Origin: Geovibrio ferrireducens | GTDB taxonomy: Bacteria; Chrysiogenota; Deferribacteres; Deferribacterales; Geovibrionaceae | Reading direction: 5' to 3' | Length of the DNA stretch: 64,000 bases | Assembly (NCBI RefSeq): GCF_026226615.1 | Contig: NZ_JAJAPB010000001.1 | Coordinates: 310,001-374,000 of the forward strand | Part shown: positions 1-64,000 of the stretch, piece by piece | Layout: the number at the start of each line of letters is the position of its first letter | Numbering within the stretch: position 1 is the stretch's first letter | Program-made: the position numbers and the translations under genes | Notes under the pieces: model-generated | Told to the model about the DNA's origin: nothing | Database searches by the model: none | The model's input: the letters and a program-made list of their open reading frames with translations, nothing else

Positions 1-454
1 CGCAGGCGGGTTTGCCGATCTCGTATTTCTGGTAGAATGTGCCGCCGTCACGCCTTACGGTGACTTCGAGGTATTCACTGAGTGCGTTCACTACTGAAAC
101 ACCCACACCGTGAAGACCGCCGGAGGCATAATAAGAACCTGAGTCGAACTTGCCGCCCGCGTGGAGAGTTGTCATAACCACTTCCACTGTGGGTTTGCCC
201 ACTTTAGGGTGTATACCGACCGGAATACCCCTGCCGTTGTCTTCAACAGTAACCGAGCCGTCTACATGCAGTGTGACGGTAATAGTATCGCAGTAGCCTG
301 CCATGGCTTCATCGATGGAGTTGTCCACAACCTCGTAAACAAGGTGATGGAGACCCCTTGAACCGGTGGAGCCTATATACATACCCGGTCTCTGTCTGAC
401 CGCTTCCAGCCCTTCCAGAACCTTAATACTGTCTTCACTGTAATTATTCTGCAT
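1..454 (-). CDS. gyrB: DNA gyrase subunit B, N-terminal part (cut by window edge)
   Basis: Gyrase subunit B supplies the ATPase that drives negative supercoiling of DNA. The reverse-strand frame from the ATG at 454 runs open to the window edge. It shows the GHKL ATPase start of the family: [13 protein letters not shown], then [16 protein letters not shown] with the ATP/Mg-binding Asn and the catalytic Glu region, [11 protein letters not shown], and the lid segment [16 protein letters not shown] Shine-Dalgarno AGGTGA lies just before the start. It is the last gene of a dnaN-recF-gyrB run on this strand, with 94 bp between recF and gyrB that contain two short G+C-rich hairpins. About 150 residues are visible; the rest of the protein lies outside the window. 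Identification is secure. Confidence 0.97.
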
Positions 455-548
455 TGCTCACCTGACTATTTATTTCAAAAAACCTGCGGCAAAAACCGCA
501 AAAACGGGCGCACTGCCCGCAATGTATCAAAAGGCGCGTGATTTCAGG

Positions 549-1556
549 TCACAGCCTTATTGTTCGTATATCATCAAATATACGGTTTTTTACCCCTGTC
601 ATAATAACCTGCCTTTCGCCTGAGAATATGGCAAAGAAGGCAGCCGAACGTTTTTCATCCAATCCTGCTTCGAAATCATCTAAAAGGGTTATTATATCAG
701 TTTTGAGCATTTCTTCAACATCTAATAAAATTGCCGCTAGAACAAGAAGCTCAAATGTTTTTTTCTGACCGTAGGATGAAAATTTGTCATAAATCCGCCC
801 TGTGTTCCTGCTGTAAAACCTGTCCCTGTGCACACCGTAGAGACACTTCCCCGATGCAGCCTCTTTGCCGATGATTTCCCTGTCCTTAACGTTAGTGACA
901 TAATCAAGGCTGAAAAATTCATCACCGCCGCCGAAATCAGCATACATGTTCCTGAGCCTTGCGTTTATCATGTCCGCTGCGGCCTTACGCCTCAGAGATA
1001 TTTTATCACAGACTTCTATGAGTTTTTCGTTAACGGTTTCGATGTAGTTTTTATCCGGTCTCTGCTTCTGGAGCTCAGCGGTTTTCTGGGCAACGAGTCT
1101 GTTCATATACCTGAGGTCGAAAATATGGGCCCTCTCGCGGTAGAAGCACAGGCGGTCAATGTAGTTCCGCCTCACCTTCTGGTCCTTCGCAAGGATGGTG
1201 CTTGTATCGGGCGAATAGCAGAAGACAGGATTTGAGGTTAGATAATCGGGAATATCCAGAACACAGACACCGTTTTTTTTCAGAGTCCTTGCCTCATCAA
1301 AAAAATAGATCATGCTGCCTGATTCCTCAGCCGAGGAATAACCGGCCTCGATGCGCAGAAATTCCTTACCGAATGAGGTTACGCTTTTGGGTGAAGGTTC
1401 CTTGAAGCTTTTGAGGTTGAGGAGAAGATAAACGGCTTCGACAATGCTTGTTTTGCCGGAGCCGTTTTCGCCCTCTATGAATGTCGCCTTGTCAAAAGTG
1501 AATTTTGAGTCGGCATGGCATCTGAAATTCTGTAAACGGATACTCTCTATCAGCAT
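549..1556 (-). CDS. recF: DNA replication and repair protein RecF
   Basis: RecF is an SMC-like ATPase that helps load RecA at single-strand gaps, together with RecO and RecR (recR lies at 11596). The 335-residue product begins MLIESIRLQNFRCH, followed by the Walker A GENGSGKT near residue 30 and, near the C-terminus, the Walker B/D-loop region LLDDFEAGLDEKR. At 335 residues it is somewhat shorter than the usual 355-370. The start codon overlaps the dnaN stop codon by one base (TGATG), so the two are translationally coupled. The gene order dnaN-recF-gyrB is classical. Confidence 0.93.
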   Translation of the reverse strand: MLIESIRLQNFRCHADSKFTFDKATFIEGENGSGKTSIVEAVYLLLNLKSFKEPSPKSVTSFGKEFLRIEAGYSSAEESGSMIYFFDEARTLKKNGVCVLDIPDYLTSNPVFCYSPDTSTILAKDQKVRRNYIDRLCFYRERAHIFDLRYMNRLVAQKTAELQKQRPDKNYIETVNEKLIEVCDKISLRRKAAADMINARLRNMYADFGGGDEFFSLDYVTNVKDREIIGKEAASGKCLYGVHRDRFYSRNTGRIYDKFSSYGQKKTFELLVLAAILLDVEEMLKTDIITLLDDFEAGLDEKRSAAFFAIFSGERQVIMTGVKNRIFDDIRTIRL

Positions 1557-2662
1557 CAGAACTTATCGATGGATATTGGAACCACCAGATATTTGTACGA
1601 CTCATCCTCAGGAAGGATAACAGCCGGACTTCTTCTTCCCTGCATTTCAAGTGAGAAATACTCGGAATGTATGTTAGTAACTATCTCAAGCATGTGACGG
1701 GCGTTGAAGATGATGTCCATGTCCTCGCCGTTGTAGATTATGTCATCCATAGTCTCATGCCCCTGACCGTATTCGGTTTCAAGGCTGTTTACCGAGAGGT
1801 GGCCGTTGTTGAAGGAGAGAACAACACCGTGGGTTATTTCGCTGGTGATGGCGGATACCCTTCTTACAACCTCAACAAATGCTTTGGTGTTTATTTTAGC
1901 CTTAATCGGGTATTCAACCTCAAAGAGTTTGGTAATGCTTTTGATGTACTTTTCAATGAGCTTTGAGTAGATGATTATGTCCCCGACCTTGAAAAGAACC
2001 TGCTTCTTGTCAGTCTCGACATCAACAAACTCGTTTATGTCAAGGATCTTCATGAGCTCCATAATCGTCTTTTTGGGAATGTTTATGGTGAACTCGTCTG
2101 AAAATTCCTCTTCAAAGCCTGCCTTTGATGTGGCTATCCTCTGGAAATCAGCGGAGGAAATCTCAAGCCTGTTGCCGTAAACACTGAAATGTGCTCCCGT
2201 GTATTCTATCTTGGATGAATCGTTTGAGATACAGAAAGCCGTCCTCTTGAGGAGGGTCTGCAAAGTCTCACTCTTCACCTTGATGAAATATTCCGGAGTG
2301 ATCTCGGACATGGTGGGGAACATTTCAGGGCTTATGGTGGAAAGACGGAAGCTTGACTTGCCCGATTTTATATTGAGCTTGGAACCGTCATGATAAAAAT
2401 CGACAACGGCACCTTCGGGAAGCTCCTTAAGAATATCCATCAGTTTTTTGCCTGAGACGGTGGCGGAGCCTATCTCCTCTACCGCTGCTTTGAGCGAGCC
2501 TGAAAAACCGATCTGCATGTTAGTTGAACGAAGGGTTACTGTATCGCTTTCAGCTTCGATCAGAATATTCTGAAGTACCGTATTCAGGTTCTTCGGGCTG
2601 GTGTAGCTGTTTGCATACTGGACGAAAGGGAAAATATCGTCCCTGACAACTTTAAACCTCAT
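1556..2662 (-). CDS. dnaN: DNA polymerase III beta subunit (sliding clamp)
   Basis: The beta clamp encircles DNA and tethers polymerase III and other partners. The 368-residue product has the usual length and the three-fold repeated clamp architecture. It starts MRFKVVRDDIFPFVQYANSY, has central LKRTAFCISNDSSKIEYTGAHF, and ends with the conserved VVPISIDKF-type C-terminus, where bacterial clamps typically read MPMRL. A GGGGAG-like ribosome site precedes the ATG. It is first in the dnaN-recF-gyrB operon. Unusually, dnaA is not upstream. An A+T-rich intergenic region and a divergent Hfq-like gene are there instead. Confidence 0.95.
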   Translation of the reverse strand: MRFKVVRDDIFPFVQYANSYTSPKNLNTVLQNILIEAESDTVTLRSTNMQIGFSGSLKAAVEEIGSATVSGKKLMDILKELPEGAVVDFYHDGSKLNIKSGKSSFRLSTISPEMFPTMSEITPEYFIKVKSETLQTLLKRTAFCISNDSSKIEYTGAHFSVYGNRLEISSADFQRIATSKAGFEEEFSDEFTINIPKKTIMELMKILDINEFVDVETDKKQVLFKVGDIIIYSKLIEKYIKSITKLFEVEYPIKAKINTKAFVEVVRRVSAITSEITHGVVLSFNNGHLSVNSLETEYGQGHETMDDIIYNGEDMDIIFNARHMLEIVTNIHSEYFSLEMQGRRSPAVILPEDESYKYLVVPISIDKF

Positions 2663-2994
2663 GGACTCCCCTGCTTTATATATTAATGTAATTTTAATAG
2701 TAAGTAATAATAGGGTATCTTGAAACTGTTTACAAGTGATATTTAGCCTTGTCTGTTAAGGTTTTCGGTGTTGAAAACTTATGTGGTAAATTACTGATCA
2801 TTTTTACACATTATACAGTAAAATGAATTATTATTGTTGAAATATCCGTCTAATGTTTATATCTATATGATTATTCCCAAGCAGATCACGCTTGTTCAAC
2901 ACATTTTTGACATTATTGATTTGTGTTGGTATATTAACGATAAAGCCCGAAAACGGGATATATTATTACTCTTTGAGTTTAGAAGGCAGGGAAA
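2663..2994. other. A+T-rich divergent intergenic region; possible but unproven oriC
   Basis: This 332-bp gap separates dnaN (leftward) from the tandem-Hfq gene (rightward) and must hold both promoters. It is strongly A+T rich. No exact DnaA box (TTATNCACA) is visible. The closest 9-mers are TTTTACACA near 2802 and the reverse complement of TGTGGTAAA near 2782, each with two mismatches. The neighbourhood of dnaN, recF and gyrB is typical of a replication origin, but without boxes and with dnaA missing the call is weak. I see no gene in it. Confidence 0.3.
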
Positions 2995-3498
2995 ATGTCT
3001 ATTTATGCCCAGATTGAATTTGTGTTCATGCACAATGCGAGGAATAAGAACGTTCCATTGATGTTCATTATGCGCAACAAGGAACGCTTCAGGGGAAAGA
3101 TTGTGGATTTCGATCAGTATCACTTCATAATAGACGATGCTGATATAAAGATTCTGCTTTCTAAGAGGGATATTGCAACGGTTGCCTCCGCCAAGACGGT
3201 AGTGGATATTGACTTTATCAGCAAGATTTACTACCACACCCATCAGGGCAAGCACCCAAGACATACGCGCCCGCCTATGCAGGATATTTTCCTGAACGAA
3301 GTGCGTAAGTCAAAGTCTCCTATAATAAGCTTCCTCACCAACGGTGTTAAGATAAGAGGCTCCCTCATAGGGTTTGATAACTACACAATACTCACATCCT
3401 TTGAAGGCAGGCAGCAGCTTCTCTACAAGAGCGCTATCTCAACAGTGTTCCCCCTTTACCAGTACGGTGAGATAATAAAATACGATGACGAGAGATAA
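2995..3498 (+). CDS. Tandem Hfq-like (double Sm domain) RNA-binding protein
   Basis: Hfq is a ring-shaped Sm-fold RNA chaperone for sRNA-mRNA pairing, normally a hexamer of single-domain subunits of 70-100 residues. This 167-residue chain contains two Sm domains. The C-terminal half (about 99-160) is close to classical Hfq: QDIFLNEVRKSKSPIISFL, then NGVKIRGSLIGFDNYTIL (Sm1) and LLYKSAISTVFPL (Sm2). The usual YKHAISTV His is replaced by Ser. The N-terminal half (about 5-66) repeats the pattern more loosely: FMHNARNKNVPLMFIM, RFRGKIVDFDQYHFII and LLSKRDIATVAS. The start ATG follows AGGCAGGGAAA. A lone receiver gene begins 3 bp after its stop. I infer a trimeric pseudo-hexamer; this is untested. 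Confidence 0.85.
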   Translation: MSIYAQIEFVFMHNARNKNVPLMFIMRNKERFRGKIVDFDQYHFIIDDADIKILLSKRDIATVASAKTVVDIDFISKIYYHTHQGKHPRHTRPPMQDIFLNEVRKSKSPIISFLTNGVKIRGSLIGFDNYTILTSFEGRQQLLYKSAISTVFPLYQYGEIIKYDDER

Positions 3499-3501
3499 AG
3501 C

Positions 3502-3873
3502 ATGAAAGATATTAAAATTCTTGTCGTGGACGATGAAGAGCACACACGCATAGGCTATGCGGAAGTGCTTGAGATGGAAAACTATAAGGTAAGCACCGCC
3601 GAGGACGCGTTTAAGGCCATTGAGCTCCTCAAAGAGGATAAATTTGACATAGTGGTGACCGACCTCCGCATGCCCGAAATGGACGGGCTCGCATTTCTGG
3701 AGCGGCTCAAGCAGATAGATAAAAACGCAAAAGCAATAATGATCACCGCATTCGGCTCGTTTAAGACATACAAGAAAGCCACAGACGGCGGCGTGGTTAT
3801 CTACCTGAACAAGCCTGTGCGCGCGGCGGAGCTCATGGAAGCCGTGAACACAGTCATAGCGATGAAAGATTAA
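3502..3873 (+). CDS. Single-domain response regulator (CheY-like receiver)
   Basis: This is a 123-residue stand-alone receiver domain with no output domain. The acidic pair is D10/D11 (VVDDEE), the phospho-acceptor is D54 (VVTDLRMPEMDG), the switch Thr is T82 (MITAFGS) and the conserved Lys is K104 (YLNKPV). It would act by protein contact or as a phosphorelay intermediate. It starts 3 bp after the tandem-Hfq gene, so the two are almost certainly co-transcribed. The window contains separate Hpt proteins (35821 and the C-terminus of 38712) that could feed it. That link is speculative. No kinase is adjacent. Confidence 0.92.
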   Translation: MKDIKILVVDDEEHTRIGYAEVLEMENYKVSTAEDAFKAIELLKEDKFDIVVTDLRMPEMDGLAFLERLKQIDKNAKAIMITAFGSFKTYKKATDGGVVIYLNKPVRAAELMEAVNTVIAMKD

Positions 3874-3895
3874 TACTTTAAAACCGTATATAAAC

Positions 3896-3932
3896 CAAGC
3901 CCCTTTCCTTTCGTAAGGTCAGGGGCTTTTTC
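3896..3932 (+). terminator. Rho-independent terminator after the Hfq-like/receiver pair
   Basis: The arms AAGCCCCT and AGGGGCTT enclose an inner CCTT-TCGT-AAGG hairpin and are followed by TTTTTCTTT. It sits 22 bp after the receiver stop, between convergent genes. Confidence 0.85.
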
Positions 3933-3933
3933 T

Positions 3934-5709
3934 TTATCCTTCTTCTTCAAATTCTGCCTTGACCTTCTCGAATATTCCTTCAAAGATTTCATCATCCAGA
4001 GAAATATCCTCACCCATCTTAAGTGTGCTTTCAATGTATGAAAGAACTGTTGATTTGTGGAAAAAATTAATGGCAAAAAGAGTCGGATCCTCGGAGAATG
4101 TGCGTATCACCTCGTGATACCGCTTGGGAACCATCTCAAGGGTGATCATGCTGTCCGCCAGCTCCTTCACCGGAAACAGGGAGTAAAATATCACAGTGTC
4201 CGGCTTGCCGCAGCGCTTCTCAGCATATTTTATGGCAGAGTGTATGAAATTACGCAACACGAAGAGATCATCAAAGGCTGCCTGCGGTATCAGGATTCCG
4301 TGGCCTGAGTCTATTTTGAATGACTGGCCGGAGAACTTTGCTATGAGGCGTATGTGATGGCCTCCCTCAAGACCGTCCCCCACGAGGGACATCTTGTCTG
4401 CCAGCCTGAACTGTCTGGAAAGCAGCCCCTTGCTGTAAAGCAGAGCGGCGGTTTTAAACAGCACGGACAGGGAAACTGCATCCGGCGGAAGATCAGGGTT
4501 TTTCTTCTCATAGCTCATGAGATCGTCTGATATTTTAGTGACAGGGTTTTTCCCCCCTGTTTTTATATGCTCAAAAAGGAAATCGCTCCTGAGGGAAGCG
4601 TCTATCCCCATGATTGTGCCGCTGTTGAAAAAGTAAATTTTCTCTAACGCATCAAGGGGTATTATCATCTTACGCCCTGATGTCTGGTTAAGGAAGCGGA
4701 AGAACTTGAGAATATCCTTCGGTGAGCCGGAAGGCTGTATCACTTCGCAGAACAGGCCGTTGTCCGTAAAGGAGCAGTAGTTTATCAGCCCGAAAACGTT
4801 CTCGCCTTCAAAGTGTTTTTCACTGAGGATAAGTATAGCCCTTTCATATCCGCTGTAGCGGAGGCTTGCATCCAGAAACTGTTTGAGTTCGCCGCAGCGC
4901 AGAAGATCAGCCAGAGTTCTGTCAGTCTCTATGAAATCCTTGGCGGAGATGCCGCCTATCCCTGCGGAATAATGAAAATAAGTAATCCCTCTAGGCGCCT
5001 GAATGAGGAGTATGCCGTCGGTGCTGTAATCCACATCCCTCTCCTCCTCCGGAATTTCCTCCGGTTCAGGTTCGGGCTCGGTGTATTTCACTATGACAGG
5101 CTCCCTCTCCTCTTCCGGTTCTTCTTCGGGTTCCTCTTCTTCTTCCTCTGCTTCTTCGTATTCTGGCTCTTCCTGCGGGCGGAACATGCCCCCGGTCAGC
5201 ACTGATTTAAACTCGTTTTCGTCCTGCTCCGGCTCTTCCTGGGCTTCTTCCTCTTCAGGTTCGGGTCCGGTTTCCCCTGCGCTTTCTTCCTGCATTTGCT
5301 CAGGCATGGGCGGCAGATCGTCTGCACCGTAAACATCGTCATCGCCCGAAACTGATTCTATTGTGGCAAGTGTCTGCACGGAAAGAACGCACGGGTCTTC
5401 GTTTGCCCTTCTCGCCAGCTCGTCCGTGTCTATTACTATGTCACTTTTCACAGCGTACTCACACGCAAGGCGTATTCCCATGCTTATGCTGAGTTCGGAG
5501 AGGGATCTCCGTTCAAGGCGTGTGGGTTTGTTGATATTCTTGCTCTCTATCCTCACTTTGCATTTGCCGCATTGTCCGTTGCCGCTGCAAAGGCTTGAAA
5601 TCTTTATTCCGTTCTCCTCCAGCGCAGCAAAAAGGTTTTTGCCGGATTTGACTTCAAAGCTTATATCCCTGTTCTTGACATAAACTGTGTGTTTTTTTGA
5701 AAGGAACAT
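3934..5709 (-). CDS. 2Fe-2S ferredoxin-domain protein with Glu-rich linker and large unknown C-terminal domain
   Basis: This 591-residue protein is likely cytoplasmic, with no signal peptide or membrane segment. Residues 1-90 form a RACo-type [2Fe-2S] domain: ligands C41, C47 and C50 (CSGNGQCGKC) and C83 in GIRLACE. Residues about 130-235 are an extremely acidic Glu/Pro-rich linker. From about 240 to the end is a domain of some 350 residues beginning near DGILLIQAPRGITYF. I cannot assign it. It sits where RACo-type corrinoid-protein activases (DUF4445) carry an ASKHA ATPase, but I do not see the expected DIGTT phosphate loop. It stands alone, convergent with the receiver gene and divergent from ribF. 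A reductive activase or redox scaffold is possible. The function is unknown. Confidence 0.75.
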   Translation of the reverse strand: MFLSKKHTVYVKNRDISFEVKSGKNLFAALEENGIKISSLCSGNGQCGKCKVRIESKNINKPTRLERRSLSELSISMGIRLACEYAVKSDIVIDTDELARRANEDPCVLSVQTLATIESVSGDDDVYGADDLPPMPEQMQEESAGETGPEPEEEEAQEEPEQDENEFKSVLTGGMFRPQEEPEYEEAEEEEEEPEEEPEEEREPVIVKYTEPEPEPEEIPEEERDVDYSTDGILLIQAPRGITYFHYSAGIGGISAKDFIETDRTLADLLRCGELKQFLDASLRYSGYERAILILSEKHFEGENVFGLINYCSFTDNGLFCEVIQPSGSPKDILKFFRFLNQTSGRKMIIPLDALEKIYFFNSGTIMGIDASLRSDFLFEHIKTGGKNPVTKISDDLMSYEKKNPDLPPDAVSLSVLFKTAALLYSKGLLSRQFRLADKMSLVGDGLEGGHHIRLIAKFSGQSFKIDSGHGILIPQAAFDDLFVLRNFIHSAIKYAEKRCGKPDTVIFYSLFPVKELADSMITLEMVPKRYHEVIRTFSEDPTLFAINFFHKSTVLSYIESTLKMGEDISLDDEIFEGIFEKVKAEFEEEG

Positions 5710-5878
5710 ATATACCCGCCGAATGATAGTGTTAATACAATTATACTTCTAAAATACCAAACATACCTATACACGTTTTTTCGGCAAATGTGCAGTTTAG
5801 TTTAGCCTGCCAAATACAAAGAGGTCATATTTCTGAAAAATTCTTGCGGATCTGTTCCGTTTGGAATATTTTGGCGCA

Positions 5879-6805
5879 ATGCAGGTAGTCCGGAATATAG
5901 ACACGCTTTTTACCGAAAGACCCCACGCTGTGGTTCTGGGAAACTTTGACGGTTTCCATCTGGGGCATAAAGCCATAACTGACAGACTGTGCAATATAGC
6001 GCAGACCAAGGGGCTCGTGCCTGCTGTTGTAACCTTTCAGCCGCACCCTATGAAGTTTTTCGGCGCTGACCTTAAGCTGATCATGACAGAGGAATCCAAA
6101 ATCAGAGCCTTTGCGGAGGCCGGTGTGGAAACAATGTTCATACTGGAGTTCAGCCGCAGGTTCGCGGACATTGACCCGGAAGTCTTTGTCAGGGAGTTTC
6201 TGGTGAAGAAATTCCGCGCGGCCGTGGTTATTGTCGGGTATGATTACCGCTTCGGCAGAGGAAGAAGCGGCGACTACAGCCTGCTTGTTACTCTGGGGAG
6301 TAAATACGGCTTTACCGCTGTCCGTGTTCCTAAAGTTACCTGCGGAAAAGTTACAGTTTCCAGCACAAATATCCGTAACTTCCTTCTTGAGGGGAATGTG
6401 GAAAAGGCCGGAGAGTTCCTCGGCCGTCCGTTTTTCATAGAGGGAAAGGTTGTGGATGGCAACAAAGTGGGCAGACAGCTGGGCTACCCCACCGCAAATA
6501 TAGACTTCAGAAATGAACTGATCCCAAAAGCGGGAATCTATATCAGCATGGCGGTCATTGACGGGGAGCGTTATAAATCCGTCACCAACATCGGCAGAAG
6601 ACCCACATTCAGCTTCCCCGATCAGATGAAGGTGGAAACACATATATTCGATTTCAGCAGAGATATTTACGGAAAGGACACGGAAATAGAGCTGCTGAAA
6701 TATGTCCGCCCGGAAGAGAAGTTTCCCGATGTCGAAACTCTCATAAAGGCTATAGACGGCGACTGCGTGGCGGCCAGAAAGTGGTTTGAGGAGAACGGAT
6801 ACTGA
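5879..6805 (+). CDS. ribF: Bifunctional riboflavin kinase / FAD synthetase
   Basis: RibF converts riboflavin to FMN and then to FAD. The N-terminal nucleotidyltransferase domain shows GNFDGFHLGHKAI (the HxGH-like signature) near residue 25 and the VGYDYRFGRGRSGD segment. The C-terminal flavokinase domain carries EGKVVDGNKVGRQLGYPTANI (the PTAN signature). Length is about 308 residues, normal for RibF. I chose the ATG at 5879 because MQVVRNIDTL matches the usual family N-terminus. A TTG at 5861 in the same frame would add six residues, and neither start has a strong ribosome site. Its neighbour is rimO, 59 bp downstream. Confidence 0.95.
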   Translation: MQVVRNIDTLFTERPHAVVLGNFDGFHLGHKAITDRLCNIAQTKGLVPAVVTFQPHPMKFFGADLKLIMTEESKIRAFAEAGVETMFILEFSRRFADIDPEVFVREFLVKKFRAAVVIVGYDYRFGRGRSGDYSLLVTLGSKYGFTAVRVPKVTCGKVTVSSTNIRNFLLEGNVEKAGEFLGRPFFIEGKVVDGNKVGRQLGYPTANIDFRNELIPKAGIYISMAVIDGERYKSVTNIGRRPTFSFPDQMKVETHIFDFSRDIYGKDTEIELLKYVRPEEKFPDVETLIKAIDGDCVAARKWFEENGY

Positions 6806-6864
6806 TTCTTTTTTTAGCACAGAAAGGGCTTTCTCATTAAAAAATACAATATTATAAGGACAAT

Positions 6865-8172
6865 ATGAAGATTTCTTACATAAGTTTAGGATGTTCAAAA
6901 AACAAGGTTGATCTTGAGTATCTCATGGGTTCGCTCCAACAGGGCGGACACGAGATAACACTTGAGATGGCCGAGGCGGACGCGATAATCATCAACACCT
7001 GCGGGTTTATCGAACCTGCGGTGAACGAGGCAGTGGAGGCTGTTCTTGAGGCGGCAGAGGTAAAAAAATCCTCAGCTAAGCTGATAGTTACCGGCTGCAT
7101 GACGGAGAGATTCAAGAACGATGTGGCGGGAGAACTGCCTGAGATAGATTTTCACACTGGCGTAGGCAAAATGGGTGATGTCATAGCCTACCTTGAGGGT
7201 GTTGAGCCTGCAAAAAAGGAGCGTGACTTTCTTTACGGCGGTGCGCGCGTGCTCACCGGAGTGCCTTTCAGCGCCTACATCAAAATATCCGAGGGGTGCA
7301 ACAACCGCTGTACATACTGCACTATTCCGTCAATCCGCGGCAGCCTCACCGGAAGGCGCATCGAGGATATAGTTAATGAGATAACAGCCCTTAAGGAACA
7401 GGGGGTTCAGGAATTTGTCCTTGTTTCGCAGGATAATACAAAATACGGAACAGACATCTACAAAAAGCCGATGCTCTGCAAACTCCTGCGTGAGATAGAT
7501 AAAATAGAGGGCAGGTTCTATGTGAGGATAATGTACCTCAACCCTGACGGAGTTTCGGAAGAGCTTGTGAAGCTTGTGAAAAACTCAGAGAAGATCCTCA
7601 GCTACTACGACATCCCCGTCCAGCATATAAATAAGCGTGTGCTTAAGGATATGAACAGAAAATCAACACCTGATGATATAAAGCGTGTTTTCAGCATGAT
7701 AAGGGAGATCGATCCCGATGCGTTTATACGCACCACAATGATAGTGGGCTTCCCCGGTGAAACGGATGAGGAATTTGCGGAACTTCTGGACTTTGTAAAG
7801 GAATACAGACCGGACTACGCTGGCTTCTTCCCCTTTTATCCCGAAGAAGGCACAAAGGCCACCGCAATGGGCATGCGGGTGGACGGCAGGAAAGTGCGCG
7901 GAAGAATCGGTGCGCTGAGGAAAGCGCAGATAAAAAACACCCGTGAACGCTTGAAAAAATTTAAGAAAAGTGACATCATCTGCTTTGCCGAAAAGCCCAA
8001 TGAGGAATTCGCCTTTCTCATGGAGGGCAGAGCGCTGTTTCAGGCTCCGGAGGTGGACGGAAAAGTTCTCTTCACCGACTCGGAATCGATAAGCGGTTAC
8101 GGCCCTTATGTCTGCCGCATTGAGAAGATAAGCTACCCCGATATAGTGTGCGAGGTCATAAAGCCGCTTTAG
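6865..8172 (+). CDS. rimO: Ribosomal protein S12 methylthiotransferase RimO
   Basis: RimO is a radical-SAM enzyme that methylthiolates an Asp of ribosomal protein S12. The product is 435 residues. The N-terminal MTTase domain begins MKISYISLGCSKNKVD with Cys10, and the other auxiliary-cluster cysteines are in INTCGF and VTGCMTER. The radical-SAM CxxxCxxC is CNNRCTYC near residues 148-155. A TRAM domain closes the protein. The LGCSKNxVD start distinguishes RimO from MiaB. TATAAGGACAAT precedes the ATG. It is co-directional with ribF. Confidence 0.96.
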   Translation: MKISYISLGCSKNKVDLEYLMGSLQQGGHEITLEMAEADAIIINTCGFIEPAVNEAVEAVLEAAEVKKSSAKLIVTGCMTERFKNDVAGELPEIDFHTGVGKMGDVIAYLEGVEPAKKERDFLYGGARVLTGVPFSAYIKISEGCNNRCTYCTIPSIRGSLTGRRIEDIVNEITALKEQGVQEFVLVSQDNTKYGTDIYKKPMLCKLLREIDKIEGRFYVRIMYLNPDGVSEELVKLVKNSEKILSYYDIPVQHINKRVLKDMNRKSTPDDIKRVFSMIREIDPDAFIRTTMIVGFPGETDEEFAELLDFVKEYRPDYAGFFPFYPEEGTKATAMGMRVDGRKVRGRIGALRKAQIKNTRERLKKFKKSDIICFAEKPNEEFAFLMEGRALFQAPEVDGKVLFTDSESISGYGPYVCRIEKISYPDIVCEVIKPL

Positions 8173-8198
8173 GGGTTTTGAAGCGGAAGCTTTTTTTC
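8164..8198 (+). terminator. Probable terminator overlapping the rimO stop
   Basis: CCGCTT pairs with AAGCGG around the rimO stop codon, and a run of seven T follows. The stem is only 6 bp, so this is moderate evidence. Confidence 0.45.
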
Positions 8199-8273
8199 GG
8201 AAAGTTTTCCCTGAGAAACAGAAATAATAATAATTAAAATAAATTTCCCACAAAAACAGCAGAGGTAAAGCTG

Positions 8274-9050
8274 ATGCGTAAACTTATTATAGCACTGACG
8301 GCAACGATTATTGCGGTTTCCTGTGCCAAACAGCCCCCGAAAGAGATTCCCGCCGAAGTAAGCATGAAAAAAGGCATGCAGTATTTTGAGCGCAAAAAGT
8401 ATAAAGACGCGGCTGAGCAGTTTGAAGCTGCCATAAGAAACGCCGCTGACCCGGATCTGGCGGGTAATGCACAGATTTTCCTTGCTGATAGCCATTTCCT
8501 TTCCAAGGATTATGAACTTGCCATCCCCAGTTATGAGACTTACCTGCGCATATATCCTTATTCGTCCGATGCTCCGAGGGCTAAGCTGAGGCTTGGGCTT
8601 TGCTATTACAGGCAGATAGGCGCACCGGACAGGGATATAAAAAATGCCGAGGAGGCTCTGCGTATTTTCAGTGAGCTGAGGAACGAGAACCCCGGCTACG
8701 CGAAGGAGTATGAACTTGCGGACAAAATACGTGAGCTCAGAGGGCTTATGGGCAGGCGTGAGCTTCTCATTGCGAAGTTTTATCTCCGTACCGACAAGGA
8801 ACGCCCCGCAGTTAAAAGGCTCCAGTATATTGTGGAAAACTACCCCGATACGGATGTTTACCCTGAGAGCCTGACAATGCTCGGTGATTATTACGGAAAT
8901 AAAGACGGTTACGAGGCGGAAGCCATAAAATATTACAGAGCGCTCATAAGGGAGTTTCCGAACACCAAGTATTCATCGGGCATAACTTCGAAGCTTTCAA
9001 AACTGCTGGCGAAAATAACCGATAATCTTGGGACTATGGAGAATAATTAG
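8274..9050 (+). CDS. Outer-membrane assembly lipoprotein, BamD-like (TPR)
   Basis: BamD is the essential lipoprotein partner of BamA in folding outer-membrane beta-barrels. The 258-residue product has a lipoprotein signal (MRKLIIALTATIIAVSC, lipobox Cys17). Repeated TPR helices follow: GMQYFERKKYKDAAEQFEAA, then a SKDYELAIPSYETYLRIYP unit and a later YPDTDVYPESLTMLGDYY unit. The size and the pattern of an early TPR followed by YP-rich repeats fit the BamD/YfiO family. A generic TPR lipoprotein cannot be excluded. It ends directly before the serS start. Confidence 0.82.
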   Translation: MRKLIIALTATIIAVSCAKQPPKEIPAEVSMKKGMQYFERKKYKDAAEQFEAAIRNAADPDLAGNAQIFLADSHFLSKDYELAIPSYETYLRIYPYSSDAPRAKLRLGLCYYRQIGAPDRDIKNAEEALRIFSELRNENPGYAKEYELADKIRELRGLMGRRELLIAKFYLRTDKERPAVKRLQYIVENYPDTDVYPESLTMLGDYYGNKDGYEAEAIKYYRALIREFPNTKYSSGITSKLSKLLAKITDNLGTMENN

Positions 9051-10319
9051 ATGATTGATATTAAATATATAACTGCCAATCCTGAACTGGTCAGGGAAAA
9101 AACAGCCAAAAGGGGCGCAGAGTTCGACTTTGATACCCTGATCAGGCTGGATGATGAAAGAAAGAAGCTTATTTTTGAGGTCGAAGAGCTTAAAAAGAAA
9201 AAGAACGACTTTTCCAAGTCATTCCCGCTTATAAAGAAACAGGGCGGCGATGTTGAAGCTGCACAGAAGGAAATGAAGCAGGTATCAGAGCGCATATCCG
9301 AAATGGACAAAGAGCTTGATGCCATTCAGGAAAAGCAGAAGGCTATGCTGCTTACGCTGCCGAACCTTGTGGATGATTCACTCCCTGTCGGCAAAAGTGA
9401 GGAGGACAATGTTCTCTACCGTGAGTGGGGGGCGAAGCCTTCCCTTGATTTTGAAGCAAAGGCGCACTGGGACATAGCGGAAAGCCTTAAGCTTGTGGAT
9501 TTCGAGCGCGGCACGAAGGTTGCCGGAGCCCGTTTCTCCGCTTATACAGGCATGGGAGCGAAGCTTGAGAGAGCGCTCATCAACTTCATGCTGGACACCC
9601 AGTCCTCAAGGGGCTACACGGAGGTTATGACACCTTTCCTTGTGAATGCCGCATCCATGACCGGAACAGGTCAGCTTCCGAAGTTTGAGGAGGACGCGTT
9701 CAAGTGCGAGCGTGACGGTCTGTACCTTATCCCCACTGCGGAAGTACCCGTGACAAACCTTTATGCGGGCGAAATTCTCGATGAATCAGCCCTGCCCATA
9801 AAACACTGCGCATATTCACCCTGCTTCCGCCGGGAGGCAGGTTCACACGGAAAAGACGTGCGCGGACTTATCCGCCAGCACCAGTTCAACAAGGTAGAGC
9901 TTGTGAAGCTTGTCAGGCCGGAGGACGGATGGCATGAGCTTGAGCTTCTGCTCCGCGATGCGGAGAATATTCTCCAGCTTCTGGGAATCCACTACAGAGT
10001 AATGACCCTTTCCACGGGCGATATTGGCTTTGCATCTGCGAAAACTTATGACATTGAGGTTTGGCTGCCCGGTCAGAACTGCTACCGTGAAATATCCTCA
10101 TGCAGCTGCTTCACTGATTTTCAGGCACGCAGGGCAAACATACGCTTCCGCAAGCAGGGGGACAAAAGGCTTGATTTCGTCTACACGCTCAACGGCTCAG
10201 GCCTTGCAGTGGGCAGAACATTCCTCGCCGTGCTGGAGAACTATCAGCTTCCGGACGGACGGGTGCGTGTGCCAGATGTTCTCCGCCCATACCTCGGCGG
10301 AGCGGAGATAATAGGCTGA
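9051..10319 (+). CDS. serS: Seryl-tRNA synthetase
   Basis: SerS charges tRNA-Ser and tRNA-Sec with serine. The 422 residues comprise the N-terminal antiparallel coiled-coil arm (about 25-105, rich in Lys/Glu heptads) and the class II catalytic core. In the core, motif 2 lies in CFRREAGSHGKDVRGLIRQH and motif 3 in NGSGLAVGRTFLAVLENYQ. The conserved C-terminal RVPDVLRPYLGG follows. The start codon abuts the previous stop (TAGATG), and the stop overlaps the next gene by one base, so it lies in an operon. Confidence 0.97.
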   Translation: MIDIKYITANPELVREKTAKRGAEFDFDTLIRLDDERKKLIFEVEELKKKKNDFSKSFPLIKKQGGDVEAAQKEMKQVSERISEMDKELDAIQEKQKAMLLTLPNLVDDSLPVGKSEEDNVLYREWGAKPSLDFEAKAHWDIAESLKLVDFERGTKVAGARFSAYTGMGAKLERALINFMLDTQSSRGYTEVMTPFLVNAASMTGTGQLPKFEEDAFKCERDGLYLIPTAEVPVTNLYAGEILDESALPIKHCAYSPCFRREAGSHGKDVRGLIRQHQFNKVELVKLVRPEDGWHELELLLRDAENILQLLGIHYRVMTLSTGDIGFASAKTYDIEVWLPGQNCYREISSCSCFTDFQARRANIRFRKQGDKRLDFVYTLNGSGLAVGRTFLAVLENYQLPDGRVRVPDVLRPYLGGAEIIG

Positions 10320-10987
10320 TGGCGGTTCTGAAAATACTTGCTTCGCCTATCAGCGGCGATTACTCACAGCTTCCGGCCTATGTGCTTGATGAAATTAAGA
10401 ATGCGGATCTCATAATAGGCGAGGAGCGCAAAACTACTCTGCGTTTCCTTGCCGCTGTCGGCTGCCGGGGGTACGAACACAGGCTTCTGAACGAACATTC
10501 CACAGATGCGGAGAAGAAGGAGCTTATAGAAACCGTAACCTCCGCAGGGACAGTTGTTCTCTTCTCCGATGCCGGCACACCCTGCATAGCTGATCCCGGT
10601 TATGACTTTGTGGATATGTGCATAAACGCAGGTGTCGAGGTGCGTTCGCTGAATGCGGTTTCAGCCATAACCGCCGCCCTTTCCGTCAGCGGGTTTTACG
10701 CAGAGAGCTTCCTTTTTGCAGGCTTTCCGCCGAAGGATAAGCAGGAGCGCGCCAAGTTTTTCAACCACATGAAAAACACCAAGCAGACAGCGGTTATTTT
10801 CGAGCGCCCCTACGCCCTCGTCCGCACGCTGGAGGAGCTCAAGGGCATAGGCAAAAAGCTCTCCCTCTCCGTCAGCCTCTCCGCGCCGGATGAAAAAAAC
10901 TACAGAGGAACCGCCACCGACATCCTCAATATGCTCCCCGAAGGGCTCAAGGCTCCCTTTGCAGTCGTTCTTGAGGGAAAAGGGTAG
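10319..10987 (+). CDS. SAM-dependent methyltransferase, RsmI-like (tetrapyrrole methylase fold)
   Basis: RsmI 2'-O-methylates C1402 of 16S rRNA. The 222-residue product has the tetrapyrrole-methylase fold signatures of RsmI: ASPISGDYSQLPAYVLDE at the start, an NEHS segment, and VLFSDAGTPCIADPGYDFVD (the SAM-loop signature). FAGFPPKDKQER and FERPYALVRTLEEL follow. It is shorter than typical RsmI (about 280) and lacks the C-terminal helical extension. The GTPVGNLGD-like start is replaced by SPISGDY. It may be a distinct small RsmI subfamily with a different target. It is translationally coupled to serS. Confidence 0.8.
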   Translation: MAVLKILASPISGDYSQLPAYVLDEIKNADLIIGEERKTTLRFLAAVGCRGYEHRLLNEHSTDAEKKELIETVTSAGTVVLFSDAGTPCIADPGYDFVDMCINAGVEVRSLNAVSAITAALSVSGFYAESFLFAGFPPKDKQERAKFFNHMKNTKQTAVIFERPYALVRTLEELKGIGKKLSLSVSLSAPDEKNYRGTATDILNMLPEGLKAPFAVVLEGKG

Positions 10988-11095
10988 GAAATCCTCTCCA
11001 ATTGTTTCCCGTGAAACATTTTTATTATTATCTTTGAAAAAATCTGTTTTAGTCTTATAATATGCAGTTCAGGGCGCGGGTTGATCCCCGCCTCC

Positions 11096-11141
11096 GTCAT
11101 TCTGAGGCTTCCGCCGAAGAATCTCTTTTGCTCAGGATGAC
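11096..11141. repeat. Dispersed hairpin repeat, copy 1
   Basis: The arms GTCATTCTGAG and CTCAGGATGAC (one mismatch) flank a GAAGAATCTC core. This is the widespread intergenic palindrome type also seen in this window at 26979, 29549 and 44737. It lies in the 269-bp gap between the RsmI-like gene and ybaB, which is otherwise without recognisable features. Confidence 0.7.
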
Positions 11142-11256
11142 GCAGTAATTAACAACTCCAAGGAAGGGGCTGCGCCGTGCGGAGCGGAGAAACCCGCAAT
11201 AAAAACGTAAGTAACAGAATCTAATATATATTTAAGAATCATAAGGAGAATTTCGC

Positions 11257-11571
11257 ATGAACATTCAGATGATGATGAAGCAGGCGCAGAAGATGCAGAA
11301 AAAGATCGAGGAAGCTCAGGCCGAGGCGGCGCAGGAGGTTGTGGAGGCCTCAGCGGGCGGCGGCATGGTAAGCGTTCAGGTGAACGGAAAGAATCAGGTT
11401 CTGGGCATCAAGATCGAAAAAGAGGTTGTGGACCCCGAAGACATTGAAATGCTTCAGGATCTTATTGTTGCTGCCGTTAATGAAGGCATGAACAAGGCAC
11501 AGGAAAAAATGCAGGAAAAACTTTCCAAGATAACGGGAAATCTGGGTATTAATCTACCCGGAATGTTCTAA
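11257..11571 (+). CDS. ybaB: YbaB/EbfC family nucleoid-associated protein
   Basis: YbaB binds DNA as a tweezer-like dimer and is typically encoded next to recR. The product is 104 residues, normal for the family. It begins MNIQMMMKQAQKMQKKIEEAQAEAAQEVVEASAGGGMV, a long charged helix leading into the Gly-rich turn, and VQVNGKNQVLGIKI follows. AAGGAG precedes the ATG. It lies 24 bp upstream of recR. dnaX, the usual third member of this set, is not here. Confidence 0.94.
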   Translation: MNIQMMMKQAQKMQKKIEEAQAEAAQEVVEASAGGGMVSVQVNGKNQVLGIKIEKEVVDPEDIEMLQDLIVAAVNEGMNKAQEKMQEKLSKITGNLGINLPGMF

Positions 11572-11595
11572 GGCGTTTGTTGCCCGTATTGCGGC

Positions 11596-12195
11596 ATGAT
11601 AAAGAACAGAGTATTTGAAAACTGCCTTAATGAGCTTTCCCGTCTGCCCGGAATCGGGCGGAAAACAGCGGGACGCCTTGCCCTCCATGTGCTTAAAATG
11701 AAGCAGGAGGACGTGAAGCGTCTTGCGGAAAGCATTGTATACCTTAAGGAAAAAACCGTCTTTTGCTCAGTCTGCGGCGGTATATCCGAGGCTCCGGTCT
11801 GCTCGGTCTGTGAGGATCGCTACCGTGTGCGCTCTCAGATATGCGTTGTGGAGGAACCGAAGGATATTTTCATCATAGAAAACACAGGGAGCTACAGAGG
11901 GCTTTACCACGTTCTGGGCGGGAAGATTTCACCGCTGGACGGAATAGGGCCGGATGAGCTGCGCATAGCCTCCCTTATGGAAAGGCTTGAGAGCGGCGAG
12001 GTGACGGAAGTCATCATGGCCACGAACCCTGATGTGGAAGGGGAAACCACGGCTATTTACATTGCCCGTCTCCTGAAGCGTTTTCCCGAAGTTAGCGTGA
12101 CGAAAATAGCAAGCGGAGTCCCCATCGGCTCTAATCTTGAGCATACGGACGAGGTAACACTGCTGAAGGCTCTGGAGGGCAGAATCAGGCTTTAA
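11596..12195 (+). CDS. recR: Recombination mediator RecR
   Basis: RecR works with RecF and RecO to load RecA at gaps. The 199-residue product has all the family parts. The helix-hairpin-helix is LSRLPGIGRKTAGRLALH, the Cys4 zinc finger is CSVCGGISEAPVCSVC (about residues 55-70), the Toprim domain contains ICVVEEPKD and TNPDVEGETTAIYIA, and the C-terminal segment IASGVPIGSNLEHTDEVTL follows. It is paired with ybaB. rng follows 13 bp after its stop, in the same operon. Confidence 0.97.
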   Translation: MIKNRVFENCLNELSRLPGIGRKTAGRLALHVLKMKQEDVKRLAESIVYLKEKTVFCSVCGGISEAPVCSVCEDRYRVRSQICVVEEPKDIFIIENTGSYRGLYHVLGGKISPLDGIGPDELRIASLMERLESGEVTEVIMATNPDVEGETTAIYIARLLKRFPEVSVTKIASGVPIGSNLEHTDEVTLLKALEGRIRL

Positions 12196-12208
12196 GGTGA
12201 GCTGATTT

Positions 12209-13735
12209 ATGTCCAGAGAGATAATAATAAATTCCACGGTAAACGAATGCCGTGTGGCTGTGCTGGAAAACGGAAGCACGGCGGAGATATTCATAGAACG
12301 TGCCCACAGCAAAAATGTTGCGGGCAACATATACAAAGGCAGGGTGGTAAAGGTGCTTCCGGGCATTCAGTCCGCCTTTGTCGATATAGGCTTAAGCAAG
12401 GCCGCCTTCCTTCCCGTTGCGGATATTTATGTGGAAAACGGGGACAAGGTGGCGTTCTTCGAAAAAAGCGTGGACGGTTCCATCGAGTTTGACGATCTCG
12501 AAACGGAGCGCCGCGTTCAGGAATTTCCCCCCATTCAGGATCTTCTGCGCGAAGGGCAGGAGATAATAGTTCAGGTTGCCAAGGAAGCCATAGGGCAGAA
12601 AGGCGCCCGCCTGACCACGCATATCACCGTTCCCGGCCGCTACATTGTGCTTATGCCCGGCTATGAGCATGTGGGTGTTTCCCGCAAGATAGAGCAGGAC
12701 GAGGAGCGTGAACGCCTCCGCCAGATACTGAAAGAGATAAAACCCAAGGGTATGGGGCTCATAGCCCGCACTGTTTCCGCGGAACGCAGCTATGAGGAGA
12801 TAAAGAGCGACCTTGAGTACCTGCTGCGCCTCTGGACGAAGATTCAGGAGCGCATGAGCCGCAGTGTTGCGCCTACACTCGTTTATGAGGATCATGACCT
12901 TATATTCCGCATCCTCCGTGACGTGGTTAATGAAAAGGTCAGCCGCATCATCATAGACAACAAGGCGGACTACCTGAAAATGAAGACCTTCCTGCGGGAA
13001 TATATGCCCGATCTCCATGTGGAGGTTGCCCTGTACGAGCACGAGCTTCCGGTTTTTGATCACTACAACATAGAGATAGAAATCAACCGCATACTGGACA
13101 AAAAGGTCTGGCTGAAATCCGGCGGATATATCGTAATCGATCAGGCGGAAGCACTCACAGTGATCGATGTGAACACCGGGCGTTTTGTGGGTAAGCGCAA
13201 CTTTGAGGAGACTATACTCAAAACCAACCTCGAAGCCGCGAAAGAGATAGCGTGGCAGCTTCGTCTGCGCAATATCGGCGGCATAATCATAGTGGATTTT
13301 ATAGACATGAGCAGGGATGAGAACAAGGAGAAGGTTCTTGTCTCTCTGGAGGCAGAACTCAAGGGGGACAGGGCTAAATGCTCCGTGGTGAATATATCGC
13401 CCCTCGGACTTGTGGAAGTCACCAGAAAGCGTGTGCAGGAAAGCCTCACAAGGACGCTCAGCGAACCCTGCCCTTATTGCGAAGGGCGCGGAATAGTGAA
13501 GTCAAAGCTTACCGTGTGCTACGACATACTGCGGGAGATCCGCCGTATAGCGCCCTATTTCAAGAACAAAAAGATACTGGTTGAGGCGCACCCCGATGTG
13601 GTTGATCTGATACTCAACGATGAAAAGGAAAGCCTGGACGAAATAGAACTTATGATGAGTGTGACCATAGAGGTAAACCCCAGCGAGGATTTCCACATAG
13701 AGCATTATGATGTGGTTCCCGTGAGCAAGGAATAA
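12209..13735 (+). CDS. rng: Ribonuclease G (RNase E/G family)
   Basis: RNase E/G endonucleases mature rRNA and start mRNA decay. The 508-residue length matches RNase G rather than the much longer RNase E. The N-terminal S1 domain contains NIYKGRVVKVLPGIQSAFVD. The catalytic region has VIDVNTGRFVGK and GGIIIVDFIDM, which carry the two Mg-binding Asp. The Zn-link is CPYCEGRG near residue 420. AAGGTGAG lies upstream of the ATG. It follows recR and precedes rlmE. Confidence 0.95.
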   Translation: MSREIIINSTVNECRVAVLENGSTAEIFIERAHSKNVAGNIYKGRVVKVLPGIQSAFVDIGLSKAAFLPVADIYVENGDKVAFFEKSVDGSIEFDDLETERRVQEFPPIQDLLREGQEIIVQVAKEAIGQKGARLTTHITVPGRYIVLMPGYEHVGVSRKIEQDEERERLRQILKEIKPKGMGLIARTVSAERSYEEIKSDLEYLLRLWTKIQERMSRSVAPTLVYEDHDLIFRILRDVVNEKVSRIIIDNKADYLKMKTFLREYMPDLHVEVALYEHELPVFDHYNIEIEINRILDKKVWLKSGGYIVIDQAEALTVIDVNTGRFVGKRNFEETILKTNLEAAKEIAWQLRLRNIGGIIIVDFIDMSRDENKEKVLVSLEAELKGDRAKCSVVNISPLGLVEVTRKRVQESLTRTLSEPCPYCEGRGIVKSKLTVCYDILREIRRIAPYFKNKKILVEAHPDVVDLILNDEKESLDEIELMMSVTIEVNPSEDFHIEHYDVVPVSKE

Positions 13736-13762
13736 ACTGCCTGAGAGCAGGAGAATTTATAA

Positions 13763-14356
13763 ATGTATGACAGAAAAGACGCTTTCTACAGGAAAGCAAA
13801 GAAGGAAGGCTACAAATCCCGCGCGGCGTACAAACTTATGGAGCTTAATAAGAAGTACGCGCTCTACAATCCCAACAGCCGCATTCTGGACGCTGGCTGT
13901 GCTCCCGGCGGCTGGAGTCAGGTTGTGCTGGAGACAGTGAAGAAACAGCCTGTGGTAGGCGTGGATCTCATTCAGGTTGAGGGGATGGGGCATCCGAACT
14001 TCCACTTTGTTTTAGGCGATCTGACGGATAATGAGGTTCTGCTCAGGGTGCTTTCCATATGCCCTGAGTTTGACACAGTGCTTTCTGACGCTGCTCCTAA
14101 TACTTCCGGAGCGAAGCTTCTTGACCATGTGAACAGCTGCGAGCTTGTGAAGATAATTTTTGCATTTACAAAGAAAGTGCTGAGGAAAAACGGCAACTTC
14201 TGCTTCAAGCTTTTTGAGGGTGAGGACACTCAGGAGCTTTTGAAGGATGTCCGCAAATTCTTCAGCATGGTGAAGGTGATAAGGCCGGAGGCAACCAGAA
14301 AAAACTCATTTGAGATATATGTTGTTTGCAAGGGCTACACCGGAGAAAAAGAATAG
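13763..14356 (+). CDS. rlmE: 23S rRNA 2'-O-ribose U2552 methyltransferase RlmE (FtsJ)
   Basis: RlmE methylates U2552 in the ribosomal A-site loop late in 50S assembly. The 197-residue product matches the family length. Near the N-terminus is FYRKAKKEGYKSRAAYKLME, with the catalytic Lys. The SAM motif is LDAGCAPGGWSQVV. The catalytic Asp is in LSDAAPN, and the later catalytic Lys is in NFCFKLFEGED. A GCAGGAGAA ribosome site precedes the ATG. It is the last gene of the housekeeping run. Confidence 0.95.
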   Translation: MYDRKDAFYRKAKKEGYKSRAAYKLMELNKKYALYNPNSRILDAGCAPGGWSQVVLETVKKQPVVGVDLIQVEGMGHPNFHFVLGDLTDNEVLLRVLSICPEFDTVLSDAAPNTSGAKLLDHVNSCELVKIIFAFTKKVLRKNGNFCFKLFEGEDTQELLKDVRKFFSMVKVIRPEATRKNSFEIYVVCKGYTGEKE

Positions 14357-14417
14357 AGCGAACTTTACGTGCCTGAATCGGATCAGAATGGTATAATACT
14401 CCATGACGAGGTGAAAC

Positions 14418-15041
14418 ATGGAAGCCATTCAGACCATTATTACCCGCAGATCAGTTAATTTTTTCGATCCCTCCTTCAGAATGCAGGATAAAGAGATTGC
14501 GGAGCTCCTTGAGCTTGCCGCTCTCGCTCCGTCTTCTTACAACATACAGCCTTGGGAGGTTGTGGTTGTTCGTTCGCCGGAACGCAAAAAGGTTCTGCGG
14601 GAGTGCGCTTTTAACCAGCCCAAAGTCGAGGAAGCCTCCGCAGTGCTGATAGTTATCGGCAATACAGACTCAGTGGAGGAGAACCTGGATGATGTGGTGC
14701 GTGACCTTGTGGAAAAGGGCTACGCAGATGAGAAAGCAGCCGAAGGGGTCAAGAAAACCGCAGGTGGCTTCTACGGCCTGCCTGAGAGTGAGCGGAGGAA
14801 GATTTTTGCCGCGAAGAATGCCGGGCTTTTTGCCATGAACTTTATGCTGGCAGCAGAAGGAAACGGCTATGTCACTCATCCTATGGACGGGTTTGATGAG
14901 GCGAAGATAAAGGAAGCCTTCGGCATAAACACCGGAAAAGTGGTTCCCATGCTCATAGCTGTGGGAAGGTTTAAGGACGGAGCATCGCTGCCGGACAGGA
15001 AGATGAGGTTCTCTCCAGAGAGGTTTGCAAGGTTTGAGTAA
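14418..15041 (+). CDS. Nitroreductase family flavoprotein
   Basis: The family uses FMN and NAD(P)H to reduce nitroaromatics, quinones or flavins. The 207-residue product starts MEAIQTIITRRSVNFFDPSF. It has the FMN-binding Arg-Ser pair early, LAPSSYNIQPWEVVVVRSPE in the first third, and FAMNFMLAAEGNGYVTHPMDGFDEAKIKEAFGI, typical of the C-terminal half. It appears to have its own promoter, since 61 bp separate it from rlmE. The substrate cannot be told from sequence. Confidence 0.9.
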   Translation: MEAIQTIITRRSVNFFDPSFRMQDKEIAELLELAALAPSSYNIQPWEVVVVRSPERKKVLRECAFNQPKVEEASAVLIVIGNTDSVEENLDDVVRDLVEKGYADEKAAEGVKKTAGGFYGLPESERRKIFAAKNAGLFAMNFMLAAEGNGYVTHPMDGFDEAKIKEAFGINTGKVVPMLIAVGRFKDGASLPDRKMRFSPERFARFE

Positions 15042-15356
15042 CTTTGTTGACAGGTTTGATGCCTGATATAAAACCGGCGTTCAGCTTGTTTTAAACTGAT
15101 AGTGGAATGAATCGCACCAGTGTAAAGCATAAGTAAATGTAAATGGTCAGACATCTGAGCCATTTTTAAAAATATTTTGGGCTGTATGTTGTTCGTAATT
15201 AAATATAAAAGCGGCTCCTCGTTACGAAGCTAATTATTTAATTGTTGACAAATGCGCTAAATGATGATTTTACATACCGAAACGGTAGTAATAACAGCTA
15301 TTACGTTTTTTAATTTGTGCAATCATCGTTAGTTTTTTCATTGGAGGACGTGTACT
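15042..15356. other. 315-bp intergenic region with a small inverted repeat before the DUF134 gene
   Basis: No gene is visible. Near the right end, GTAATA and TATTAC (15288-15304) form a perfect 6-bp inverted repeat followed by TTTTTT. A possible -35 TTGACA is at 15245. The inverted repeat could be an operator for the downstream HTH protein or a weak terminator of an upstream leader. A GGAGG ribosome site lies before the ATG at 15357. Confidence 0.4.
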
Positions 15357-15776
15357 ATGCCCAGACCATTAAAACCCCGCACCATAGGTGTTGTGCCGGA
15401 AATTTGTCATTTCAAACCGAGGGGAGTTCCGGCCAAGAAGCTGAAAACTGTAGGGATCACACTTGACGAGTTTGAAGCAATCAGGCTCGCGGATTATGAA
15501 GGACTCTCCCACGAGGAAGCCGCCGTGCTTATGAACGTTTCACGCCCCACTTTCAGCAGGCTTGTTGAAAAAGCCAGAGTGAAGGTGGCGGGATTTCTTG
15601 TGAACGGAAACCAGCTTGTTATTGACGGCGGAAACATTGAATTCGATCCTGACAGGGCATGCGTGAAATGCAAGGAAAACATGCCTGAAAAACGCATGGA
15701 ACGCAGAAAGCGCTCATGCGGCATAATCACAGGATGCGTAGAAGAGGAGACAGAACTGACGGATGCGCAGGTCTGA
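15357..15776 (+). CDS. DUF134 / UPF0251 putative DNA-binding protein
   Basis: This 139-residue protein has the hallmark start MPRPLKPRTIGVVPEICHFKPRG and an HTH resembling sigma region 4: LSHEEAAVLMNVSRPTFSRLVEKAR (about residues 50-75). The C-terminal part adds CVKC and a CG pair, possible metal ligands. The family is often found beside redox or metal-cofactor genes and is presumed regulatory. Its 3' end overlaps the next gene by 14 bp, so the two are co-expressed and the flavoprotein is a plausible target. Confidence 0.88.
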   Translation: MPRPLKPRTIGVVPEICHFKPRGVPAKKLKTVGITLDEFEAIRLADYEGLSHEEAAVLMNVSRPTFSRLVEKARVKVAGFLVNGNQLVIDGGNIEFDPDRACVKCKENMPEKRMERRKRSCGIITGCVEEETELTDAQV

Positions 15777-16221
15777 AAGAGAGATAAAAGATTATAAATT
15801 ATTGGAAAATCTGCTGAAGCAGGGTGAAGTGATTCACCTTGCTCTGGCTGATGCCCCCTACCCTTACCTTGTAACCGTGAATTACGGTTATGAGGATGAC
15901 GCGCTTTATTTCCACTGCGCGTCAGAGGGGCGCAAAATAGATTTACTCAGGAAAAACCCAAAGGTTTTCTTTCAGCTTATTCTGAAAAATGAGCTGGTCA
16001 AAGCTGAAACCGCATGCAGATGGACAACGAAGTTTACGTCAGTGTGCGGTGAGGCAGAGGCGGTTATTCTGGAAAGCCATGCGGAAAAGCGCAAGGCACT
16101 CCGCATAATAATGAGCCACTACGGCATGCCCGATGCAGAGTTTACCGAGAACATGACCAGAACCGTTCTCACCGTGAAGCTCAACCTGGTTTCACTCTCA
16201 GGGAAAAGCAACGCAGAGTAA
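15763..16221 (+). CDS. Pyridoxamine 5'-phosphate oxidase family (NimA-like) flavoprotein
   Basis: This is a 152-residue split-barrel flavin-binding protein. The pattern VIHLALADAPYPYLVTVNYGYEDDALYFHCASEGRKIDLLRKNPKVFFQL is typical of the NimA / FMN-binding PNPOx-like group, and FTSVCGEAEAVILESHAEKRKAL follows. Members bind FMN, F420 or haem; which one applies here is not evident. The gene overlaps DUF134 by 14 bp in another frame and converges on the ADP-ribosylglycohydrolase gene 10 bp away. Confidence 0.88.
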   Translation: MRRSEREIKDYKLLENLLKQGEVIHLALADAPYPYLVTVNYGYEDDALYFHCASEGRKIDLLRKNPKVFFQLILKNELVKAETACRWTTKFTSVCGEAEAVILESHAEKRKALRIIMSHYGMPDAEFTENMTRTVLTVKLNLVSLSGKSNAE

Positions 16222-16231
16222 GGCTGGCGGT

Positions 16232-17191
16232 CTATAAAAAGGCTTTCAGCCCTTCATACCTGCCCATGACATTTTCAGCATGGCGCATCCATCTTCCGGG
16301 TATTGCCCCGCTTCCGTAAATTGCACCTGCCAGAGCGCCTGTTACAGCGCCTATGGTGTCCGCATCGCCTCCTATGTTCACAGCTTTCAGAAGCGCCTCC
16401 TCAAACGAGGCCGACTCCATATTCAGCCAGACGGCAGTCTCAAGTGTGGTGACGCAGTAAGGGGTTGTCTGGTAGACTTCAGGCTCCAGAAAAATATCTT
16501 TCAGGTCGTCCATAAGGCCTTCAAACTCATCCCGCAGCATCATCACTGCCTGTTCCGGTTCAAAGCCTGTGATAAGTTTCTTGAGAAGCAGGTTATAGAT
16601 AACGTTTGTGAATTTGGCGATGGGGTGGGCGTGTGTAACTGAGCAGGAGAGCCCGGAGGCATCAATGAGGTTTTTGTCAGTGGAGTTGATATACCAAGCG
16701 GTTATGACTGAGGAGCGCATCAGCGCACCGTTTCCGTTTGATTCCCGGTCAGCGGGGGGGATGCCGGTGGTGAGGGCTTCCCGTGTGGTGCGGCCTATGT
16801 CAAATGCTTCACCGGCGGGAGTGTACTCGCCTTCTGTGAACCATTTCATGTAGTGTCTGCGTTCGTTTTCCGAGCTGACGCACCCTTTCTCAAGGAGGCT
16901 TTCCGCGAGGGCAGTCAGCATGGAGGTGTCATCCGTCCAGCTTCCTGCGGGCAGTCCGTATAAGCCGCCGCCTGTTATCTCCTTCTGGTACTTTCCCTTA
17001 AGCTGAACAGGGCGCACAGGCAGAAGCATTCCGGGACCTGACATCTGGGTGAGTCCGAGCATGTCGCCTATGATATTGCCCGCTATCATCCCTTTGATGC
17101 GGTCTTTGAAGTCATCTTCGGTTTCCCTGAGCGCATGCAGGGTCTTAGGTGAGTGCAGACAGTCCGAAACGTTTTCGAAGTTTTCTTCCAT
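16232..17191 (-). CDS. ADP-ribosylglycohydrolase family protein
   Basis: The family hydrolyses ADP-ribose from proteins, nucleic acids or small molecules using a di-magnesium site. The 319-residue product has IKGMIAGNIIGDMLG near the start, SWTDDTSMLTALAESLLEKG (first metal Asp set) and GGDADTIGAVTGALAGAIYGSGAIP (second set). All expected metal-ligand acids are present, so it should be active. It lies 8 bp downstream of a PEP-synthase-like gene in the same direction. Its ADP-ribosylated substrate is unknown, and no nif genes or ADP-ribosyltransferase are seen in the window. Confidence 0.92.
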   Translation of the reverse strand: MEENFENVSDCLHSPKTLHALRETEDDFKDRIKGMIAGNIIGDMLGLTQMSGPGMLLPVRPVQLKGKYQKEITGGGLYGLPAGSWTDDTSMLTALAESLLEKGCVSSENERRHYMKWFTEGEYTPAGEAFDIGRTTREALTTGIPPADRESNGNGALMRSSVITAWYINSTDKNLIDASGLSCSVTHAHPIAKFTNVIYNLLLKKLITGFEPEQAVMMLRDEFEGLMDDLKDIFLEPEVYQTTPYCVTTLETAVWLNMESASFEEALLKAVNIGGDADTIGAVTGALAGAIYGSGAIPGRWMRHAENVMGRYEGLKAFL

Positions 17192-17199
17192 AGGCAGGC

Positions 17200-18999
17200 C
17201 TAATCCTTTATTTCTATTTTATCTCCGTGCAGTTTTATCCTTCTGCCGCTGTAAAGCCCGGCAAAGCGGACTCCGGCGTAGAGCGGTGTTTCAGTGCGTA
17301 TGCAGTACTCGGTGAGGTATGAGAAGAGCGGTGCGGTGTCTGTGACCACTGCGCGGCATCCGTCCAGCATGGGGAGCAGAGCGGGGGGAAGATTGCGCAC
17401 AAGGGCAATATCCGTCAGTCTGTCATCAAGGCGCACCGGGGCATAACCAATGCCCTCGAAGTCCTTATGGCAGAATGACAGGCACGCAATCTCAGTCTGC
17501 TTTCTGGCAAGCATCTTTTTCACTATGGAGGCAGTGTCCGCTATGTCTTTCTCGTAAATATCGTAAGGTACAAACTGTGCAGCACTGCGTTCACCCTGCC
17601 ACTTCTTGAACCAGAGGGTGACTGGTATGTTTCCGTAATATTCATCGTTGTAGAAATTTTTCAGATCTGTGAGATCAAAGGCGAACGCATCCATGGGGTT
17701 TTTGATCAGCCTCCCCTCCGTCATTTCACTGCCGAAGGAAAGAACAAGGCTGTGCAGGCTGGCTGAAACACTGAAAAGCGCCTCTGTCAGGCTGTCCCTG
17801 AGATCAAGGCATGCATGCAGAGTCCGCACGGTTTTGCGGAGCTTGTCCTTGCTCAGCAGAAAACGCTTTGCAGCGGGCAGAGCGGCAAACAGGGAGTCGA
17901 AATCCGCTGATTTGAAGCTCCGGCTTATCTCCGCTTTCATGGGCGGATAAAGCGGATCAAGAAACGGAGGCATCTCAAGCGGGGAGCCGATGAGCGATTT
18001 ATCCCGCGTGAGGTAGGCAAACCGCAGCAGAGTTTCAAAGTCCTTGAGCATGGAGAAGCCTTCGGTGAGGCTCTCCCATGTTTTCATCTGGACGAGCTGC
18101 ATTGTCATGGCGCAGAGAGCTAAAAATTCAGTAAAATCGTCAGAGAAAAGGAGCTCCCTGTTGATCTCTTTTGACTTTATATCCTCAATGCCCTCTTTTA
18201 TCTCTTCATCATTAATGGCAAAAATTTTCAGGTTAGGCTGCTTAAAGGAAGATCTGGTGTTCTTAACATAAATCCACGGGGCATAATTAAGCAGATAATA
18301 ATCCTGCGTTGTGCCGGCTGTGGTGCAGATATTTTCGATGTTTGAAGTGTTGATAAACGGTTTGCCGCATATACATGCGAGGGACGGACTTGCGGATTTA
18401 ACATTAACGCTTATCATCAGCGGGTTAAAGAGATCAGGAACAGTCTTCGCCAGTGAAAGGGCAAAGGGGGAAAGTGTTTCGGGAAAATATCCGCCCGTCA
18501 TGCCGCGTCCGTAAAGGGTTTTTTCGGATACGCCTTCATGCTGGGAAAGTGTGTACTCCACAGAGGACAAAGCAGCGGGAACCTGCGGAATCCGCCTGTC
18601 GTACAGGTGCTTATCCGCCGGTTTTATCTCCTCAGCGCTGAAAACAAAGCGCTGATCGTCACCTGAATAAAAAACACCGAGGCGAACGGGGATCTCAAGC
18701 CCCTTTTCAACATTAACAGCAGTTTCAGCCAGCTTAACCATCCGGGCGGGCTCTATGTTCGGCTCGCCTTCTATGAGCCTTACAAAGTCCTTATAAACAC
18801 CCTTAAGCAGTACGGCTCTGAAATCACCGCAGGTGAGCCCCACAAGGCCTGCGTTATCCGCAAACACTGTTTCAAGCCAAACGGTGACGGTTTCGGCGGG
18901 CATATCGTATTTTTTGCCGTCAAAGGTGAAATCACCCTTTTCCGATGGATTTATCACTTTTATGCCGAGTTCTTCTACTTTTTTAAGCATATCTTTCAT
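17200..18999 (-). CDS. Degenerate PEP-synthase / rifampin-phosphotransferase-like protein without ATP-grasp or catalytic His
   Basis: This is a 599-residue protein. The last 75 residues align with the swivelling phosphohistidine domain of PEP synthases: AVVTDTAPLFSYLTEYCIRT takes the place of the family's LVTExGGxxSHxAxxxRE, followed by LYSGRRIKLHGDKIEI. The catalytic His is a Tyr here. The middle (about 140-245) resembles the region of pyruvate-water-dikinase-like proteins that reads PFTRxNxxExxPxPLxP...GRxYxN. The N-terminal ATP-grasp domain is absent or unrecognisable. So neither ATP use nor His phosphotransfer is expected, and a binding or regulatory role is likelier. It is co-transcribed with the ADP-ribosylglycohydrolase gene. 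The assignment is by eye and moderate. Confidence 0.6.
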   Translation of the reverse strand: MKDMLKKVEELGIKVINPSEKGDFTFDGKKYDMPAETVTVWLETVFADNAGLVGLTCGDFRAVLLKGVYKDFVRLIEGEPNIEPARMVKLAETAVNVEKGLEIPVRLGVFYSGDDQRFVFSAEEIKPADKHLYDRRIPQVPAALSSVEYTLSQHEGVSEKTLYGRGMTGGYFPETLSPFALSLAKTVPDLFNPLMISVNVKSASPSLACICGKPFINTSNIENICTTAGTTQDYYLLNYAPWIYVKNTRSSFKQPNLKIFAINDEEIKEGIEDIKSKEINRELLFSDDFTEFLALCAMTMQLVQMKTWESLTEGFSMLKDFETLLRFAYLTRDKSLIGSPLEMPPFLDPLYPPMKAEISRSFKSADFDSLFAALPAAKRFLLSKDKLRKTVRTLHACLDLRDSLTEALFSVSASLHSLVLSFGSEMTEGRLIKNPMDAFAFDLTDLKNFYNDEYYGNIPVTLWFKKWQGERSAAQFVPYDIYEKDIADTASIVKKMLARKQTEIACLSFCHKDFEGIGYAPVRLDDRLTDIALVRNLPPALLPMLDGCRAVVTDTAPLFSYLTEYCIRTETPLYAGVRFAGLYSGRRIKLHGDKIEIKD

Positions 19000-19105
19000 A
19001 AACGAATTATCCTTTTACAGCGCCTCTTCGTCAAGGTGATTATTTGCTGTTAAAAGATGTTGCAGAGTTCAGCCTAAAACGGATAATATGAACTTGGAGA
19101 ACATA

Positions 19106-19648
19106 ATGAAAGTTTTGATAATAAACGGAAGCCCCCGCTCAGGCGGGAACTGTGCGTGGCTTTCAGAACAGCTTGCTGAAAAATACAGTGGCGAGGACTG
19201 CGAAGTAATTGCCCTGAGGGAACTGAAATTTTCCAACTGCGGCGGCTGCGAAAACTGCCGCACAGGCGAAGGAATCTGCGAAACCGAGGATGACCTCAAA
19301 GCCGTTCTGCCTAAGCTCCTTGAGGCTGATCTTATCATTCTCTCCTCCCCTAATTATTATGCGGCTGTCTCAGGCATCTGCAAAACCTTCATAGACAGAT
19401 GGGTTTGCCTCAAGAAAAGGGCGGGAGTTCCGCAGTTCCGCCCGGAGCAGAAACTGTTTTTCATATTTGTTCAGGGCGCGGGGAACCGCGGTCACGGCGA
19501 GCCCGCCGTGGAATGGGCAAAGAAGGTGTTCTCCCATTACGGGCTCAGGTTTTACGGCATGGTAGTACCTAACTGCGCCGCAGACTCAAGGGACGGCATA
19601 AGGCTCAAAATGGATGAAATCCGCATGAGCCTCAGCATGTTCCTTTAA
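19106..19648 (+). CDS. NADPH-dependent FMN reductase / flavodoxin-like protein with Cys motif
   Basis: This 180-residue flavodoxin-fold protein begins MKVLIINGSPRSGGNCAWLSEQL, the FMN-phosphate loop. NCGGCENCRTGEGIC, a Cys cluster like that of iron-sulfur flavoproteins, follows, and then LLEADLIILSSPNYYAAVSGICKTFIDR. The start at 19106 is chosen because GGAGA lies 5 bp before it. An upstream in-frame ATG at 19088 has no ribosome site. It is monocistronic and divergent from the PEP-synthase-like gene. The redox partner is unknown. Confidence 0.88.
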   Translation: MKVLIINGSPRSGGNCAWLSEQLAEKYSGEDCEVIALRELKFSNCGGCENCRTGEGICETEDDLKAVLPKLLEADLIILSSPNYYAAVSGICKTFIDRWVCLKKRAGVPQFRPEQKLFFIFVQGAGNRGHGEPAVEWAKKVFSHYGLRFYGMVVPNCAADSRDGIRLKMDEIRMSLSMFL

Positions 19649-19733
19649 CACACCGGCCACGAGGAAGTCCGCCTGAAGGGGATAGTTGATTGGCGGTTTT
19701 CTTAACAGATATAATGTAACGGAGGTTTTATAA

Positions 19734-20708
19734 ATGGCTGTTTCTTACAGAGAATTAGGCCTTGTGAACACAAGGGAAATGTTCAAAAAAGCTATGGACG
19801 GCAAATACGCCGTGCCCGCCTACAACTTCAACAACCTTGAGCAGCTTCAGGCGATTGTCACCGCCTGCGTGCAGACCAAATCACCCCTGATACTTCAGGT
19901 TTCCAAAGGAGCAAGGGAATATGCGAACGCCACCATGCTCCGCTATATGGCCATGGGTGCAACCGCCCTCGCCAAGGAGATGGGCTGCGAAATACCCATC
20001 GCCCTTCACCTTGACCACGGCGACACCTTTGAAACATGCAAGGACTGCGTGGACTTCGGTTTTTCATCAGTAATGATAGACGGCAGCCACCACTCCTTTG
20101 AGGAGAACATAGCCGTTACTAAAAAGGTTGTGGAATATGCGCACCAGTTTGATGTAACCGTTGAAGGCGAGCTCGGCGTTCTGGCAGGTATCGAGGATGA
20201 TGTCTCCTCTGAAAAATCGCACTACACCAACCCTGACGAGGTGGAGGAGTTTGTTAAGAGAACAGGCGTTGACTCCCTTGCCATATCCATAGGAACATCA
20301 CACGGAGCCTATAAATTCAAGGTCAAACCCGGCGAATCCGTGCCCCCTCTCCGTTTTGATATACTTGAGGAGTGCGAAAAACGCCTTCCCGGCTTTCCCA
20401 TAGTTCTTCACGGCGCTTCCTCTGTTGTGCCTAAATATGTGGAGATAATAAATAACTACGGCGGCAAGCTGGACGGTGCGGTGGGAATCCCTGAGGAACA
20501 GCTCAGAAAAGCCGCCGAAAGTGCAGTATGCAAAATCAACATAGACAGTGACGGAAGACTGGCGTTTACAGCAATGATAAGGGAGACTCTCGCGAAGCAC
20601 CCCACTGAGTTTGACCCCAGAAAATATCTTAAACCCGCAAGAACAGAGCTCATAGAGCTTTACAAGCATAAAAACCTAAACGTTCTCGGCTCAGCCGGCA
20701 AAGCGTAA
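19734..20708 (+). CDS. fba: Class II fructose-1,6-bisphosphate aldolase
   Basis: This zinc-dependent glycolytic/gluconeogenic aldolase cleaves fructose-1,6-bisphosphate to DHAP and glyceraldehyde-3-phosphate. The 324-residue product shows AVPAYNFNNLEQLQAI, HLDHGDTFE (catalytic Asp and zinc His), VMIDGSHHSFEENI, EGELGVLAGIEDDV, IGTSHGAYKF and LHGASSV. These are the complete set of class II zinc and phosphate-binding signatures. ACGGAGG precedes the ATG. A strong terminator follows. Tagatose-bisphosphate aldolase is a conceivable alternative. Confidence 0.95.
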   Translation: MAVSYRELGLVNTREMFKKAMDGKYAVPAYNFNNLEQLQAIVTACVQTKSPLILQVSKGAREYANATMLRYMAMGATALAKEMGCEIPIALHLDHGDTFETCKDCVDFGFSSVMIDGSHHSFEENIAVTKKVVEYAHQFDVTVEGELGVLAGIEDDVSSEKSHYTNPDEVEEFVKRTGVDSLAISIGTSHGAYKFKVKPGESVPPLRFDILEECEKRLPGFPIVLHGASSVVPKYVEIINNYGGKLDGAVGIPEEQLRKAAESAVCKINIDSDGRLAFTAMIRETLAKHPTEFDPRKYLKPARTELIELYKHKNLNVLGSAGKA

Positions 20709-20721
20709 GGAACTAAGCACT

Positions 20722-20760
20722 GAGCCCTCCTGAAATCAATGCGGGAGGGCTTATTTATTT
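20722..20760. terminator. Bidirectional hairpin terminator between fba and the convergent membrane gene
   Basis: AGCCCTCC pairs with GGAGGGCT around a 12-base loop, followed by TTATTTATTT. It ends the fba transcript and may also serve the convergent gene. Confidence 0.8.
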
Positions 20761-21342
20761 CCGGAGTAATTCTGATTTCGGTTCAAGTATAAGGCTGAAA
20801 CTGTTGGCGTTCCCCATTGGCGGTCTGCGGCTGATTATACGGTACTCACCTCTCACAGCATCCTCCACAAAGCGGTAAAGCTCTCTGGCATCGTATCTGT
20901 CGCTGCCTGTCACTGCTATCACCCTTTCCGCACGGTCATATTCCACACGGCAGTATGGTATATTAAGCTCAAGGTGCTTCTTTTTGGGGATGAACGGCGA
21001 GGCGTAATCATTGATGTATGTGGTAATAAGAGCCAGTTCACTGTCTGCGGCGGTTTCGATGAGGTGCGGAATGCGCACTCCGAAATAATGGGTATATGCC
21101 AGACAGGCAAGGCTGACGGAGAGGACAAACGCAAGGGAATTGAAATCAGGCTCAAAAGGCATGAGTCCGCTTATCAGGGCAAAGCCGGAGAAGCCGCAGA
21201 ATACATACGAGGATATTTTCAGCCGGATAATCCTGCGCGAGATTATCTCGGAAAACATCGCCAGCATTCCGTACAGCCCGGCTATGAGAAATAAAGTCCT
21301 GAGCGCAATCAGCGCCAAGGTTCCGCCGTAATCATAAAACAT
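20755..21342 (-). CDS. Small membrane protein of unknown function
   Basis: I do not recognise this 195-residue protein. About three hydrophobic segments occupy residues 5-100 (around TLALIALRTLFLIAGLYGML, YVFCGFSGFALISGLM and LAFVLSVSLACLAYTHYF). A soluble C-terminal domain of about 90 residues follows, with ITVTGSDRYDARELYRFVEDAVRGEYRII. I set the start at the ATG at 21342, which has GGAAGGA upstream. The longer frame from 21372 has no ribosome site. It stands alone between terminators, so context gives no clue. Confidence 0.72.
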   Translation of the reverse strand: MFYDYGGTLALIALRTLFLIAGLYGMLAMFSEIISRRIIRLKISSYVFCGFSGFALISGLMPFEPDFNSLAFVLSVSLACLAYTHYFGVRIPHLIETAADSELALITTYINDYASPFIPKKKHLELNIPYCRVEYDRAERVIAVTGSDRYDARELYRFVEDAVRGEYRIISRRPPMGNANSFSLILEPKSELLRK

Positions 21343-21440
21343 AAATATCCTTCCGAATAAGCAATAATGCATATATCGGTATTAATGTTTTTAATATTAG
21401 TCTTTATTTGGGAAAGTTCCAGTGAATTTTACCCTGAATT

Positions 21441-21466
21441 AAAAAAGGGGGCGGAATGCCCCCCTC
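21441..21466 (-). terminator. Rho-independent terminator after the FecR-domain gene
   Basis: On the minus strand GGGGGC and GCCCCC arms around ATTCC are followed by a six-T run. It lies 13 bp beyond the FecR-gene stop. Confidence 0.88.
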
Positions 21467-21478
21467 GAACTGCGTATG

Positions 21479-22264
21479 CTAGTTTTCAAAATCTATGTGG
21501 ATTTTTATTTTTCCTGTGAGAGCATTCACAAGGTTTTCCCTGTCCTGCGGTTTTTCGTAAATCTGGTCAATGTCTTTTGTACCGTTCTGGAAATTGCTGA
21601 GCAAAAGGTTAGGCTGCTGAACCAGAGGTGTTCTCGTTTCAGAAAGGGCTGTCCTGTCAGTGAATCCATCGGTTTCATCCTCATAGTCTATGTCGGTCTC
21701 CGGCTGGTCGCGGGTTACGTTCATCTCCTCGCTGTCCTGCCTGATAAGGACTGACTGACCGGGGTTAAGCCGTACCGCCTGTCCGGGAACATCAAGCCTG
21801 CTGACTTCCACCACGCCCTCATTAACCGTAACTCTGGTGAGTTCTGGCAGAACATCGATGCGGAATCCGGTTCCTTTCACCCCTATGATCGATGTTGTGG
21901 TCTTAACCTTAAAATCACCGCTGGCATCCTCGGCCTTTGCTATGTCGAAGAGTACGCGCCCTTTCTGTATATTTGCGTTGTATTCCTTATTGCGCTCAAT
22001 GCCGTTGATTTTCAGTCTGCTTCTTTCGTAAATCTTAATGCTGGAGCCGTCTACGAAGGAAACCTCTGCGTAGCTTTTTCTTTTGGTGCGGATAAGGTCA
22101 TCGGTGAGGAACTCCGCACCTGCTTTGGCTGCCTTGCCCACCACCTGCTGCTCTTTCAGCACTTCCACTTTTCCGTTGACGAGTTTTATCTCTCCCGCTT
22201 TTTCCGCGGCATAAACAGGCAGCGCAAGGAGAAAGACCGTAAGTAATATGACTGTTGATTTCAT
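21479..22264 (-). CDS. FecR-domain periplasmic protein
   Basis: This 261-residue secreted protein has a signal peptide (MKSTVILLTVFLLALPVYA). A FecR domain follows: VNGKVEVLKEQQVVGKAAKAG, then FLTDDLIRTKRKSYAEVSFVDGSSIKI and VKTTTSIIGVKGTGFRI. It is a stand-alone FecR fold without an anti-sigma transmembrane module, so it is probably periplasmic and possibly peptidoglycan- or matrix-associated. It starts 10 bp after the TPR-barrel gene. The two form an operon ending at a strong terminator. AAGGAG precedes the ATG. Confidence 0.88.
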   Translation of the reverse strand: MKSTVILLTVFLLALPVYAAEKAGEIKLVNGKVEVLKEQQVVGKAAKAGAEFLTDDLIRTKRKSYAEVSFVDGSSIKIYERSRLKINGIERNKEYNANIQKGRVLFDIAKAEDASGDFKVKTTTSIIGVKGTGFRIDVLPELTRVTVNEGVVEVSRLDVPGQAVRLNPGQSVLIRQDSEEMNVTRDQPETDIDYEDETDGFTDRTALSETRTPLVQQPNLLLSNFQNGTKDIDQIYEKPQDRENLVNALTGKIKIHIDFEN

Positions 22265-22274
22265 CCTGTGCTCC

Positions 22275-23873
22275 TTAATAGAAATAGCTCACGCCCATGT
22301 CAAAGACGTGTTTTTTATAGTCGTTCATATTATCGTTGGAATCGTTAAGGCTGAACCTGTAGCCTAAGTTGAGGTAGTGCCTCTCAAGAAATTTGTAAAA
22401 GACAGTGGCAGATGCGCTGTGGTATCTGTCTTCCCGCCCGCCGTTTTTGTAGTCGTAATATATAGTGCCGTAGTCAAGCTGGAGGGTGGTGTCCTTCATA
22501 ACCTGCCCTGTGTATGTGAATTTAAGTTCTCCGGCGGTAACTTCCCTGTATTTTCCGTCAGTGTTTTCAGTGCTGAGGTGGCCTTCTGCGCTTGCCATGT
22601 GGACTTTGCTGAAAATTCTGGAAACTCCCAGACCGCCTTTGTACTCAGTTCCGTCCCTGTTGTAGTCTTCGGGGGTTGTTATGTCATAGTCCCTGAAAGT
22701 AACGGAAACAGGCACATAAAACCGCCAGTCGTTCATGAAGTATGTGCCTCTGGCTTCCATGGTTAAGGTGTCTGAGTATTTTTCGCCGTCCATGTAAGTG
22801 AGGGCGTAGCTGACATAAGGGAGTGTAAGCTCGAAGTCGTCGTATCTTTTGATGAATCCGGCGTACAGCTTGTGAGCCTGAGCGTTGTATTCGGAAACGC
22901 TGTGGTTCCATGATTTGTAGTTGAGAAGCCCGGTCTCTATTCTGTCATAGAGAATATTATAGAAGTTCAGCTTAAAGTCTGCGAATATATATGTTCTGAA
23001 ACTGTCTTCCTCGGAGAAGCTGTCCACCTTGTCCTCATCAACCGAGGTTACGTTGGTGTCATACTGCTCACCGACTGCGATTACAGCGCCGAAGAGCTTT
23101 TTCTGTTTCTCAAGCTCCTGCTTCTTCTGTCCGGCAAAGTTCGGTGAGGTGGCTGCCATAGCTTCGTATGCCTTTTCGGCGCATCCGAAGCGTTTCTGAG
23201 CAGCGCACATTTCGGCTATCATGTAATTGGTGTTGTTGTATGTCTCGGTTCCGGGCCCGCTGGTTACACTTCTGAAATTCTTGAAAGCTGTCTGCGTGTT
23301 CCCTTTTTTCAGCTCAAGCACACCCCTGCGGTATGTGTAGCGGTCATCCTTAACGCGCGCATCCTCAAGGGCAGCCTCAGCTTTTTCGAGGTTACCGGTG
23401 TTTATGTATATGTCTGCAATGCGGTAGTCTACATTAGGGTCAGGATCTTTTGTTGTTTTGTATTTAAGGAAATATTTGAGTGCTGATTCAAGCTCGCCTG
23501 TTCCGTAATAGGCTATGCCTTTGTTTAAATACACATCCGGCCAGTGGAGGTCTTTTTTCTCTTCCCTGCTCATCAGGTAGATAACTTCCTCAAAATCCTC
23601 CGCTGCGGTAAGCCTGCCTGCTGCTGCGTATCCTTTGGCAAGCTGTCCGCTGTCAAAAAAGCAGAGGGCGAGGTAGAAATCCTGTGATATGCCTTCTTTT
23701 TCGGCCAGAAGGGAGAGCTCTGCCGTCATATTGTCACACTGCCCGGCTGCAATTTTTTTAAACACTGGAGCGTAGTTTTCCGGATTGCCGCCGGATATGG
23801 GATAATCATAAGCTGACGCGGCAGAAGCGCAAAGAAATATTGCCGCCGCAAAAACGGTTGTCCTGATACTCAT
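22275..23873 (-). CDS. Periplasmic TPR protein with C-terminal outer-membrane beta-barrel
   Basis: This 532-residue protein has a signal peptide (MSIRTTVFAAAIFLCASAASA). TPR repeats cover about residues 30-250, for example DVYLNKGIAYYGTGELESALKYF and DYRIADIYINTGNLEKAEAAL. The C-terminal 280 residues have alternating aromatic/hydrophilic strands ending in MGVSYFY, the terminal aromatic of an outer-membrane barrel. The architecture resembles surface-export or scaffold barrels with TPR heads, but the substrate is unknown. It is first in an operon with the FecR-domain gene. GGAGGAACA precedes the ATG. Confidence 0.8.
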   Translation of the reverse strand: MSIRTTVFAAAIFLCASAASAYDYPISGGNPENYAPVFKKIAAGQCDNMTAELSLLAEKEGISQDFYLALCFFDSGQLAKGYAAAGRLTAAEDFEEVIYLMSREEKKDLHWPDVYLNKGIAYYGTGELESALKYFLKYKTTKDPDPNVDYRIADIYINTGNLEKAEAALEDARVKDDRYTYRRGVLELKKGNTQTAFKNFRSVTSGPGTETYNNTNYMIAEMCAAQKRFGCAEKAYEAMAATSPNFAGQKKQELEKQKKLFGAVIAVGEQYDTNVTSVDEDKVDSFSEEDSFRTYIFADFKLNFYNILYDRIETGLLNYKSWNHSVSEYNAQAHKLYAGFIKRYDDFELTLPYVSYALTYMDGEKYSDTLTMEARGTYFMNDWRFYVPVSVTFRDYDITTPEDYNRDGTEYKGGLGVSRIFSKVHMASAEGHLSTENTDGKYREVTAGELKFTYTGQVMKDTTLQLDYGTIYYDYKNGGREDRYHSASATVFYKFLERHYLNLGYRFSLNDSNDNMNDYKKHVFDMGVSYFY

Positions 23874-23963
23874 GAAATGTTCCTCCGGGGGAATTAAATT
23901 TCTTAAAAGCTTTGTGAAAAAACTAATTAAGTTTAATGCTCCCCTTCACTTTTGTAAAGGCAA

Positions 23964-24923
23964 TCAGAGCTTTTTAGCCCTGAAATGCCCGTTGATGATG
24001 AAGCCTATCCCCGCAAGCACCATGAGAATACTCACAAGGTGCGGAGCGCGGAGCATGCCGAGCATCAGGTCATCCGCACGGAAGAATGTGACAGCAGCAC
24101 GTATTATTCCGTATGCGATGAGGTATCCGCCCACGATTCTGCCTGTGCCTATGTTGGAGTCCTTTCTCCACATAATAAACAGAACAACAAAGCCGATGAA
24201 GTTGAGGAACATTTCATAAAAGAAAGTGGGATGAACGGGCAGAGTGCCGAAATCACGCCATGCTGCCGCGCCGAATTTATTGGTGAAGCTTATGCCCCAA
24301 GGGAAATACTCTTTGATGTAATACACTTTGTCCATGAAGGCAACGGCAAGTCCGTCCGGCGACTGCGCGGCGATCTCCTTCAGGCGGGAGACACTTTCCG
24401 GGTTGTTGTTCAGCCCTGCCGTTTTCAGCACCTGTGCCCAGAACTCAGGGAAAACGTTCTCCCCGCGGAAGATGATTGAAGGGGGCGTAAGAGTGGGTAC
24501 GCCGTGCGCCTCGCCGTTGGCGAAGTTGCCGAACCTGCCCAGCCCCTGACTGAGAAGAAGCCAGGGGAAAATGATGTCGCCCATTTTGAAAGGGCTGATT
24601 TTTTTATACAGACAGAAGCCTATGGCGGCTATGAAGCCCGCTATCAGTCCGCCGTGTATGGCAAGCCCGCCGTGCCAGATTGCGATCATCTCAAAAAAGC
24701 TGCCGCCGTAATAGTCCCAGCGGAAAAGAACATAATATATCCTTGCGCCTATCAGAGAGAACAGGAAAGTGAAGAGGATGAAGTTCTCCATCTCCTCCGA
24801 TTTTATGCCTAGTTTGGCAGCCTTTCTGCGGGAGAAATATATGGTGAGCAGCAGACCGATGATGTACATCAGGCTGTATATTCTGAGCTCGAAAAAGCCG
24901 ATTTTGAAAAGATAAGGGAACAT
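23964..24923 (-). CDS. lgt: Prolipoprotein diacylglyceryl transferase
   Basis: Lgt transfers diacylglycerol to the lipobox Cys of prolipoproteins at the inner membrane. The 319-residue polytopic protein contains WHGGLAIHGGLIAGFIAAIGF (the H-G-G active region), SQGLGRFGNFANGEAHG (the Lgt signature with the essential Arg and Asn) and VHPTFFYEMFLNF. It is longer than the usual 260-290 because of an inserted segment of about 60 residues after the Lgt signature (the LKTAGLNNNPESVSRLKEIA stretch). GGAGACC lies upstream. It stands alone, divergent from rpsB. Confidence 0.96.
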   Translation of the reverse strand: MFPYLFKIGFFELRIYSLMYIIGLLLTIYFSRRKAAKLGIKSEEMENFILFTFLFSLIGARIYYVLFRWDYYGGSFFEMIAIWHGGLAIHGGLIAGFIAAIGFCLYKKISPFKMGDIIFPWLLLSQGLGRFGNFANGEAHGVPTLTPPSIIFRGENVFPEFWAQVLKTAGLNNNPESVSRLKEIAAQSPDGLAVAFMDKVYYIKEYFPWGISFTNKFGAAAWRDFGTLPVHPTFFYEMFLNFIGFVVLFIMWRKDSNIGTGRIVGGYLIAYGIIRAAVTFFRADDLMLGMLRAPHLVSILMVLAGIGFIINGHFRAKKL

Positions 24924-25203
24924 TCTGCAGGTCTCCTTGTGCGCAGTTTCTGAGAACCGTCACTTGCTTTTAAGCCTGTTTTAAGTTTTTTTAACTTCTT
25001 AGTAAAGCGTTAAGGGGCAAGTTAAAAAAAATTTGTACATAAATACCGCTGAAAAGCCCATTAATCCTTGATCTTTTCCTTTGCAAATGTTAAGAATCAA
25101 GTCCATTTCACACGCCTGATCAGCTTTTTCGGCGGCATGTGCCTGTTAAACAAGGTGCTTTCCGGAAAACAGGCGGAGGAAAAACAAAAAGGAGGGACTT
25201 ATA
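24924..25203. promoter_or_regulatory. Divergent lgt / rpsB upstream region
   Basis: This 280-bp region contains the divergent promoters of lgt and rpsB. It is A+T rich around 24960-25070 and contains the ribosome site AAAGGAGGG before rpsB. I could not assign a clean -35/-10 pair or a recognised S2 leader structure. Confidence 0.4.
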
Positions 25204-26016
25204 ATGTCCTACATTTCAATGAAAAACCTGCTTGAAGCAGGCGTTCACTTCGGTCACCAGACAAAACGCTGGAACCCCAAAATGTCCAAATATGTTTTCG
25301 GCGCTAGAAACGGTATCTACATACTTGATCTCCAGAAAACAGTACAGTGCTTCAACCAGGCATACGAATTCACAAGAGACGCTTCCAAAACGGGCAGTAA
25401 GTTCCTTTTCGTGGGCACTAAAAAACAGGCTCAGGAAGCTATCAAGGAAGCGGCTGAAAAATGCGGCGCTTACTATGTTAACCAGAGATGGCTGGGCGGC
25501 ATGCTCACCAACTTCGAAACAATCAAAGGACGTATCGCAAGGCTTAAAGAGCTTGAGGATATGTTTGAGAGCGGCTACATCAACAGATTCACCAAAAAGG
25601 AGCAGGCCGTTCTTCGCAGAGAGTTCGAAAAACTTACTAAAAACCTCAGCGGTATCAAAGAAATGACTGATATCCCCGATGTTATGTTCGTAATAGACAT
25701 CAAACTTGAGCAGAACGCAATCAGCGAAGCTCACAAACTCGGCATACCCGTTGTTGCCATAGTTGACACCAACTGCGACCCCGACCTCGTTGACTTCCCC
25801 ATCCCCGGTAACGACGATGCCATCCGCGCCTGCCAGCTTATCGCTGTCAGAATAGCCGATGCTGTTCTTGAAGGCAGACAGCTCAGAGAAGACAACCTCA
25901 TCGAAGAAATCAGAAGCGCAGGCTCTGATGATGTACCCGTTGAGGAAATCGTTGACGAAGCTGAACTCGCAAAGGAGCTCGCTTCCGTGAAACCCGAAAT
26001 AAAGGATGAGGACTAA
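25204..26016 (+). CDS. rpsB: 30S ribosomal protein S2
   Basis: S2 is a late-assembling protein of the small subunit. The 270-residue product starts [20 protein letters not shown] and has [50 protein letters not shown] and [21 protein letters not shown], all diagnostic. It ends with an acidic tail. It has a strong ribosome site AAAGGAGGG and is followed 5 bp later by tsf, the standard pair. Confidence 0.98.
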
Positions 26017-26021
26017 TAATC

Positions 26022-26891
26022 ATGGCAGAAATATCAGCAGCACTTGTAAAAGAACTCCGTGAAAAAACCGGCGCAGGCATGATGGACTGCAAAAAAGCTC
26101 TTTCAGAAACCAACGGTGACATGGAAGCGGCAATTGACTTCCTCAGGAAGAAAGGCCTTTCCGCAGCAGCCAAAAAAGAGGGCAGAATCGCAGCCGAAGG
26201 CGTTGTTGCAGACTGCCTTAAAGGCAATGTCGGCGTTATAGTTGAAATAAACTCCGAGACTGACTTTGTTGCTAAAAACGCTGATTTCCTCTCTTTCACA
26301 AAACAGATAGCCGAAGTCATCACAGATAAAAACCCCGCTGACGTTGACGCTCTTCTTCAGGTTCAGGCCGAAGGCAAAACTGTTGCCGAAATCCTTAACG
26401 AGAAAATAGCCACAATCGGCGAGAAAATAAGCATACGCCGTTTCAAAAGATGTGAAGGCGGCAGCATCGGCACGTACATCCACATGGGCGGAAAAATCGG
26501 TGTTGTTGTTGAGCTTGAAGGCGGAGACGCTGAGCTTGCGAAAGACATCTGCCTCCACGTTGCGGCTGCTAACCCCAAATTCCTTGACTCCAGCTCAGTT
26601 GATCCCGCTTATATCGCAAAAGAAGAGGAGATCTTCTCCGCTAAGCTTGCTGAGCAGGGCAAACCCGCAAACATGATCCCCAACATAGTTAAGGGTCAGG
26701 TTGCAAAACTCCTTAAAGAAGTGTGCCTTGTTCACCAGCCCTTCGTTAAGAACCCCGATGTTTCCATCGAGCAGCTTGTAGCCGGAAAAGGCGCAAAAAT
26801 CGTTTCCTTTACCCGTTTCCAGATGGGCGAAGGCATCGAAAAAAAGCAGGAAAACTTTGTGGAAGAGGTAATGAAACAGATCAAGCAGTAG
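26022..26891 (+). CDS. tsf: Elongation factor Ts
   Basis: EF-Ts is the guanine-nucleotide exchange factor of EF-Tu. The 289-residue product has VKELREKTGAGMMDCKKALSET and the TDFVAKN signature (ETDFVAKNADF), followed by two core subdomains. Near the end is FTRFQMGEGIEKKQENFVEEV. It is normal in length and co-transcribed with rpsB. Confidence 0.98.
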   Translation: MAEISAALVKELREKTGAGMMDCKKALSETNGDMEAAIDFLRKKGLSAAAKKEGRIAAEGVVADCLKGNVGVIVEINSETDFVAKNADFLSFTKQIAEVITDKNPADVDALLQVQAEGKTVAEILNEKIATIGEKISIRRFKRCEGGSIGTYIHMGGKIGVVVELEGGDAELAKDICLHVAAANPKFLDSSSVDPAYIAKEEEIFSAKLAEQGKPANMIPNIVKGQVAKLLKEVCLVHQPFVKNPDVSIEQLVAGKGAKIVSFTRFQMGEGIEKKQENFVEEVMKQIKQ

Positions 26892-26935
26892 GCTCCTGTT
26901 TCGTAACAGCTTTCTCAATAATGAAAAAAGTTCAG

Positions 26936-26962
26936 GGTCTGCTTCCTTAGTGGGGGCAGACC
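26936..26962. terminator. Hairpin copy A after tsf (no T-run on + strand)
   Basis: GGTCTGC and GCAGACC arms. The same 7-bp stem recurs at 27084. No U-run follows on the plus strand, so this copy may be inactive for tsf. Confidence 0.5.
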
Positions 26963-26978
26963 GGTAATAAAGAATCTG

Positions 26979-27044
26979 AGACTGCCGCATCACTTACGCT
27001 AGTGACGTAAGCTACTGTCATTGCGAACGAAGTGAAGCAATCTC
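26979..27044. repeat. Dispersed hairpin repeat, copy 2
   Basis: The element runs from GAGACTGC at its left end to GAAGCAATCTC at its right end, with GTCATTGCGAACGAAG inside. It belongs to the same family as copies 1, 3 and 4 and is flanked by two near-identical terminator hairpins (26936 and 27084). Confidence 0.72.
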
Positions 27045-27083
27045 ATATATGCATTTCCAAAGAATAAGTCTGAAAAAATCTCC

Positions 27084-27115
27084 GGTCTGCTGCCTTATGG
27101 TGCAGACCTTTTTTT
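27084..27115. terminator. Rho-independent terminator for tsf, convergent with the PerM-type gene
   Basis: GGTCTGC and GCAGACC arms with an 11-base loop, then seven T. On the other strand ATTTTTTC follows the stem, so it may work in both directions. Confidence 0.85.
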
Positions 27116-28181
27116 ATGCCTTGCGGTGTTTGTCCGCTTTCTCTGTTTTTATCCGGCTGAGATATTCATCCCCAACTACCTTGACGAAAGAGGCAACGGG
27201 CAGGGCAATGATCATCCCCCCTATTCCCATCAGTGAACCGCCAGCCATCAGTGCAAATATTACCGCAGTGGGGTGGAGCCCCAGAGACTCACCGACTATT
27301 TTAGGGGTGACATAATTGCTCTCCAGAGCCTGAACTATGGAGAAGCCGATCACCACCATGGCAGGATGGAGGAGGTCTCCGTACTGCACCACGGAGAGCA
27401 TCAGCGAGGCGGAAAAGCCTATCATAAAGCCGAGATAAGGCACGATGCTCAGCACGCCTGAGATAAGCCCCAGAAGTATTGCGGGCTTAACTCCGGCAAT
27501 GAGGAGGACTATGGTGTAGGAGATGCCTAAGAATACAGCCACAAGCACCTGCCCTCTGAAATACCTGCTCAGCAGCGAGTTAAAGTGCATGAAGTGCTTA
27601 GGGTAGTCTATGCTTGATGTTCCGGAGAACTTGTCGAACATTTTGTCTTTTATGCTGCTGAAATCCTTCAGGAAGTAGAATGTCAGGATAGGGATCAGAG
27701 CTACGTTCAGGAGCAGGCTCACTACAGTATTCACTGATTTCATGACCCCTTCCGCTGAGGACAGTATTGAGCCGCCTATTCCTGCCAGCTTAGGGAGAAG
27801 CTGCTTCTTAATATCTTCAAAGGATATGTCAATCCCGAAGCGGTCGGTGAGGTTGTCCACAAGGCTGAAAAGCTTGTCGGAGTAGGCGGGCAGAGCATCT
27901 GCGAGATGAACGCTCTCCTGATATATAACCGGAACTATGGAGCCGAAAAACAGCACGCTTATGAATGCTATAACAGTGTACAGCAGGATTATTGACAGCC
28001 AGCGGGGAACCCTTTTCCCTTCGAACCAGTTTATGAGCGGATCGAAAAGATAAGCCAGAAAAAAGGATATGGCAAATATGGTCACTAGGGTCTGGAGCTT
28101 GATCACAAGGAGGATTACAACCGCCAGCGCCACTACTATGGCTATGTTTTTTATTGTGAAATCGAATTTCATGATATTCAT
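27114..28181 (-). CDS. AI-2E / PerM family membrane permease
   Basis: This 355-residue polytopic inner-membrane protein is of the PerM/YdiK family. Two N-terminal membrane helices are followed by FFLAYLFDPLINWFEGKRVPRW. A long amphipathic soluble segment is next (about 95-160), and then a C-terminal bundle with GVLSIVPYLGFMIG, PKIVGESLGLHPTAVIFALMAGG and MGIGGMIIALPVASFVKV, the conserved family block. Members are annotated as autoinducer-2 exporters or Na+/H+ antiporters; the substrate here is unknown. It is monocistronic. Confidence 0.9.
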   Translation of the reverse strand: MNIMKFDFTIKNIAIVVALAVVILLVIKLQTLVTIFAISFFLAYLFDPLINWFEGKRVPRWLSIILLYTVIAFISVLFFGSIVPVIYQESVHLADALPAYSDKLFSLVDNLTDRFGIDISFEDIKKQLLPKLAGIGGSILSSAEGVMKSVNTVVSLLLNVALIPILTFYFLKDFSSIKDKMFDKFSGTSSIDYPKHFMHFNSLLSRYFRGQVLVAVFLGISYTIVLLIAGVKPAILLGLISGVLSIVPYLGFMIGFSASLMLSVVQYGDLLHPAMVVIGFSIVQALESNYVTPKIVGESLGLHPTAVIFALMAGGSLMGIGGMIIALPVASFVKVVGDEYLSRIKTEKADKHRKA

Positions 28182-28230
28182 AAGCGGATATTACGGCAGG
28201 TTCAGGGCTGTGTAAACAGGAATCCGCGGC

Positions 28231-29061
28231 TTATCTGTCTTTCACGCAGGCTTCCATGGCTATCATGGCTTTTTTGCGTGCTGAGCCCCAGCGGTAGCCG
28301 GTGACAGCGCCTGTCTCCCTCAGTACCCTGTGGCAGGGGATAATATAGCCTATGCGGTTCTGCCCCAGCGCGGTTCCAACAGCCCTTGATGCGGCAGGCG
28401 AGCCTATCGTCCCTGCCAGATCGCCATAGCTTGTGAAAACCCCGTAAGGCAGACGGAGAACTGCCGTCCAGACCTTGATCTGGAAGTTTGTCCCCTTCAT
28501 GAAAACCCTTATCTCTTCCCCTTTCTCAGGTTTGAAAATCCTTCGCACTGTTTCCTCAACTGCGCCGTCGTTACGTATCAGCCTTGCATTCTGCCAGCGG
28601 ATTTTCAGATCTTCCGTTTCCGCTTCGGCACTGCTTTCATCGTGAAATGACAGAGCGCAGAGCCCCCGCTCCGTGAGAGCCGCCATGCACATACCGAAAG
28701 GGGTGGGCTGAAAGCCGTATCTTATCACAAGACCGCTCCCCATGCTCTTGTATTCGCCGGGGGTGACGGCATCGACACTGACAAAGAGATCATGCAGACG
28801 GGAAGGTCCGCTGAGCCCTGCCTCTATTGAGGCTTCAAGCACCGAACGGGACTCATCCAGAAGCCTTTTCGTCGCTTCGATGGTGAGACACTGCAAAAAA
28901 CGCTTGGGGCTTATCCCTGCCCAGTCGGTGAACATCCGCTGAAAGTGGAAGGGGCTCAGTCCGAGGTGAGCGGCTATGTCATCCAGCGAGGGCTGTTCAC
29001 CCGCGTTCTGCTCTATGAAGCGTATGGCTTTTTCTATCCGGTAATAGTCAGCATGGTTCAT
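28231..29061 (-). CDS. AraC HTH fused to O6-methylguanine-DNA methyltransferase (Ada-like without the metal domain)
   Basis: This 276-residue protein has an AraC-type HTH (residues about 8-100, including AAHLGLSPFHFQRMFTDWAGISPKRFLQ). The C-terminal Ogt/MGMT domain has the active site IPCHRVLRETGAVTGYRWG, in which Cys accepts the alkyl group. The N-terminal Cys4 methylphosphotriester domain of Ada is missing, so it should repair O6-alkylguanine. How, or whether, alkylation switches the HTH is unclear. It is monocistronic. The C-terminal PCHR motif and flanks are intact. Confidence 0.93.
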   Translation of the reverse strand: MNHADYYRIEKAIRFIEQNAGEQPSLDDIAAHLGLSPFHFQRMFTDWAGISPKRFLQCLTIEATKRLLDESRSVLEASIEAGLSGPSRLHDLFVSVDAVTPGEYKSMGSGLVIRYGFQPTPFGMCMAALTERGLCALSFHDESSAEAETEDLKIRWQNARLIRNDGAVEETVRRIFKPEKGEEIRVFMKGTNFQIKVWTAVLRLPYGVFTSYGDLAGTIGSPAASRAVGTALGQNRIGYIIPCHRVLRETGAVTGYRWGSARKKAMIAMEACVKDR

Positions 29062-29215
29062 GCGCCGCCTTCCATTTTTATGATAACAATAAAATAAACC
29101 GAAAAACGAACCGCATCCACCCGATTCTTGCGCAAGAAGGAAAAAGCCCCCGCCCTGCTCAGCGCAGACAGAGAAACCGCTAGCGGAGATTTGGTTTCTT
29201 TGGAAAGAGTCTGAG

Positions 29216-29249
29216 AAAACCTTTCTTTTTCATTAAAGAAAGGTTTTTT
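29216..29249. terminator. Strong A/T-type hairpin terminator
   Basis: AAACCTTTCTTT and AAAGAAAGGTTT form a perfect 12-bp stem around TTCATT, with a T-run on one side and an A-run on the other. It lies below the DUF2892 gene (minus strand). Confidence 0.8.
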
Positions 29250-29277
29250 CAGGTTGAACCATTTTAAAAAATGCGAA

Positions 29278-29469
29278 TTATTCCTTCGGTATACCCATTT
29301 TGATCAGGATGTCCTCAAGGAGGCACCACTTAGTGAACGCCGACTGGAGCAGGTTCAGCCCCACAAAGGCGGCAAGAAGAAGCCACCACTGATTTACCCA
29401 TACGCCGAGGGCAAGGCTCGCAAGTATCATTATTCCCGGTACAAGTCTTAAAATATACTTAACTGACAT
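29278..29469 (-). CDS. DUF2892 (YgaP-like) small membrane protein
   Basis: The 63-residue protein consists almost entirely of two transmembrane helices: VKYILRLVPGIMILASLALG and WWLLLAAFVGLNLLQSAFTKWC. It is like the membrane part of the rhodanese YgaP and matches DUF2892. The LLQSAFTKWCLLEDIL motif with its Cys is typical. The second ATG (29469) is chosen because AAGGAG lies 7 bp before it. The ATG at 29475 would be 1 bp from that site. No rhodanese domain is attached. The function is unknown. Confidence 0.85.
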   Translation of the reverse strand: MSVKYILRLVPGIMILASLALGVWVNQWWLLLAAFVGLNLLQSAFTKWCLLEDILIKMGIPKE

Positions 29470-29548
29470 ATTCATACTCCTTTATATTAATTGGTTTACT
29501 CAGGCATCTGCCCAAGAAACGGTAGTTTTTTGACTAAAGCCAAGAATC

Positions 29549-29591
29549 TGGGACTGCCGCGTCGCTTTGCTCCTCGCAGTGACGTAATCCC
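29549..29591. repeat. Dispersed hairpin repeat, copy 3
   Basis: TGGGACTGCCGCG and CGCAGTGACG with outer arms TGGGA/TCCCA. It has the same consensus as copy 2 (AAGAATCTGxGACTGCCGC). It lies in the gap between the DUF2892 gene and the end of the RND operon. Confidence 0.7.
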
Positions 29592-29607
29592 ATCAAAACC
29601 TGCGTTT

Positions 29608-32600
29608 TTATCTCAGAAATCTCTCCCTGAGCCTGTGGTATCTGTAATACGCCAGCGGGATGACCAGAAGCGTAAGAACTGTGGAGACGAATGCGCCCGT
29701 AATAAGCGAAACGCCGAGGCCTGAGAATATAGGGTCAGGCAGCATGAACAGCGCACCAACCATAACCGTCACTGTGGTGAGGACGACAGGGCGTGTTCTT
29801 ATTGCACCGGATTCTATTACCGCATCCTCCAGTGATTTGCCGTTTGCTGTGCCGTGGTCTATGAAGTCGATAAGAAGCACGGCGTTGCGCACCATTATCC
29901 CCGCCAGCGCCATAAAGCCTATCATGCTTGTTGCGGTGAAAAACTCGCCGAACAGCCAGTGGCCGGGGATTATCCCCAGAAGGCTCAGTGGTATGGGGAT
30001 CATCATTATCACAGGGGTTATGAACGATTTGAACCAGCCCACAAGCACAAAGTACATGATCACAAGCACAGCCGCGAAGGCAAGACCCAGATCCCGGAAG
30101 ACTTCGTAGGTTATCTGCCATTCGCCATCCCACTTAACGGAGGGTACGTCCGTGAACTCAGGTGAGTTTGTCCAGTACTGCCGCACAGGTGAGCCGTTGT
30201 GGGTTATCTCCGCCACCCGCTTCTTCATTTTCAGAATAGCGTAGACAGGACTTTCCTCAACCCCGGCCACATCAGCGGTTATGTATGTGACTGGCTGCAT
30301 GTTTTTATGGTAAATAGCTTTTTCCTTCGTTGTCTCATGCATGCTCACAAGCTCACTTAATGAAACAGGAGCGCCTTTCATGGAGATAAGATGTATGTCC
30401 TGAAGGCTGTTCAGGGCATTCTTTTCCGCCTGAGGAAGCTGAACCATGATGCCCACATCCTCCCTGTCCGTGCCTGTGTGTAGGATTCCCGCCTGCATCC
30501 CTTTGAGCGCCATGTACAGAGTCTGGGAAACCATCTCTGAGGAAACACCCACAAGAGCCGCCTTCTCCTTATCAACAGTGAAGCTGAGCTGGCGCATGTC
30601 CGCCTCTTCGTATGTGTCAATGTCCACCACGCCTTCGGTGTCGTGAAATACCTTGAGCACCTGATCGGCGATTTCTGCCCGCGTCTGTGTGTCAGGGCCG
30701 TAAACTTCCGCCACAAGCGTTGAGAGAACAGGCGGTCCGGGCGGAACCTCTGTCATTTTGACATTTGCGCCGAACCGGTTGGCTATCTCCTGCACAGGCC
30801 CGCGCAGTTTCTTGGCCAGATCATGGCTTTGAAGACTGCGCATGCTTTTATCTGCGAAGTTCACCTGAATATCCGCCATGTTCGGGGCGTTTCTGTGGAA
30901 ATAGTGGCGCACAAGCCCGTTAAAGTTTATGGGGGCGTGAGTGCCGGAATATATCTGGTAGTTCTCAACCTCCTGCACGGTGGAGAGATAAGCGCCTATT
31001 TCCGTTGCCACAAGTGTGGTCTGCTCAAGGGGTGTGCCTTCGGGCATGTCTATTATTATCTGCATCTCGTTCTTGTTGTCGAACGGGAGCATCTTCATAA
31101 CAACCAGCTTGGCGGGAACAAACATGAACGCCCCCGCAAACAGGGCAAGCACAACTGCGCCCAGTATAAGCCTTTTGCCGAGGCTGTTCATAAAGGGTGT
31201 CAGCATATGGTTGTAGAACTTATAAAGCCTTGTGCTTTTTATATAGTCCTCTTCGTTGTGTTCCTCTTCGTCCTCCTTGTGCTTTGCGCTTCCCAGAAGC
31301 TTGTACGCCAGCCACGGGGTAATTATCAGCGCCACAAAGAGGGAGAAGATCATCGCGAGTGAGGCGCCGATGGGCATGGGCTTCATGTACGGGCCCATAA
31401 GTCCCCTGACAAACGCCATGGGGTAAAGGGCTACTATAACGGTGACAGTGGCGAGGATTGTGGGGTTGCCTACCTCTCCCACAGCGTAGACCGCCCTTTT
31501 CAGGAGGTTTTTGCGGGACATTTTGAAGTGCCGCTCCATATTCTCCACAACAATGATCGCATCATCCACCACAAGCCCCGTGACGAAGATCAGGGCGAAA
31601 AGAGTCACCCTGTTCAGTGTGTAGTCCAGCATGAAGTACACAAACAGAGTCAGGGCGAAGGTAACGGGCAGCGCAACAAAAACCACTGTTCCGGCACGCC
31701 AGCCCATTGTTATGGTCATAACGATTATAACAGCCAGTATAGCACCCAGAAGATGCTCAAGGAGGGTCATAACCTTTTCATATGCCGTTTCGCCGTAGTT
31801 TCTGGTTACTGTTATGTTCACCCCTTCGGGGATTATGTAGCCCTTGAGCCCTTCAAGCTTGTTCAGGACATTTTCCGCAACCACCACGGAGTCGCTCCCT
31901 TTTCGTTTGGAGAGGGAGACTGTAACAGCCTGATACCTGTCGGATGAGGTATTTTCATTAAAACCCATGAGCGTGTAGGATGAGGGGATTTCCGCTCCGT
32001 CTGTGATTTTTGCCACATCCTTGAGCAGAACCGCCTTTCCGTTATGCACTCCCACAACGGCGCTGCGCACTTCGTCCGGGTCTTTGAAGAAGCCGCCCGC
32101 TGTTATGTAGAGAACTTCATTGTTCTGCACAACTTCCCCTGTGTTCAGGGACTTGTTGGATGATTCAAGGGCTTTGAACAGGCTGAAAAGATCAAGGCTG
32201 TAAGCTTTGAGCCTGTCCATCTCAGGCTCGATCCGCAGAACGCGCTTATACCCGCCGAGGATGGATGTTCTGGAAACGTCCGGAACCTCCTTGAGATATT
32301 TCTGCGCCTCAGCCGCCACACGGCGCAGCTCAAACGCATCCAGAGTTTCGGACCAGAGTGTTACCGCCACCTGCGGGACATCGTCTATGGATTCCTTTTT
32401 TATCAGCGGGGGAAGAACACCGTAAGGCATTCTGTCCATATTGCTGTCTATTTTCATTTTAAGGTTGGTGATGCTCTCTTCCTCATTCATTCCGACTTTG
32501 AAACGGACAATCACAACGCCCATATCGTTTGAAGCTGTGCTGTAAACGTATTCCACACCCGGAATCTCCCAGATTATCTCTTCCAGAGGCTCGGTTATGG

Positions 32601-32826
32601 TTTTCTCAACGTTTTTAGCATCAGCGCCGGGATAAGGGACTATGATGTCTATCATCGGAACGGTGATCTGAGGCTCCTCCTCCTTCGGGGTCATAACGAC
32701 CGCTGCGATACCTATGAAGAGTGTGGCTATGATGAGAAGAGGCGTAATCTTGCTTGTGATGAAGGCGGAGGCCATCTTTGAGGCAAAATTCTGTTTCTCT
32801 TCCGTTATGTCATGGGGTTTCATCAC
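29608..32826 (-). CDS. RND efflux pump inner-membrane permease
   Basis: This 1072-residue proton-driven RND transporter has twelve expected membrane helices and two large periplasmic loops. The N-terminal porter region has EEPQITVPMIDIIVPYPGADAKNVEKTITEPLEE. The intramembrane proton-relay region is LFALIFVTGLVVDDAIIVVENMERH, with the Asp-Asp pair of family motif A. It belongs to the HAE1-like acriflavin-resistance group. It overlaps the adaptor gene by 4 bp (ATGA). It is the last gene of arsR-tolC-mfp-rnd. The substrate is unknown. I see no Met-rich heavy-metal path typical of CusA. Confidence 0.93.
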   Translation of the reverse strand: MMKPHDITEEKQNFASKMASAFITSKITPLLIIATLFIGIAAVVMTPKEEEPQITVPMIDIIVPYPGADAKNVEKTITEPLEEIIWEIPGVEYVYSTASNDMGVVIVRFKVGMNEEESITNLKMKIDSNMDRMPYGVLPPLIKKESIDDVPQVAVTLWSETLDAFELRRVAAEAQKYLKEVPDVSRTSILGGYKRVLRIEPEMDRLKAYSLDLFSLFKALESSNKSLNTGEVVQNNEVLYITAGGFFKDPDEVRSAVVGVHNGKAVLLKDVAKITDGAEIPSSYTLMGFNENTSSDRYQAVTVSLSKRKGSDSVVVAENVLNKLEGLKGYIIPEGVNITVTRNYGETAYEKVMTLLEHLLGAILAVIIVMTITMGWRAGTVVFVALPVTFALTLFVYFMLDYTLNRVTLFALIFVTGLVVDDAIIVVENMERHFKMSRKNLLKRAVYAVGEVGNPTILATVTVIVALYPMAFVRGLMGPYMKPMPIGASLAMIFSLFVALIITPWLAYKLLGSAKHKEDEEEHNEEDYIKSTRLYKFYNHMLTPFMNSLGKRLILGAVVLALFAGAFMFVPAKLVVMKMLPFDNKNEMQIIIDMPEGTPLEQTTLVATEIGAYLSTVQEVENYQIYSGTHAPINFNGLVRHYFHRNAPNMADIQVNFADKSMRSLQSHDLAKKLRGPVQEIANRFGANVKMTEVPPGPPVLSTLVAEVYGPDTQTRAEIADQVLKVFHDTEGVVDIDTYEEADMRQLSFTVDKEKAALVGVSSEMVSQTLYMALKGMQAGILHTGTDREDVGIMVQLPQAEKNALNSLQDIHLISMKGAPVSLSELVSMHETTKEKAIYHKNMQPVTYITADVAGVEESPVYAILKMKKRVAEITHNGSPVRQYWTNSPEFTDVPSVKWDGEWQITYEVFRDLGLAFAAVLVIMYFVLVGWFKSFITPVIMMIPIPLSLLGIIPGHWLFGEFFTATSMIGFMALAGIMVRNAVLLIDFIDHGTANGKSLEDAVIESGAIRTRPVVLTTVTVMVGALFMLPDPIFSGLGVSLITGAFVSTVLTLLVIPLAYYRYHRLRERFLR

Positions 32827-33914
32827 TGCGCCTCTATTCTGTCGCCTGTTCTGAGGGATGAGGCATTGTCAGAAACGTAGGTTTCCCCCTCATTGAGGCC
32901 GCTGATTATCTCCACACCCTCGGCGAATGTCTGCCCTGTTTTAACTATGCGCATGTCTGCGTGTCCGTCCCTGACAACGAATATCACTGAAAGCTGGCCG
33001 CGCTGAACAACTGCCGATGCGGGCACAACTATCTTCTCACCCGTTCCGGTGGGGAGTATCACTTTTACGTACATTCCGGTTACAAAGCTGTTGTTCCCTT
33101 TGAGCTTTATGCGGAAGTTTCTGGTTGCGGAGTCTATATCAGGGCTGATTTCCGTTATTTCACTTTCACAGGTGAAATTGATCGATTCCGCCTCAACGGT
33201 TGCCTTCATCCCGGTTTTGAGGGAGTTGAAAAGGCTTTCGTTTATGAATGCGTAAACCACTGTGTCCTTAGAGCCTATTCGGAGTATGGGGCTGCCGGGA
33301 GCGGCGAGGTTGCCTGCATCCACAAGCTTTTCCAGGACTATGCCGTCAAAGGGTGCGCGTATCTGAGTGTATGAAAGATAGGTGTTCACTTCGGCATACA
33401 TCGCCTCGGCCTGACGCTTTTTTGTTGCAGCCTGACGCACCTGCTCCTTAGCGAGGTTGTGCTGCGCCTCTATCTGGTCGTACTCCTGTCTGCTTATGCT
33501 GTTGTTTTTTACAAGGTTGGAGTAACGCTGAAATGTCTTCTCCGCAAGGGTGAGATTAACCTCTGCCTGCCTGAGCCCTGTTTCAGCTTCCGCTACGGAG
33601 CTTTCAGCAAAGCGCTTTTTCTCCTCAAGCTCGCCGCTTTTTATGCTCACGAGGACTTCCCCCTGCCTGAAAGTATCGCCGGGAGAGAAGTTTACAGATT
33701 CTATATAGCCCACAATCTTCGGGATCACAAAGGCGGTTTTCCCGCTTGAAACAGTGGCGGAAAATGTTCTGGACGATGGTACTTCTGCCTTCTGTGCTTC
33801 CGCGACCGGAGCTTTCACACTGCGGACTTCGGGTTTTGCCGCCTCCTCCGTTTTCCTGTCTGAGCAGGAAACAGCCATTATCAGCAGCGCGAGAAGAAAG
33901 ACTGCTCTCTTCAT
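32823..33914 (-). CDS. RND periplasmic adaptor lipoprotein (MFP/HlyD family)
   Basis: This 363-residue adaptor joins the permease to the outer-membrane channel. The lipoprotein signal is MKRAVFLLALLIMAVSC. A lipoyl/barrel-sandwich half (IVGYIESVNFSPGDTFRQGEVLVSI) is followed by a coiled-coil hairpin with LTLAEKTFQRYSNLVKNNSISRQEYDQIEA. The second lipoyl half (YTQIRAPFDGIVLEKLVDAGNLAAPGSP) and beta-barrel domains follow. It overlaps the permease gene. Confidence 0.93.
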   Translation of the reverse strand: MKRAVFLLALLIMAVSCSDRKTEEAAKPEVRSVKAPVAEAQKAEVPSSRTFSATVSSGKTAFVIPKIVGYIESVNFSPGDTFRQGEVLVSIKSGELEEKKRFAESSVAEAETGLRQAEVNLTLAEKTFQRYSNLVKNNSISRQEYDQIEAQHNLAKEQVRQAATKKRQAEAMYAEVNTYLSYTQIRAPFDGIVLEKLVDAGNLAAPGSPILRIGSKDTVVYAFINESLFNSLKTGMKATVEAESINFTCESEITEISPDIDSATRNFRIKLKGNNSFVTGMYVKVILPTGTGEKIVVPASAVVQRGQLSVIFVVRDGHADMRIVKTGQTFAEGVEIISGLNEGETYVSDNASSLRTGDRIEAQ

Positions 33915-34019
33915 TTTATATTCTCCTTATCTTTATATTTCAGTTTATATAAATTTTACGATATTAAGAGCGCACCTGAAAACAGAAGTGATGCTCTCAT
34001 TTTTAATTTTACACCGTTT

Positions 34020-35348
34020 TTATTTCAGAATGCCTGCCGCGAAATGAAGTCCGGCTTTGGCAACAATCAGATTGTACTCCGAAAAGTAGAGGGAAAGCTC
34101 TGCCTGTCTCAGTTCCACTTCCCTGTCAAGGAGTTCAGTAATCTTTGAGAGGCCTTCCTTGAACCTGTTTTCAGTTATCTCAAGGGCGGAATATGCGCTC
34201 TGCACACGTTTTTTAGCCGCTTCAAGCTGCTTTTCCGCTGCGAGCACTGAGTGGTAGGCTTCCTTCACCTCGGATTTTATCTCAAGCTTTTTGTCGGCTA
34301 TGCGGTGGAGCATGGCAAGCTGGTTCGCTTTTTCAGCCCTCATTTTATTGTAGTCCGAGCCGCCCCTGAAAAGGTTGAGGCTTATCTGCGCACCGAAGGT
34401 GTACCCTTCTCCGTTATTGCCGAAAAGCTCATCGTCATTCCGCTGGTAGTCAGCAAAGAGTGCCGCCTGCGGCAGGAATGCGGATTTTGATTTTTCAAGC
34501 TCATAGTCCGCGGTTTTTGCGTACTGCTCCATGGCTTTCAGATCCTGTCTTTCGGTTCCTGCCAGTGCTATGTACTTATCCGCATTCTCCTCAAAGCCAA
34601 ATCCCGGATCTTCCCATATAACAGCTATTTCGCTGTCAGTATCAAGAAGCCTCTGGAGCTGGCTGGATGCGACTGCAAGGTTTTTTTCCGCCTCTTTCAC
34701 TGACTGATCGTTCATCAGAAGATAGGTCTCGGCAACCAGAAGGTCGCTCATCACTATCAGCCCGTTATCATAGAAATCCTTTGTCATGGCGTAGTATTTT
34801 TCGGTTCTGCCGTATGAGACCTTCACAGTGGAGAGCGCCTTATCCGCCAGAGCGAGGCCGAAGAAGGCCTTGTTAAAGTTGTATATTGTGTTCTGGCGCA
34901 CCCTCTCGGCAGTTTCCAGCGATGCCCTGTGCACTGCGTCCGCCTGTTTCACACCGTAGTGTATCTGTCCTCCGGCGAGGATCGGCTGAACTATCTCAAG
35001 CTTTGTTCTGTAGTTTGTTACTCTGTCTGAGGGGTCTGCGAGTTCGTTCATGAAATACTGCATGTCAAACCGTCCCTGAGCCATTTTTGCAAAAGCAGCG
35101 CTTGAGGGTTCGTCAGTATTCATCCATGTTTCGCTCAGCGTCACCTGCGGCAGATAGCCGCCCGCGGCCTGCTGCCTGCGGTACTGTGCGCTCTCGGCTT
35201 CCGCTTCGTAGGCCTTAATCAGCCTGCTGCCTGAGAGGGCTTTTGCCTTGCCCTGTTCATAGCCCAGACGTTCAGCCCCCTGTGCGGAGGCTGAAAAAAG
35301 CAGGATAAGGGCTATTAATCCTCCGGATGGCAGTCTCCCAAATCGCAT
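34020..35348 (-). CDS. TolC-family outer-membrane efflux channel
   Basis: This 442-residue outer-membrane factor has a signal peptide (start MRFGRLPSGGLIALILLFSASAQG). It carries two OEP repeats, each with helix-rich segments. The second repeat has EVKEAYHSVLAAEKQLEAAKKRVQSAYSALEITENRFKEGLSKITELLDREVEL. It provides the outer channel for the adjacent adaptor and permease. The start lies 34 bp inside the ArsR gene, so it is translationally coupled to its regulator. Confidence 0.92.
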   Translation of the reverse strand: MRFGRLPSGGLIALILLFSASAQGAERLGYEQGKAKALSGSRLIKAYEAEAESAQYRRQQAAGGYLPQVTLSETWMNTDEPSSAAFAKMAQGRFDMQYFMNELADPSDRVTNYRTKLEIVQPILAGGQIHYGVKQADAVHRASLETAERVRQNTIYNFNKAFFGLALADKALSTVKVSYGRTEKYYAMTKDFYDNGLIVMSDLLVAETYLLMNDQSVKEAEKNLAVASSQLQRLLDTDSEIAVIWEDPGFGFEENADKYIALAGTERQDLKAMEQYAKTADYELEKSKSAFLPQAALFADYQRNDDELFGNNGEGYTFGAQISLNLFRGGSDYNKMRAEKANQLAMLHRIADKKLEIKSEVKEAYHSVLAAEKQLEAAKKRVQSAYSALEITENRFKEGLSKITELLDREVELRQAELSLYFSEYNLIVAKAGLHFAAGILK

Positions 35349-35623
35349 CCCGTTTCCTCCATGAGTATTTTGAGCATTTTTTTGATCGCTTCGTCTTCTA
35401 TGCTGTAGCAGATACTTGTGCCGTCTCTGCGTCCTTTGATTATTCCTTTGTTTTTAAGAATAGCCAGATGCTGGCTTGTGGTAGCCTGAGGGATTTTGAG
35501 CCCCTTGCATATTTTGGTCACGTTGCACTCATTGCCCATGAGCCCCATCACAAGCTTAAGCCTTACGGGGTGCCCCAGCGCCTTGAGCTTTTCTGAATAG
35601 ATGTCAAGCCATGATAAATCCAT
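35315..35623 (-). CDS. ArsR-family repressor of the RND operon
   Basis: This 102-residue winged-helix regulator has ALGHPVRLKLVMGLMG, the recognition helix region IPQATTSQHLAILKNKGII, and the wing RRDGTSICYSI. It carries five cysteines (33, 39, 72, 93, 98). C33/C39 lie near the metal or thiol site used in several ArsR subgroups, and C93/C98 lie in the C-terminal tail. A metalloid, metal or thiol/sulfide signal is possible, but the ligand pattern ELCVCDL of arsenic sensors is absent. It is the first gene of the operon it presumably represses. GGAGGAGAA precedes the ATG. Confidence 0.9.
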   Translation of the reverse strand: MDLSWLDIYSEKLKALGHPVRLKLVMGLMGNECNVTKICKGLKIPQATTSQHLAILKNKGIIKGRRDGTSICYSIEDEAIKKMLKILMEETGCDLGDCHPED

Positions 35624-35635
35624 GTTCTCCTCCGA

Positions 35636-35651
35636 ATAAACATTAGTTTAT
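35636..35651. promoter_or_regulatory. Candidate ArsR operator upstream of the RND operon
   Basis: ATAAAC and GTTTAT form a perfect inverted repeat with 4 bp between, starting 13 bp before the ArsR start codon. Further A/T dyads (ATATATGG, ATTTATATATAT) lie just beyond. The position suits autorepression. Confidence 0.55.
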
Positions 35652-35820
35652 ATATGGATATTTATATATATAACATGAGATGAATGTCAACCTGAATTAT
35701 CAAAAATGTAAAAAGGGAGCAGTTTTTTCTTTCATTCTTAAAACTTTTCCGGCAAAGCAAAATTTCAGCGAATGGAATCTGTTTTTCAGCCGATTTGTTT
35801 CTGGTAAACTTTAGGTACAT

Positions 35821-36114
35821 ATGGAAACGGTATTTATAAAAATCGACAAGGCACTCCTGCCCTATGCGCAGGGCTACATTGATCATGTTAAGAAAACCTG
35901 CTCTGCCATAGTCTCCCTTGCTGCGGAAGGCGGCTTTGATGAAATTGCGCTCTTTGCCCACAGAATGAAGGGTGAAGGCGGAGCCTACGGGCTGGATGAG
36001 GTGAGCGCGGCCGGACGGGAGATGATGCTTTTAGCTGAAACCGCCGATGCGGCAGGGCTGAAGGAACGTGCTTTGGGTTTATTGCAGTATCTTGAAAGAG
36101 TTAAGGTGATCTGA
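35821..36114 (+). CDS. Stand-alone histidine phosphotransfer (Hpt) protein
   Basis: This is a 97-residue Hpt domain. The phospho-accepting His is H47 in FAHRMKGEGGAYGLDEV, flanked by the expected helices. Such proteins shuttle phosphate between a kinase receiver and a response regulator. It is coupled to the next gene by a TGATG overlap. The same HRxKGE motif is found in the C-terminus of the 38712 protein, suggesting both take part in related relays. No kinase is adjacent. Confidence 0.88.
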   Translation: METVFIKIDKALLPYAQGYIDHVKKTCSAIVSLAAEGGFDEIALFAHRMKGEGGAYGLDEVSAAGREMMLLAETADAAGLKERALGLLQYLERVKVI

Positions 36115-37481
36115 TGGCTGTTTTCCGAAAAAGAAAAGCCTTTGACTGCCCCAGAGAGCAGCTTTTCGACTGGCACGGGCGTTACGGCGCAATAGGCCGG
36201 CTTGTCCCTCCGTGGGAGGATGTCAATGTTCTGGAGCGCAGAGGCGGAATAGCCGACGGTTCGTTTGTGAGAATGAGGGTGAAGGCGGGGCCGTTCAGCA
36301 CTGAGTGGCATGCACTTCACAAAAACTACAGTTATCCCGAAGAATTTACCGATGTTATGGAGAAAGGCCCTTTCAAAGAGTGGGAACACCGCCATGTTTT
36401 TTTTGAGTGCGGCGGCGGAAGCGCCCTTGAGGACTGCATAACCTACAGGCTCCCCTTTTCTCCGCTGTCTGACATAATCGCGGGCAGATACGTAACCGCA
36501 AAACTGGAGAAAATGTTTGCCTACCGCCACAGGGTGACGGAAGGTGACATGAATTTCATTAATAAATACAGGCCGGAGAAGCTTAATATAGTTGTTTCCG
36601 GTGCGGGCGGACAGGTGGGGCGGTATCTGGTTCCGTTTCTCACCACGCAGGGGCACAGCGTGAAAAGGCTTGTGCGCCGCCAGAGCGATTCCGAGTTTGA
36701 GTTTTCATGGAACCCCGACACCTGCGAAATCGACAACTGCTTCGGCGGGTGCGATGCGGTGGTGCATCTTGCCGGGGAACCCATAGGTGAAGGGCGCTGG
36801 TCAAAATCAAAAAAGAAAAAGATAACTGACAGCCGTGTGGAAGGTACAAGGCTGATAGCTGAGTTTATATCAAGAATGGATAACCCGCCCCCGGTGCTCA
36901 TATGCGCATCAGCCATAGGCTACTACGGCGACCGGGGAACGGAGATTCTGGATGAGCACTCCCCTGCGGGCAAAGGCTTCATAGCTGATTTGTGCAGAAA
37001 ATGGGAGGAGGCGGCAAAGCCTGCGGCTGACCGAGGCGTAAGGGTTGTTTTTGTGCGTATCGGCGTTGCCCTCACCCCTTCCGGCGGCGCATTACAGAGG
37101 TTTCTGCCGTTTTTCCACATGAGGCTTGGCTGCTGGCCGGGCAGAGGGGATCAGGTGCTGAGCTGGATCGCCATGGATGATGTTGTGCGGGGCATAACGC
37201 ACTGCATCCATAACGAAGAGGTTGAAGGTGCGGTTAACCTCACTGCGCCGGAGAATGTTACTATGAAGGAGTTCGCCCGCACCCTCGGCAGGGTTCTGGG
37301 AACCGGAGCAAGGTTCAGGATTCCCGCATGGCTCATCAGGCTGGTTTACGGGCAGATGGGCAGGGAGGTTCTGCTGAGCGGAGCACGGGTTCAGCCCAAA
37401 ACATTGACTGACACAGGCTATGAATTCGGCTACCCTAAGCTGGAGGGAGCCTTAAGGCATCTTCTCGGAAGGATATTATGA
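36114..37481 (+). CDS. SRPBCC domain fused to TIGR01777 SDR epimerase-like protein
   Basis: This is a 455-residue fusion. Residues about 1-145 are an SRPBCC ligand-binding fold (start MAVFRKRKAFDCPREQLFDWHGRYGAIGRLVPPWEDV). Residues about 155-455 are an atypical short-chain dehydrogenase of the TIGR01777/SDR39U1 family: IVVSGAGGQVGRYLVPFL (nucleotide loop), GCDAVVHLAGEPIGEGRW, SAIGYYGDRGTEIL and the C-terminal domain with MGREVLLSGARVQPKTL. The substrate is unknown. The fusion is known from other bacteria. It overlaps both neighbours (TGATG before, ATGA after). Confidence 0.93.
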   Translation: MAVFRKRKAFDCPREQLFDWHGRYGAIGRLVPPWEDVNVLERRGGIADGSFVRMRVKAGPFSTEWHALHKNYSYPEEFTDVMEKGPFKEWEHRHVFFECGGGSALEDCITYRLPFSPLSDIIAGRYVTAKLEKMFAYRHRVTEGDMNFINKYRPEKLNIVVSGAGGQVGRYLVPFLTTQGHSVKRLVRRQSDSEFEFSWNPDTCEIDNCFGGCDAVVHLAGEPIGEGRWSKSKKKKITDSRVEGTRLIAEFISRMDNPPPVLICASAIGYYGDRGTEILDEHSPAGKGFIADLCRKWEEAAKPAADRGVRVVFVRIGVALTPSGGALQRFLPFFHMRLGCWPGRGDQVLSWIAMDDVVRGITHCIHNEEVEGAVNLTAPENVTMKEFARTLGRVLGTGARFRIPAWLIRLVYGQMGREVLLSGARVQPKTLTDTGYEFGYPKLEGALRHLLGRIL

Positions 37482-38590
37482 CAAGGAATATAAAGCTTCT
37501 TTTCTCGGTGATGATGACCGCTGCGCTGCTGTTCGGGTATATGTTCCACTTCTTTCCCGGATACCACTTCGAGCGGCTCCATATATTCCTGTTCAACCTC
37601 TGCACGGGGGGCACTATAGTCCTTTATTTCACGGAAGGGCTGGGAGCGCCCAGTATCAGGGTGAAGACATTTTTTGTGCTCTCTTTTATATATGCTGTTC
37701 TTTCGTCCCTTGAGCTTTATGCACCTGCCATAGCCGTCTCACTGTGCATGATCCCCATTGTGGAGTACATCAGGATAAAAAAGTTTTCCATTTTTCCGTC
37801 AGATTTTTTCACCACAAAGGTTCCCACAGCGATGAAATTTCATCAGGCTTCCCTGCTTTGCCTCTCCTCCGGGCTGCTCATATCCGCCTTTGCCATAGTT
37901 AATGAGGAGTATTACCGTGTGCTGGATTTTGAAAAGCTCACACTGAACACATTCTTTCTCGGTTTTTCCTTTCCGTTGTCACTGATAACTTTCAGCCTTA
38001 TTTTCACGCTGATGCATAAGGGGCGCACTCCGTTCAAGAGATTCCTCAAGCTCATCAGCTTCTGGGTGATAAACATGGGGGTGATCATCTTCTTTGTTTT
38101 TATCCTCATGGAATCTGTGGTGCTTGAGCTTGCGGTGTCGTCAATACTTTTCATTGCAGTGTGCAATGTGCTTATAATGTACGTCACCCTCGGTGTTAAG
38201 GAGCAGCAGAAGTCATTCCTCACATCGGGGATATTCTTTCTTACAATCACGGCAGTGACGGGGATAGTCTATATCCTGCTTTACGCTTTCAGCCTCAACA
38301 GCCCGGAAAACAAGGCTCTGGTGCTGAACTTTCACCGCATAACAGCCCTTTACGGGTGGAACCTCAGCGGACTTGCGGTGATATGCAGGTTCAACGACTT
38401 TCCCATAAGGCTCCACTCCGGCAAAACCATTCTGCTTCACTGGGTGATAGTGGTTCTCCTTGCACCTTTGGGGTATTACTATGCTTCCGCAGGGATAGCC
38501 GCTGTTGTGGGCTATGCATTCTTCCTCCGCAGCCTGTTTTTCAGCACCGGAACGGAGAGAATACCCTCTTTTGAGAGGGAGCAGACCTGA
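37478..38590 (+). CDS. Polytopic membrane protein of unknown function
   Basis: I do not recognise a family for this 370-residue, largely hydrophobic protein, which has roughly ten to twelve predicted membrane segments. Histidines sit at or near helix ends (FHFFPGYHFERLHIFLF, KFHQASLL, NFHRITALYGW, LLHWVIV). This pattern is reminiscent of haem- or metal-binding membrane proteins such as NnrS, but no signature fixes it. Its start overlaps the SDR stop by 4 bp, so the three genes Hpt, SDR and this protein form one operon. Confidence 0.75.
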   Translation: MTRNIKLLFSVMMTAALLFGYMFHFFPGYHFERLHIFLFNLCTGGTIVLYFTEGLGAPSIRVKTFFVLSFIYAVLSSLELYAPAIAVSLCMIPIVEYIRIKKFSIFPSDFFTTKVPTAMKFHQASLLCLSSGLLISAFAIVNEEYYRVLDFEKLTLNTFFLGFSFPLSLITFSLIFTLMHKGRTPFKRFLKLISFWVINMGVIIFFVFILMESVVLELAVSSILFIAVCNVLIMYVTLGVKEQQKSFLTSGIFFLTITAVTGIVYILLYAFSLNSPENKALVLNFHRITALYGWNLSGLAVICRFNDFPIRLHSGKTILLHWVIVVLLAPLGYYYASAGIAAVVGYAFFLRSLFFSTGTERIPSFEREQT

Positions 38591-38711
38591 GCAGCATCGG
38601 TATTCCGGCGTGGCTCATGTTAATACAGCCGTATATTTTGCGATAATTTTTGTCCGTTCACTCGCTTATGCTAATTTTTAATGATAGAATTGCAGGGTAA
38701 GAGAGCCGTTA

Positions 38712-40502
38712 GTGAAGAAAAAAAACTTTATTCTTAATTTTATCACAGCAGTCATCCTTGTTTCTGCCGCCTCTGCCTTCATACTCCATAAAGCGGATGA
38801 AGCTGTCCGCAATATTATTGAGGAACAGAGAAAAACCGTCCGCGCGCAGGCAGGTGACAAGCTGAAAAGCTTCGACCTTTTTATGCTGGTAATAGCAGAC
38901 AGAATGGAGGAGCGCGCAGAAAAGGCTCTGTTGGCGGCTGATGCCATTCTGGGAGAATCCGCCGCGAAGGGAATCCCCGCTGAACCGGATGTTCTGCGCA
39001 GACTGGCTGACGGGCTCGGCGTTGGCGAGATTTATCTTATCAATTCAAACGGTGTGGTTTTCAGCACTTCAAGCCGCAGAGAACAGGGGGTAAGTCTCAC
39101 AAAAGCGGGCAAGAGTCTGGGCGATTTCATAAACTCGCTTTACGGCAAAGGCGGTTTTGCCCACGGAAGGCTCAGCATCGGGATGGTCACAGGCAGACCT
39201 GCCATGTTCTCATACTACAGCCCCAGAGGAAGCTCCTATATTGTGGAGACTGCCATTTACCTTGAGGATTTCATATCCGAAAACCACGGAAGAGATGTGT
39301 ATGACTACTATTTCCGGGACTACTTCAAGGAACTGGTAAGCTCATGCATTTATACAGAATCAGTGGATGTTTTCACAAAATTCCGCGTTTCAGGCTATTC
39401 GCTCTTCAATTCCGGGAGGGAGTTTCCCCTCGGAGGCGACTCCCCCATCAGCATCGGAACTGTTATTGAAAAGCGGCAGGGGAACAGGATTTATGAGTAC
39501 TCTGTTTTCAGGCTGAGCAGTTCGGAAAGCGGTTTTGCTGAGACGTATTATCTGGAAATTATATATGACTTTGCCAAGGCGGGCGGTTCGGTAATGAAAT
39601 CTGCTTATGCTGCCGTCTTTTTCGTGATTCTCTGCGGTGTTCTTCTGTTTATCCTGATGCACTGCTTTGTGTCAGGCCGCAGGCTTTCATCAGCGGGGCT
39701 AACCGCTGTGAACCCTCCGGATGAAGCCGGGGCAGACAGTCATGTGATGCCTGACAGCCGCCAGCCGTCCGGAGGTGAACCGGGTTACCGTATTCTGCTG
39801 GCGGATGATTCCGAGTACAACAGGTTCGTGGCTGAGTCATACCTTGAGGGAACAGGCTGTGCTCTGGATTACGCCGAAAACGGTTTTGCCGCACTGGAAC
39901 TTTTTTCAAAGAACAGATACGACATGGTGCTGACCGATATACAGATGCCCCGCATGGACGGCTATGAACTCACAAAGGAGATACGCGCCTTTGAGGAGAC
40001 AACAGGACTGAGGCGCACGCCCGTAATCGCCATAACTGCATATGACCTTGAGCGGGAGGCGAAAAGATGTCTGGAGGCGGGGTGCGATGCCTATGTGGCA
40101 AAGCCGCTTAACAAGGATATGCTGCTGAAAACAATGGCAATCTTCCGCGAGGGGCAGATAGAAAAACCGTCCATGCCCGAAAAGGGGGAGGACGGATTCA
40201 TAGCTGTCAGTGTCAGGCCGGAGTTCAGGGACGTGACTCCCTTGTTCCTGAAAGACCTGAAAAATACTCCGCAGAAAATACGGGAGCTTCTGGATAAGGA
40301 TGATTTCGAATCAATTCAGTTCATAGGCCACAGGCTCAAAGGTGAGGCAAAAACATTCGGCTTTGAACCTGTGAGCGATTACGGACTCTATATTCAGGGA
40401 GCTGCTATCCGCAGAAACCGAAAGAAAATAGAGGAAACGGCAGAAGATTTAAATGAATACGCATCAAAAATCAGGCTTATTTTTGACAAAAAAAGTGTAT
40501 GA
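38712..40502 (+). CDS. Membrane sensor fused to receiver and Hpt, without a kinase domain
   Basis: This is a 596-residue protein. An N-terminal membrane helix (residues about 5-25) is followed by a periplasmic Cache-like sensor (about 30-290) and a second helix (AVFFVILCGVLLFILMHCFV). A receiver follows, with LLADDSEYN, VLTDIQMPRMDG, ITAYD and AKPL. The C-terminal Hpt has phospho-His in FIGHRLKGEAKTFGF. HisKA and HATPase domains are absent, so it must exchange phosphate with a kinase encoded elsewhere. The start is a GTG at 38712. It is likely monocistronic, just upstream of an RND pair. Confidence 0.88.
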   Translation: MKKKNFILNFITAVILVSAASAFILHKADEAVRNIIEEQRKTVRAQAGDKLKSFDLFMLVIADRMEERAEKALLAADAILGESAAKGIPAEPDVLRRLADGLGVGEIYLINSNGVVFSTSSRREQGVSLTKAGKSLGDFINSLYGKGGFAHGRLSIGMVTGRPAMFSYYSPRGSSYIVETAIYLEDFISENHGRDVYDYYFRDYFKELVSSCIYTESVDVFTKFRVSGYSLFNSGREFPLGGDSPISIGTVIEKRQGNRIYEYSVFRLSSSESGFAETYYLEIIYDFAKAGGSVMKSAYAAVFFVILCGVLLFILMHCFVSGRRLSSAGLTAVNPPDEAGADSHVMPDSRQPSGGEPGYRILLADDSEYNRFVAESYLEGTGCALDYAENGFAALELFSKNRYDMVLTDIQMPRMDGYELTKEIRAFEETTGLRRTPVIAITAYDLEREAKRCLEAGCDAYVAKPLNKDMLLKTMAIFREGQIEKPSMPEKGEDGFIAVSVRPEFRDVTPLFLKDLKNTPQKIRELLDKDDFESIQFIGHRLKGEAKTFGFEPVSDYGLYIQGAAIRRNRKKIEETAEDLNEYASKIRLIFDKKSV

Positions 40503-40541
40503 TTCCTTTTGCAAACATAGTTGTCCACATACGGAGAATCC

Positions 40542-41576
40542 ATGAGAATATTAACAGCAGTTCTTTTAAGCGCAGTTATAGCGGCATGCAGCTCTCAGAA
40601 GCCTGAGCAGGCTGAAACACGTAAAAATGAGGAAAAGCCGGTAGATATACGCACGTCAGTGCTTGAAAAGAAAAATATTCCCGACTGGTTTACCCTGCCC
40701 GGCAATGTTGAGGCGTGGGAATCTGTCACGGTTTCTGTGGATCTGGCGGGAACAGTAATAAAAACCTACGCTGAGGAAGGGGAAAGAATAGCGAAAGGCT
40801 CCCCTGTAATCAGCCTTGATACATCAACGTACAAAGCCGCGGCAGACAACAGCAGGGCGGCGCTTGCCCTCTCTGAGAAGGAGTACGCCCGCGCTAAGCA
40901 GCTTTACGAGAGTGACGCGGTGAGCAAGCAGACCTATGACAGGGCGCTGGCCGCTTTTGAACAGGCAGAGGCTGATCTGCGTTATAACGAGGCGCAGCTG
41001 GGAAAAGCTGTGCTGAAAAGCCCCATAAACGGCTGGCTGGACAGGCGGCATGTTGATGCGGGTGAATATGTGGCTCCGGGCGATCCTGTGGCTGTAATAG
41101 TGAACACCGACAGGATGCAGCTTATCGTGGATGTTCCGGAGAAAGATGTTCGCTACCTTCATGAGGGAACAGAGGTTGACCTCTTTGAGGCGCAGGTGAA
41201 CAGGGACGGCGCGGCGTACAAAGGGAAAATAGTTTATGCGGCAAAACAGGCCGATGCCGCCACTAAGACATACAGGGTAAAGCTTGAGATAACCGGAGGG
41301 AAGGAAAAGCTCCGTCCGGGGATGATAATCCGCGCCAGATTCCTCCGCAGGGAGTATGCGGATGTATTCGTTATTCCTGTTTTCAGCCTTGTGGACAAAC
41401 AGGAAGGAAAAGTTGTCTTTGTTGAGAAAGATGGCAGAGCCGTTCAGATTCCCGTGAGTGTTTCCGCCGTGATAGGCGACAGCGCAGTGATTGAGGAAGG
41501 CCTCACCGAAGGGGACAGGCTCATCGTAAAAGGTCAGCAGTTTGTGGCTGACGGGTCGAAGGTTCAGGCGGAGTAA
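40542..41576 (+). CDS. RND periplasmic adaptor lipoprotein (second system)
   Basis: This is a 344-residue MFP. The lipoprotein signal is MRILTAVLLSAVIAACSS. The barrel-sandwich halves (TVSVDLAGTVIKTYAEEGERIAKGSPVISL; KSPINGWLDRRHVDAGEYVAPGDPVAVI) flank a coiled-coil with KEYARAKQLYESDAVSKQTYDRALAAFEQAEADL. Beta-barrel and membrane-proximal domains follow. I place the start at the ATG at 40542, preceded by GGAGA, rather than at the upstream TTG. It is followed 6 bp later by its permease. No outer-membrane channel gene is in this operon; the one at 34020 could serve. Confidence 0.93.
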   Translation: MRILTAVLLSAVIAACSSQKPEQAETRKNEEKPVDIRTSVLEKKNIPDWFTLPGNVEAWESVTVSVDLAGTVIKTYAEEGERIAKGSPVISLDTSTYKAAADNSRAALALSEKEYARAKQLYESDAVSKQTYDRALAAFEQAEADLRYNEAQLGKAVLKSPINGWLDRRHVDAGEYVAPGDPVAVIVNTDRMQLIVDVPEKDVRYLHEGTEVDLFEAQVNRDGAAYKGKIVYAAKQADAATKTYRVKLEITGGKEKLRPGMIIRARFLRREYADVFVIPVFSLVDKQEGKVVFVEKDGRAVQIPVSVSAVIGDSAVIEEGLTEGDRLIVKGQQFVADGSKVQAE

Positions 41577-41582
41577 GTCCAT

Positions 41583-44500
41583 ATGCTTATTACAGATGCC
41601 TCTCTGAAAAGGAAAAGCACGGTCTTCGTGCTGATGATTCTGTTTATAATTGTCGGCATGTATTCATACATCACCCTCCCCCGCGAGTCTGATCCGGATA
41701 TTACCATTCCGTATGTTCTTGTTGTGACGGAGTATGAGGGTGTGGCTCCGGAGGATGTGGAAAGCCTCATCACTCTGCCTATTGAGCGCAAGCTGAAAGG
41801 GATCAAGAATGTCAAGGAGATAAGAGCGACAAGCTCCGAAGGCGCGTCCATCATCGTTGTGGAGTTCATAGCGGACACTGATATTGACAACGCCATGCAG
41901 TGGGTGCGTGACAAGGTTGATCAGGCCAAGGGGGATCTGCCCGCGGATCTGGACAATGACCCGATGATCATGGAGATTAACCTTTCTGAGTTCCCCATAA
42001 TGAAGATAGCCATCCACGGGGATGTGCCGGAGTATATTCTCAAAGAGGTCGCCGAAGATCTCAAGGACGAGATAGAGAGCGTTCAGGGTGTGCTTGAGGT
42101 CGTCATCAACGGCGGACGGGAAAGGCAGATCCGCGTTGTGTTTGATCAGGAGCGTCTCACCGCTTACGGACTCTCATTCAGCGAAATAGCCGCAGCGGTT
42201 CAGCGGGAGAATGTCAATATCCCCGGCGGAACAATGGACATGGGCGGCGGCAAATACCTTCTGCGTATTCCCGGAGAATTTAAAGACCCGGCCATAATAG
42301 ACAACCTTGTTCTGCTGGCGAGAAACGGCAAGCCGATTTACCTGAAAGATGTCGCCCATGTGGAGGACACTTTTGAAGACCGTGAAAGCTACTCACGGCT
42401 TAACGGTGATCAGGCTGTTTCCATAGAGATAAAGAAACGCGCCGGGGAAAACATAATAGAGGTTTCAGACCGTGTTAAGGCTATTCTGGATATAGCCCGG
42501 ACACTTGTCCCTGCGGGTATTCAGCTCACCGTTACCGAAGATCAGTCGGATGATATAAGGATGATGGTGGAGGAGCTTGAGAACAATATAATGTCAGGCC
42601 TTGTTCTGGTTGTGCTTGTTCTGTTCATGTTTCTGGGCAAGAGAAGCTCATTTTTTGTCGCCGCTGCCATACCCTTTTCCATGCTGCTGTCTTTCACCGT
42701 TCTCCAGATAATGGGCATAACGCTGAACATGGTTGTTCTTTTCAGCCTTATCCTTGCTCTGGGTATGCTTGTGGATAACGCCATAGTTATTGTGGAGAAT
42801 ATCTACCGCCATATACAGGAAGGAAAAGAGCGGAACGTTGCCGCATCCATCGCCGCCGCCGAGGTGGGCTGGCCGATTATAAGCTCAACTGTGACAACGC
42901 TCTGCGCATTTGCGCCTATGCTTTTCTGGCCGGATATAATGGGGGAATTCATGAGGTTTCTCCCCCTTACACTGATAATAACCCTCACCTCCTCGCTTTT
43001 TGTGGCGCTTGTGTTTAACCCTGTGATATGCGCCGTGTTTATGTCTAAAAAAAGGGACAAGGCGTATGAGGATGACGGCAGGGACTCCCTGCTTGTGCGG
43101 ATGTATGTGAAAAGCCTTGATTTTGCCCTCCGCCGAAGATGGGTTGCCGTTCTGGGCGCTTTCGGCGGAATGTTTGTGATACTCATGCTCTTCGGCGCTT
43201 TCAACAGCGGTGTGGAACTCTTCCCCGATACGCAGCCGAAAAGGGCTTATGTGGGGATAAAGGCTCCAGAAGGCACAAGACTTGAGGTGACAGACGGCTA
43301 TGTGAACATAGTGGAGCAGATGGTCATGGCCGAGCCTGATGTGAAATACATCATAGCAGACAGCGGCATAACCCCAAGCGGGGAGGAGGGTTCAAGCAGA
43401 CTCTCCAACCACGGCCGGGTTAGCATCCGCTTTCACGAAAAGGACGACAGGGAAGGCAAAAGCAGCGATGTTCTGGACAGGCTGAGGGAAAAGTTACAGT
43501 TTTTCCCCGGTGCTGAGATAAAGGTGGAAAAAGAGGAAAACGGGCCGCCCGTGGGCGACCCTGTGAGCATAGAGATAGGCGGCGAGGATGTCAGCATCCT
43601 TGAGCGCCTTACAAATCAGGTGAAGGCTGAGGTGAAGGAGGTCTACGGAATAGTGGATCTCAAGGATAACCTTGTTAAGTCAAAGCCTGAGATAAGCGTG
43701 CGTGTGGACAGGGAAAAGGCCGCTCTCCTCGGTCTTTCCACTGCGGATATTTCCTATACCCTCAAGGCCGCAATAGGCGGCTACAAGCTTGGCGTTTACC
43801 GGGAAGGGGACGATGAGTACGATATAGTTGCCCGCCTGCCTGAGGAGAGAAGGCGCAGTGTGGCGGACATAGCAAATCTGCTTGTGCCTAATTCGGGCGG
43901 GAACCCCATTCCTCTCTCTGAGATAGCAACGGTTGAAACAGGCACGGGCTACGGCTCCATAAAACGCAAGGACGGCAAAAGGGTTGTCACTGTCAGTGCA
44001 GGTGTCGAAGGACGCAACAGCAATGACGCTTTGCAGGAGATAATGCAGAAGGTGGCAAAAATAGAACTGCCAAACGGCTACAGCATAAAATATTCCGGTG
44101 AGCAGGAGGAGCAGCAGAAGGCAACGGCTTTCCTCGAAAAGGCCTTTGTTATAGCGCTTTTTATGATTGCTCTGGTGCTTGTGACTCAGTTTAACTCCAT
44201 ACGCCAGTCAGGGATCGTGCTCACCTCAGTGGTGCTTTCGCTCTCAGGCGTGCTTATGGGGCTGCTGATTATGCGTATGCCTTTCGGAATAATTATGACC
44301 GGGGTGGGTGTCATCTCCCTAGCAGGTGTAGTGGTGAACAATGCCATTGTGCTTATAGATTACGCCAACCAGCTCAGGGCATCCGGCATGGAGCCGGATC
44401 AGGCCATACGCACAGCGGGCAGAACACGTCTCCGTCCTGTGCTTCTGACAGCCGTGACCACAATCCTCGGCATGCTGCCGATGGCGACCGGAGTAAGCTT

Positions 44501-44672
44501 CAGCTTCCGCAGGCTTGCGTGGGAGATTGGGTCTGAAACTGCGGAATGGTGGAGCTCAATGGCGGTTGCAATCATATTCGGGCTTTCTTTTGCTACGGTG
44601 CTCACGCTGATTGTTGTTCCTGTTCTGTACTCTTATGCGTCAACGGGGATTTTCAGAAGGAAGAAAGCCTGA
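41583..44672 (+). CDS. RND efflux pump inner-membrane permease (second system)
   Basis: This is a 1029-residue RND permease of the HAE1-like group. The porter entry is LPRESDPDITIPYVLVVTEYEGVAPEDVESLITLPIE. The proton-relay helix is VLFSLILALGMLVDNAIVIVENIYRHI, with LVDNAIVIVEN in place of the LVDD pair. A conserved C-terminal half has GVVVNNAIVLIDYANQLRASG and RLRPVLLTAVTTILGMLPMA. It differs in sequence from the 29608 permease, so the two are not recent duplicates. The substrate is unknown. The stop codon lies inside a terminator hairpin. Confidence 0.93.
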   Translation: MLITDASLKRKSTVFVLMILFIIVGMYSYITLPRESDPDITIPYVLVVTEYEGVAPEDVESLITLPIERKLKGIKNVKEIRATSSEGASIIVVEFIADTDIDNAMQWVRDKVDQAKGDLPADLDNDPMIMEINLSEFPIMKIAIHGDVPEYILKEVAEDLKDEIESVQGVLEVVINGGRERQIRVVFDQERLTAYGLSFSEIAAAVQRENVNIPGGTMDMGGGKYLLRIPGEFKDPAIIDNLVLLARNGKPIYLKDVAHVEDTFEDRESYSRLNGDQAVSIEIKKRAGENIIEVSDRVKAILDIARTLVPAGIQLTVTEDQSDDIRMMVEELENNIMSGLVLVVLVLFMFLGKRSSFFVAAAIPFSMLLSFTVLQIMGITLNMVVLFSLILALGMLVDNAIVIVENIYRHIQEGKERNVAASIAAAEVGWPIISSTVTTLCAFAPMLFWPDIMGEFMRFLPLTLIITLTSSLFVALVFNPVICAVFMSKKRDKAYEDDGRDSLLVRMYVKSLDFALRRRWVAVLGAFGGMFVILMLFGAFNSGVELFPDTQPKRAYVGIKAPEGTRLEVTDGYVNIVEQMVMAEPDVKYIIADSGITPSGEEGSSRLSNHGRVSIRFHEKDDREGKSSDVLDRLREKLQFFPGAEIKVEKEENGPPVGDPVSIEIGGEDVSILERLTNQVKAEVKEVYGIVDLKDNLVKSKPEISVRVDREKAALLGLSTADISYTLKAAIGGYKLGVYREGDDEYDIVARLPEERRRSVADIANLLVPNSGGNPIPLSEIATVETGTGYGSIKRKDGKRVVTVSAGVEGRNSNDALQEIMQKVAKIELPNGYSIKYSGEQEEQQKATAFLEKAFVIALFMIALVLVTQFNSIRQSGIVLTSVVLSLSGVLMGLLIMRMPFGIIMTGVGVISLAGVVVNNAIVLIDYANQLRASGMEPDQAIRTAGRTRLRPVLLTAVTTILGMLPMATGVSFSFRRLAWEIGSETAEWWSSMAVAIIFGLSFATVLTLIVVPVLYSYASTGIFRRKKA

Positions 44673-44688
44673 TTCAGGCTTTCTTTTT
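44662..44688 (+). terminator. Terminator overlapping the end of the second RND permease gene
   Basis: AGAAAGCCTGA and TTCAGGCTTTCT form an essentially perfect stem, followed by five T. The permease stop codon lies within it. A shorter copy of this palindrome occurs at 44846. Confidence 0.78.
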
Positions 44689-44736
44689 GTTGAAACCGTC
44701 CTTGGAGCTATTTGAACCTTGGGGTCTGAGTAGCAT

Positions 44737-44802
44737 GAGATCCTTCACTGCGTTCAGGATGACACGCCGTAAAGGTCACTCTGAGCGTATGCGAAGAGTC
44801 TC
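44737..44802. repeat. Dispersed hairpin repeat, copy 4
   Basis: Two facing modules: GAGATCCTTCACTGCG with CAGGATGAC, then GTCACTCTGAGCG with GCGAAGAGTCTC. It lies in the 189-bp gap between the RND permease and the convergent MocR gene, bracketed by two AGCCTGATTCAGGCT palindromes (44662-44684 and 44846-44860). Confidence 0.7.
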
Positions 44803-44845
44803 TGTCCTGGTAGTACCGTAAAATGAATGCGGCTTCGCTCACCGG

Positions 44846-44860
44846 AGCCTGATTCAGGCT
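44846..44860. terminator. Second AGCCTGATTCAGGCT palindrome, at the MocR gene end
   Basis: A perfect short palindrome identical in its core to the terminator at 44662. On the minus strand no clear T-run follows, so termination activity for the MocR gene is uncertain. Confidence 0.4.
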
Positions 44861-44861
44861 T

Positions 44862-46289
44862 TCAGCCTTCTGCCAGCCTGACAGCCATGGAGCCGAGTCT
44901 GCGCAGGGCTTCAATGTGTTTCTTATCCAGCGGGCTGCCGCAGTTAAGGCGGATGAAGTTTCTGTACCTGTCCTGTGCGGTGAACAGAAACCCCGGCACT
45001 ATGCCTATCCCCTCTTTCATAGCCTCTTCATAAAGCCGGAAGGAATCAACCGCTTCCGGCAGTTCCATCCAGAGGATATAGCCTCCTTTTGGGTTGGATA
45101 CTCTTGTTCCCGCGGGGAAAAACTCGCTTACGTATGAGCGGTATGCGGCAACCTGACTGCGGTACATCCTCCTGACCCTGTTCAGATACCTGCTGAATTT
45201 ACCGGAGAGCAGATAATCTGCCAGCGTAAGCTGGAGCAGGCGCGATGTGTCCAGTACGGAGGAGATCTTCTTGTCCATCACCTCTTTGTAGTATCTGCCG
45301 GGGCATACCCAGCCGACCCTGAACGAGGGGGAGATTGTTTTTGTGAAGGAGGCGATGTAGATCACGTTTCCGGTTTTGTCAAAAGATGACAGACATCTGG
45401 GTCTGTGCCCCTCATGGCAGAGTTCGCCGTAAACATCATCCTCAATAATCGGCACGCCTTTTGCGGCGCAGATTTCCACAATTCTCTTCTTGTCCTCATC
45501 TGAAATCATTCCGCCCATGGGGTTGCTGAAATTGGGCTGGATAAGCAGGGCTTTTGCATCATATCTGTCCAGCGTGTCCTTAAGCCTGTCCGGGTCCATG
45601 CCCTGATCAGGGCGTGAAGGGATCTCTATGACGTATATCCCCATGGATTCCAGCGTGTGCAGATGCCCGAAGTGGAGGGGCGATTCCGTGACAATGCAGT
45701 CCCCCGGTTTGAAAAGAACATGGAGAATGTGGCTGAGGCTTTCTGTCGCCCCGGTTGTGATTATTATCTCATTGGGGGAAATTTCCAGCCCGGCGGAAAG
45801 CATCTGCATGGATATGCAGCTGCGTAGCTGTGCATTTCCCCTGAATATTTCAAAGGAGTTAAAGTCCTGGTTATGGTTGAGGATGTGTTTGAGCGTCTTG
45901 GAAAGTTCAGCGGAAGGGAGCATGGAAAGGCAGGGGGAAGCCCCGCCAAACTGTATGAGCCGCTTGTCAGCCATGGCGTTGCAGACGCTGTATATCATGC
46001 TGAACTTGTCCACACGGGCAACGGTTATTCTTTTTTCAGCAGATATTTCAAGGCTGGGTATGGAGTTGTCGGCTGATACGTAAAAGCCCGACTGAGGGCG
46101 GGATTCAAGCACTCCCTGATGCTCAAGCTCAACATAGGCCTTCATAATGGTCGAAACGCTCAATGATGTATCCGTGCTCATTTTCCTTATGGAGGGAACT
46201 TTATCACCGGCTTTCAGCCCGTTTTCGGAGATGATTTTCTTTATCAGTTCCTGAACTTCTTCATATTTATAAATACTCTGCTGCTCCAT
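44862..46289 (-). CDS. MocR/PdxR-type regulator: GntR HTH fused to an aminotransferase domain
   Basis: This 475-residue protein has a GntR winged helix (residues about 5-75, with GDKVPSIRKMSTDTSLSVSTIMKAYVELEHQGVLESRPQSGFYV). A long linker leads to a fold-type I PLP domain with TTGATESLSHILHVLF, PNFSNPMGG, IIEDDVYGELCH and the PLP-Lys in ASFTKTISPSFRVGW. These regulators sense PLP or an amino-acid adduct. I chose the ATG at 46289 (GAGGCAG upstream); an earlier in-frame ATG lies in the operator region. It is divergent from a DUF2917 gene with repeat operators between them. Confidence 0.92.
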   Translation of the reverse strand: MEQQSIYKYEEVQELIKKIISENGLKAGDKVPSIRKMSTDTSLSVSTIMKAYVELEHQGVLESRPQSGFYVSADNSIPSLEISAEKRITVARVDKFSMIYSVCNAMADKRLIQFGGASPCLSMLPSAELSKTLKHILNHNQDFNSFEIFRGNAQLRSCISMQMLSAGLEISPNEIIITTGATESLSHILHVLFKPGDCIVTESPLHFGHLHTLESMGIYVIEIPSRPDQGMDPDRLKDTLDRYDAKALLIQPNFSNPMGGMISDEDKKRIVEICAAKGVPIIEDDVYGELCHEGHRPRCLSSFDKTGNVIYIASFTKTISPSFRVGWVCPGRYYKEVMDKKISSVLDTSRLLQLTLADYLLSGKFSRYLNRVRRMYRSQVAAYRSYVSEFFPAGTRVSNPKGGYILWMELPEAVDSFRLYEEAMKEGIGIVPGFLFTAQDRYRNFIRLNCGSPLDKKHIEALRRLGSMAVRLAEG

Positions 46290-46307
46290 AATCTGCCTCA
46301 CAGTAAA

Positions 46308-46353
46308 ACTGTTATGTATACATTTCAAAAAAACTGTAACTGTTATTATGTAC
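46308..46353. promoter_or_regulatory. Phased direct repeats, candidate MocR operator
   Basis: ACTGTTATGTATAC (46308) and ACTGTTATTATGTAC (46339) are direct repeats 31 bp apart, about three helical turns. The second also forms an ACTGTA/TACAGT dyad. They lie between the divergent MocR and DUF2917 starts, suiting two-site binding as known for MocR proteins. Confidence 0.55.
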
Positions 46354-46411
46354 AGTTTTATTATATTTATTCTTCACGGTAAAGATAAAAATATATCAGG
46401 AGGGCGCGGGG

Positions 46412-46636
46412 ATGAGCGTGAAAAGCTTTAAGATGACTCTGGGAAAGAACAAAATGATGTCTGTAAACGGTGCAAAAAGCGCGAATCTGTCCTGTGAGAA
46501 AGGGAAGCTGTGGATAACAGGAACCAGACAGGGTGATGTTATGGTTGCCTGCGGACAGAAAATCAGCCTCCGCCCTGTGGACGCACTGGTGATAGAGGGA
46601 ATGGACGATTCTCTGTTTACTATGGATGTGAGATAA
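46412..46636 (+). CDS. DUF2917 family small protein
   Basis: This 74-residue cytosolic protein matches DUF2917. It is a short cupin-like beta fold with SCEKGKLWITGTRQGDVMVACGQKISLRPVDALVIEGMDDSLFTM. AGGAGGG precedes the ATG. The family function is unknown. It is divergent from the MocR gene and shares the intergenic repeats, so it is a likely regulatory target. Confidence 0.82.
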   Translation: MSVKSFKMTLGKNKMMSVNGAKSANLSCEKGKLWITGTRQGDVMVACGQKISLRPVDALVIEGMDDSLFTMDVR

Positions 46637-46810
46637 CTATCTGCCGCCGGAGCTTATTTTTTCTGCCGTTTCGGCGGCGCTGCATCCGCTTCTGGCTGCT
46701 GAACAGCCTCCGCAGGAGCCGCCGCATCCGTCTGCGGGCTTTGTGTAGTATCTGTAGAGGTAAAAGACTGCCGCTGTCACAATTGCAGCCGTGATTATTA
46801 TATCTGCCAT
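46637..46810 (-). CDS. FeoB-associated Cys-rich membrane protein
   Basis: This 57-residue protein has one N-terminal transmembrane helix (MADIIITAAIVTAAVFYLYR). A Cys-rich tail follows: CGGSCGGCSAARSGC. This is the pattern of the small proteins normally encoded after feoB in ferrous-iron transport operons. The ATG has GGAAAAA upstream. It starts 10 bp after the FeoA gene, with no feoB between or next to them. Confidence 0.85.
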   Translation of the reverse strand: MADIIITAAIVTAAVFYLYRYYTKPADGCGGSCGGCSAARSGCSAAETAEKISSGGR

Positions 46811-46820
46811 TTTTTCCTTC

Positions 46821-47105
46821 TTATCTGTGTCTGCCGTGCCTGTGTCTGCACGGGGTTATGGTTATCTTACTGGAGAGGCTGCCGCATATGCAGAGCCTGT
46901 TCCCTTCCAGATCCACTGTGATGTTCCCGTCTCCGGCATCTTCTATCACTTCGAGGATGCGCCCCTTTATGAAGCCGTAGTCTATGAGCCTGCGCACGGA
47001 CTGCCTGTCGCAGCATTTACAGAATCCTGCGATCTCGCATCTTTCTCCCTTTCTGACATCGGAGAGAGATACACTCTCTTCACCGCCAATAAAATTGCTG
47101 CACAT
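46821..47105 (-). CDS. FeoA-domain protein
   Basis: FeoA is a small SH3-like protein that assists FeoB in Fe2+ uptake. The 94-residue product has SLSDVRKGERCEIAGFCKCC, then RLIDYGFIKGRILEVIEDAGDGNITVDLEGNRLCI. It is unusually Cys-rich (CEIAGFCKCC and CIC). I set the start at the ATG at 47105 (GGGGTG upstream); the frame extends to 47162 without a ribosome site. A good sigma-70 promoter precedes it. A Fur gene lies divergently, and iron control is plausible. Confidence 0.85.
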   Translation of the reverse strand: MCSNFIGGEESVSLSDVRKGERCEIAGFCKCCDRQSVRRLIDYGFIKGRILEVIEDAGDGNITVDLEGNRLCICGSLSSKITITPCRHRHGRHR

Positions 47106-47150
47106 ATAAACACCCCGGAAAAGGCTCGAAACCCAGTTGTATAGTATTAT

Positions 47151-47178
47151 ATTGTAACCCATTAACTTAGTTTGTCAA
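47151..47178 (-). promoter_or_regulatory. Sigma-70-type promoter of the FeoA gene
   Basis: On the minus strand, TTGACA (47178-47173), a 16-bp spacer, then TACAAT (47156-47151). The -10 lies 46 bp before the chosen ATG. No convincing Fur box is visible over it. Confidence 0.7.
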
Positions 47179-47334
47179 TGTGAACATGGTGAGCGCTGAA
47201 AAACCTGTAAAATAAAATCTTTTTCCCAAAGGTGCAGACATCAAAAAAATATTGATTATTTTTACTAAAACTAATAAGTTTTTCTTAGAGGCTGTTGATA
47301 TGCGGTCTTAATACACAAGAAGACGGTTGTTATT

Positions 47335-47778
47335 ATGAAAAAAGAAACAAAAAACATCGCCCTGAGAAGGCTCTCTGAGTATTTATCCGAAAAAAAACTC
47401 CGCGCCACCAGCCAGAGGGAAATCATCCTCGGAACCTTTATTGAACTGGGCAGACACACAACAGCAGAAGAGCTTTACGAAGCTCTCAAAAAGCATGATT
47501 CAAGCATTGGGCATGCCACTGTGTATCGTGCGCTGAGGCTCTTTGTTGAGGCGGAAATAGCCCGCGAGCTCAATTTTAATGACGGTTCAGTCCGCTACGA
47601 GAGCGTGATCGGAAAAGAGCCCCATGATCACCTGATCTGCAAAAAATGCGGTGCAATGGTAGAATTTCTGGATGAGAAAATCCGTGATGCTCAGGATGAA
47701 ATTGCAAAAAAATACGGTTACTCAGTAAAAAACAGAAGCCACATTCTCTTCGGCGTATGTCCCAAATGCCGCAGATAA
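47335..47778 (+). CDS. Fur-family metalloregulator
   Basis: This is a 147-residue repressor. The winged HTH is LRATSQREIILGTFIELGRHTTAEELYEALKKHDSSIGHATVYRALRLF. The dimerisation/metal domain has EPHDHLICKKCGAMVEF and the C-terminal CPKC, which together give the Cys4 structural zinc site. Sequence alone does not separate Fur from PerR. The position between FeoA genes and mntP suits iron or manganese. The ATG at 47335 is preceded by AGACGG. Confidence 0.9.
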   Translation: MKKETKNIALRRLSEYLSEKKLRATSQREIILGTFIELGRHTTAEELYEALKKHDSSIGHATVYRALRLFVEAEIARELNFNDGSVRYESVIGKEPHDHLICKKCGAMVEFLDEKIRDAQDEIAKKYGYSVKNRSHILFGVCPKCRR

Positions 47779-47807
47779 GAGATTTTTCTAAATTCCATTA
47801 AATAACG

Positions 47808-47876
47808 TCAGGCGGATTATTTATACCTCTGTCCGTATTTATGCGGTTTTAAGGGGTTGAAAGATCCCGCCTGATG
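47808..47876 (+). ncRNA. Candidate structured 5' leader of mntP
   Basis: CGTCAGGCGG pairs with CCGCCTGATG across 69 nt, an outer stem of 10 bp with one G-U. Inside, ACCTCT can pair with AGGGGT, and CCGTA with TGCGG around a TTTA loop. So a three-tier cruciform-free hairpin fits between fur and mntP. It lacks the GGGGAGUAG-type loop I would expect of the yybP-ykoY Mn2+ riboswitch. It may be a different leader or an unusual fur terminator. Confidence 0.45.
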
Positions 47877-47913
47877 TCTTATCCTTAACACCGCAAAATC
47901 CCGTGAGGTTCAT

Positions 47914-48477
47914 ATGAATTTTTTCGAAGTCTTCTGGATTGCCGTGGGGCTGTCCATGGATGCTTTCGCCGTGTCCATTGCGTGCAGTGTTCTCCTTTGC
48001 CATGTCTCCTTCCGGCATATATTCCGCCTCGGCTTTCATTTCGGTCTTTTTCAGGCGGTTATGCCTGTTATAGGCTGGTTCGCGGGGAGAAGCGTCAGCG
48101 GGTACATAAGCGCATGGGATCACTGGGTGGCCTTCGGACTTCTCTCCGCCATAGGGCTTAAGGCGGTGAAGGAAGCTTTCAGTGACGATGATGGAGAGAA
48201 TATCAAGGGCGACCCCACAAGAGGGCTCAGTCTTATTTTCCTCTCTGTCGCCACCAGTATAGATGCCCTTGCTGTGGGCGTGAGCCTTGCTGCGGTGAAT
48301 GTGAATATTTTTCAGCCTGCACTCCTCATAGGGGTTATCACTGCCGCCTTCTCTGTAGTCGGCACGGTTTACGGATGCCGGATCGGGGCGCGCTTCGGCA
48401 AAAAGGTTGAGGCCGCTGGCGGAATAATCCTCATACTCATAGGCGTTAAGATCCTTCTGGAACACCTCCTCTCCTGA
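47914..48477 (+). CDS. mntP: Manganese efflux pump MntP
   Basis: This is a 187-residue, six-helix inner-membrane exporter (DUF204). The two repeats carry the family Asp residues: GLSMDAFAVSIACSVL and SVATSIDALAVGVSLAAV. GVITAAFSVVGTVYGCRIGARFGKKVEAAGGIILILIGVKILLEHL follows. The length and both signatures are normal. It lies downstream of fur and a structured leader; Mn- or Fur-linked control is plausible. Confidence 0.94.
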   Translation: MNFFEVFWIAVGLSMDAFAVSIACSVLLCHVSFRHIFRLGFHFGLFQAVMPVIGWFAGRSVSGYISAWDHWVAFGLLSAIGLKAVKEAFSDDDGENIKGDPTRGLSLIFLSVATSIDALAVGVSLAAVNVNIFQPALLIGVITAAFSVVGTVYGCRIGARFGKKVEAAGGIILILIGVKILLEHLLS

Positions 48478-48523
48478 AACCCTTTTTTTTAAAAATCTTT
48501 GATAATTTCTGACAGTTTATTCT

Positions 48524-48556
48524 TGACTTGCGCTATATAGTGATCTATATAGCGCA
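48524..48556 (+). promoter_or_regulatory. ModE-type operator overlapping the promoter of the TonB-receptor operon
   Basis: TGCGCTATATAG (48529-48540), TGAT, CTATATAGCGCA (48545-48556): a perfect 12-bp inverted repeat. Its core reads CGCTATATA-N6-TATATAGCG, which matches the ModE (molybdate/tungstate repressor) consensus as I know it, CGnTATATA-N6-TATATAnCG. A -35 TTGACT (48524) abuts the left arm, and a weak -10 lies in the right arm, so bound protein would block the promoter. Confidence 0.8.
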
Positions 48557-48600
48557 TATCCGTTATGTGCCAAGGGGAATAACGATATGGAGAAACTGAA

Positions 48601-50613
48601 ATGTTCAAGCAAAAAAGAATTCTGACCGCCGCGTGTCTCAGCGCGGCTCTGGTATTCAGTTCCGCCGCAAAGGCAGAGGAGCATATCTATAAACTTGGGG
48701 AAATAGAGATAACCGATTCCTCTTCATGGCTTAATGCAAAGCCCATGCAGGAAGTGACTTCCGAAGAAATTGAGGCTGGGTCGGCCTCAAGTGTTGCGGA
48801 AGCGCTCAAGCAGCTTCCTTCCGCATCCTTCGCTCCCAACTCAAAAGGGGAGAAGCGTCTTAATATCAGGGGTTTTTCAGACAGATACATTCAGGTGTAT
48901 TTTGACGGTATTCCCGTTGCCCTGCCCTACGAAGCCTATATTGATCTGGGCAATTACAACACATTCGGGATTGACAAGATCGAAGTTGAAACAGCAGGCG
49001 GTTCAGTTCTCTTCGGACCAAACGCCGCGGGAGGTGCAGTCAATATTGTCACCGCGAAACCTGAAAAGGCTTTTGAGTCCGCTGTTGAGCTTATGTACAG
49101 AACCAACAACACCTATCAGACAAGAATCGGCGTTGGAAGCAAGATAGGCAAAGCATACGGAATGATTTCCCTTGCTTATGAGGATTCGGAAGGATTCATG
49201 CTTCCGGACGGATACAGTGAGCTCAATGAAAACGGCGGTCTGCGTGATAACAGCGGCTACAGGAGAGCAACTGTAACAGGAAAAGTGGGCTATGAGTTCG
49301 CAAAGGGAAGTGAGATCGCTTTCGGCATAAACCATATAGAGAGCAGTCTTGAGCTTCCTCCGAACACAAAGGAAACGGACAACGGTAAAAACAACAGTCC
49401 CGTGCGTTACTGGAATTACGAAGACTGGGACAAGGACACATATTACCTCCTCGGAAGTCTGAGAAAAGACAGCTATGCGGTCACAGCAAGGCTCTACAGG
49501 GATGAATACTACAACGTGATGAACCGTTATAAGGATGCTTCATACAGTGAGTGCTTCAGCGCCTCATGGTGCGACAGCGCTTATGATGATCACTCCAACG
49601 GCGTTATCCTCAATACTGAGCTGAAAACCGGAGCAATCAATACCGTTATCCTCAGCGGACAATACAAAAAAGATGTTCACCGCACCAAAAACGCCTCCAT
49701 GGCAGAATGGGAAAAGGATGTGGCGGAAACCTACTTCGCCGGTGTCGAAGACAGGGTTACTCTGGGCAGGTTCATTGTCAGCCTCGGCGGCAGCTATGAG
49801 GTGAACAACGCGATCTCTTCGGACAGCAAGGATGAACTGAACGATGATATAAAGGTTTTCAATCCGCAGGCTGCGGTAATCTACAACATGTCTTCTGAAA
49901 CCGTATTCCATGTGAAAGCGGCGCGTAAGACACGCTTCCCCTCAATGAAGGAGCTGTACTCCAGTTATTCATATAACAACGGCGGACAGATAACTTATTT
50001 TGCCAACCCCGGGCTTAAGGAAGAAACTGCTATGAACTATGAGGCAGGTATTAAGCAGTCCCTGTTTGACACTGTTCTTCTTCAGGCGAATATCTTCTAT
50101 TCAAAAATTGATGACAAAATCAACACTAAAGCGCCCTACACCGGCAGTGATCCGGATGCCTCATCAGACGCGCAGACTTCTGATAACATAGATGACGTGA
50201 CAATGAAAGGCGTTGAGATGATGCTGGGGGGTGATTTCACCGTAAATACCACCACTATAGTTTCTTATGCCTACATAGATGCGAAAAAAAGCATAGAAGG
50301 TGATGATTCCGATACGGTTGCCGATGTGCCTAAACACAAGCTCTATCTGGATCATTCATACAGAATAGGGAAAATGTTTGTTCTCGGCGGCAGACTGAAT
50401 ATGGAAAAAGGACGTTATTCACAGAAAGCCGACTACAGCTACACCGAGCTGGATACCTATTGGACGGCAGATCTCAGAGCTGAGATTATTCCGGCTAAGT
50501 ACACCTCCATTGAGGTCGGCGTTGAAAATGTGGCGGATGAGGAGTACGAGCTCTCATACGGTCTGCCGCAGGCGGGAAGAACATACTACGCCAAGCTTAA
50601 AATGAAAATTTAA
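48601..50613 (+). CDS. TonB-dependent outer-membrane receptor (candidate molybdate/tungstate receptor)
   Basis: This is a 670-residue receptor. A signal peptide (ILTAACLSAALVFSSAAKA) is followed by a TonB-box-like YKLGEIEITD. The plug domain is residues about 45-150, with RLNIRGFSDRYIQVYFDGIPV and VETAGGSVLFGPNAAGGAVNIVTAK. A 22-strand-type barrel ends in YYAKLKMKI. It is the first gene after the ModE-type operator and is followed by a membrane-NTPase fusion and a dedicated TonB. The substrate is inferred from the operator only. Siderophore, haem or cobalamin receptors are the usual alternatives, but no such genes are nearby. Confidence 0.9.
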   Translation: MFKQKRILTAACLSAALVFSSAAKAEEHIYKLGEIEITDSSSWLNAKPMQEVTSEEIEAGSASSVAEALKQLPSASFAPNSKGEKRLNIRGFSDRYIQVYFDGIPVALPYEAYIDLGNYNTFGIDKIEVETAGGSVLFGPNAAGGAVNIVTAKPEKAFESAVELMYRTNNTYQTRIGVGSKIGKAYGMISLAYEDSEGFMLPDGYSELNENGGLRDNSGYRRATVTGKVGYEFAKGSEIAFGINHIESSLELPPNTKETDNGKNNSPVRYWNYEDWDKDTYYLLGSLRKDSYAVTARLYRDEYYNVMNRYKDASYSECFSASWCDSAYDDHSNGVILNTELKTGAINTVILSGQYKKDVHRTKNASMAEWEKDVAETYFAGVEDRVTLGRFIVSLGGSYEVNNAISSDSKDELNDDIKVFNPQAAVIYNMSSETVFHVKAARKTRFPSMKELYSSYSYNNGGQITYFANPGLKEETAMNYEAGIKQSLFDTVLLQANIFYSKIDDKINTKAPYTGSDPDASSDAQTSDNIDDVTMKGVEMMLGGDFTVNTTTIVSYAYIDAKKSIEGDDSDTVADVPKHKLYLDHSYRIGKMFVLGGRLNMEKGRYSQKADYSYTELDTYWTADLRAEIIPAKYTSIEVGVENVADEEYELSYGLPQAGRTYYAKLKMKI

Positions 50614-50614
50614 T

Positions 50615-52231
50615 ATGTCACTGGCCGACAGCAGCGACGATAAATGGAGAAAAGGAGCCATAGCGGGGGGTGTCTGGGGGACCTCCGAGATGACCCTCGG
50701 CTCTTTTCTTCATAATCTGAGGATCCCTTTTAAGGGGCATTTTCTCACGGCAATAGGCATTGCTGTGCTCAGTGCCTTCGGAACAAAATGGCGTACCAAG
50801 GGGATGTTTTACAGGGCGGGGCTTACCTCCGCTATGCTGAAAACCTTTTCACCCAGCCCTAAGGTCGTTGTTCCGATGATAGCAATTACCATCGAGAGCT
50901 TTCTGTTTGAGGCGGGAACACGCATTCTCGGTAGAAATTTCAGCGGCTTCCTATTAAGCGGCGGACTCGCCATGCAGTGGGCGGTACTTCACAAAGTAAT
51001 CCGGTTGCTGATGCTTTACGGAGCCAGCATATATTTTGTTTATGAGCAGCTTTTTGAAAAAGCAGCCACAGGTTTTGAGCTTCCGTTTGTCAGCCCTGTG
51101 TACGGTATAGTTTTTATATTTGCGCTGAGTTTTGTTCTCGGTGCAGGTGCTTCTGCCATAGGCTGTGCGGCAGCAGCGAGAAGCAAGGGAAGTGGTGAAC
51201 CCATAACATTCGGAATAAAGCAGGGTGCTCCATTGGGCTCTGTTATGCAAGGCCGCGCGGGGCGTTATTCACTCCTGTGGCTGTTTCTGCACATAGGGGT
51301 GATAGTCGCTGTCGTGGGCTTTATGGATAAAAGTGAGTGGCTCGCATATGTGCTGCTGGTTTACTCACTGGCTGTTTCTGTCAGGTACAGAAACTTTCTG
51401 AAACGGTTCGCCTCGTGGAAGATATGGCTGCCAATAGCGGTTGTATCGTTCATTTCCGGTTTCGTGCTGAAATCACCGGAAGGCAGCTTCTTCAGCACTC
51501 ATGGATTTCTTGAGGGTGTAAGGCTTGCTGTGCGGGCATTTGTAACAACATGCGCTCTGAGCGGACTGGTCTCCGAGATGGGGCATCCGCTGATAGCAGA
51601 CTTCTTCCGACGCAGATACGGCGACAGAATAGACTCGGTGCTTGAGCTTGCGTGGGGCACTGTTGGCACAGTGACTCCCCATGTAAATGTTAAGGCGTTG
51701 CTGAGAAACCCTGTAAGCGGTATAGCAGTTATGATGGACTCTGTTCTGGACAGCGGCGGAAGCAAGGCGGTACTCATTACCGGAGAGGTTAACGGAGGCA
51801 AAACATCTTATCTTAAGGCTTTTCTCAAAACACTGCCTGATGGAGCAGATGTCAGGGGGTTTACAGCGGAAGGCATATATGAGGACGGTATGAAAACAGG
51901 TTACAGGATCCGAGATATAAAAACAGGTGAATCCTCCGAATTGTGCAGACGCAGTAAAAGCGGTTTTGTGTTTGATGCCGACGGACTGGCATTCGGGGAA
52001 AAAAGCATGGGTGACGTCCCGTATAAAAATGTTTATACGGTTCTTGATGAAATAGGACGCTATGAGATTCGGGGCGGCGGATGGGACAGCCTTCTTAAAA
52101 AGGTCACAGCCGGAGGCGCGATACCCGTCATAACTGTGAGGCAGAACCTAGTTGATGCAGTATGCTCCCGCTACGGTCTCAGAAATGTGGAAATATATGA
52201 TGTTGAAGATACAGGCAGACAGGCGCAATGA
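50615..52231 (+). CDS. Polytopic membrane protein fused to a THEP1-like P-loop NTPase (ECF-transporter-like)
   Basis: This is a 538-residue protein. The first 370 residues hold many membrane segments. Residues about 14-190 (GGVWGTSEMTLGSFLHNLRI, FKGHFLTAIGIAVLSAFG) recall ECF substrate-binding (S) components. Residues about 210-370 (EGVRLAVRAFVTTCALSGLV) recall EcfT. The C-terminal 150 residues are an NTPase like THEP1: Walker A GEVNGGKTSYL, RGFTAEGIYEDGMKTGYRIRD and Walker B YTVLDEIGRYEI. ABC signature LSGGQ is absent. It begins 2 bp after the receptor gene and overlaps the tonB gene. I infer a one-chain inner-membrane importer or its energiser. The S/EcfT resemblance is by pattern only. Confidence 0.7.
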   Translation: MSLADSSDDKWRKGAIAGGVWGTSEMTLGSFLHNLRIPFKGHFLTAIGIAVLSAFGTKWRTKGMFYRAGLTSAMLKTFSPSPKVVVPMIAITIESFLFEAGTRILGRNFSGFLLSGGLAMQWAVLHKVIRLLMLYGASIYFVYEQLFEKAATGFELPFVSPVYGIVFIFALSFVLGAGASAIGCAAAARSKGSGEPITFGIKQGAPLGSVMQGRAGRYSLLWLFLHIGVIVAVVGFMDKSEWLAYVLLVYSLAVSVRYRNFLKRFASWKIWLPIAVVSFISGFVLKSPEGSFFSTHGFLEGVRLAVRAFVTTCALSGLVSEMGHPLIADFFRRRYGDRIDSVLELAWGTVGTVTPHVNVKALLRNPVSGIAVMMDSVLDSGGSKAVLITGEVNGGKTSYLKAFLKTLPDGADVRGFTAEGIYEDGMKTGYRIRDIKTGESSELCRRSKSGFVFDADGLAFGEKSMGDVPYKNVYTVLDEIGRYEIRGGGWDSLLKKVTAGGAIPVITVRQNLVDAVCSRYGLRNVEIYDVEDTGRQAQ

Positions 52232-52946
52232 CGGAAACTCCCGCCTGATTGTTTTCACAGGCTTTTCCGTACTGGTTCATATTATGGTTCTGCATCTTGC
52301 GGAACCGATTCAGATAAAAAGTACAGCGGAATCCGGGGGTTCCGTTGCCGTAACACTCATAAGCAGATACAGGGCGGCGGAGCCTAAGCATGAGTTCCTC
52401 GTCTCAGAAGCAAAAGCTCCGTCCTCCTCTGCCTCTGTATCCCGAAAACCGAAACCTCCCGCAGAGCATCCCGCTGTCTCAGCGAAAGCCGTTGAGCAGA
52501 TACTCCGCGAAGAGCCCGATGAATCCGGTGCGGAAATTGTTTCCGGAAGAGAGAAAAAAACAGATGCGGAATCTGAGCCTGCTGAAAAACCGGCGGCACT
52601 GCATTTCCCCTCCGCCCTGTCTGCGGAATCGGCGCCTGAGGCTGCTGCCCCTGTTCTTACCGAACAGGAAATGAGTTTCCTCACCGAACACATGCGGCAG
52701 AAGGTGCGTTCGCAGCTTACTTATCCTCAATTGGCAAGGAGAATGGGCTGGAACGGAACAGTTATGCTGAGGGTTTACCTCACGGAAAACGGCGGGGTTG
52801 AAAAAACAGAGATTATACTGAGCTCAGGCTTTAAGGCTTTGGACAAAGAGGCATTTGAGAGCGTTTACCGTGCGGCGCCGTACGAAAATCACACCGGGGA
52901 AGAAGTTATTGTTGAACTCCCCGTGCGCTTCAGCCTCAGCGGCTGA
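52197..52946 (+). CDS. TonB energy transducer
   Basis: This is a 249-residue TonB. The N-terminal membrane anchor is LIVFTGFSVLVHIMVLHL. A long Pro/Ala/Glu-rich periplasmic spacer follows (residues about 50-165). The C-terminal TonB domain has YPQLARRMGWNGTVMLRVYLTENGGVEKTEIILSSGFKALDKEAFE. I chose the ATG at 52197 (GTGGAAA upstream), which overlaps the preceding gene by 35 bp. No ExbB/ExbD genes are adjacent, so it must use those encoded elsewhere. It presumably serves the receptor of this operon. Confidence 0.9.
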   Translation: MMLKIQADRRNDGNSRLIVFTGFSVLVHIMVLHLAEPIQIKSTAESGGSVAVTLISRYRAAEPKHEFLVSEAKAPSSSASVSRKPKPPAEHPAVSAKAVEQILREEPDESGAEIVSGREKKTDAESEPAEKPAALHFPSALSAESAPEAAAPVLTEQEMSFLTEHMRQKVRSQLTYPQLARRMGWNGTVMLRVYLTENGGVEKTEIILSSGFKALDKEAFESVYRAAPYENHTGEEVIVELPVRFSLSG

Positions 52947-52951
52947 TAAAT

Positions 52952-52987
52952 ATAAACCCGCCGAAGAATGCTCCGGCGGGTTTTTTG
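52952..52987 (+). terminator. Rho-independent terminator of the TonB-receptor operon
   Basis: AACCCGCCG pairs with CGGCGGGTT around AAGAATGCTC, followed by six T. It marks the operon end. Confidence 0.9.
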
Positions 52988-53009
52988 TCGGTTTATTAAG
53001 GAGAAAAGA

Positions 53010-54485
53010 TTATTTCTTTACAGGGTCAGCGCCTATGAACACTGTACGCCCTGCTTTTTCCGCTGCTGTTTTTTCCCATGGCCATATAGCTTCCCAGTCG
53101 GATGCTTTGGCGGCATCACCTTCTTTTTTCAGCGCCCAGTGGTACTGTTCGGGTGTTATGCCGAAGGATCTTCCCTGCGCATCGAAATTGAATATGTGCT
53201 GCTTGTTAGGTTCACGGCCGTATTCGGTAGCCCAGTCGGGATAGCCTGATTTTTTCCAGCCGCTGCGTCCGTCAAGCACCTTAAGAACAGCTTCGGCATT
53301 TGAGCCGTGGCATTTTGCGCAGACTTCCGCCGGTGTTTTATCAAACAGCCACGGGCTTTTGGGGTTATTGCCCACATTATGGGACGTGTGGCAGTCAAAG
53401 CATGCCATTTTTGCATGGGTGCTGTGCTCGCCGACTATTGTGGCGCTGAGCATTATGTCCATATCCTGCTGGTGGTCACGTCTGCCTTTGCCGTCTATTG
53501 AAACCTGACGGTTGCCTTTGCCCCATGAGGGACGGGTGTACTGCATTACATCCTCGTATTTGTTTTTGCCGAGGATAAAGCCTCTGTTGTCGTTAGAGCC
53601 CTTGCCGTGGGCGGTATTTGTCTGGGCTCTTGTGTGACAGCGGGAGCATACTATCTGTCTTTCTTTGACATCAGTGAGCTTGGCAGGGTTTATTATATTG
53701 TCTGCTGACGGGTTTTCGGCATGTACCGCGCCGCCGCCGTGACAGGCCTCACAGGATATGCTGATGCTTGAAACAAATGTGTCTCTCAGATCCTTGCGTT
53801 TACCTGCTACATAGTCGGCCTTTGCCTTATTCCACGCGTTTACATCAAATCCTGTGGAGTGGCAGGCTATACAGCGTTCCTGCCATGAGCGGAACTCGCC
53901 GTAATTGGCCTTGTTCATTTCGCCGTCTTTAGGCTTAACCTCTATGAAAAGGAAATGGTAGCCGGCTCTTTCTTTACTGCCGGGGTAGTCCACAGTCTTT
54001 GTCTTGTCAAGCTTCCATGAAATACCGCCGTCTTCTGTTGCGGCGAGCCATGCCTTGCGGGGTGCGCCGTCATAATAAACAGCGTATCTCTGCTTGCGCT
54101 GGGAGCCGACAACAAGCTCAACATTCTTGAACTGTATTTTGTCTATGGCTATGTAGTTGGTATTGTCATCCTTTTTATCGAGGATCATGTAAGTGTCAAG
54201 CTTGTCCCAGTCCCTTTTTACCCATGGGTATATCTTTTCTTTTCCCCACGGATAATCCCTTCCTGCGGAATATTCAGGGTAAGCGGGTCCCCATTCGGTT
54301 TTTTTTGTGTGCCAGCTTGTGGCCCACTGAGCATGAACATCCTCATGGCATTCGGCGCATTTTTCAGGACCTGCAAAGCCTTCTGTTTTCCATGACATAT
54401 AGCCTTTTGAGTCTTTTGCCTCGGCTGACGCGGTAAAAACCGCCAGCAGAGCCAATGCAAAAAAAACGATACCATTTCGCATCAT
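53010..54485 (-). CDS. Hexahaem cytochrome c
   Basis: This 491-residue secreted cytochrome has a signal peptide (RNGIVFFALALLAVFTASAEA). It has six CXXCH sites: CAECH, CIACH, CEACH, CSRCH, CFDCH and CAKCH. The early NGQ-type environment (EDVHAQWATSWH) and the spacing recall the cytochrome c_554 / octahaem-like group, but with fewer haems. It is probably periplasmic, in respiratory or metal-reduction electron transfer. The electron acceptor is unknown. It follows a two-component system on the same strand. AGGAGG precedes the ATG. Confidence 0.88.
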   Translation of the reverse strand: MMRNGIVFFALALLAVFTASAEAKDSKGYMSWKTEGFAGPEKCAECHEDVHAQWATSWHTKKTEWGPAYPEYSAGRDYPWGKEKIYPWVKRDWDKLDTYMILDKKDDNTNYIAIDKIQFKNVELVVGSQRKQRYAVYYDGAPRKAWLAATEDGGISWKLDKTKTVDYPGSKERAGYHFLFIEVKPKDGEMNKANYGEFRSWQERCIACHSTGFDVNAWNKAKADYVAGKRKDLRDTFVSSISISCEACHGGGAVHAENPSADNIINPAKLTDVKERQIVCSRCHTRAQTNTAHGKGSNDNRGFILGKNKYEDVMQYTRPSWGKGNRQVSIDGKGRRDHQQDMDIMLSATIVGEHSTHAKMACFDCHTSHNVGNNPKSPWLFDKTPAEVCAKCHGSNAEAVLKVLDGRSGWKKSGYPDWATEYGREPNKQHIFNFDAQGRSFGITPEQYHWALKKEGDAAKASDWEAIWPWEKTAAEKAGRTVFIGADPVKK

Positions 54486-54495
54486 AAATCAACCT

Positions 54496-54528
54496 CCTGA
54501 TTTCATCAGGCAGCTTATAAAAAGCTGC
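54496..54528 (-). promoter_or_regulatory. Leader hairpins next to the ribosome site of the hexahaem cytochrome gene
   Basis: On the minus strand GCAGCTT-TTTAT-AAGCTGC is directly followed by CCTGAT-GAA-ATCAGG, whose 3' arm runs into the Shine-Dalgarno AGGAGG. The second hairpin would hide part of the ribosome site. Confidence 0.5.
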
Positions 54529-54597
54529 ATAATGAATGATTACTTTCAACAGGAGGCAGAGTTCCAGAAAAATGATCTTGACAGTTTGCACAGTTTC

Positions 54598-54615
54598 TGT
54601 GAAACGGATTTCACA
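54598..54615. promoter_or_regulatory. Palindrome upstream of the hexahaem cytochrome gene
   Basis: TGTGAAA and TTTCACA (7-bp arms, 4-bp spacer) lie about 115 bp before the cytochrome start and just after the response-regulator stop. It is a candidate binding site for the adjacent winged-helix regulator or a CRP/FNR-type protein; the spacing differs from TGTGA-N6-TCACA. Confidence 0.5.
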
Positions 54616-54635
54616 CAGAAGAAAAAAGATTTTTA

Positions 54636-55295
54636 TTACAAGGATGTTATGTTTTGAGAGATAGTCTTGAGACAGTGGACTATTTTTTCACCTGCCTTGG
54701 TCAGGATATAGTTTTTCTCATTATCCTGCGAAATTATGTCCGACTGACGGAGAATTTTAAGGTGGAAGTTCACCTTGGTGTGGTCGTCAATGCCTAGGCT
54801 CCGGGTAATGTCCATGAAGCGCATCCTTTTCTCCTCAAACAGCAGGAGGATAATACGCCGTCTTATGGTGTTTGATATGCAGGAGAGAGTTTCGTCCATG
54901 CCTGCATTGATGATACATTTTGAAAATTTGCTCTCTTCTATGTTCTTACGGATGCTTATCAGAAGCTCATCCTTCCTGAAAGGCTTGGCGATATAATCGT
55001 CCGCGCCTCTTTTCATGGCTTCCACAGCGTTGTCGACTGTGGCAAACGCGGTGATCATTATTACGCTTATCCCCGGATAATTCTTTTTCACATAGGAGAT
55101 AAGATCTGTGCCCAGCATTTCCGGCATGATGTAATCGGTGAGGATAATATCCGGCTGAGATATTTTCAGAATTTCCAAAGCTGCTTCCGCTGAGGAGGCT
55201 TCGTCCGTTTCAAAGCCGCTTTCGGAAAGGATTTCCGCAATATTTTCCCTTAGTTCGGCATCATCGTCAATTATCAGTATTTTTTCCGCCATCAC
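54636..55295 (-). CDS. Response regulator with receiver and ArsR-like winged-helix output
   Basis: This is a 219-residue protein. The receiver is residues about 1-120: [23 protein letters not shown] (phospho-Asp), ITAFA and AKPFRKDELL. A C-terminal winged helix follows: RRRIILLLFEEKRMRFMDITRSLGIDDHTKVNFHLKILRQSDIISQDNEKNYILT. This resembles ArsR/archaeal-type HTH rather than OmpR, NarL or Fis outputs, and is uncommon. It overlaps the upstream kinase gene by 29 bp. The hexahaem cytochrome gene follows on the same strand, so it is the likely target. Confidence 0.88.
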   Translation of the reverse strand: MMAEKILIIDDDAELRENIAEILSESGFETDEASSAEAALEILKISQPDIILTDYIMPEMLGTDLISYVKKNYPGISVIMITAFATVDNAVEAMKRGADDYIAKPFRKDELLISIRKNIEESKFSKCIINAGMDETLSCISNTIRRRIILLLFEEKRMRFMDITRSLGIDDHTKVNFHLKILRQSDIISQDNEKNYILTKAGEKIVHCLKTISQNITSL

Positions 55296-56679
55296 AAGCC
55301 TCTTCGGGAAAACGCACGGAAACCTCCGTCCCCTTCCCTTCCTCGCTCAAAATTTCAATGCTTCCGCCGTGGAGCCTCATTATGTTGTAAGTGACGTAAA
55401 GCCCCATCCCCGTACCTTTGCCGACCTCTTTTGTGGTGAAAAAGGGATCGAAGACCTTTGTTTTTATATTTTCCGGAATCCCGTGGCCGTTATCCCGCAC
55501 TTTTATCACCGCGAAGCCTTCCTCTTCGGAGCATTCCACTGATATTTCGGGATTTTCCGGGCATGCCTCGGCGGCGTTCATGATCAGGTTGATCAAAACC
55601 TCCTCCGCTTTCCAGAAAATGCCCTGAAAATACAGAGGATGCTCACATTTAAACCTTATATTTTTATAAAAAGGCTGGTTGCTCAGCAGGGTTTTTACAC
55701 TCTCAAGGAGCGATTCCGTGGAGATTTCGGTAAACTCCACACCTTTCTCCCTTGAGTAAAGCAGAAGCTCTCTGGCTATCCTGCCTGCTCTTTCTATATT
55801 TTTTTCTATGGACTCAAGACGTGCAAGAGCCTTTTCGTTCCCCTCTACCTTGCCTTTCAGTATTTCCGTACTCAGGAGCGCATTGGAGAGCGGGTTGTTT
55901 ATCTCGTGGGCTATGCCTGCCGCCAGTTTGCCGATGGAAGTGAGCTTTTCGCTCTGCGCCAGAAGCTGGAGCCGCTTTTCTATAAGCCTGTACTGCTCTT
56001 CATCAAAGGTTTTCATTGCCCTCAGCATGAAAAACATCAGGGAAAGGGCGCTGAGTCCGCGCAGAAGCACAACATTTATGCCGATAAGGGGGATAATGGT
56101 TCCTGTAGGTATGACCCCGGTGAGAAACGCATACGCAACCAGCGAGAAGCCCGCATAGCGGAAGTTTGCCGCACCGCTTTTTGACACGCTCATAACCGAT
56201 TTTGAATAAAGCACAAGGCCGATGCCCGCAAATATAGAACTTGTGAAGCCGATGAGATTTCGGATCAGCTTGTCATGCCTGTATTCCACAGAGATCAGGA
56301 ACACCGCCGCAGTGAGGATAAGAATTATGAAAGCGCCCCACAGCTTGGCGTTTTTCCTGCTGGCGAAAAGCCTTGCCCTGTTTGATACAACAAGCATGAG
56401 CTCCAGAGCGAAAACAAGCATGATAACATATGATGATTCCACAATAAGCAGGCGGACAATCTTCCAGCTCATGAAATTAAACTGAGGGTCAGCCTTATTC
56501 ATGTGCATGTAAAGCTCTATCCATTCATGAAGTCCATGCACCACGCCGAATAAGCCCAGAAGCCAGAGGATCGGCGCAATATCAAGACTGCTGAGCTTTG
56601 TGTCTTTGGTGAGAACAGCAACTCCCAGTGTAAAAAAAGCCAGACCGTAAAAGATATAGATGATGTAAAGAATAAACAT
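55267..56679 (-). CDS. Membrane sensor histidine kinase (seven-helix N-terminal sensor)
   Basis: This is a 470-residue kinase. About seven membrane helices occupy residues 1-215 (with [13 protein letters not shown] near residue 50, a possible ligand-sensing His/Glu patch). A short coiled-coil leads to HisKA with the phospho-His in [20 protein letters not shown]. HATPase_c has [42 protein letters not shown] and [11 protein letters not shown]. It overlaps its response regulator. The signal is unknown; the fully membrane-embedded sensor suggests a membrane or respiratory-chain cue. Confidence 0.9.
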
Positions 56680-56785
56680 CCGTTCTCCGCCGCGGGTTGA
56701 TTAGCCTATTAAAAATTATTAAGCCGCTTAACGCAACAGATTTAATAAGTTTGACTAAAACAGGCAGCGGAGTTTATATATTGCA

Positions 56786-58615
56786 ATGAGCAAAAAACTT
56801 GCGGTATGGATCAGCATTCTTGTCACTGTGGTTCTTGTTTTTTCCACAGGTGTTTATTATTCGCAGTCGCAGAAGGCTGTTCTCTTTGAGATACAGAAGC
56901 GCACTGCCGAGCTCCTGCGGGCGGACAAGCGCACGGTCTCCGATTTTCTGGGGCATATCCGCTCCGTAACCTACGGTCTCTACACCAACCCGGTCAACAG
57001 CCGCTTCATTTTCCACGGTGAGGGGAAGGAACGCGCCGAAACCCTTTTCATGGACTACTGCAATAATGTCCGTGAGGTTCAGGCGATACGCCTTGTGGAT
57101 AAGGAGGGAAAGATTCAGGTTTTCATGCGTGAGTGCGAAAACCTTTCCGGCGAAGCTGACTACGAACCCATAGATATTTCCTCCAAGGATTTCATACAGG
57201 ATGCGGCTGAGCTTGACAGGCCGGAGATTCTGTTCAGCAAGTTTGAGCGGGGCTTTCTTCCCGATGCGGTAAGCTTCTGCCCGTCCATGATCCGCACTGT
57301 TGTCCCCTACTTTGCCGGTTCAGGGCATGCGGGGTATCTGGTGGTGAACTACTGGGGCGAACGCCTCGGCGAGGTGGTGAACAGGCTTAACCGCAATGAA
57401 GGGCATTCTTTCATAGTGGAGAAAAACAAGATCAACCCCGACCGCCACGGAATTTTCCTTTTTCATAAAAACAAGAGCTACGAATTTGCAAACCAGATGC
57501 AGCATGACCACCGCTTCCAGACGGTTTACGGAGCGGATGTCTTTGATGAAGTAATCAAAGGGCTGGACGGCATAATCCGCCTGAAAAACGGCGATTTCCT
57601 CGGATACACCACGGTTTACCCCTACGAAGGGACGGATATTTCATGGAAAGTCTGCACGGTGATCGACTCAAAGTACGCCTTTCGCAATCTCCGCGCTCTT
57701 AAAACGGGGTTCATACTCGTCCTTTCACTGTCTGTTTTTATGGCAGTTCTCACCGCCTTCATATTCGCGGAAAAGTTCCTTAAGCCGCTGGGCGGGCTGA
57801 AAAAGGCTCTGGAAAACTACGGCAGGGGAAATCTGGATTACGAGATAAAAGAGGACTATACAGACGAACTGGGGGACATAGCCGCCAAGGTTCAGGAAAT
57901 GGCGGTATCCCTGCGGAATCATATAAAAGAGAGGGAAACGGCGCAGAAAAGGATGGAGCTTGCAGACAGGCTTTCATCCTTAAGCATACTCAGCGCAGGA
58001 GTTTCCCACGAGCTTTCAACACCGCTGAACTCCATCCTCCTTGCGGCGGGGATCATAGAAAAGGAATGCGGCTCCACTGACGAGGTTCGGGCGGTTAAGG
58101 CACAGGCGGAAAGGTGTGTCGGGATCATCGCCTCCATGAAGCGCCTTGTGGCGGACGGATATGACAGCTGCACCAAGGAGCGGCTGAACCTTAAGGAAAT
58201 AGTCGGTGAAACTGTGCGGTTTATGCGTGCCGGCGGCGGGGTGTTTATAGAAACCGAGCTTGAGGACGCATATATTGATGGCTGCCGGACATTGATAAAT
58301 CAGGCTTTTCTGAATATCGCAGTGAACGCGGTGGACGCTGTTTTCCCGTCCGGCAGGGTGGTGTTCCGCCTTTTCAGGGAGAACGGAAAGGTTATTCTTG
58401 ATACTGAGGACAACGGCAGCGGCATTGAGCCTGAAAAGCTGGAGAAGATATTCGATCCGTTCTTCACGACAAAATCGCCGGATAAGGGAACAGGTCTCGG
58501 ACTCTCCATCACCCACAGGATAATAACCGAACACGGCGGAAAAATCAGCGTGAGAAGCGAGAAAGGGAAAGGGACTGCGGTAAGGTGCGAATTTAATGAA
58601 AGTAGTTATAGTTGA
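56786..58615 (+). CDS. Membrane sensor histidine kinase with periplasmic domain and HAMP
   Basis: This is a 609-residue kinase. A membrane helix (VWISILVTVVLVFSTGVYY) is followed by a periplasmic dCache-like domain (about 30-305) and a second helix (GFILVLSLSVFMAVLTAFIF). HAMP is next, with FLKPLGGLKKALENYGRGNLDYEI. HisKA has the phospho-His in SAGVSHELSTPLNSILLA, and HATPase has [38 protein letters not shown] and GTGLGLSI. Its 3' end overlaps the NtrC-type regulator by 20 bp. It is divergent from the other two-component pair. Confidence 0.92.
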   Translation: MSKKLAVWISILVTVVLVFSTGVYYSQSQKAVLFEIQKRTAELLRADKRTVSDFLGHIRSVTYGLYTNPVNSRFIFHGEGKERAETLFMDYCNNVREVQAIRLVDKEGKIQVFMRECENLSGEADYEPIDISSKDFIQDAAELDRPEILFSKFERGFLPDAVSFCPSMIRTVVPYFAGSGHAGYLVVNYWGERLGEVVNRLNRNEGHSFIVEKNKINPDRHGIFLFHKNKSYEFANQMQHDHRFQTVYGADVFDEVIKGLDGIIRLKNGDFLGYTTVYPYEGTDISWKVCTVIDSKYAFRNLRALKTGFILVLSLSVFMAVLTAFIFAEKFLKPLGGLKKALENYGRGNLDYEIKEDYTDELGDIAAKVQEMAVSLRNHIKERETAQKRMELADRLSSLSILSAGVSHELSTPLNSILLAAGIIEKECGSTDEVRAVKAQAERCVGIIASMKRLVADGYDSCTKERLNLKEIVGETVRFMRAGGGVFIETELEDAYIDGCRTLINQAFLNIAVNAVDAVFPSGRVVFRLFRENGKVILDTEDNGSGIEPEKLEKIFDPFFTTKSPDKGTGLGLSITHRIITEHGGKISVRSEKGKGTAVRCEFNESSYS

Positions 58616-59879
58616 GGATGACAGAACACTCTGCGGGCTTCTGAAAAAGAGCCTTGAGAACGAGTTTAACGTTACCGCGTTCTATGAGCCGGAAACGGCG
58701 CTGGCGCATATAAAGAGCTCCGGTGCGGACGCTGTGGTCTCTGATGTGCGTATGCCGGGGATGACCGGGTTTGGGCTTCTGGAAGCCCTGCGTGAGGAGA
58801 TGCCCGAAGTGCGCCTGATACTGATGACCGGCTACGGCACTGTCACCGAATCGGTAAACGCCATAAAAAGCGGAGCATACGACTATATCCTCAAGCCTGT
58901 GGATCCGGACATTCTCATAAAAAAGCTGGAGCAGATACGAACCCTCATCGACTTCGGCAGACAGAGCGCCGGAAGCTTCGCACCCGTCTATAAATCACGC
59001 AGGTTTGAAGATATAATGCAGCTTGCCGCCCGTGCCGCCAAGGCGGACAGCGGCGTGCTCATCACCGGGGAAACAGGGAGCGGAAAAGAGATAATCGCCC
59101 GATTCATACACGGTGTATCAGCCCGCAGAACTGCGCCCTTCGTGGCAGTGAACTGCGGCAATATGCAGGAACAGCTTTTCGAGAGCGAGCTTTTCGGCTA
59201 CCGCAAGGGGGCATTCACCGGAGCAGATTCCAATAAGCGGGGGCTTGTTTCTGCTGCGGAGCGGGGAACACTCTTTCTGGATGAGATAGGCGAGCTCCCC
59301 CTCCCCTCGCAGGCAAAGCTTCTGCGTTTTATAGAGACAAAAACCTACTACCCCTTAGGCTCTGTTGAGCAGAAAACAGCGAACGTCCGCTTCATCGCAG
59401 CCACCAACCGCAATCCCGCAGAGGAGGCGGAAAACGGCACTTTCCGCAAGGATCTGTACTACAGGCTGAACGTGCTGGAGATTAAGGTTCCGCCGTTAAG
59501 GGAAAGAAAAGAGGACATAATGCCGCTGGCTGAATATTTCCTCGGCAGGTTCCGCCACATAAACCCGAAGATAGAGGGCTTCTCGGCAGATTCCGTGAGG
59601 TTTCTGGAAAATTATTCATATCCGGGCAATGTCCGCGAACTCTCGAACATCATAGAACGGGCGGTGATACTGGAAACAGGGCATATTATATCGCCTGCGT
59701 CACTCCATATGCCTGATCCGGCGGGAAGAGGCACTTCCCGGAAGCTGGACGATGTTGTGCGGGAGCATATACTGACCGCACTGAGCGAAGCCGGAGGAAG
59801 CAAGACAAAAGCCGCCGAAATTCTCGGCATAGACGCTTCCACCATATACCGCAGGCTCAAGGAATACGGCATAGGGTGA
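58596..59879 (+). CDS. NtrC-family sigma-54-dependent response regulator
   Basis: This is a 427-residue activator. The receiver has the D8/D9 acid pair and phospho-acceptor D50 ([12 protein letters not shown]). The AAA+ domain has Walker A GETGSGKE, the sigma-54 contact loop [14 protein letters not shown] and [11 protein letters not shown], plus the NPGNVREL-type [11 protein letters not shown] Fis-type HTH closes it ([27 protein letters not shown]). A sigma-54 promoter with paired upstream palindromes lies before the multihaem cytochrome gene at 60401 and is the likely target. Confidence 0.95.
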
Positions 59880-59966
59880 GGTTTTTTGACTTTGGCATGA
59901 TCTTTCCATAATTTTTTGTTAGCATATGCTTATTGCCCGCTTTTAACTAAAAATGAGGTAACAAGT

Positions 59967-60224
59967 ATGGGAAGAGACAGAAGTAGGAAGCCAAGAGCAG
60001 TTTTTCACTTTTTTAATGATGCAAAGCAACAGAACAGGGCGTTCACTTTAAGAGAAGTCCAGCACAAAATAAGATGGGCAGAAAGTACTGTTGAAACATA
60101 CAGAGGAAAAATTTGGCATGTATTCTTAGATTCAGTTCCCGATGGATATATTGTTAACGATAATTTTAATTTTGATGAAGAAGGTTATGTCAAGTACCAT
60201 AGCCAAATTAAGGACGGTAAGTAG
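59967..60224 (+). CDS. Small A+T-rich hypothetical protein, probably acquired
   Basis: I do not recognise this 85-residue cytosolic protein for certain. It starts MGRDRSRKPRAVFHFFNDAK and continues with FTLREVQHKIRWAESTVETYRGKIWHVFL, which looks like a small winged-helix fold, ending in a charged tail. Similar short domains occur in integron-cassette and mobile-region proteins. Base composition is clearly more A+T rich than its neighbours, and it uses AGA for Arg. The ATG at 59967 has GAGGTAAC upstream. It is inserted between the NtrC-type gene and its probable target. Confidence 0.65.
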   Translation: MGRDRSRKPRAVFHFFNDAKQQNRAFTLREVQHKIRWAESTVETYRGKIWHVFLDSVPDGYIVNDNFNFDEEGYVKYHSQIKDGK

Positions 60225-60231
60225 CAGTTCT

Positions 60232-60267
60232 TTGCAAATTGCAAGAAACAGCATTTGCATAATGCAA
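60232..60267. promoter_or_regulatory. Tandem palindromic upstream activating sites
   Basis: TTGCAA-A-TTGCAA (60232-60244) and TTGCAT-A-ATGCAA (60255-60267) have centres 23 bp apart, about two helical turns. A half-site TTTGCAT lies near 60290. They sit about 110-135 bp before the -12 of the sigma-54 promoter at 60354, the usual place for NtrC-type activators. Confidence 0.72.
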
Positions 60268-60353
60268 GATTCCTAGCGGGAAACTAGCCTTTGCATGAAC
60301 CATAAACTCATATCAAATCAGGTGAATTTCTGTCATAATATTTTCTGCCTCCG

Positions 60354-60369
60354 TGGCATGTGTGTTGCT
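60354..60369 (+). promoter_or_regulatory. Sigma-54 promoter of the multihaem cytochrome gene
   Basis: TGGCATG-TGTG-TTGCT matches the sigma-54 consensus TGGCACG-N4-TTGCW with one change. The GG (60355) and GC (60367) dinucleotides are separated by exactly 10 bp. Transcription should start near 60379, 22 bp before the ATG. Confidence 0.85.
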
Positions 60370-60400
60370 CAACAGATCGCAGTACACGGAGGTTTATTTT

Positions 60401-62308
60401 ATGAAAAAACTTATAATAGTCTGTCTTATGATGCTTTTCAGCTTCGGCGCCGCACAGGCTGCGGAGAAGTCATCCTGCATCACATGTCACGGAAGCAAGG
60501 CGGAGATGGAAAAACTCGGCTACCCACAGCTTTATCTCGACCCTGCTGAGGTTGAAAAGGAAGTTAACATGGGCGAAGTCGCCTGTGAGGACTGTCACCT
60601 CGGTAATCCCGCCGGAATGACTGCGGAAGAGGCGCACAAAGGAATGCCCCGTCCCTTTTATGCGGCTGTGGGCAAAAACCACAAGTATCAGGCAGTCGGC
60701 AGGGACATCACAAATTACGACCCCATTCAGCCTCAGGGAAAAGTTCCCTTCGCATACCTTATGAGAAAGCCTGATCCCGAAAAAGCCAAAGCTCAGGGAA
60801 TTGCTGTTCTCGCACAGCTTTTCTACCATGACCACGATCCCGAAACCATGGCATATGACCCCTCAATTGCGGAAAAAACCTGCGGAAAATGCCACGAGAA
60901 TGAGGTTAAAGAATACAATGTCTCCAGCATGGGTCAGAACAGATACCAGAGAGGGTACAAAAAATTCAGCGATCTGAAACCCGGCCCCCAGAACTGCGGA
61001 GCATGGTTCGGTGACAACCATGAGGCTATCAGCGGCGAACTTGCCGTGGAATACCCGAAGGCGCACAACGACGGCTCAGCCAGAAACTGCAACCAGTGCC
61101 ACGCAAGCTGTAATGACTGCCACTATCAGGGATATAAGGCATCAAACGCCCGCCACACCTTCAAAAAAGATCCCGAACCCCTTTCATGCTACGGAAACGG
61201 CAAAGGCACAATCTGCCATGCCGGCCCCATGGACAGGAGAAGAGGCGCAGGCTACATGAGGGGCGCGTTTGCTTTTCCCGTGAATGAGCTTCCGGATGAT
61301 GTGCACATGGCAAACGGAGTTACCTGCAACGACTGCCACAAGATGGAAAACCATAGCTACGGCCACCTGAGCTCCCAGTCCGCCCGCGAATCCTGCAAAA
61401 ACTGCCATGAGGATATTTATCAGGCCGCTCTTGAAAGCGAGGATCACGGCAATGTGGACTGCACATCCTGCCACATTCAGTCTGTAGGCGCATACCAGTT
61501 CACCTTCTGGGGCCCCGGCAAGCAGGAAGGGCAGGTGAAGGCGCTGACCAAACATAAAGAATATTACGGCACAAGAAGCATGCCCACGCTTGTGAAACAC
61601 CCCGAAAGAGGCGTGTGGATACCCATGAAGCCCTATCCTATGGCTGTATTGAACATCAAAGAGGATGTGAAAAAGGTGAATAAACTTATCCTCCGCGAGA
61701 TAGAGCCCATGACTGTCAAAGGCAATGCGAAAATAGGCGAGAAGGATTTTACGGTCGAGAGGAAGCCGGACGAAGTGAACGATATGTACATTATGAACGG
61801 CACATCCAAGCTGAAAAAGAACAGCAAGATGCTTGCATGGATTCAGATGGACAAAATGAGCCACTCCATAGGCAAGGCAAGGAACTGCGAATCCTGCCAC
61901 TCATCACATGACCAGATAGCTACCTCATGGTGGACTTATGACAACATGAACGATGTGAAGAAAACCTTTAACGGAAGCTACACCATCAAGGCAACAAAGA
62001 AAGGCCTGTTTTTCACCGACTGGAAGAACGAAACCCCGGTCACTGTTGATGAGCGCGATGTTGAGGATTTCATGCCCTTCGTAAATTCCGGCAATGTGTG
62101 GGATGTTAAAGGGATTGATATGTCAATTCCGTTTGATGACAAGAAATACGCAGACGCACTTGGCGACTACAACCTTCTTTATGCGAAGCTCCACAGGCTT
62201 GAGCTTGCCAATAAGAACGACAAGGAGAAGCTGGAGAAGGTTAAGCTTGCCAGAAAGATCCTTCCGCACAACCCCAAAAAAGCCGCAGAGATGATCAGCG
62301 GGCTTTAG
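60401..62308 (+). CDS. Multihaem cytochrome c (nine CXXCH plus one possible CX8CH)
   Basis: This is a 635-residue secreted protein. The signal peptide is MKKLIIVCLMMLFSFGAAQA. It has nine CXXCH sites: CITCH, CEDCH, CGKCH, CNQCH, CNDCH, CNDCH, CKNCH, CTSCH and CESCH. In addition C-YGNGKGTI-CH (eight residues between the cysteines) is a possible non-canonical haem site. A lysine-rich C-terminal helix region follows (KLHRLELANKNDKEKLEKVKLARKIL). I set the start at 60401 after CACGGAGG. It is expressed from a sigma-54 promoter. I cannot name the reaction. Confidence 0.88.
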   Translation: MKKLIIVCLMMLFSFGAAQAAEKSSCITCHGSKAEMEKLGYPQLYLDPAEVEKEVNMGEVACEDCHLGNPAGMTAEEAHKGMPRPFYAAVGKNHKYQAVGRDITNYDPIQPQGKVPFAYLMRKPDPEKAKAQGIAVLAQLFYHDHDPETMAYDPSIAEKTCGKCHENEVKEYNVSSMGQNRYQRGYKKFSDLKPGPQNCGAWFGDNHEAISGELAVEYPKAHNDGSARNCNQCHASCNDCHYQGYKASNARHTFKKDPEPLSCYGNGKGTICHAGPMDRRRGAGYMRGAFAFPVNELPDDVHMANGVTCNDCHKMENHSYGHLSSQSARESCKNCHEDIYQAALESEDHGNVDCTSCHIQSVGAYQFTFWGPGKQEGQVKALTKHKEYYGTRSMPTLVKHPERGVWIPMKPYPMAVLNIKEDVKKVNKLILREIEPMTVKGNAKIGEKDFTVERKPDEVNDMYIMNGTSKLKKNSKMLAWIQMDKMSHSIGKARNCESCHSSHDQIATSWWTYDNMNDVKKTFNGSYTIKATKKGLFFTDWKNETPVTVDERDVEDFMPFVNSGNVWDVKGIDMSIPFDDKKYADALGDYNLLYAKLHRLELANKNDKEKLEKVKLARKILPHNPKKAAEMISGL

Positions 62309-62336
62309 TACCATAAATCTGATAACGCAGGTAGAA

Positions 62337-62367
62337 ACGCCCCCTGAAAAGGGGGCGTTATTTGTTT
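62337..62367 (+). terminator. Terminator of the multihaem cytochrome gene
   Basis: AACGCCCCC and GGGGGCGTT around TGAAAA, followed by ATTTGTTT. Confidence 0.85.
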
Positions 62368-62381
62368 CAGATAAACCTGAA

Positions 62382-62418
62382 CGAAAAAAGCCCGACTCCG
62401 TGAGGAATCGGGCTTTTC
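62382..62418. terminator. Terminator of tRNA-Asn (minus strand), probably bidirectional
   Basis: AAAAGCCCGA and TCGGGCTTTT arms with a small inner loop. On the minus strand six T follow the stem, seven bases after the tRNA. Confidence 0.85.
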
Positions 62419-62424
62419 TGTAAG

Positions 62425-62497
62425 CTCCCTGAGCAAGACTCGAACTTGCAACCTAATGATTAACAGTCATTTGCTCTGCCGGTTGAGCTATCAGGGA
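62425..62497 (-). tRNA. tRNA-Asn (anticodon GTT)
   Basis: Minus-strand cloverleaf of 73 nt. The acceptor is TCCCTGA/TCAGGGA with discriminator G, the D stem GCTC/GAGC, the anticodon stem AATGA/TCATT with loop CTGTTAA, and the T stem GCAAG/CTTGC with TTCGAGT loop. CCA is not encoded. The anticodon GTT reads Asn codons AAC and AAT. It has its own promoter and terminator. Confidence 0.97.
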
Positions 62498-62528
62498 ATT
62501 ATAACCGTCACAACCGTAACGAGAGACG

Positions 62529-62557
62529 AATATAACAACAGCGGATTTGTTTGTCAA
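62529..62557 (-). promoter_or_regulatory. Sigma-70 promoter of tRNA-Asn
   Basis: Minus strand: TTGACA (62557-62552), a 17-bp spacer, then TATATT (62534-62529). It lies 31 bp before the tRNA. Confidence 0.82.
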
Positions 62558-62604
62558 TATGATTTGTCAAAAAAATATCTGCGATTATATCTTATTGTCA
62601 CGGT

Positions 62605-63114
62605 TTATTTTTCCAGAGAAAACTCCATCATGTCAAACCAGAAACCATCCTGCTGGATGAACTGGATTTCGGCCTGAAGAATGTCATAATGCTTCTGCTC
62701 GACAGCGGCAAGGTCGGTGAAGAGCTTTTTCGCCTGGAGGTTGTCTGTTTTCTGAGCCTGATCAAGGTAGAAGAGGCGCGCTTTTTCCTCATGTGCAAGG
62801 GCAATTTTCAGCGCGTCCAGATCGCCCACATCAGCCTTATCCATCTTCTGAAGGCTGGCATCAGCAACCTTGGGCATAAACTTGTCCAGCCTTGCCTTCG
62901 GCACATCCACCGTCTGGTAGACTTCGCCTTTCAGCATGCGTTCCATAAACTTGTTGATGAGCTCCATATGGTCGATTTCGTCCATGGCAAGCTGGATAAG
63001 AATATTCTTGCCGCCTGCAACCTGTGTTTGTTTGGCGAAGCTGAGATAGGACCTCATCCCCTCCACCTCTGCGTCGTGTGCCGTCTTTAGTGCTTGAAGT
63101 AGTTCAAGATTCAT
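62605..63114 (-). CDS. Ferritin-like di-iron protein (rubrerythrin/bacterioferritin family)
   Basis: This 169-residue four-helix bundle carries the expected iron-ligand pattern. An early Glu lies in HDAEVEGMRSYLSFAKQ. ExxH is in MDEIDHMELINKFM, a Glu in ALAHEEKARLFYLDQAQ, and ExxH in AAVEQKHYDILQAEI. There is no rubredoxin Cys4 tail, so it is not a full rubrerythrin. Peroxide detoxification or iron storage is probable. GGAGGATCC precedes the ATG. It lies upstream of tRNA-Asn and is divergent from an aminotransferase. Confidence 0.88.
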   Translation of the reverse strand: MNLELLQALKTAHDAEVEGMRSYLSFAKQTQVAGGKNILIQLAMDEIDHMELINKFMERMLKGEVYQTVDVPKARLDKFMPKVADASLQKMDKADVGDLDALKIALAHEEKARLFYLDQAQKTDNLQAKKLFTDLAAVEQKHYDILQAEIQFIQQDGFWFDMMEFSLEK

Positions 63115-63144
63115 CCGGATCCTCCGTAGGTGATAGTGTTATGC

Positions 63145-63184
63145 TTATACACAGTATAATATTCTTCTTTAAAATTGTGTATAA
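63145..63184. promoter_or_regulatory. Inverted pair of TTATACACA 9-mers between divergent genes
   Basis: TTATACACA (63145-63153) and its reverse complement TGTGTATAA (63176-63184), with 22 bp between. Each fits the DnaA-box consensus TTATNCACA; alternatively this is an operator for the ferritin-like gene or the aminotransferase. The -10-like TATACT of the ferritin-like gene lies between them. Confidence 0.5.
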
Positions 63185-63244
63185 TTTTTGTATATTCGCA
63201 ACTGTTAAAACCACCCGTAGCATGCGTTAATTGGAGGCAATATA

Positions 63245-64000
63245 ATGAACGCTCTCGCAAAAGAACTTAACGAGATTATAGCCGGAGTAAACCCAGCCGT
63301 TTACGAAATGCTTTCCGACCTCGGAAAGAACATTTACATGCCCAAAGGCATTATCACTCAGTCGGCAGAGGCTAAGGAAAAGGCTCATAAGTTTAACGCT
63401 ACCATAGGTATAGCAATGGAGAAGGGCGAACCCATGTACCTCCAGTGCATCTATGACCATCTCAAAGGGCTCCCCGCTAAGGATGTTTTCACCTATGCGC
63501 CCTCTTCAGGCAAGCCTGAACTGAGAACGAGATGGAGAAAGAAAATATACGATGAAAACCCCTCTCTCGCAGGGAAAAATATAGGTTCGCCCGTTGTTAC
63601 AAACGCGCTTACCCACGGCCTTAACGTTGTTGCGGACATGTTTCTTGATAAAGGGGACTATGTTGTTCTCCCCTCTATGTTCTGGGGCAACTACAGGCTG
63701 ACATTCTCCGTTATCAACGGCGCAGAAATCGCCACTTATGAAACCTTCACTGAGAAAGGCGGGTTTAATGTTCAGGCTCTGCTTTCCAAGGTTGAGGAAT
63801 GCGGCAAAATAAAAGGGAAGGCTGTTGTTATCCTCAACTTCCCCAACAACCCCTCAGGCTACACACCCGTGCCCGCTGAGGCAAAAGCAATAGCGGACGG
63901 CCTCACAGCCATCGCCGAGAAAGGCATCAAGCTTGTTGTGGTCACTGACGATGCTTACTTCACACTTTTCTATGAGGACAGCATAACAGAATCTATCTAC
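63245..64000 (+). CDS. Class I/II aminotransferase, N-terminal part (cut by window edge)
   Basis: The open frame from the ATG at 63245 (GGAGG 8 bp upstream) runs to the window end, giving 252 residues. It has the fold-type I PLP enzyme pattern: YAPSSGKPELRTRWRKKI, VVTNALTHGLNVVADMFLDKGDYVVLPSMFWGNYRL, LNFPNNPSGYTPVPAEA and VVVTDDAYF (the Asp that binds the PLP pyridine nitrogen). The PLP-Lys lies beyond the edge. The N-terminus (MNALAKELNEIIAGVNPAVYEML) is like a group annotated as aromatic or aspartate-type aminotransferases. The substrate is not assignable. Confidence 0.88.
   Translation, partial: MNALAKELNEIIAGVNPAVYEMLSDLGKNIYMPKGIITQSAEAKEKAHKFNATIGIAMEKGEPMYLQCIYDHLKGLPAKDVFTYAPSSGKPELRTRWRKKIYDENPSLAGKNIGSPVVTNALTHGLNVVADMFLDKGDYVVLPSMFWGNYRLTFSVINGAEIATYETFTEKGGFNVQALLSKVEECGKIKGKAVVILNFPNNPSGYTPVPAEAKAIADGLTAIAEKGIKLVVVTDDAYFTLFYEDSITESIY

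Follow-up and report, generated by a model that had tools for sequence, protein, structure and literature searches.

A candidate ModE-controlled, TonB-dependent operon for molybdate or tungstate uptake in Geovibrio ferrireducens

A 4.4-kb operon in the genome of Geovibrio ferrireducens (positions 48523-52988 of the 64-kb stretch of DNA analysed here, hereafter referred to as the window) appears to point to an undescribed, widespread and energy-driven route for molybdenum or tungsten (Mo/W) through the bacterial outer membrane. Molybdate is generally taken to cross this membrane through porins. We consider it likely that the operon, which encodes a TonB-dependent receptor (TBDR), a membrane protein fused to an NTPase domain and a TonB protein, serves import under molybdenum starvation, with repression by ModE and TonB-powered uptake of molybdate, tungstate or a chelate. 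In silico, regulation of the operon by ModE is close to certain, and the proposed import function and substrate (molybdate, tungstate or a chelate) appear well supported. The parts are of known kinds; their combination and probable cargo are new. The computational support consists of the operator sites, a ModE gene, two further operons under the same control (modE-modCAB and modABC), conservation in related genomes, and the recurrence in Bacteroidota of the same gene set with ModE-type genes and sites.

The operon promoter is predicted on the forward strand at 48523-48551, with a -35 element (TTGACT, 48523-48528), a 17-bp spacer and a -10 element (TATATA, 48546-48551). This promoter (TTGACT-N17-TATATA) was absent from the listing of the automatic promoter scan because its -10 hexamer lacks the final T, and the call is therefore based on direct reading of the sequence and on conservation in two relatives, since the -35 element is kept in two same-genus promoters. 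The -10 element falls within ModE site 1 (48529-48556, no strand), so that operator and promoter overlap. The two arms of this site (48529-48540 and 48545-48556) are perfectly complementary over 12 bp each and are separated by a 4-bp spacer, and its core at 48531-48554 reads CGCTATATA-GTGATC-TATATAGCG, i.e., CGCTATATA-N6-TATATAGCG. Compared with the published ModE consensus ATCGNTATATA-N6-TATATANCGAT (PMC545781), the core carries no mismatch over the 16 defined positions, while the outer AT/AT is not kept; another published form of the consensus is ATCGCTATATA-N6-TATATAACGAT (PMC2700814). Both the perfect 12-bp inverted repeat over the promoter and the ModE-consensus match of its core, as claimed in the initial annotation, were thus borne out. 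Site 1 is also the sole core match with three or fewer mismatches in the window (shuffle mean 0.10).

A second ModE-type site, CGTTATGTGCCAAGGGGAATAACG (48561-48584, no strand), follows site 1 at a distance of 30 bp, or about three helical turns, and lies ahead of the Shine-Dalgarno sequence. It was not part of the initial annotation and surfaced through a whole-genome scan with the relaxed half-site pattern CGNTAT-N12-ATANCG, which yielded six sites against 2.9 expected, with one site for the reversed-pattern control. Five of the six, including the newly found site 2, are located at the receptor operon, modE-modCAB, modABC or the transport-like operon described below. As the loci themselves had contributed in part to the relaxed motif (through inspection of palindromes in the Bacteroidota loci), the motif was checked by a spacer control, whole-genome counts and a count in the host's own genome. 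ModE is also able to activate genes; one site over the -10 element and another at the transcript start would fit repression, which we infer from their position.

We further examined how ModE sites are distributed in the 2.97-Mb genome. From base composition, 0.0008 exact core matches are expected by chance, 0.04 at one or fewer mismatches and 0.9 at two or fewer, whereas one exact site, two with one mismatch and one with two mismatches were observed. The three sites at one or fewer mismatches are those at the receptor-operon promoter, modE-modCAB and modABC. The genome encodes a full-length ModE of 263 aa with a LysR-type helix-turn-helix (HTH) and two TOBE/Mop domains (L001/L021; PF00126 2e-8, two TOBE 5e-31, Mop 4e-44, ModE_repress 1e-27), which scores just below the 98.5 cut-off of TIGR00637 (98.0 bits genome-wide, 96.1 in hmmscan). 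One of the one-mismatch sites abuts the modE start codon in an operon ordered modE-modC-modA-modB, and the other lies roughly 20 bp upstream of modA in the modABC operon, near a molybdopterin-oxidoreductase cluster (C3:289952 and C13:35045, respectively). The initial annotation had named two observations that would speak against it, namely a genome devoid of modE or a palindrome found only before unrelated genes; a full-length modE is present and the same site precedes both mod operons, and the proposal therefore withstood this check.

These counts also bear on whether the palindrome arose by chance in the AT-rich -10 region of an ordinary siderophore operon, controlled by Fur or constitutively. 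Partial matches to ModE cores come about readily, since these cores are rich in TATA and coincide with -10 elements, and at two mismatches nearly one site per genome is expected. Such an origin is nevertheless highly improbable, given the very low expectation for an exact match, the presence of two sites, their conservation at orthologous and rearranged loci, and the related operator in Bacteroidota.

The two-mismatch site (C2:215124, CGCTATGAAGTAAACTATATAGCG, outer ATCG...CGAT) is positioned 16 bp before a three-gene transport-like operon outside the window (G000:C2:212060-215147 = L023:5061-8148), which encodes an SBP_bac_6/DUF1858 binding protein, a CobW/HypB-type GTPase and an ABC ATPase but no permease. 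Both same-genus genomes retain this site, and the operon may be a further Mo/W-linked system for transport or trafficking. In several genomes of the phylum, sites again adjoin modE. Perfect ModE sites were likewise seen near modE in two genomes of other families of the phylum (L154:989 and L154:1818; L161:980) and could contribute to a ModE matrix for the whole phylum, and HTH-only ModE-like regulators that lack Mop domains were noted at G000:C2:18118-18351 (L002:1408-1782) and L038:10280-10660.

ModE-type sensors bind both molybdate and tungstate, which leaves room for a narrower form of the import reading, in which the operon is mainly tungstate-responsive and feeds tungstoenzymes while ModABC supplies molybdate. 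Two Mod-type ABC systems are already co-regulated, and a third route might therefore serve the rarer oxyanion. We regard this restriction to tungstate as unlikely, as no sequence feature separates Mo from W and the molybdopterin oxidoreductase genes adjoining modABC could use either metal.

The operon itself is compact. The TBDR gene (48601-50613, forward strand; 670 aa), preceded by a Shine-Dalgarno sequence (GGAGA, 48589-48593), is separated by 1 bp from the membrane-NTPase gene (50615-52231, forward strand; 538 aa), the 3' end of which is overlapped by the start of the TonB-family energy transducer gene (52197-52946, forward strand; ATG at 52197 or 52200). A bidirectional intrinsic terminator (AAACCCGCCG...CGGCGGGTTTTTTG, 52954-52988, no strand), a hairpin followed by a T run, closes the unit. 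Pfam matches were obtained for TonB_dep_Rec and Plug (PF00593, 6e-36; PF07715, 2e-19), NTPase_1 (PF03266) and TonB_C (PF03544, 6.5e-16; also TIGR01352), and the tight arrangement of these genes described earlier was confirmed. ModA, ModB and ModC were not found in this operon; the two Mod-type systems lie elsewhere in the genome. Just upstream (46821-48477), a FeoA-domain gene on the minus strand, a Fur-family regulator and an MntP-type manganese efflux gene form a metal-homeostasis neighbourhood.

Both the plug and the beta-barrel of the TBDR score above cut-off, and a signal peptide was identified by reading. The protein matches siderophore/B12-type families, but scores far below every named subfamily cut-off; in profile comparisons, the solved structures nearest to it are those of Cir, BtuB and FpvA. 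Homologous receptors occur in operons of Deferribacterales and Bacteroidota. The resemblance to catecholate-siderophore and B12 receptors (Cir, BtuB), the Fur-family gene and mntP next to the operon, and the presence in the predicted Geobacter ModE regulon of genes without an obvious tie to molybdenum (PMC2700814) would be expected if ModE controlled a receptor for a different cargo, such as a chelate of iron or another metal, or a pterin or cofactor needed when molybdenum status changes. However, the other low-mismatch sites in the genome occur only at modE-modCAB, modABC and the one transport-like operon, and the Bacteroidota operon adjoins ModE-like genes, with molybdenum cofactor (Moco) or molybdoenzyme genes in a few loci; a cargo other than Mo/W is thus distinctly unlikely. 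Fur control, as in Fur-regulated siderophore uptake, was considered and rejected, as the best Fur-box match in the promoter (11/19) was no better than shuffles (mean 11.1).

The membrane-NTPase protein is the putative inner-membrane partner of the receptor. Its AlphaFold2 (AF2) model reached a pLDDT of 83 with 61 sequences (60 with 6 sequences), and the predicted architecture comprises about six helices, then about four (about 10 transmembrane helices in total), followed by a THEP1-like NTPase domain. The P-loop residue K396 and D478/E479 are invariant across the 61 sequences, all of which contain PF03266; 38 of the 61 also weakly match DUF2478 and 31 match MobB. The membrane part of the family has no Pfam match, and a Foldseek search with the whole model returned THEP1 as the only significant match, with no transporter fold for the membrane part. 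The arrangement of six plus about four helices led us to consider fused S and T components of an ECF transporter, a candidate that found no support: hhalign of the membrane part with 23 CbiQ proteins from the phylum yielded no match (probability below 1%), and Foldseek, run on the whole model, matched the NTPase domain alone. Relatives of the fusion protein were absent from the plasmid collection.

We also compared the locus across the family, which includes Seleniivibrio, and found full-length relatives of the membrane-NTPase protein in five other genomes. Sites 1 and 2 are both conserved in two same-genus genomes (G021 and G022). In an alignment with these genomes, the G021 promoter is unrelated upstream of the -35 element, yet the -35 element, site 1, site 2 and the Shine-Dalgarno sequence are kept; in G021, the NTPase gene is also immediately followed by a ModE gene of the HTH-only type. 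In G022 (L043:8786-9646), a deletion has left the first 39 NTPase codons fused in frame to TonB, while the ModE sites, the TBDR and the chimeric TonB remain; the set of parts is thus not always intact. In four further family genomes, the same genes again stand behind ModE-type sites: in G018, the TBDR and NTPase genes stand behind a one-mismatch site, and in three Seleniivibrio-type genomes, where no TBDR is adjacent, CGNTAT-N12-ATAACG sites lie about 20 bp before the NTPase gene. ModE is encoded in all family genomes compared (G018, G021, G022 and the three Seleniivibrio-type genomes).

Beyond the family, 244 relatives of the membrane-NTPase protein were detected in genome contigs, and the best 80 of the 244 were nearly all from Bacteroidota (members of the fusion family: loci L038-L041, and L047-L123 from Bacteroidota). 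Clustering of neighbouring genes in 76 Bacteroidota loci placed a DUF364/DUF4213 gene immediately upstream of the NTPase gene in 29; short ModE-like HTH genes were present in 8 loci, and a homologous TBDR in 7. In most of these loci, neither a TBDR nor a ModE gene lay in the flanks retrieved, many contigs being short. Where present, the usual order is ModE-TBDR-DUF364-NTPase, with an HTH-only ModE heading the operon. Relatives of mocA (6 of 76), xdhC (3) and molybdopterin oxidoreductases (3) also occur nearby, and locus L086 runs on into MoeA and a MOSC protein, as annotated by reading. DUF364 genes have a published context with Mo/W transporters (PMC2954201); the host genome has a single one (G000:C1:81529-81915), located away from the operon.

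The strict ModE core (two or fewer mismatches) had no match in the Bacteroidota loci, and palindromes in these loci identified the operator as the outer half-sites CGTTAT-N12-ATAACG. Across 1.0 Mb of NTPase-family loci, Deferribacterales loci included, the pattern CGNTAT-N12-ATANCG gave 15 sites, 12 of them before receptor, DUF364 or NTPase genes, whereas eight other spacers together gave 11 sites, with one before genes of the system. Eight Bacteroidota genomes were scanned whole; six of them contain CGTTAT-N12-ATAACG at one or two sites each, nine in all, of which eight are in the receptor operon. These sites and neighbours provide evidence from a second phylum that would tie the receptor and the NTPase protein to molybdenum control.

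Under the proposed import of Mo/W, ModE dimers loaded with the oxyanion would occupy the two in-phase sites, over the -10 element and just downstream, when molybdate (or tungstate) is sufficient, and would thereby block transcription. When molybdate is scarce, ModE would leave, and the receptor, the dedicated TonB and the NTPase protein would be made. The receptor would then draw molybdate, tungstate or a chelate through the outer membrane, energised by the TonB of the operon, and the inner-membrane protein, with its cytoplasmic P-loop NTPase, may serve passage of the same cargo across the inner membrane or its handling there, beside the co-regulated ModABC. Where present, DUF364 may process the chelate or the metal, which would agree with the context published for it (PMC2954201). 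A more ambitious model, which we advance tentatively while leaning slightly against it, is a complete two-membrane uptake system, in which a Mo/W-specific TBDR (probably for a chelate) would work with a new family of inner-membrane importers whose polytopic domain is driven or gated by the fused THEP1-like NTPase. Such a system would extend over at least two phyla under ModE-type control, and in Bacteroidota DUF364 would act on the metal or chelate.

Sulfidic habitats turn molybdate into poorly available thiomolybdates, and the operon yields a testable prediction on anaerobes that compete for scarce molybdenum or tungsten in such habitats. If the TonB-powered, ModE-controlled route is true, Mo/W would join the short list of TonB substrates, and a function would be gained for a large uncharacterised membrane-NTPase family and for DUF364 in Bacteroidota. 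A ModE-controlled TBDR was not found in the freely readable literature searched, and subscription papers may hold an earlier mention; molybdenum and tungsten go unmentioned in a review of TonB substrates from 2024 (PMC11658791).

Several known systems come close to the operon or its parts. Like the THEP1/NTPase_1 P-loop NTPases (1ye8, 2i3b), the membrane-NTPase protein has a domain with invariant Walker residues, here C-terminal and, unlike in THEP1, fused to about 10 predicted transmembrane helices. With the TonB-dependent receptors for siderophores and cobalamin (Cir, FpvA, BtuB), the receptor shares the plug and beta-barrel and a TonB gene in the operon, but it falls far below every named subfamily cut-off, has a ModE operator and no Fur box, and is accompanied by an inner-membrane partner other than an ABC permease. 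The DUF364/DUF4213 'heavy-metal chelation' proteins (Dhaf4260) have been described in the neighbourhood of transporters for molybdate, tungstate and vanadium (PMC2954201), and DUF364 is the immediate upstream partner of the NTPase gene in 29 of the 76 Bacteroidota loci; the window operon has no DUF364 gene. In the IcmP-dependent delivery of Pseudomonas aeruginosa, ModA is secreted and brings molybdate in by way of a protein of the outer membrane (as cited in PMC11734730); that system depends on type VI secretion of ModA and is not reported there as a TonB-dependent receptor or as ModE-controlled. Relative to the ModE-repressed modABC operons of E. coli and Geobacter sulfurreducens, the present genes serve the outer membrane (TBDR and TonB), the membrane-NTPase protein matches no ModB or ModC family, and two sites stand in tandem; what they have in common is the regulator type, the core ATCGNTATATA-N6-TATATANCGAT (PMC545781, PMC2700814) and the placement of a site at, or close to, a transport-operon promoter.
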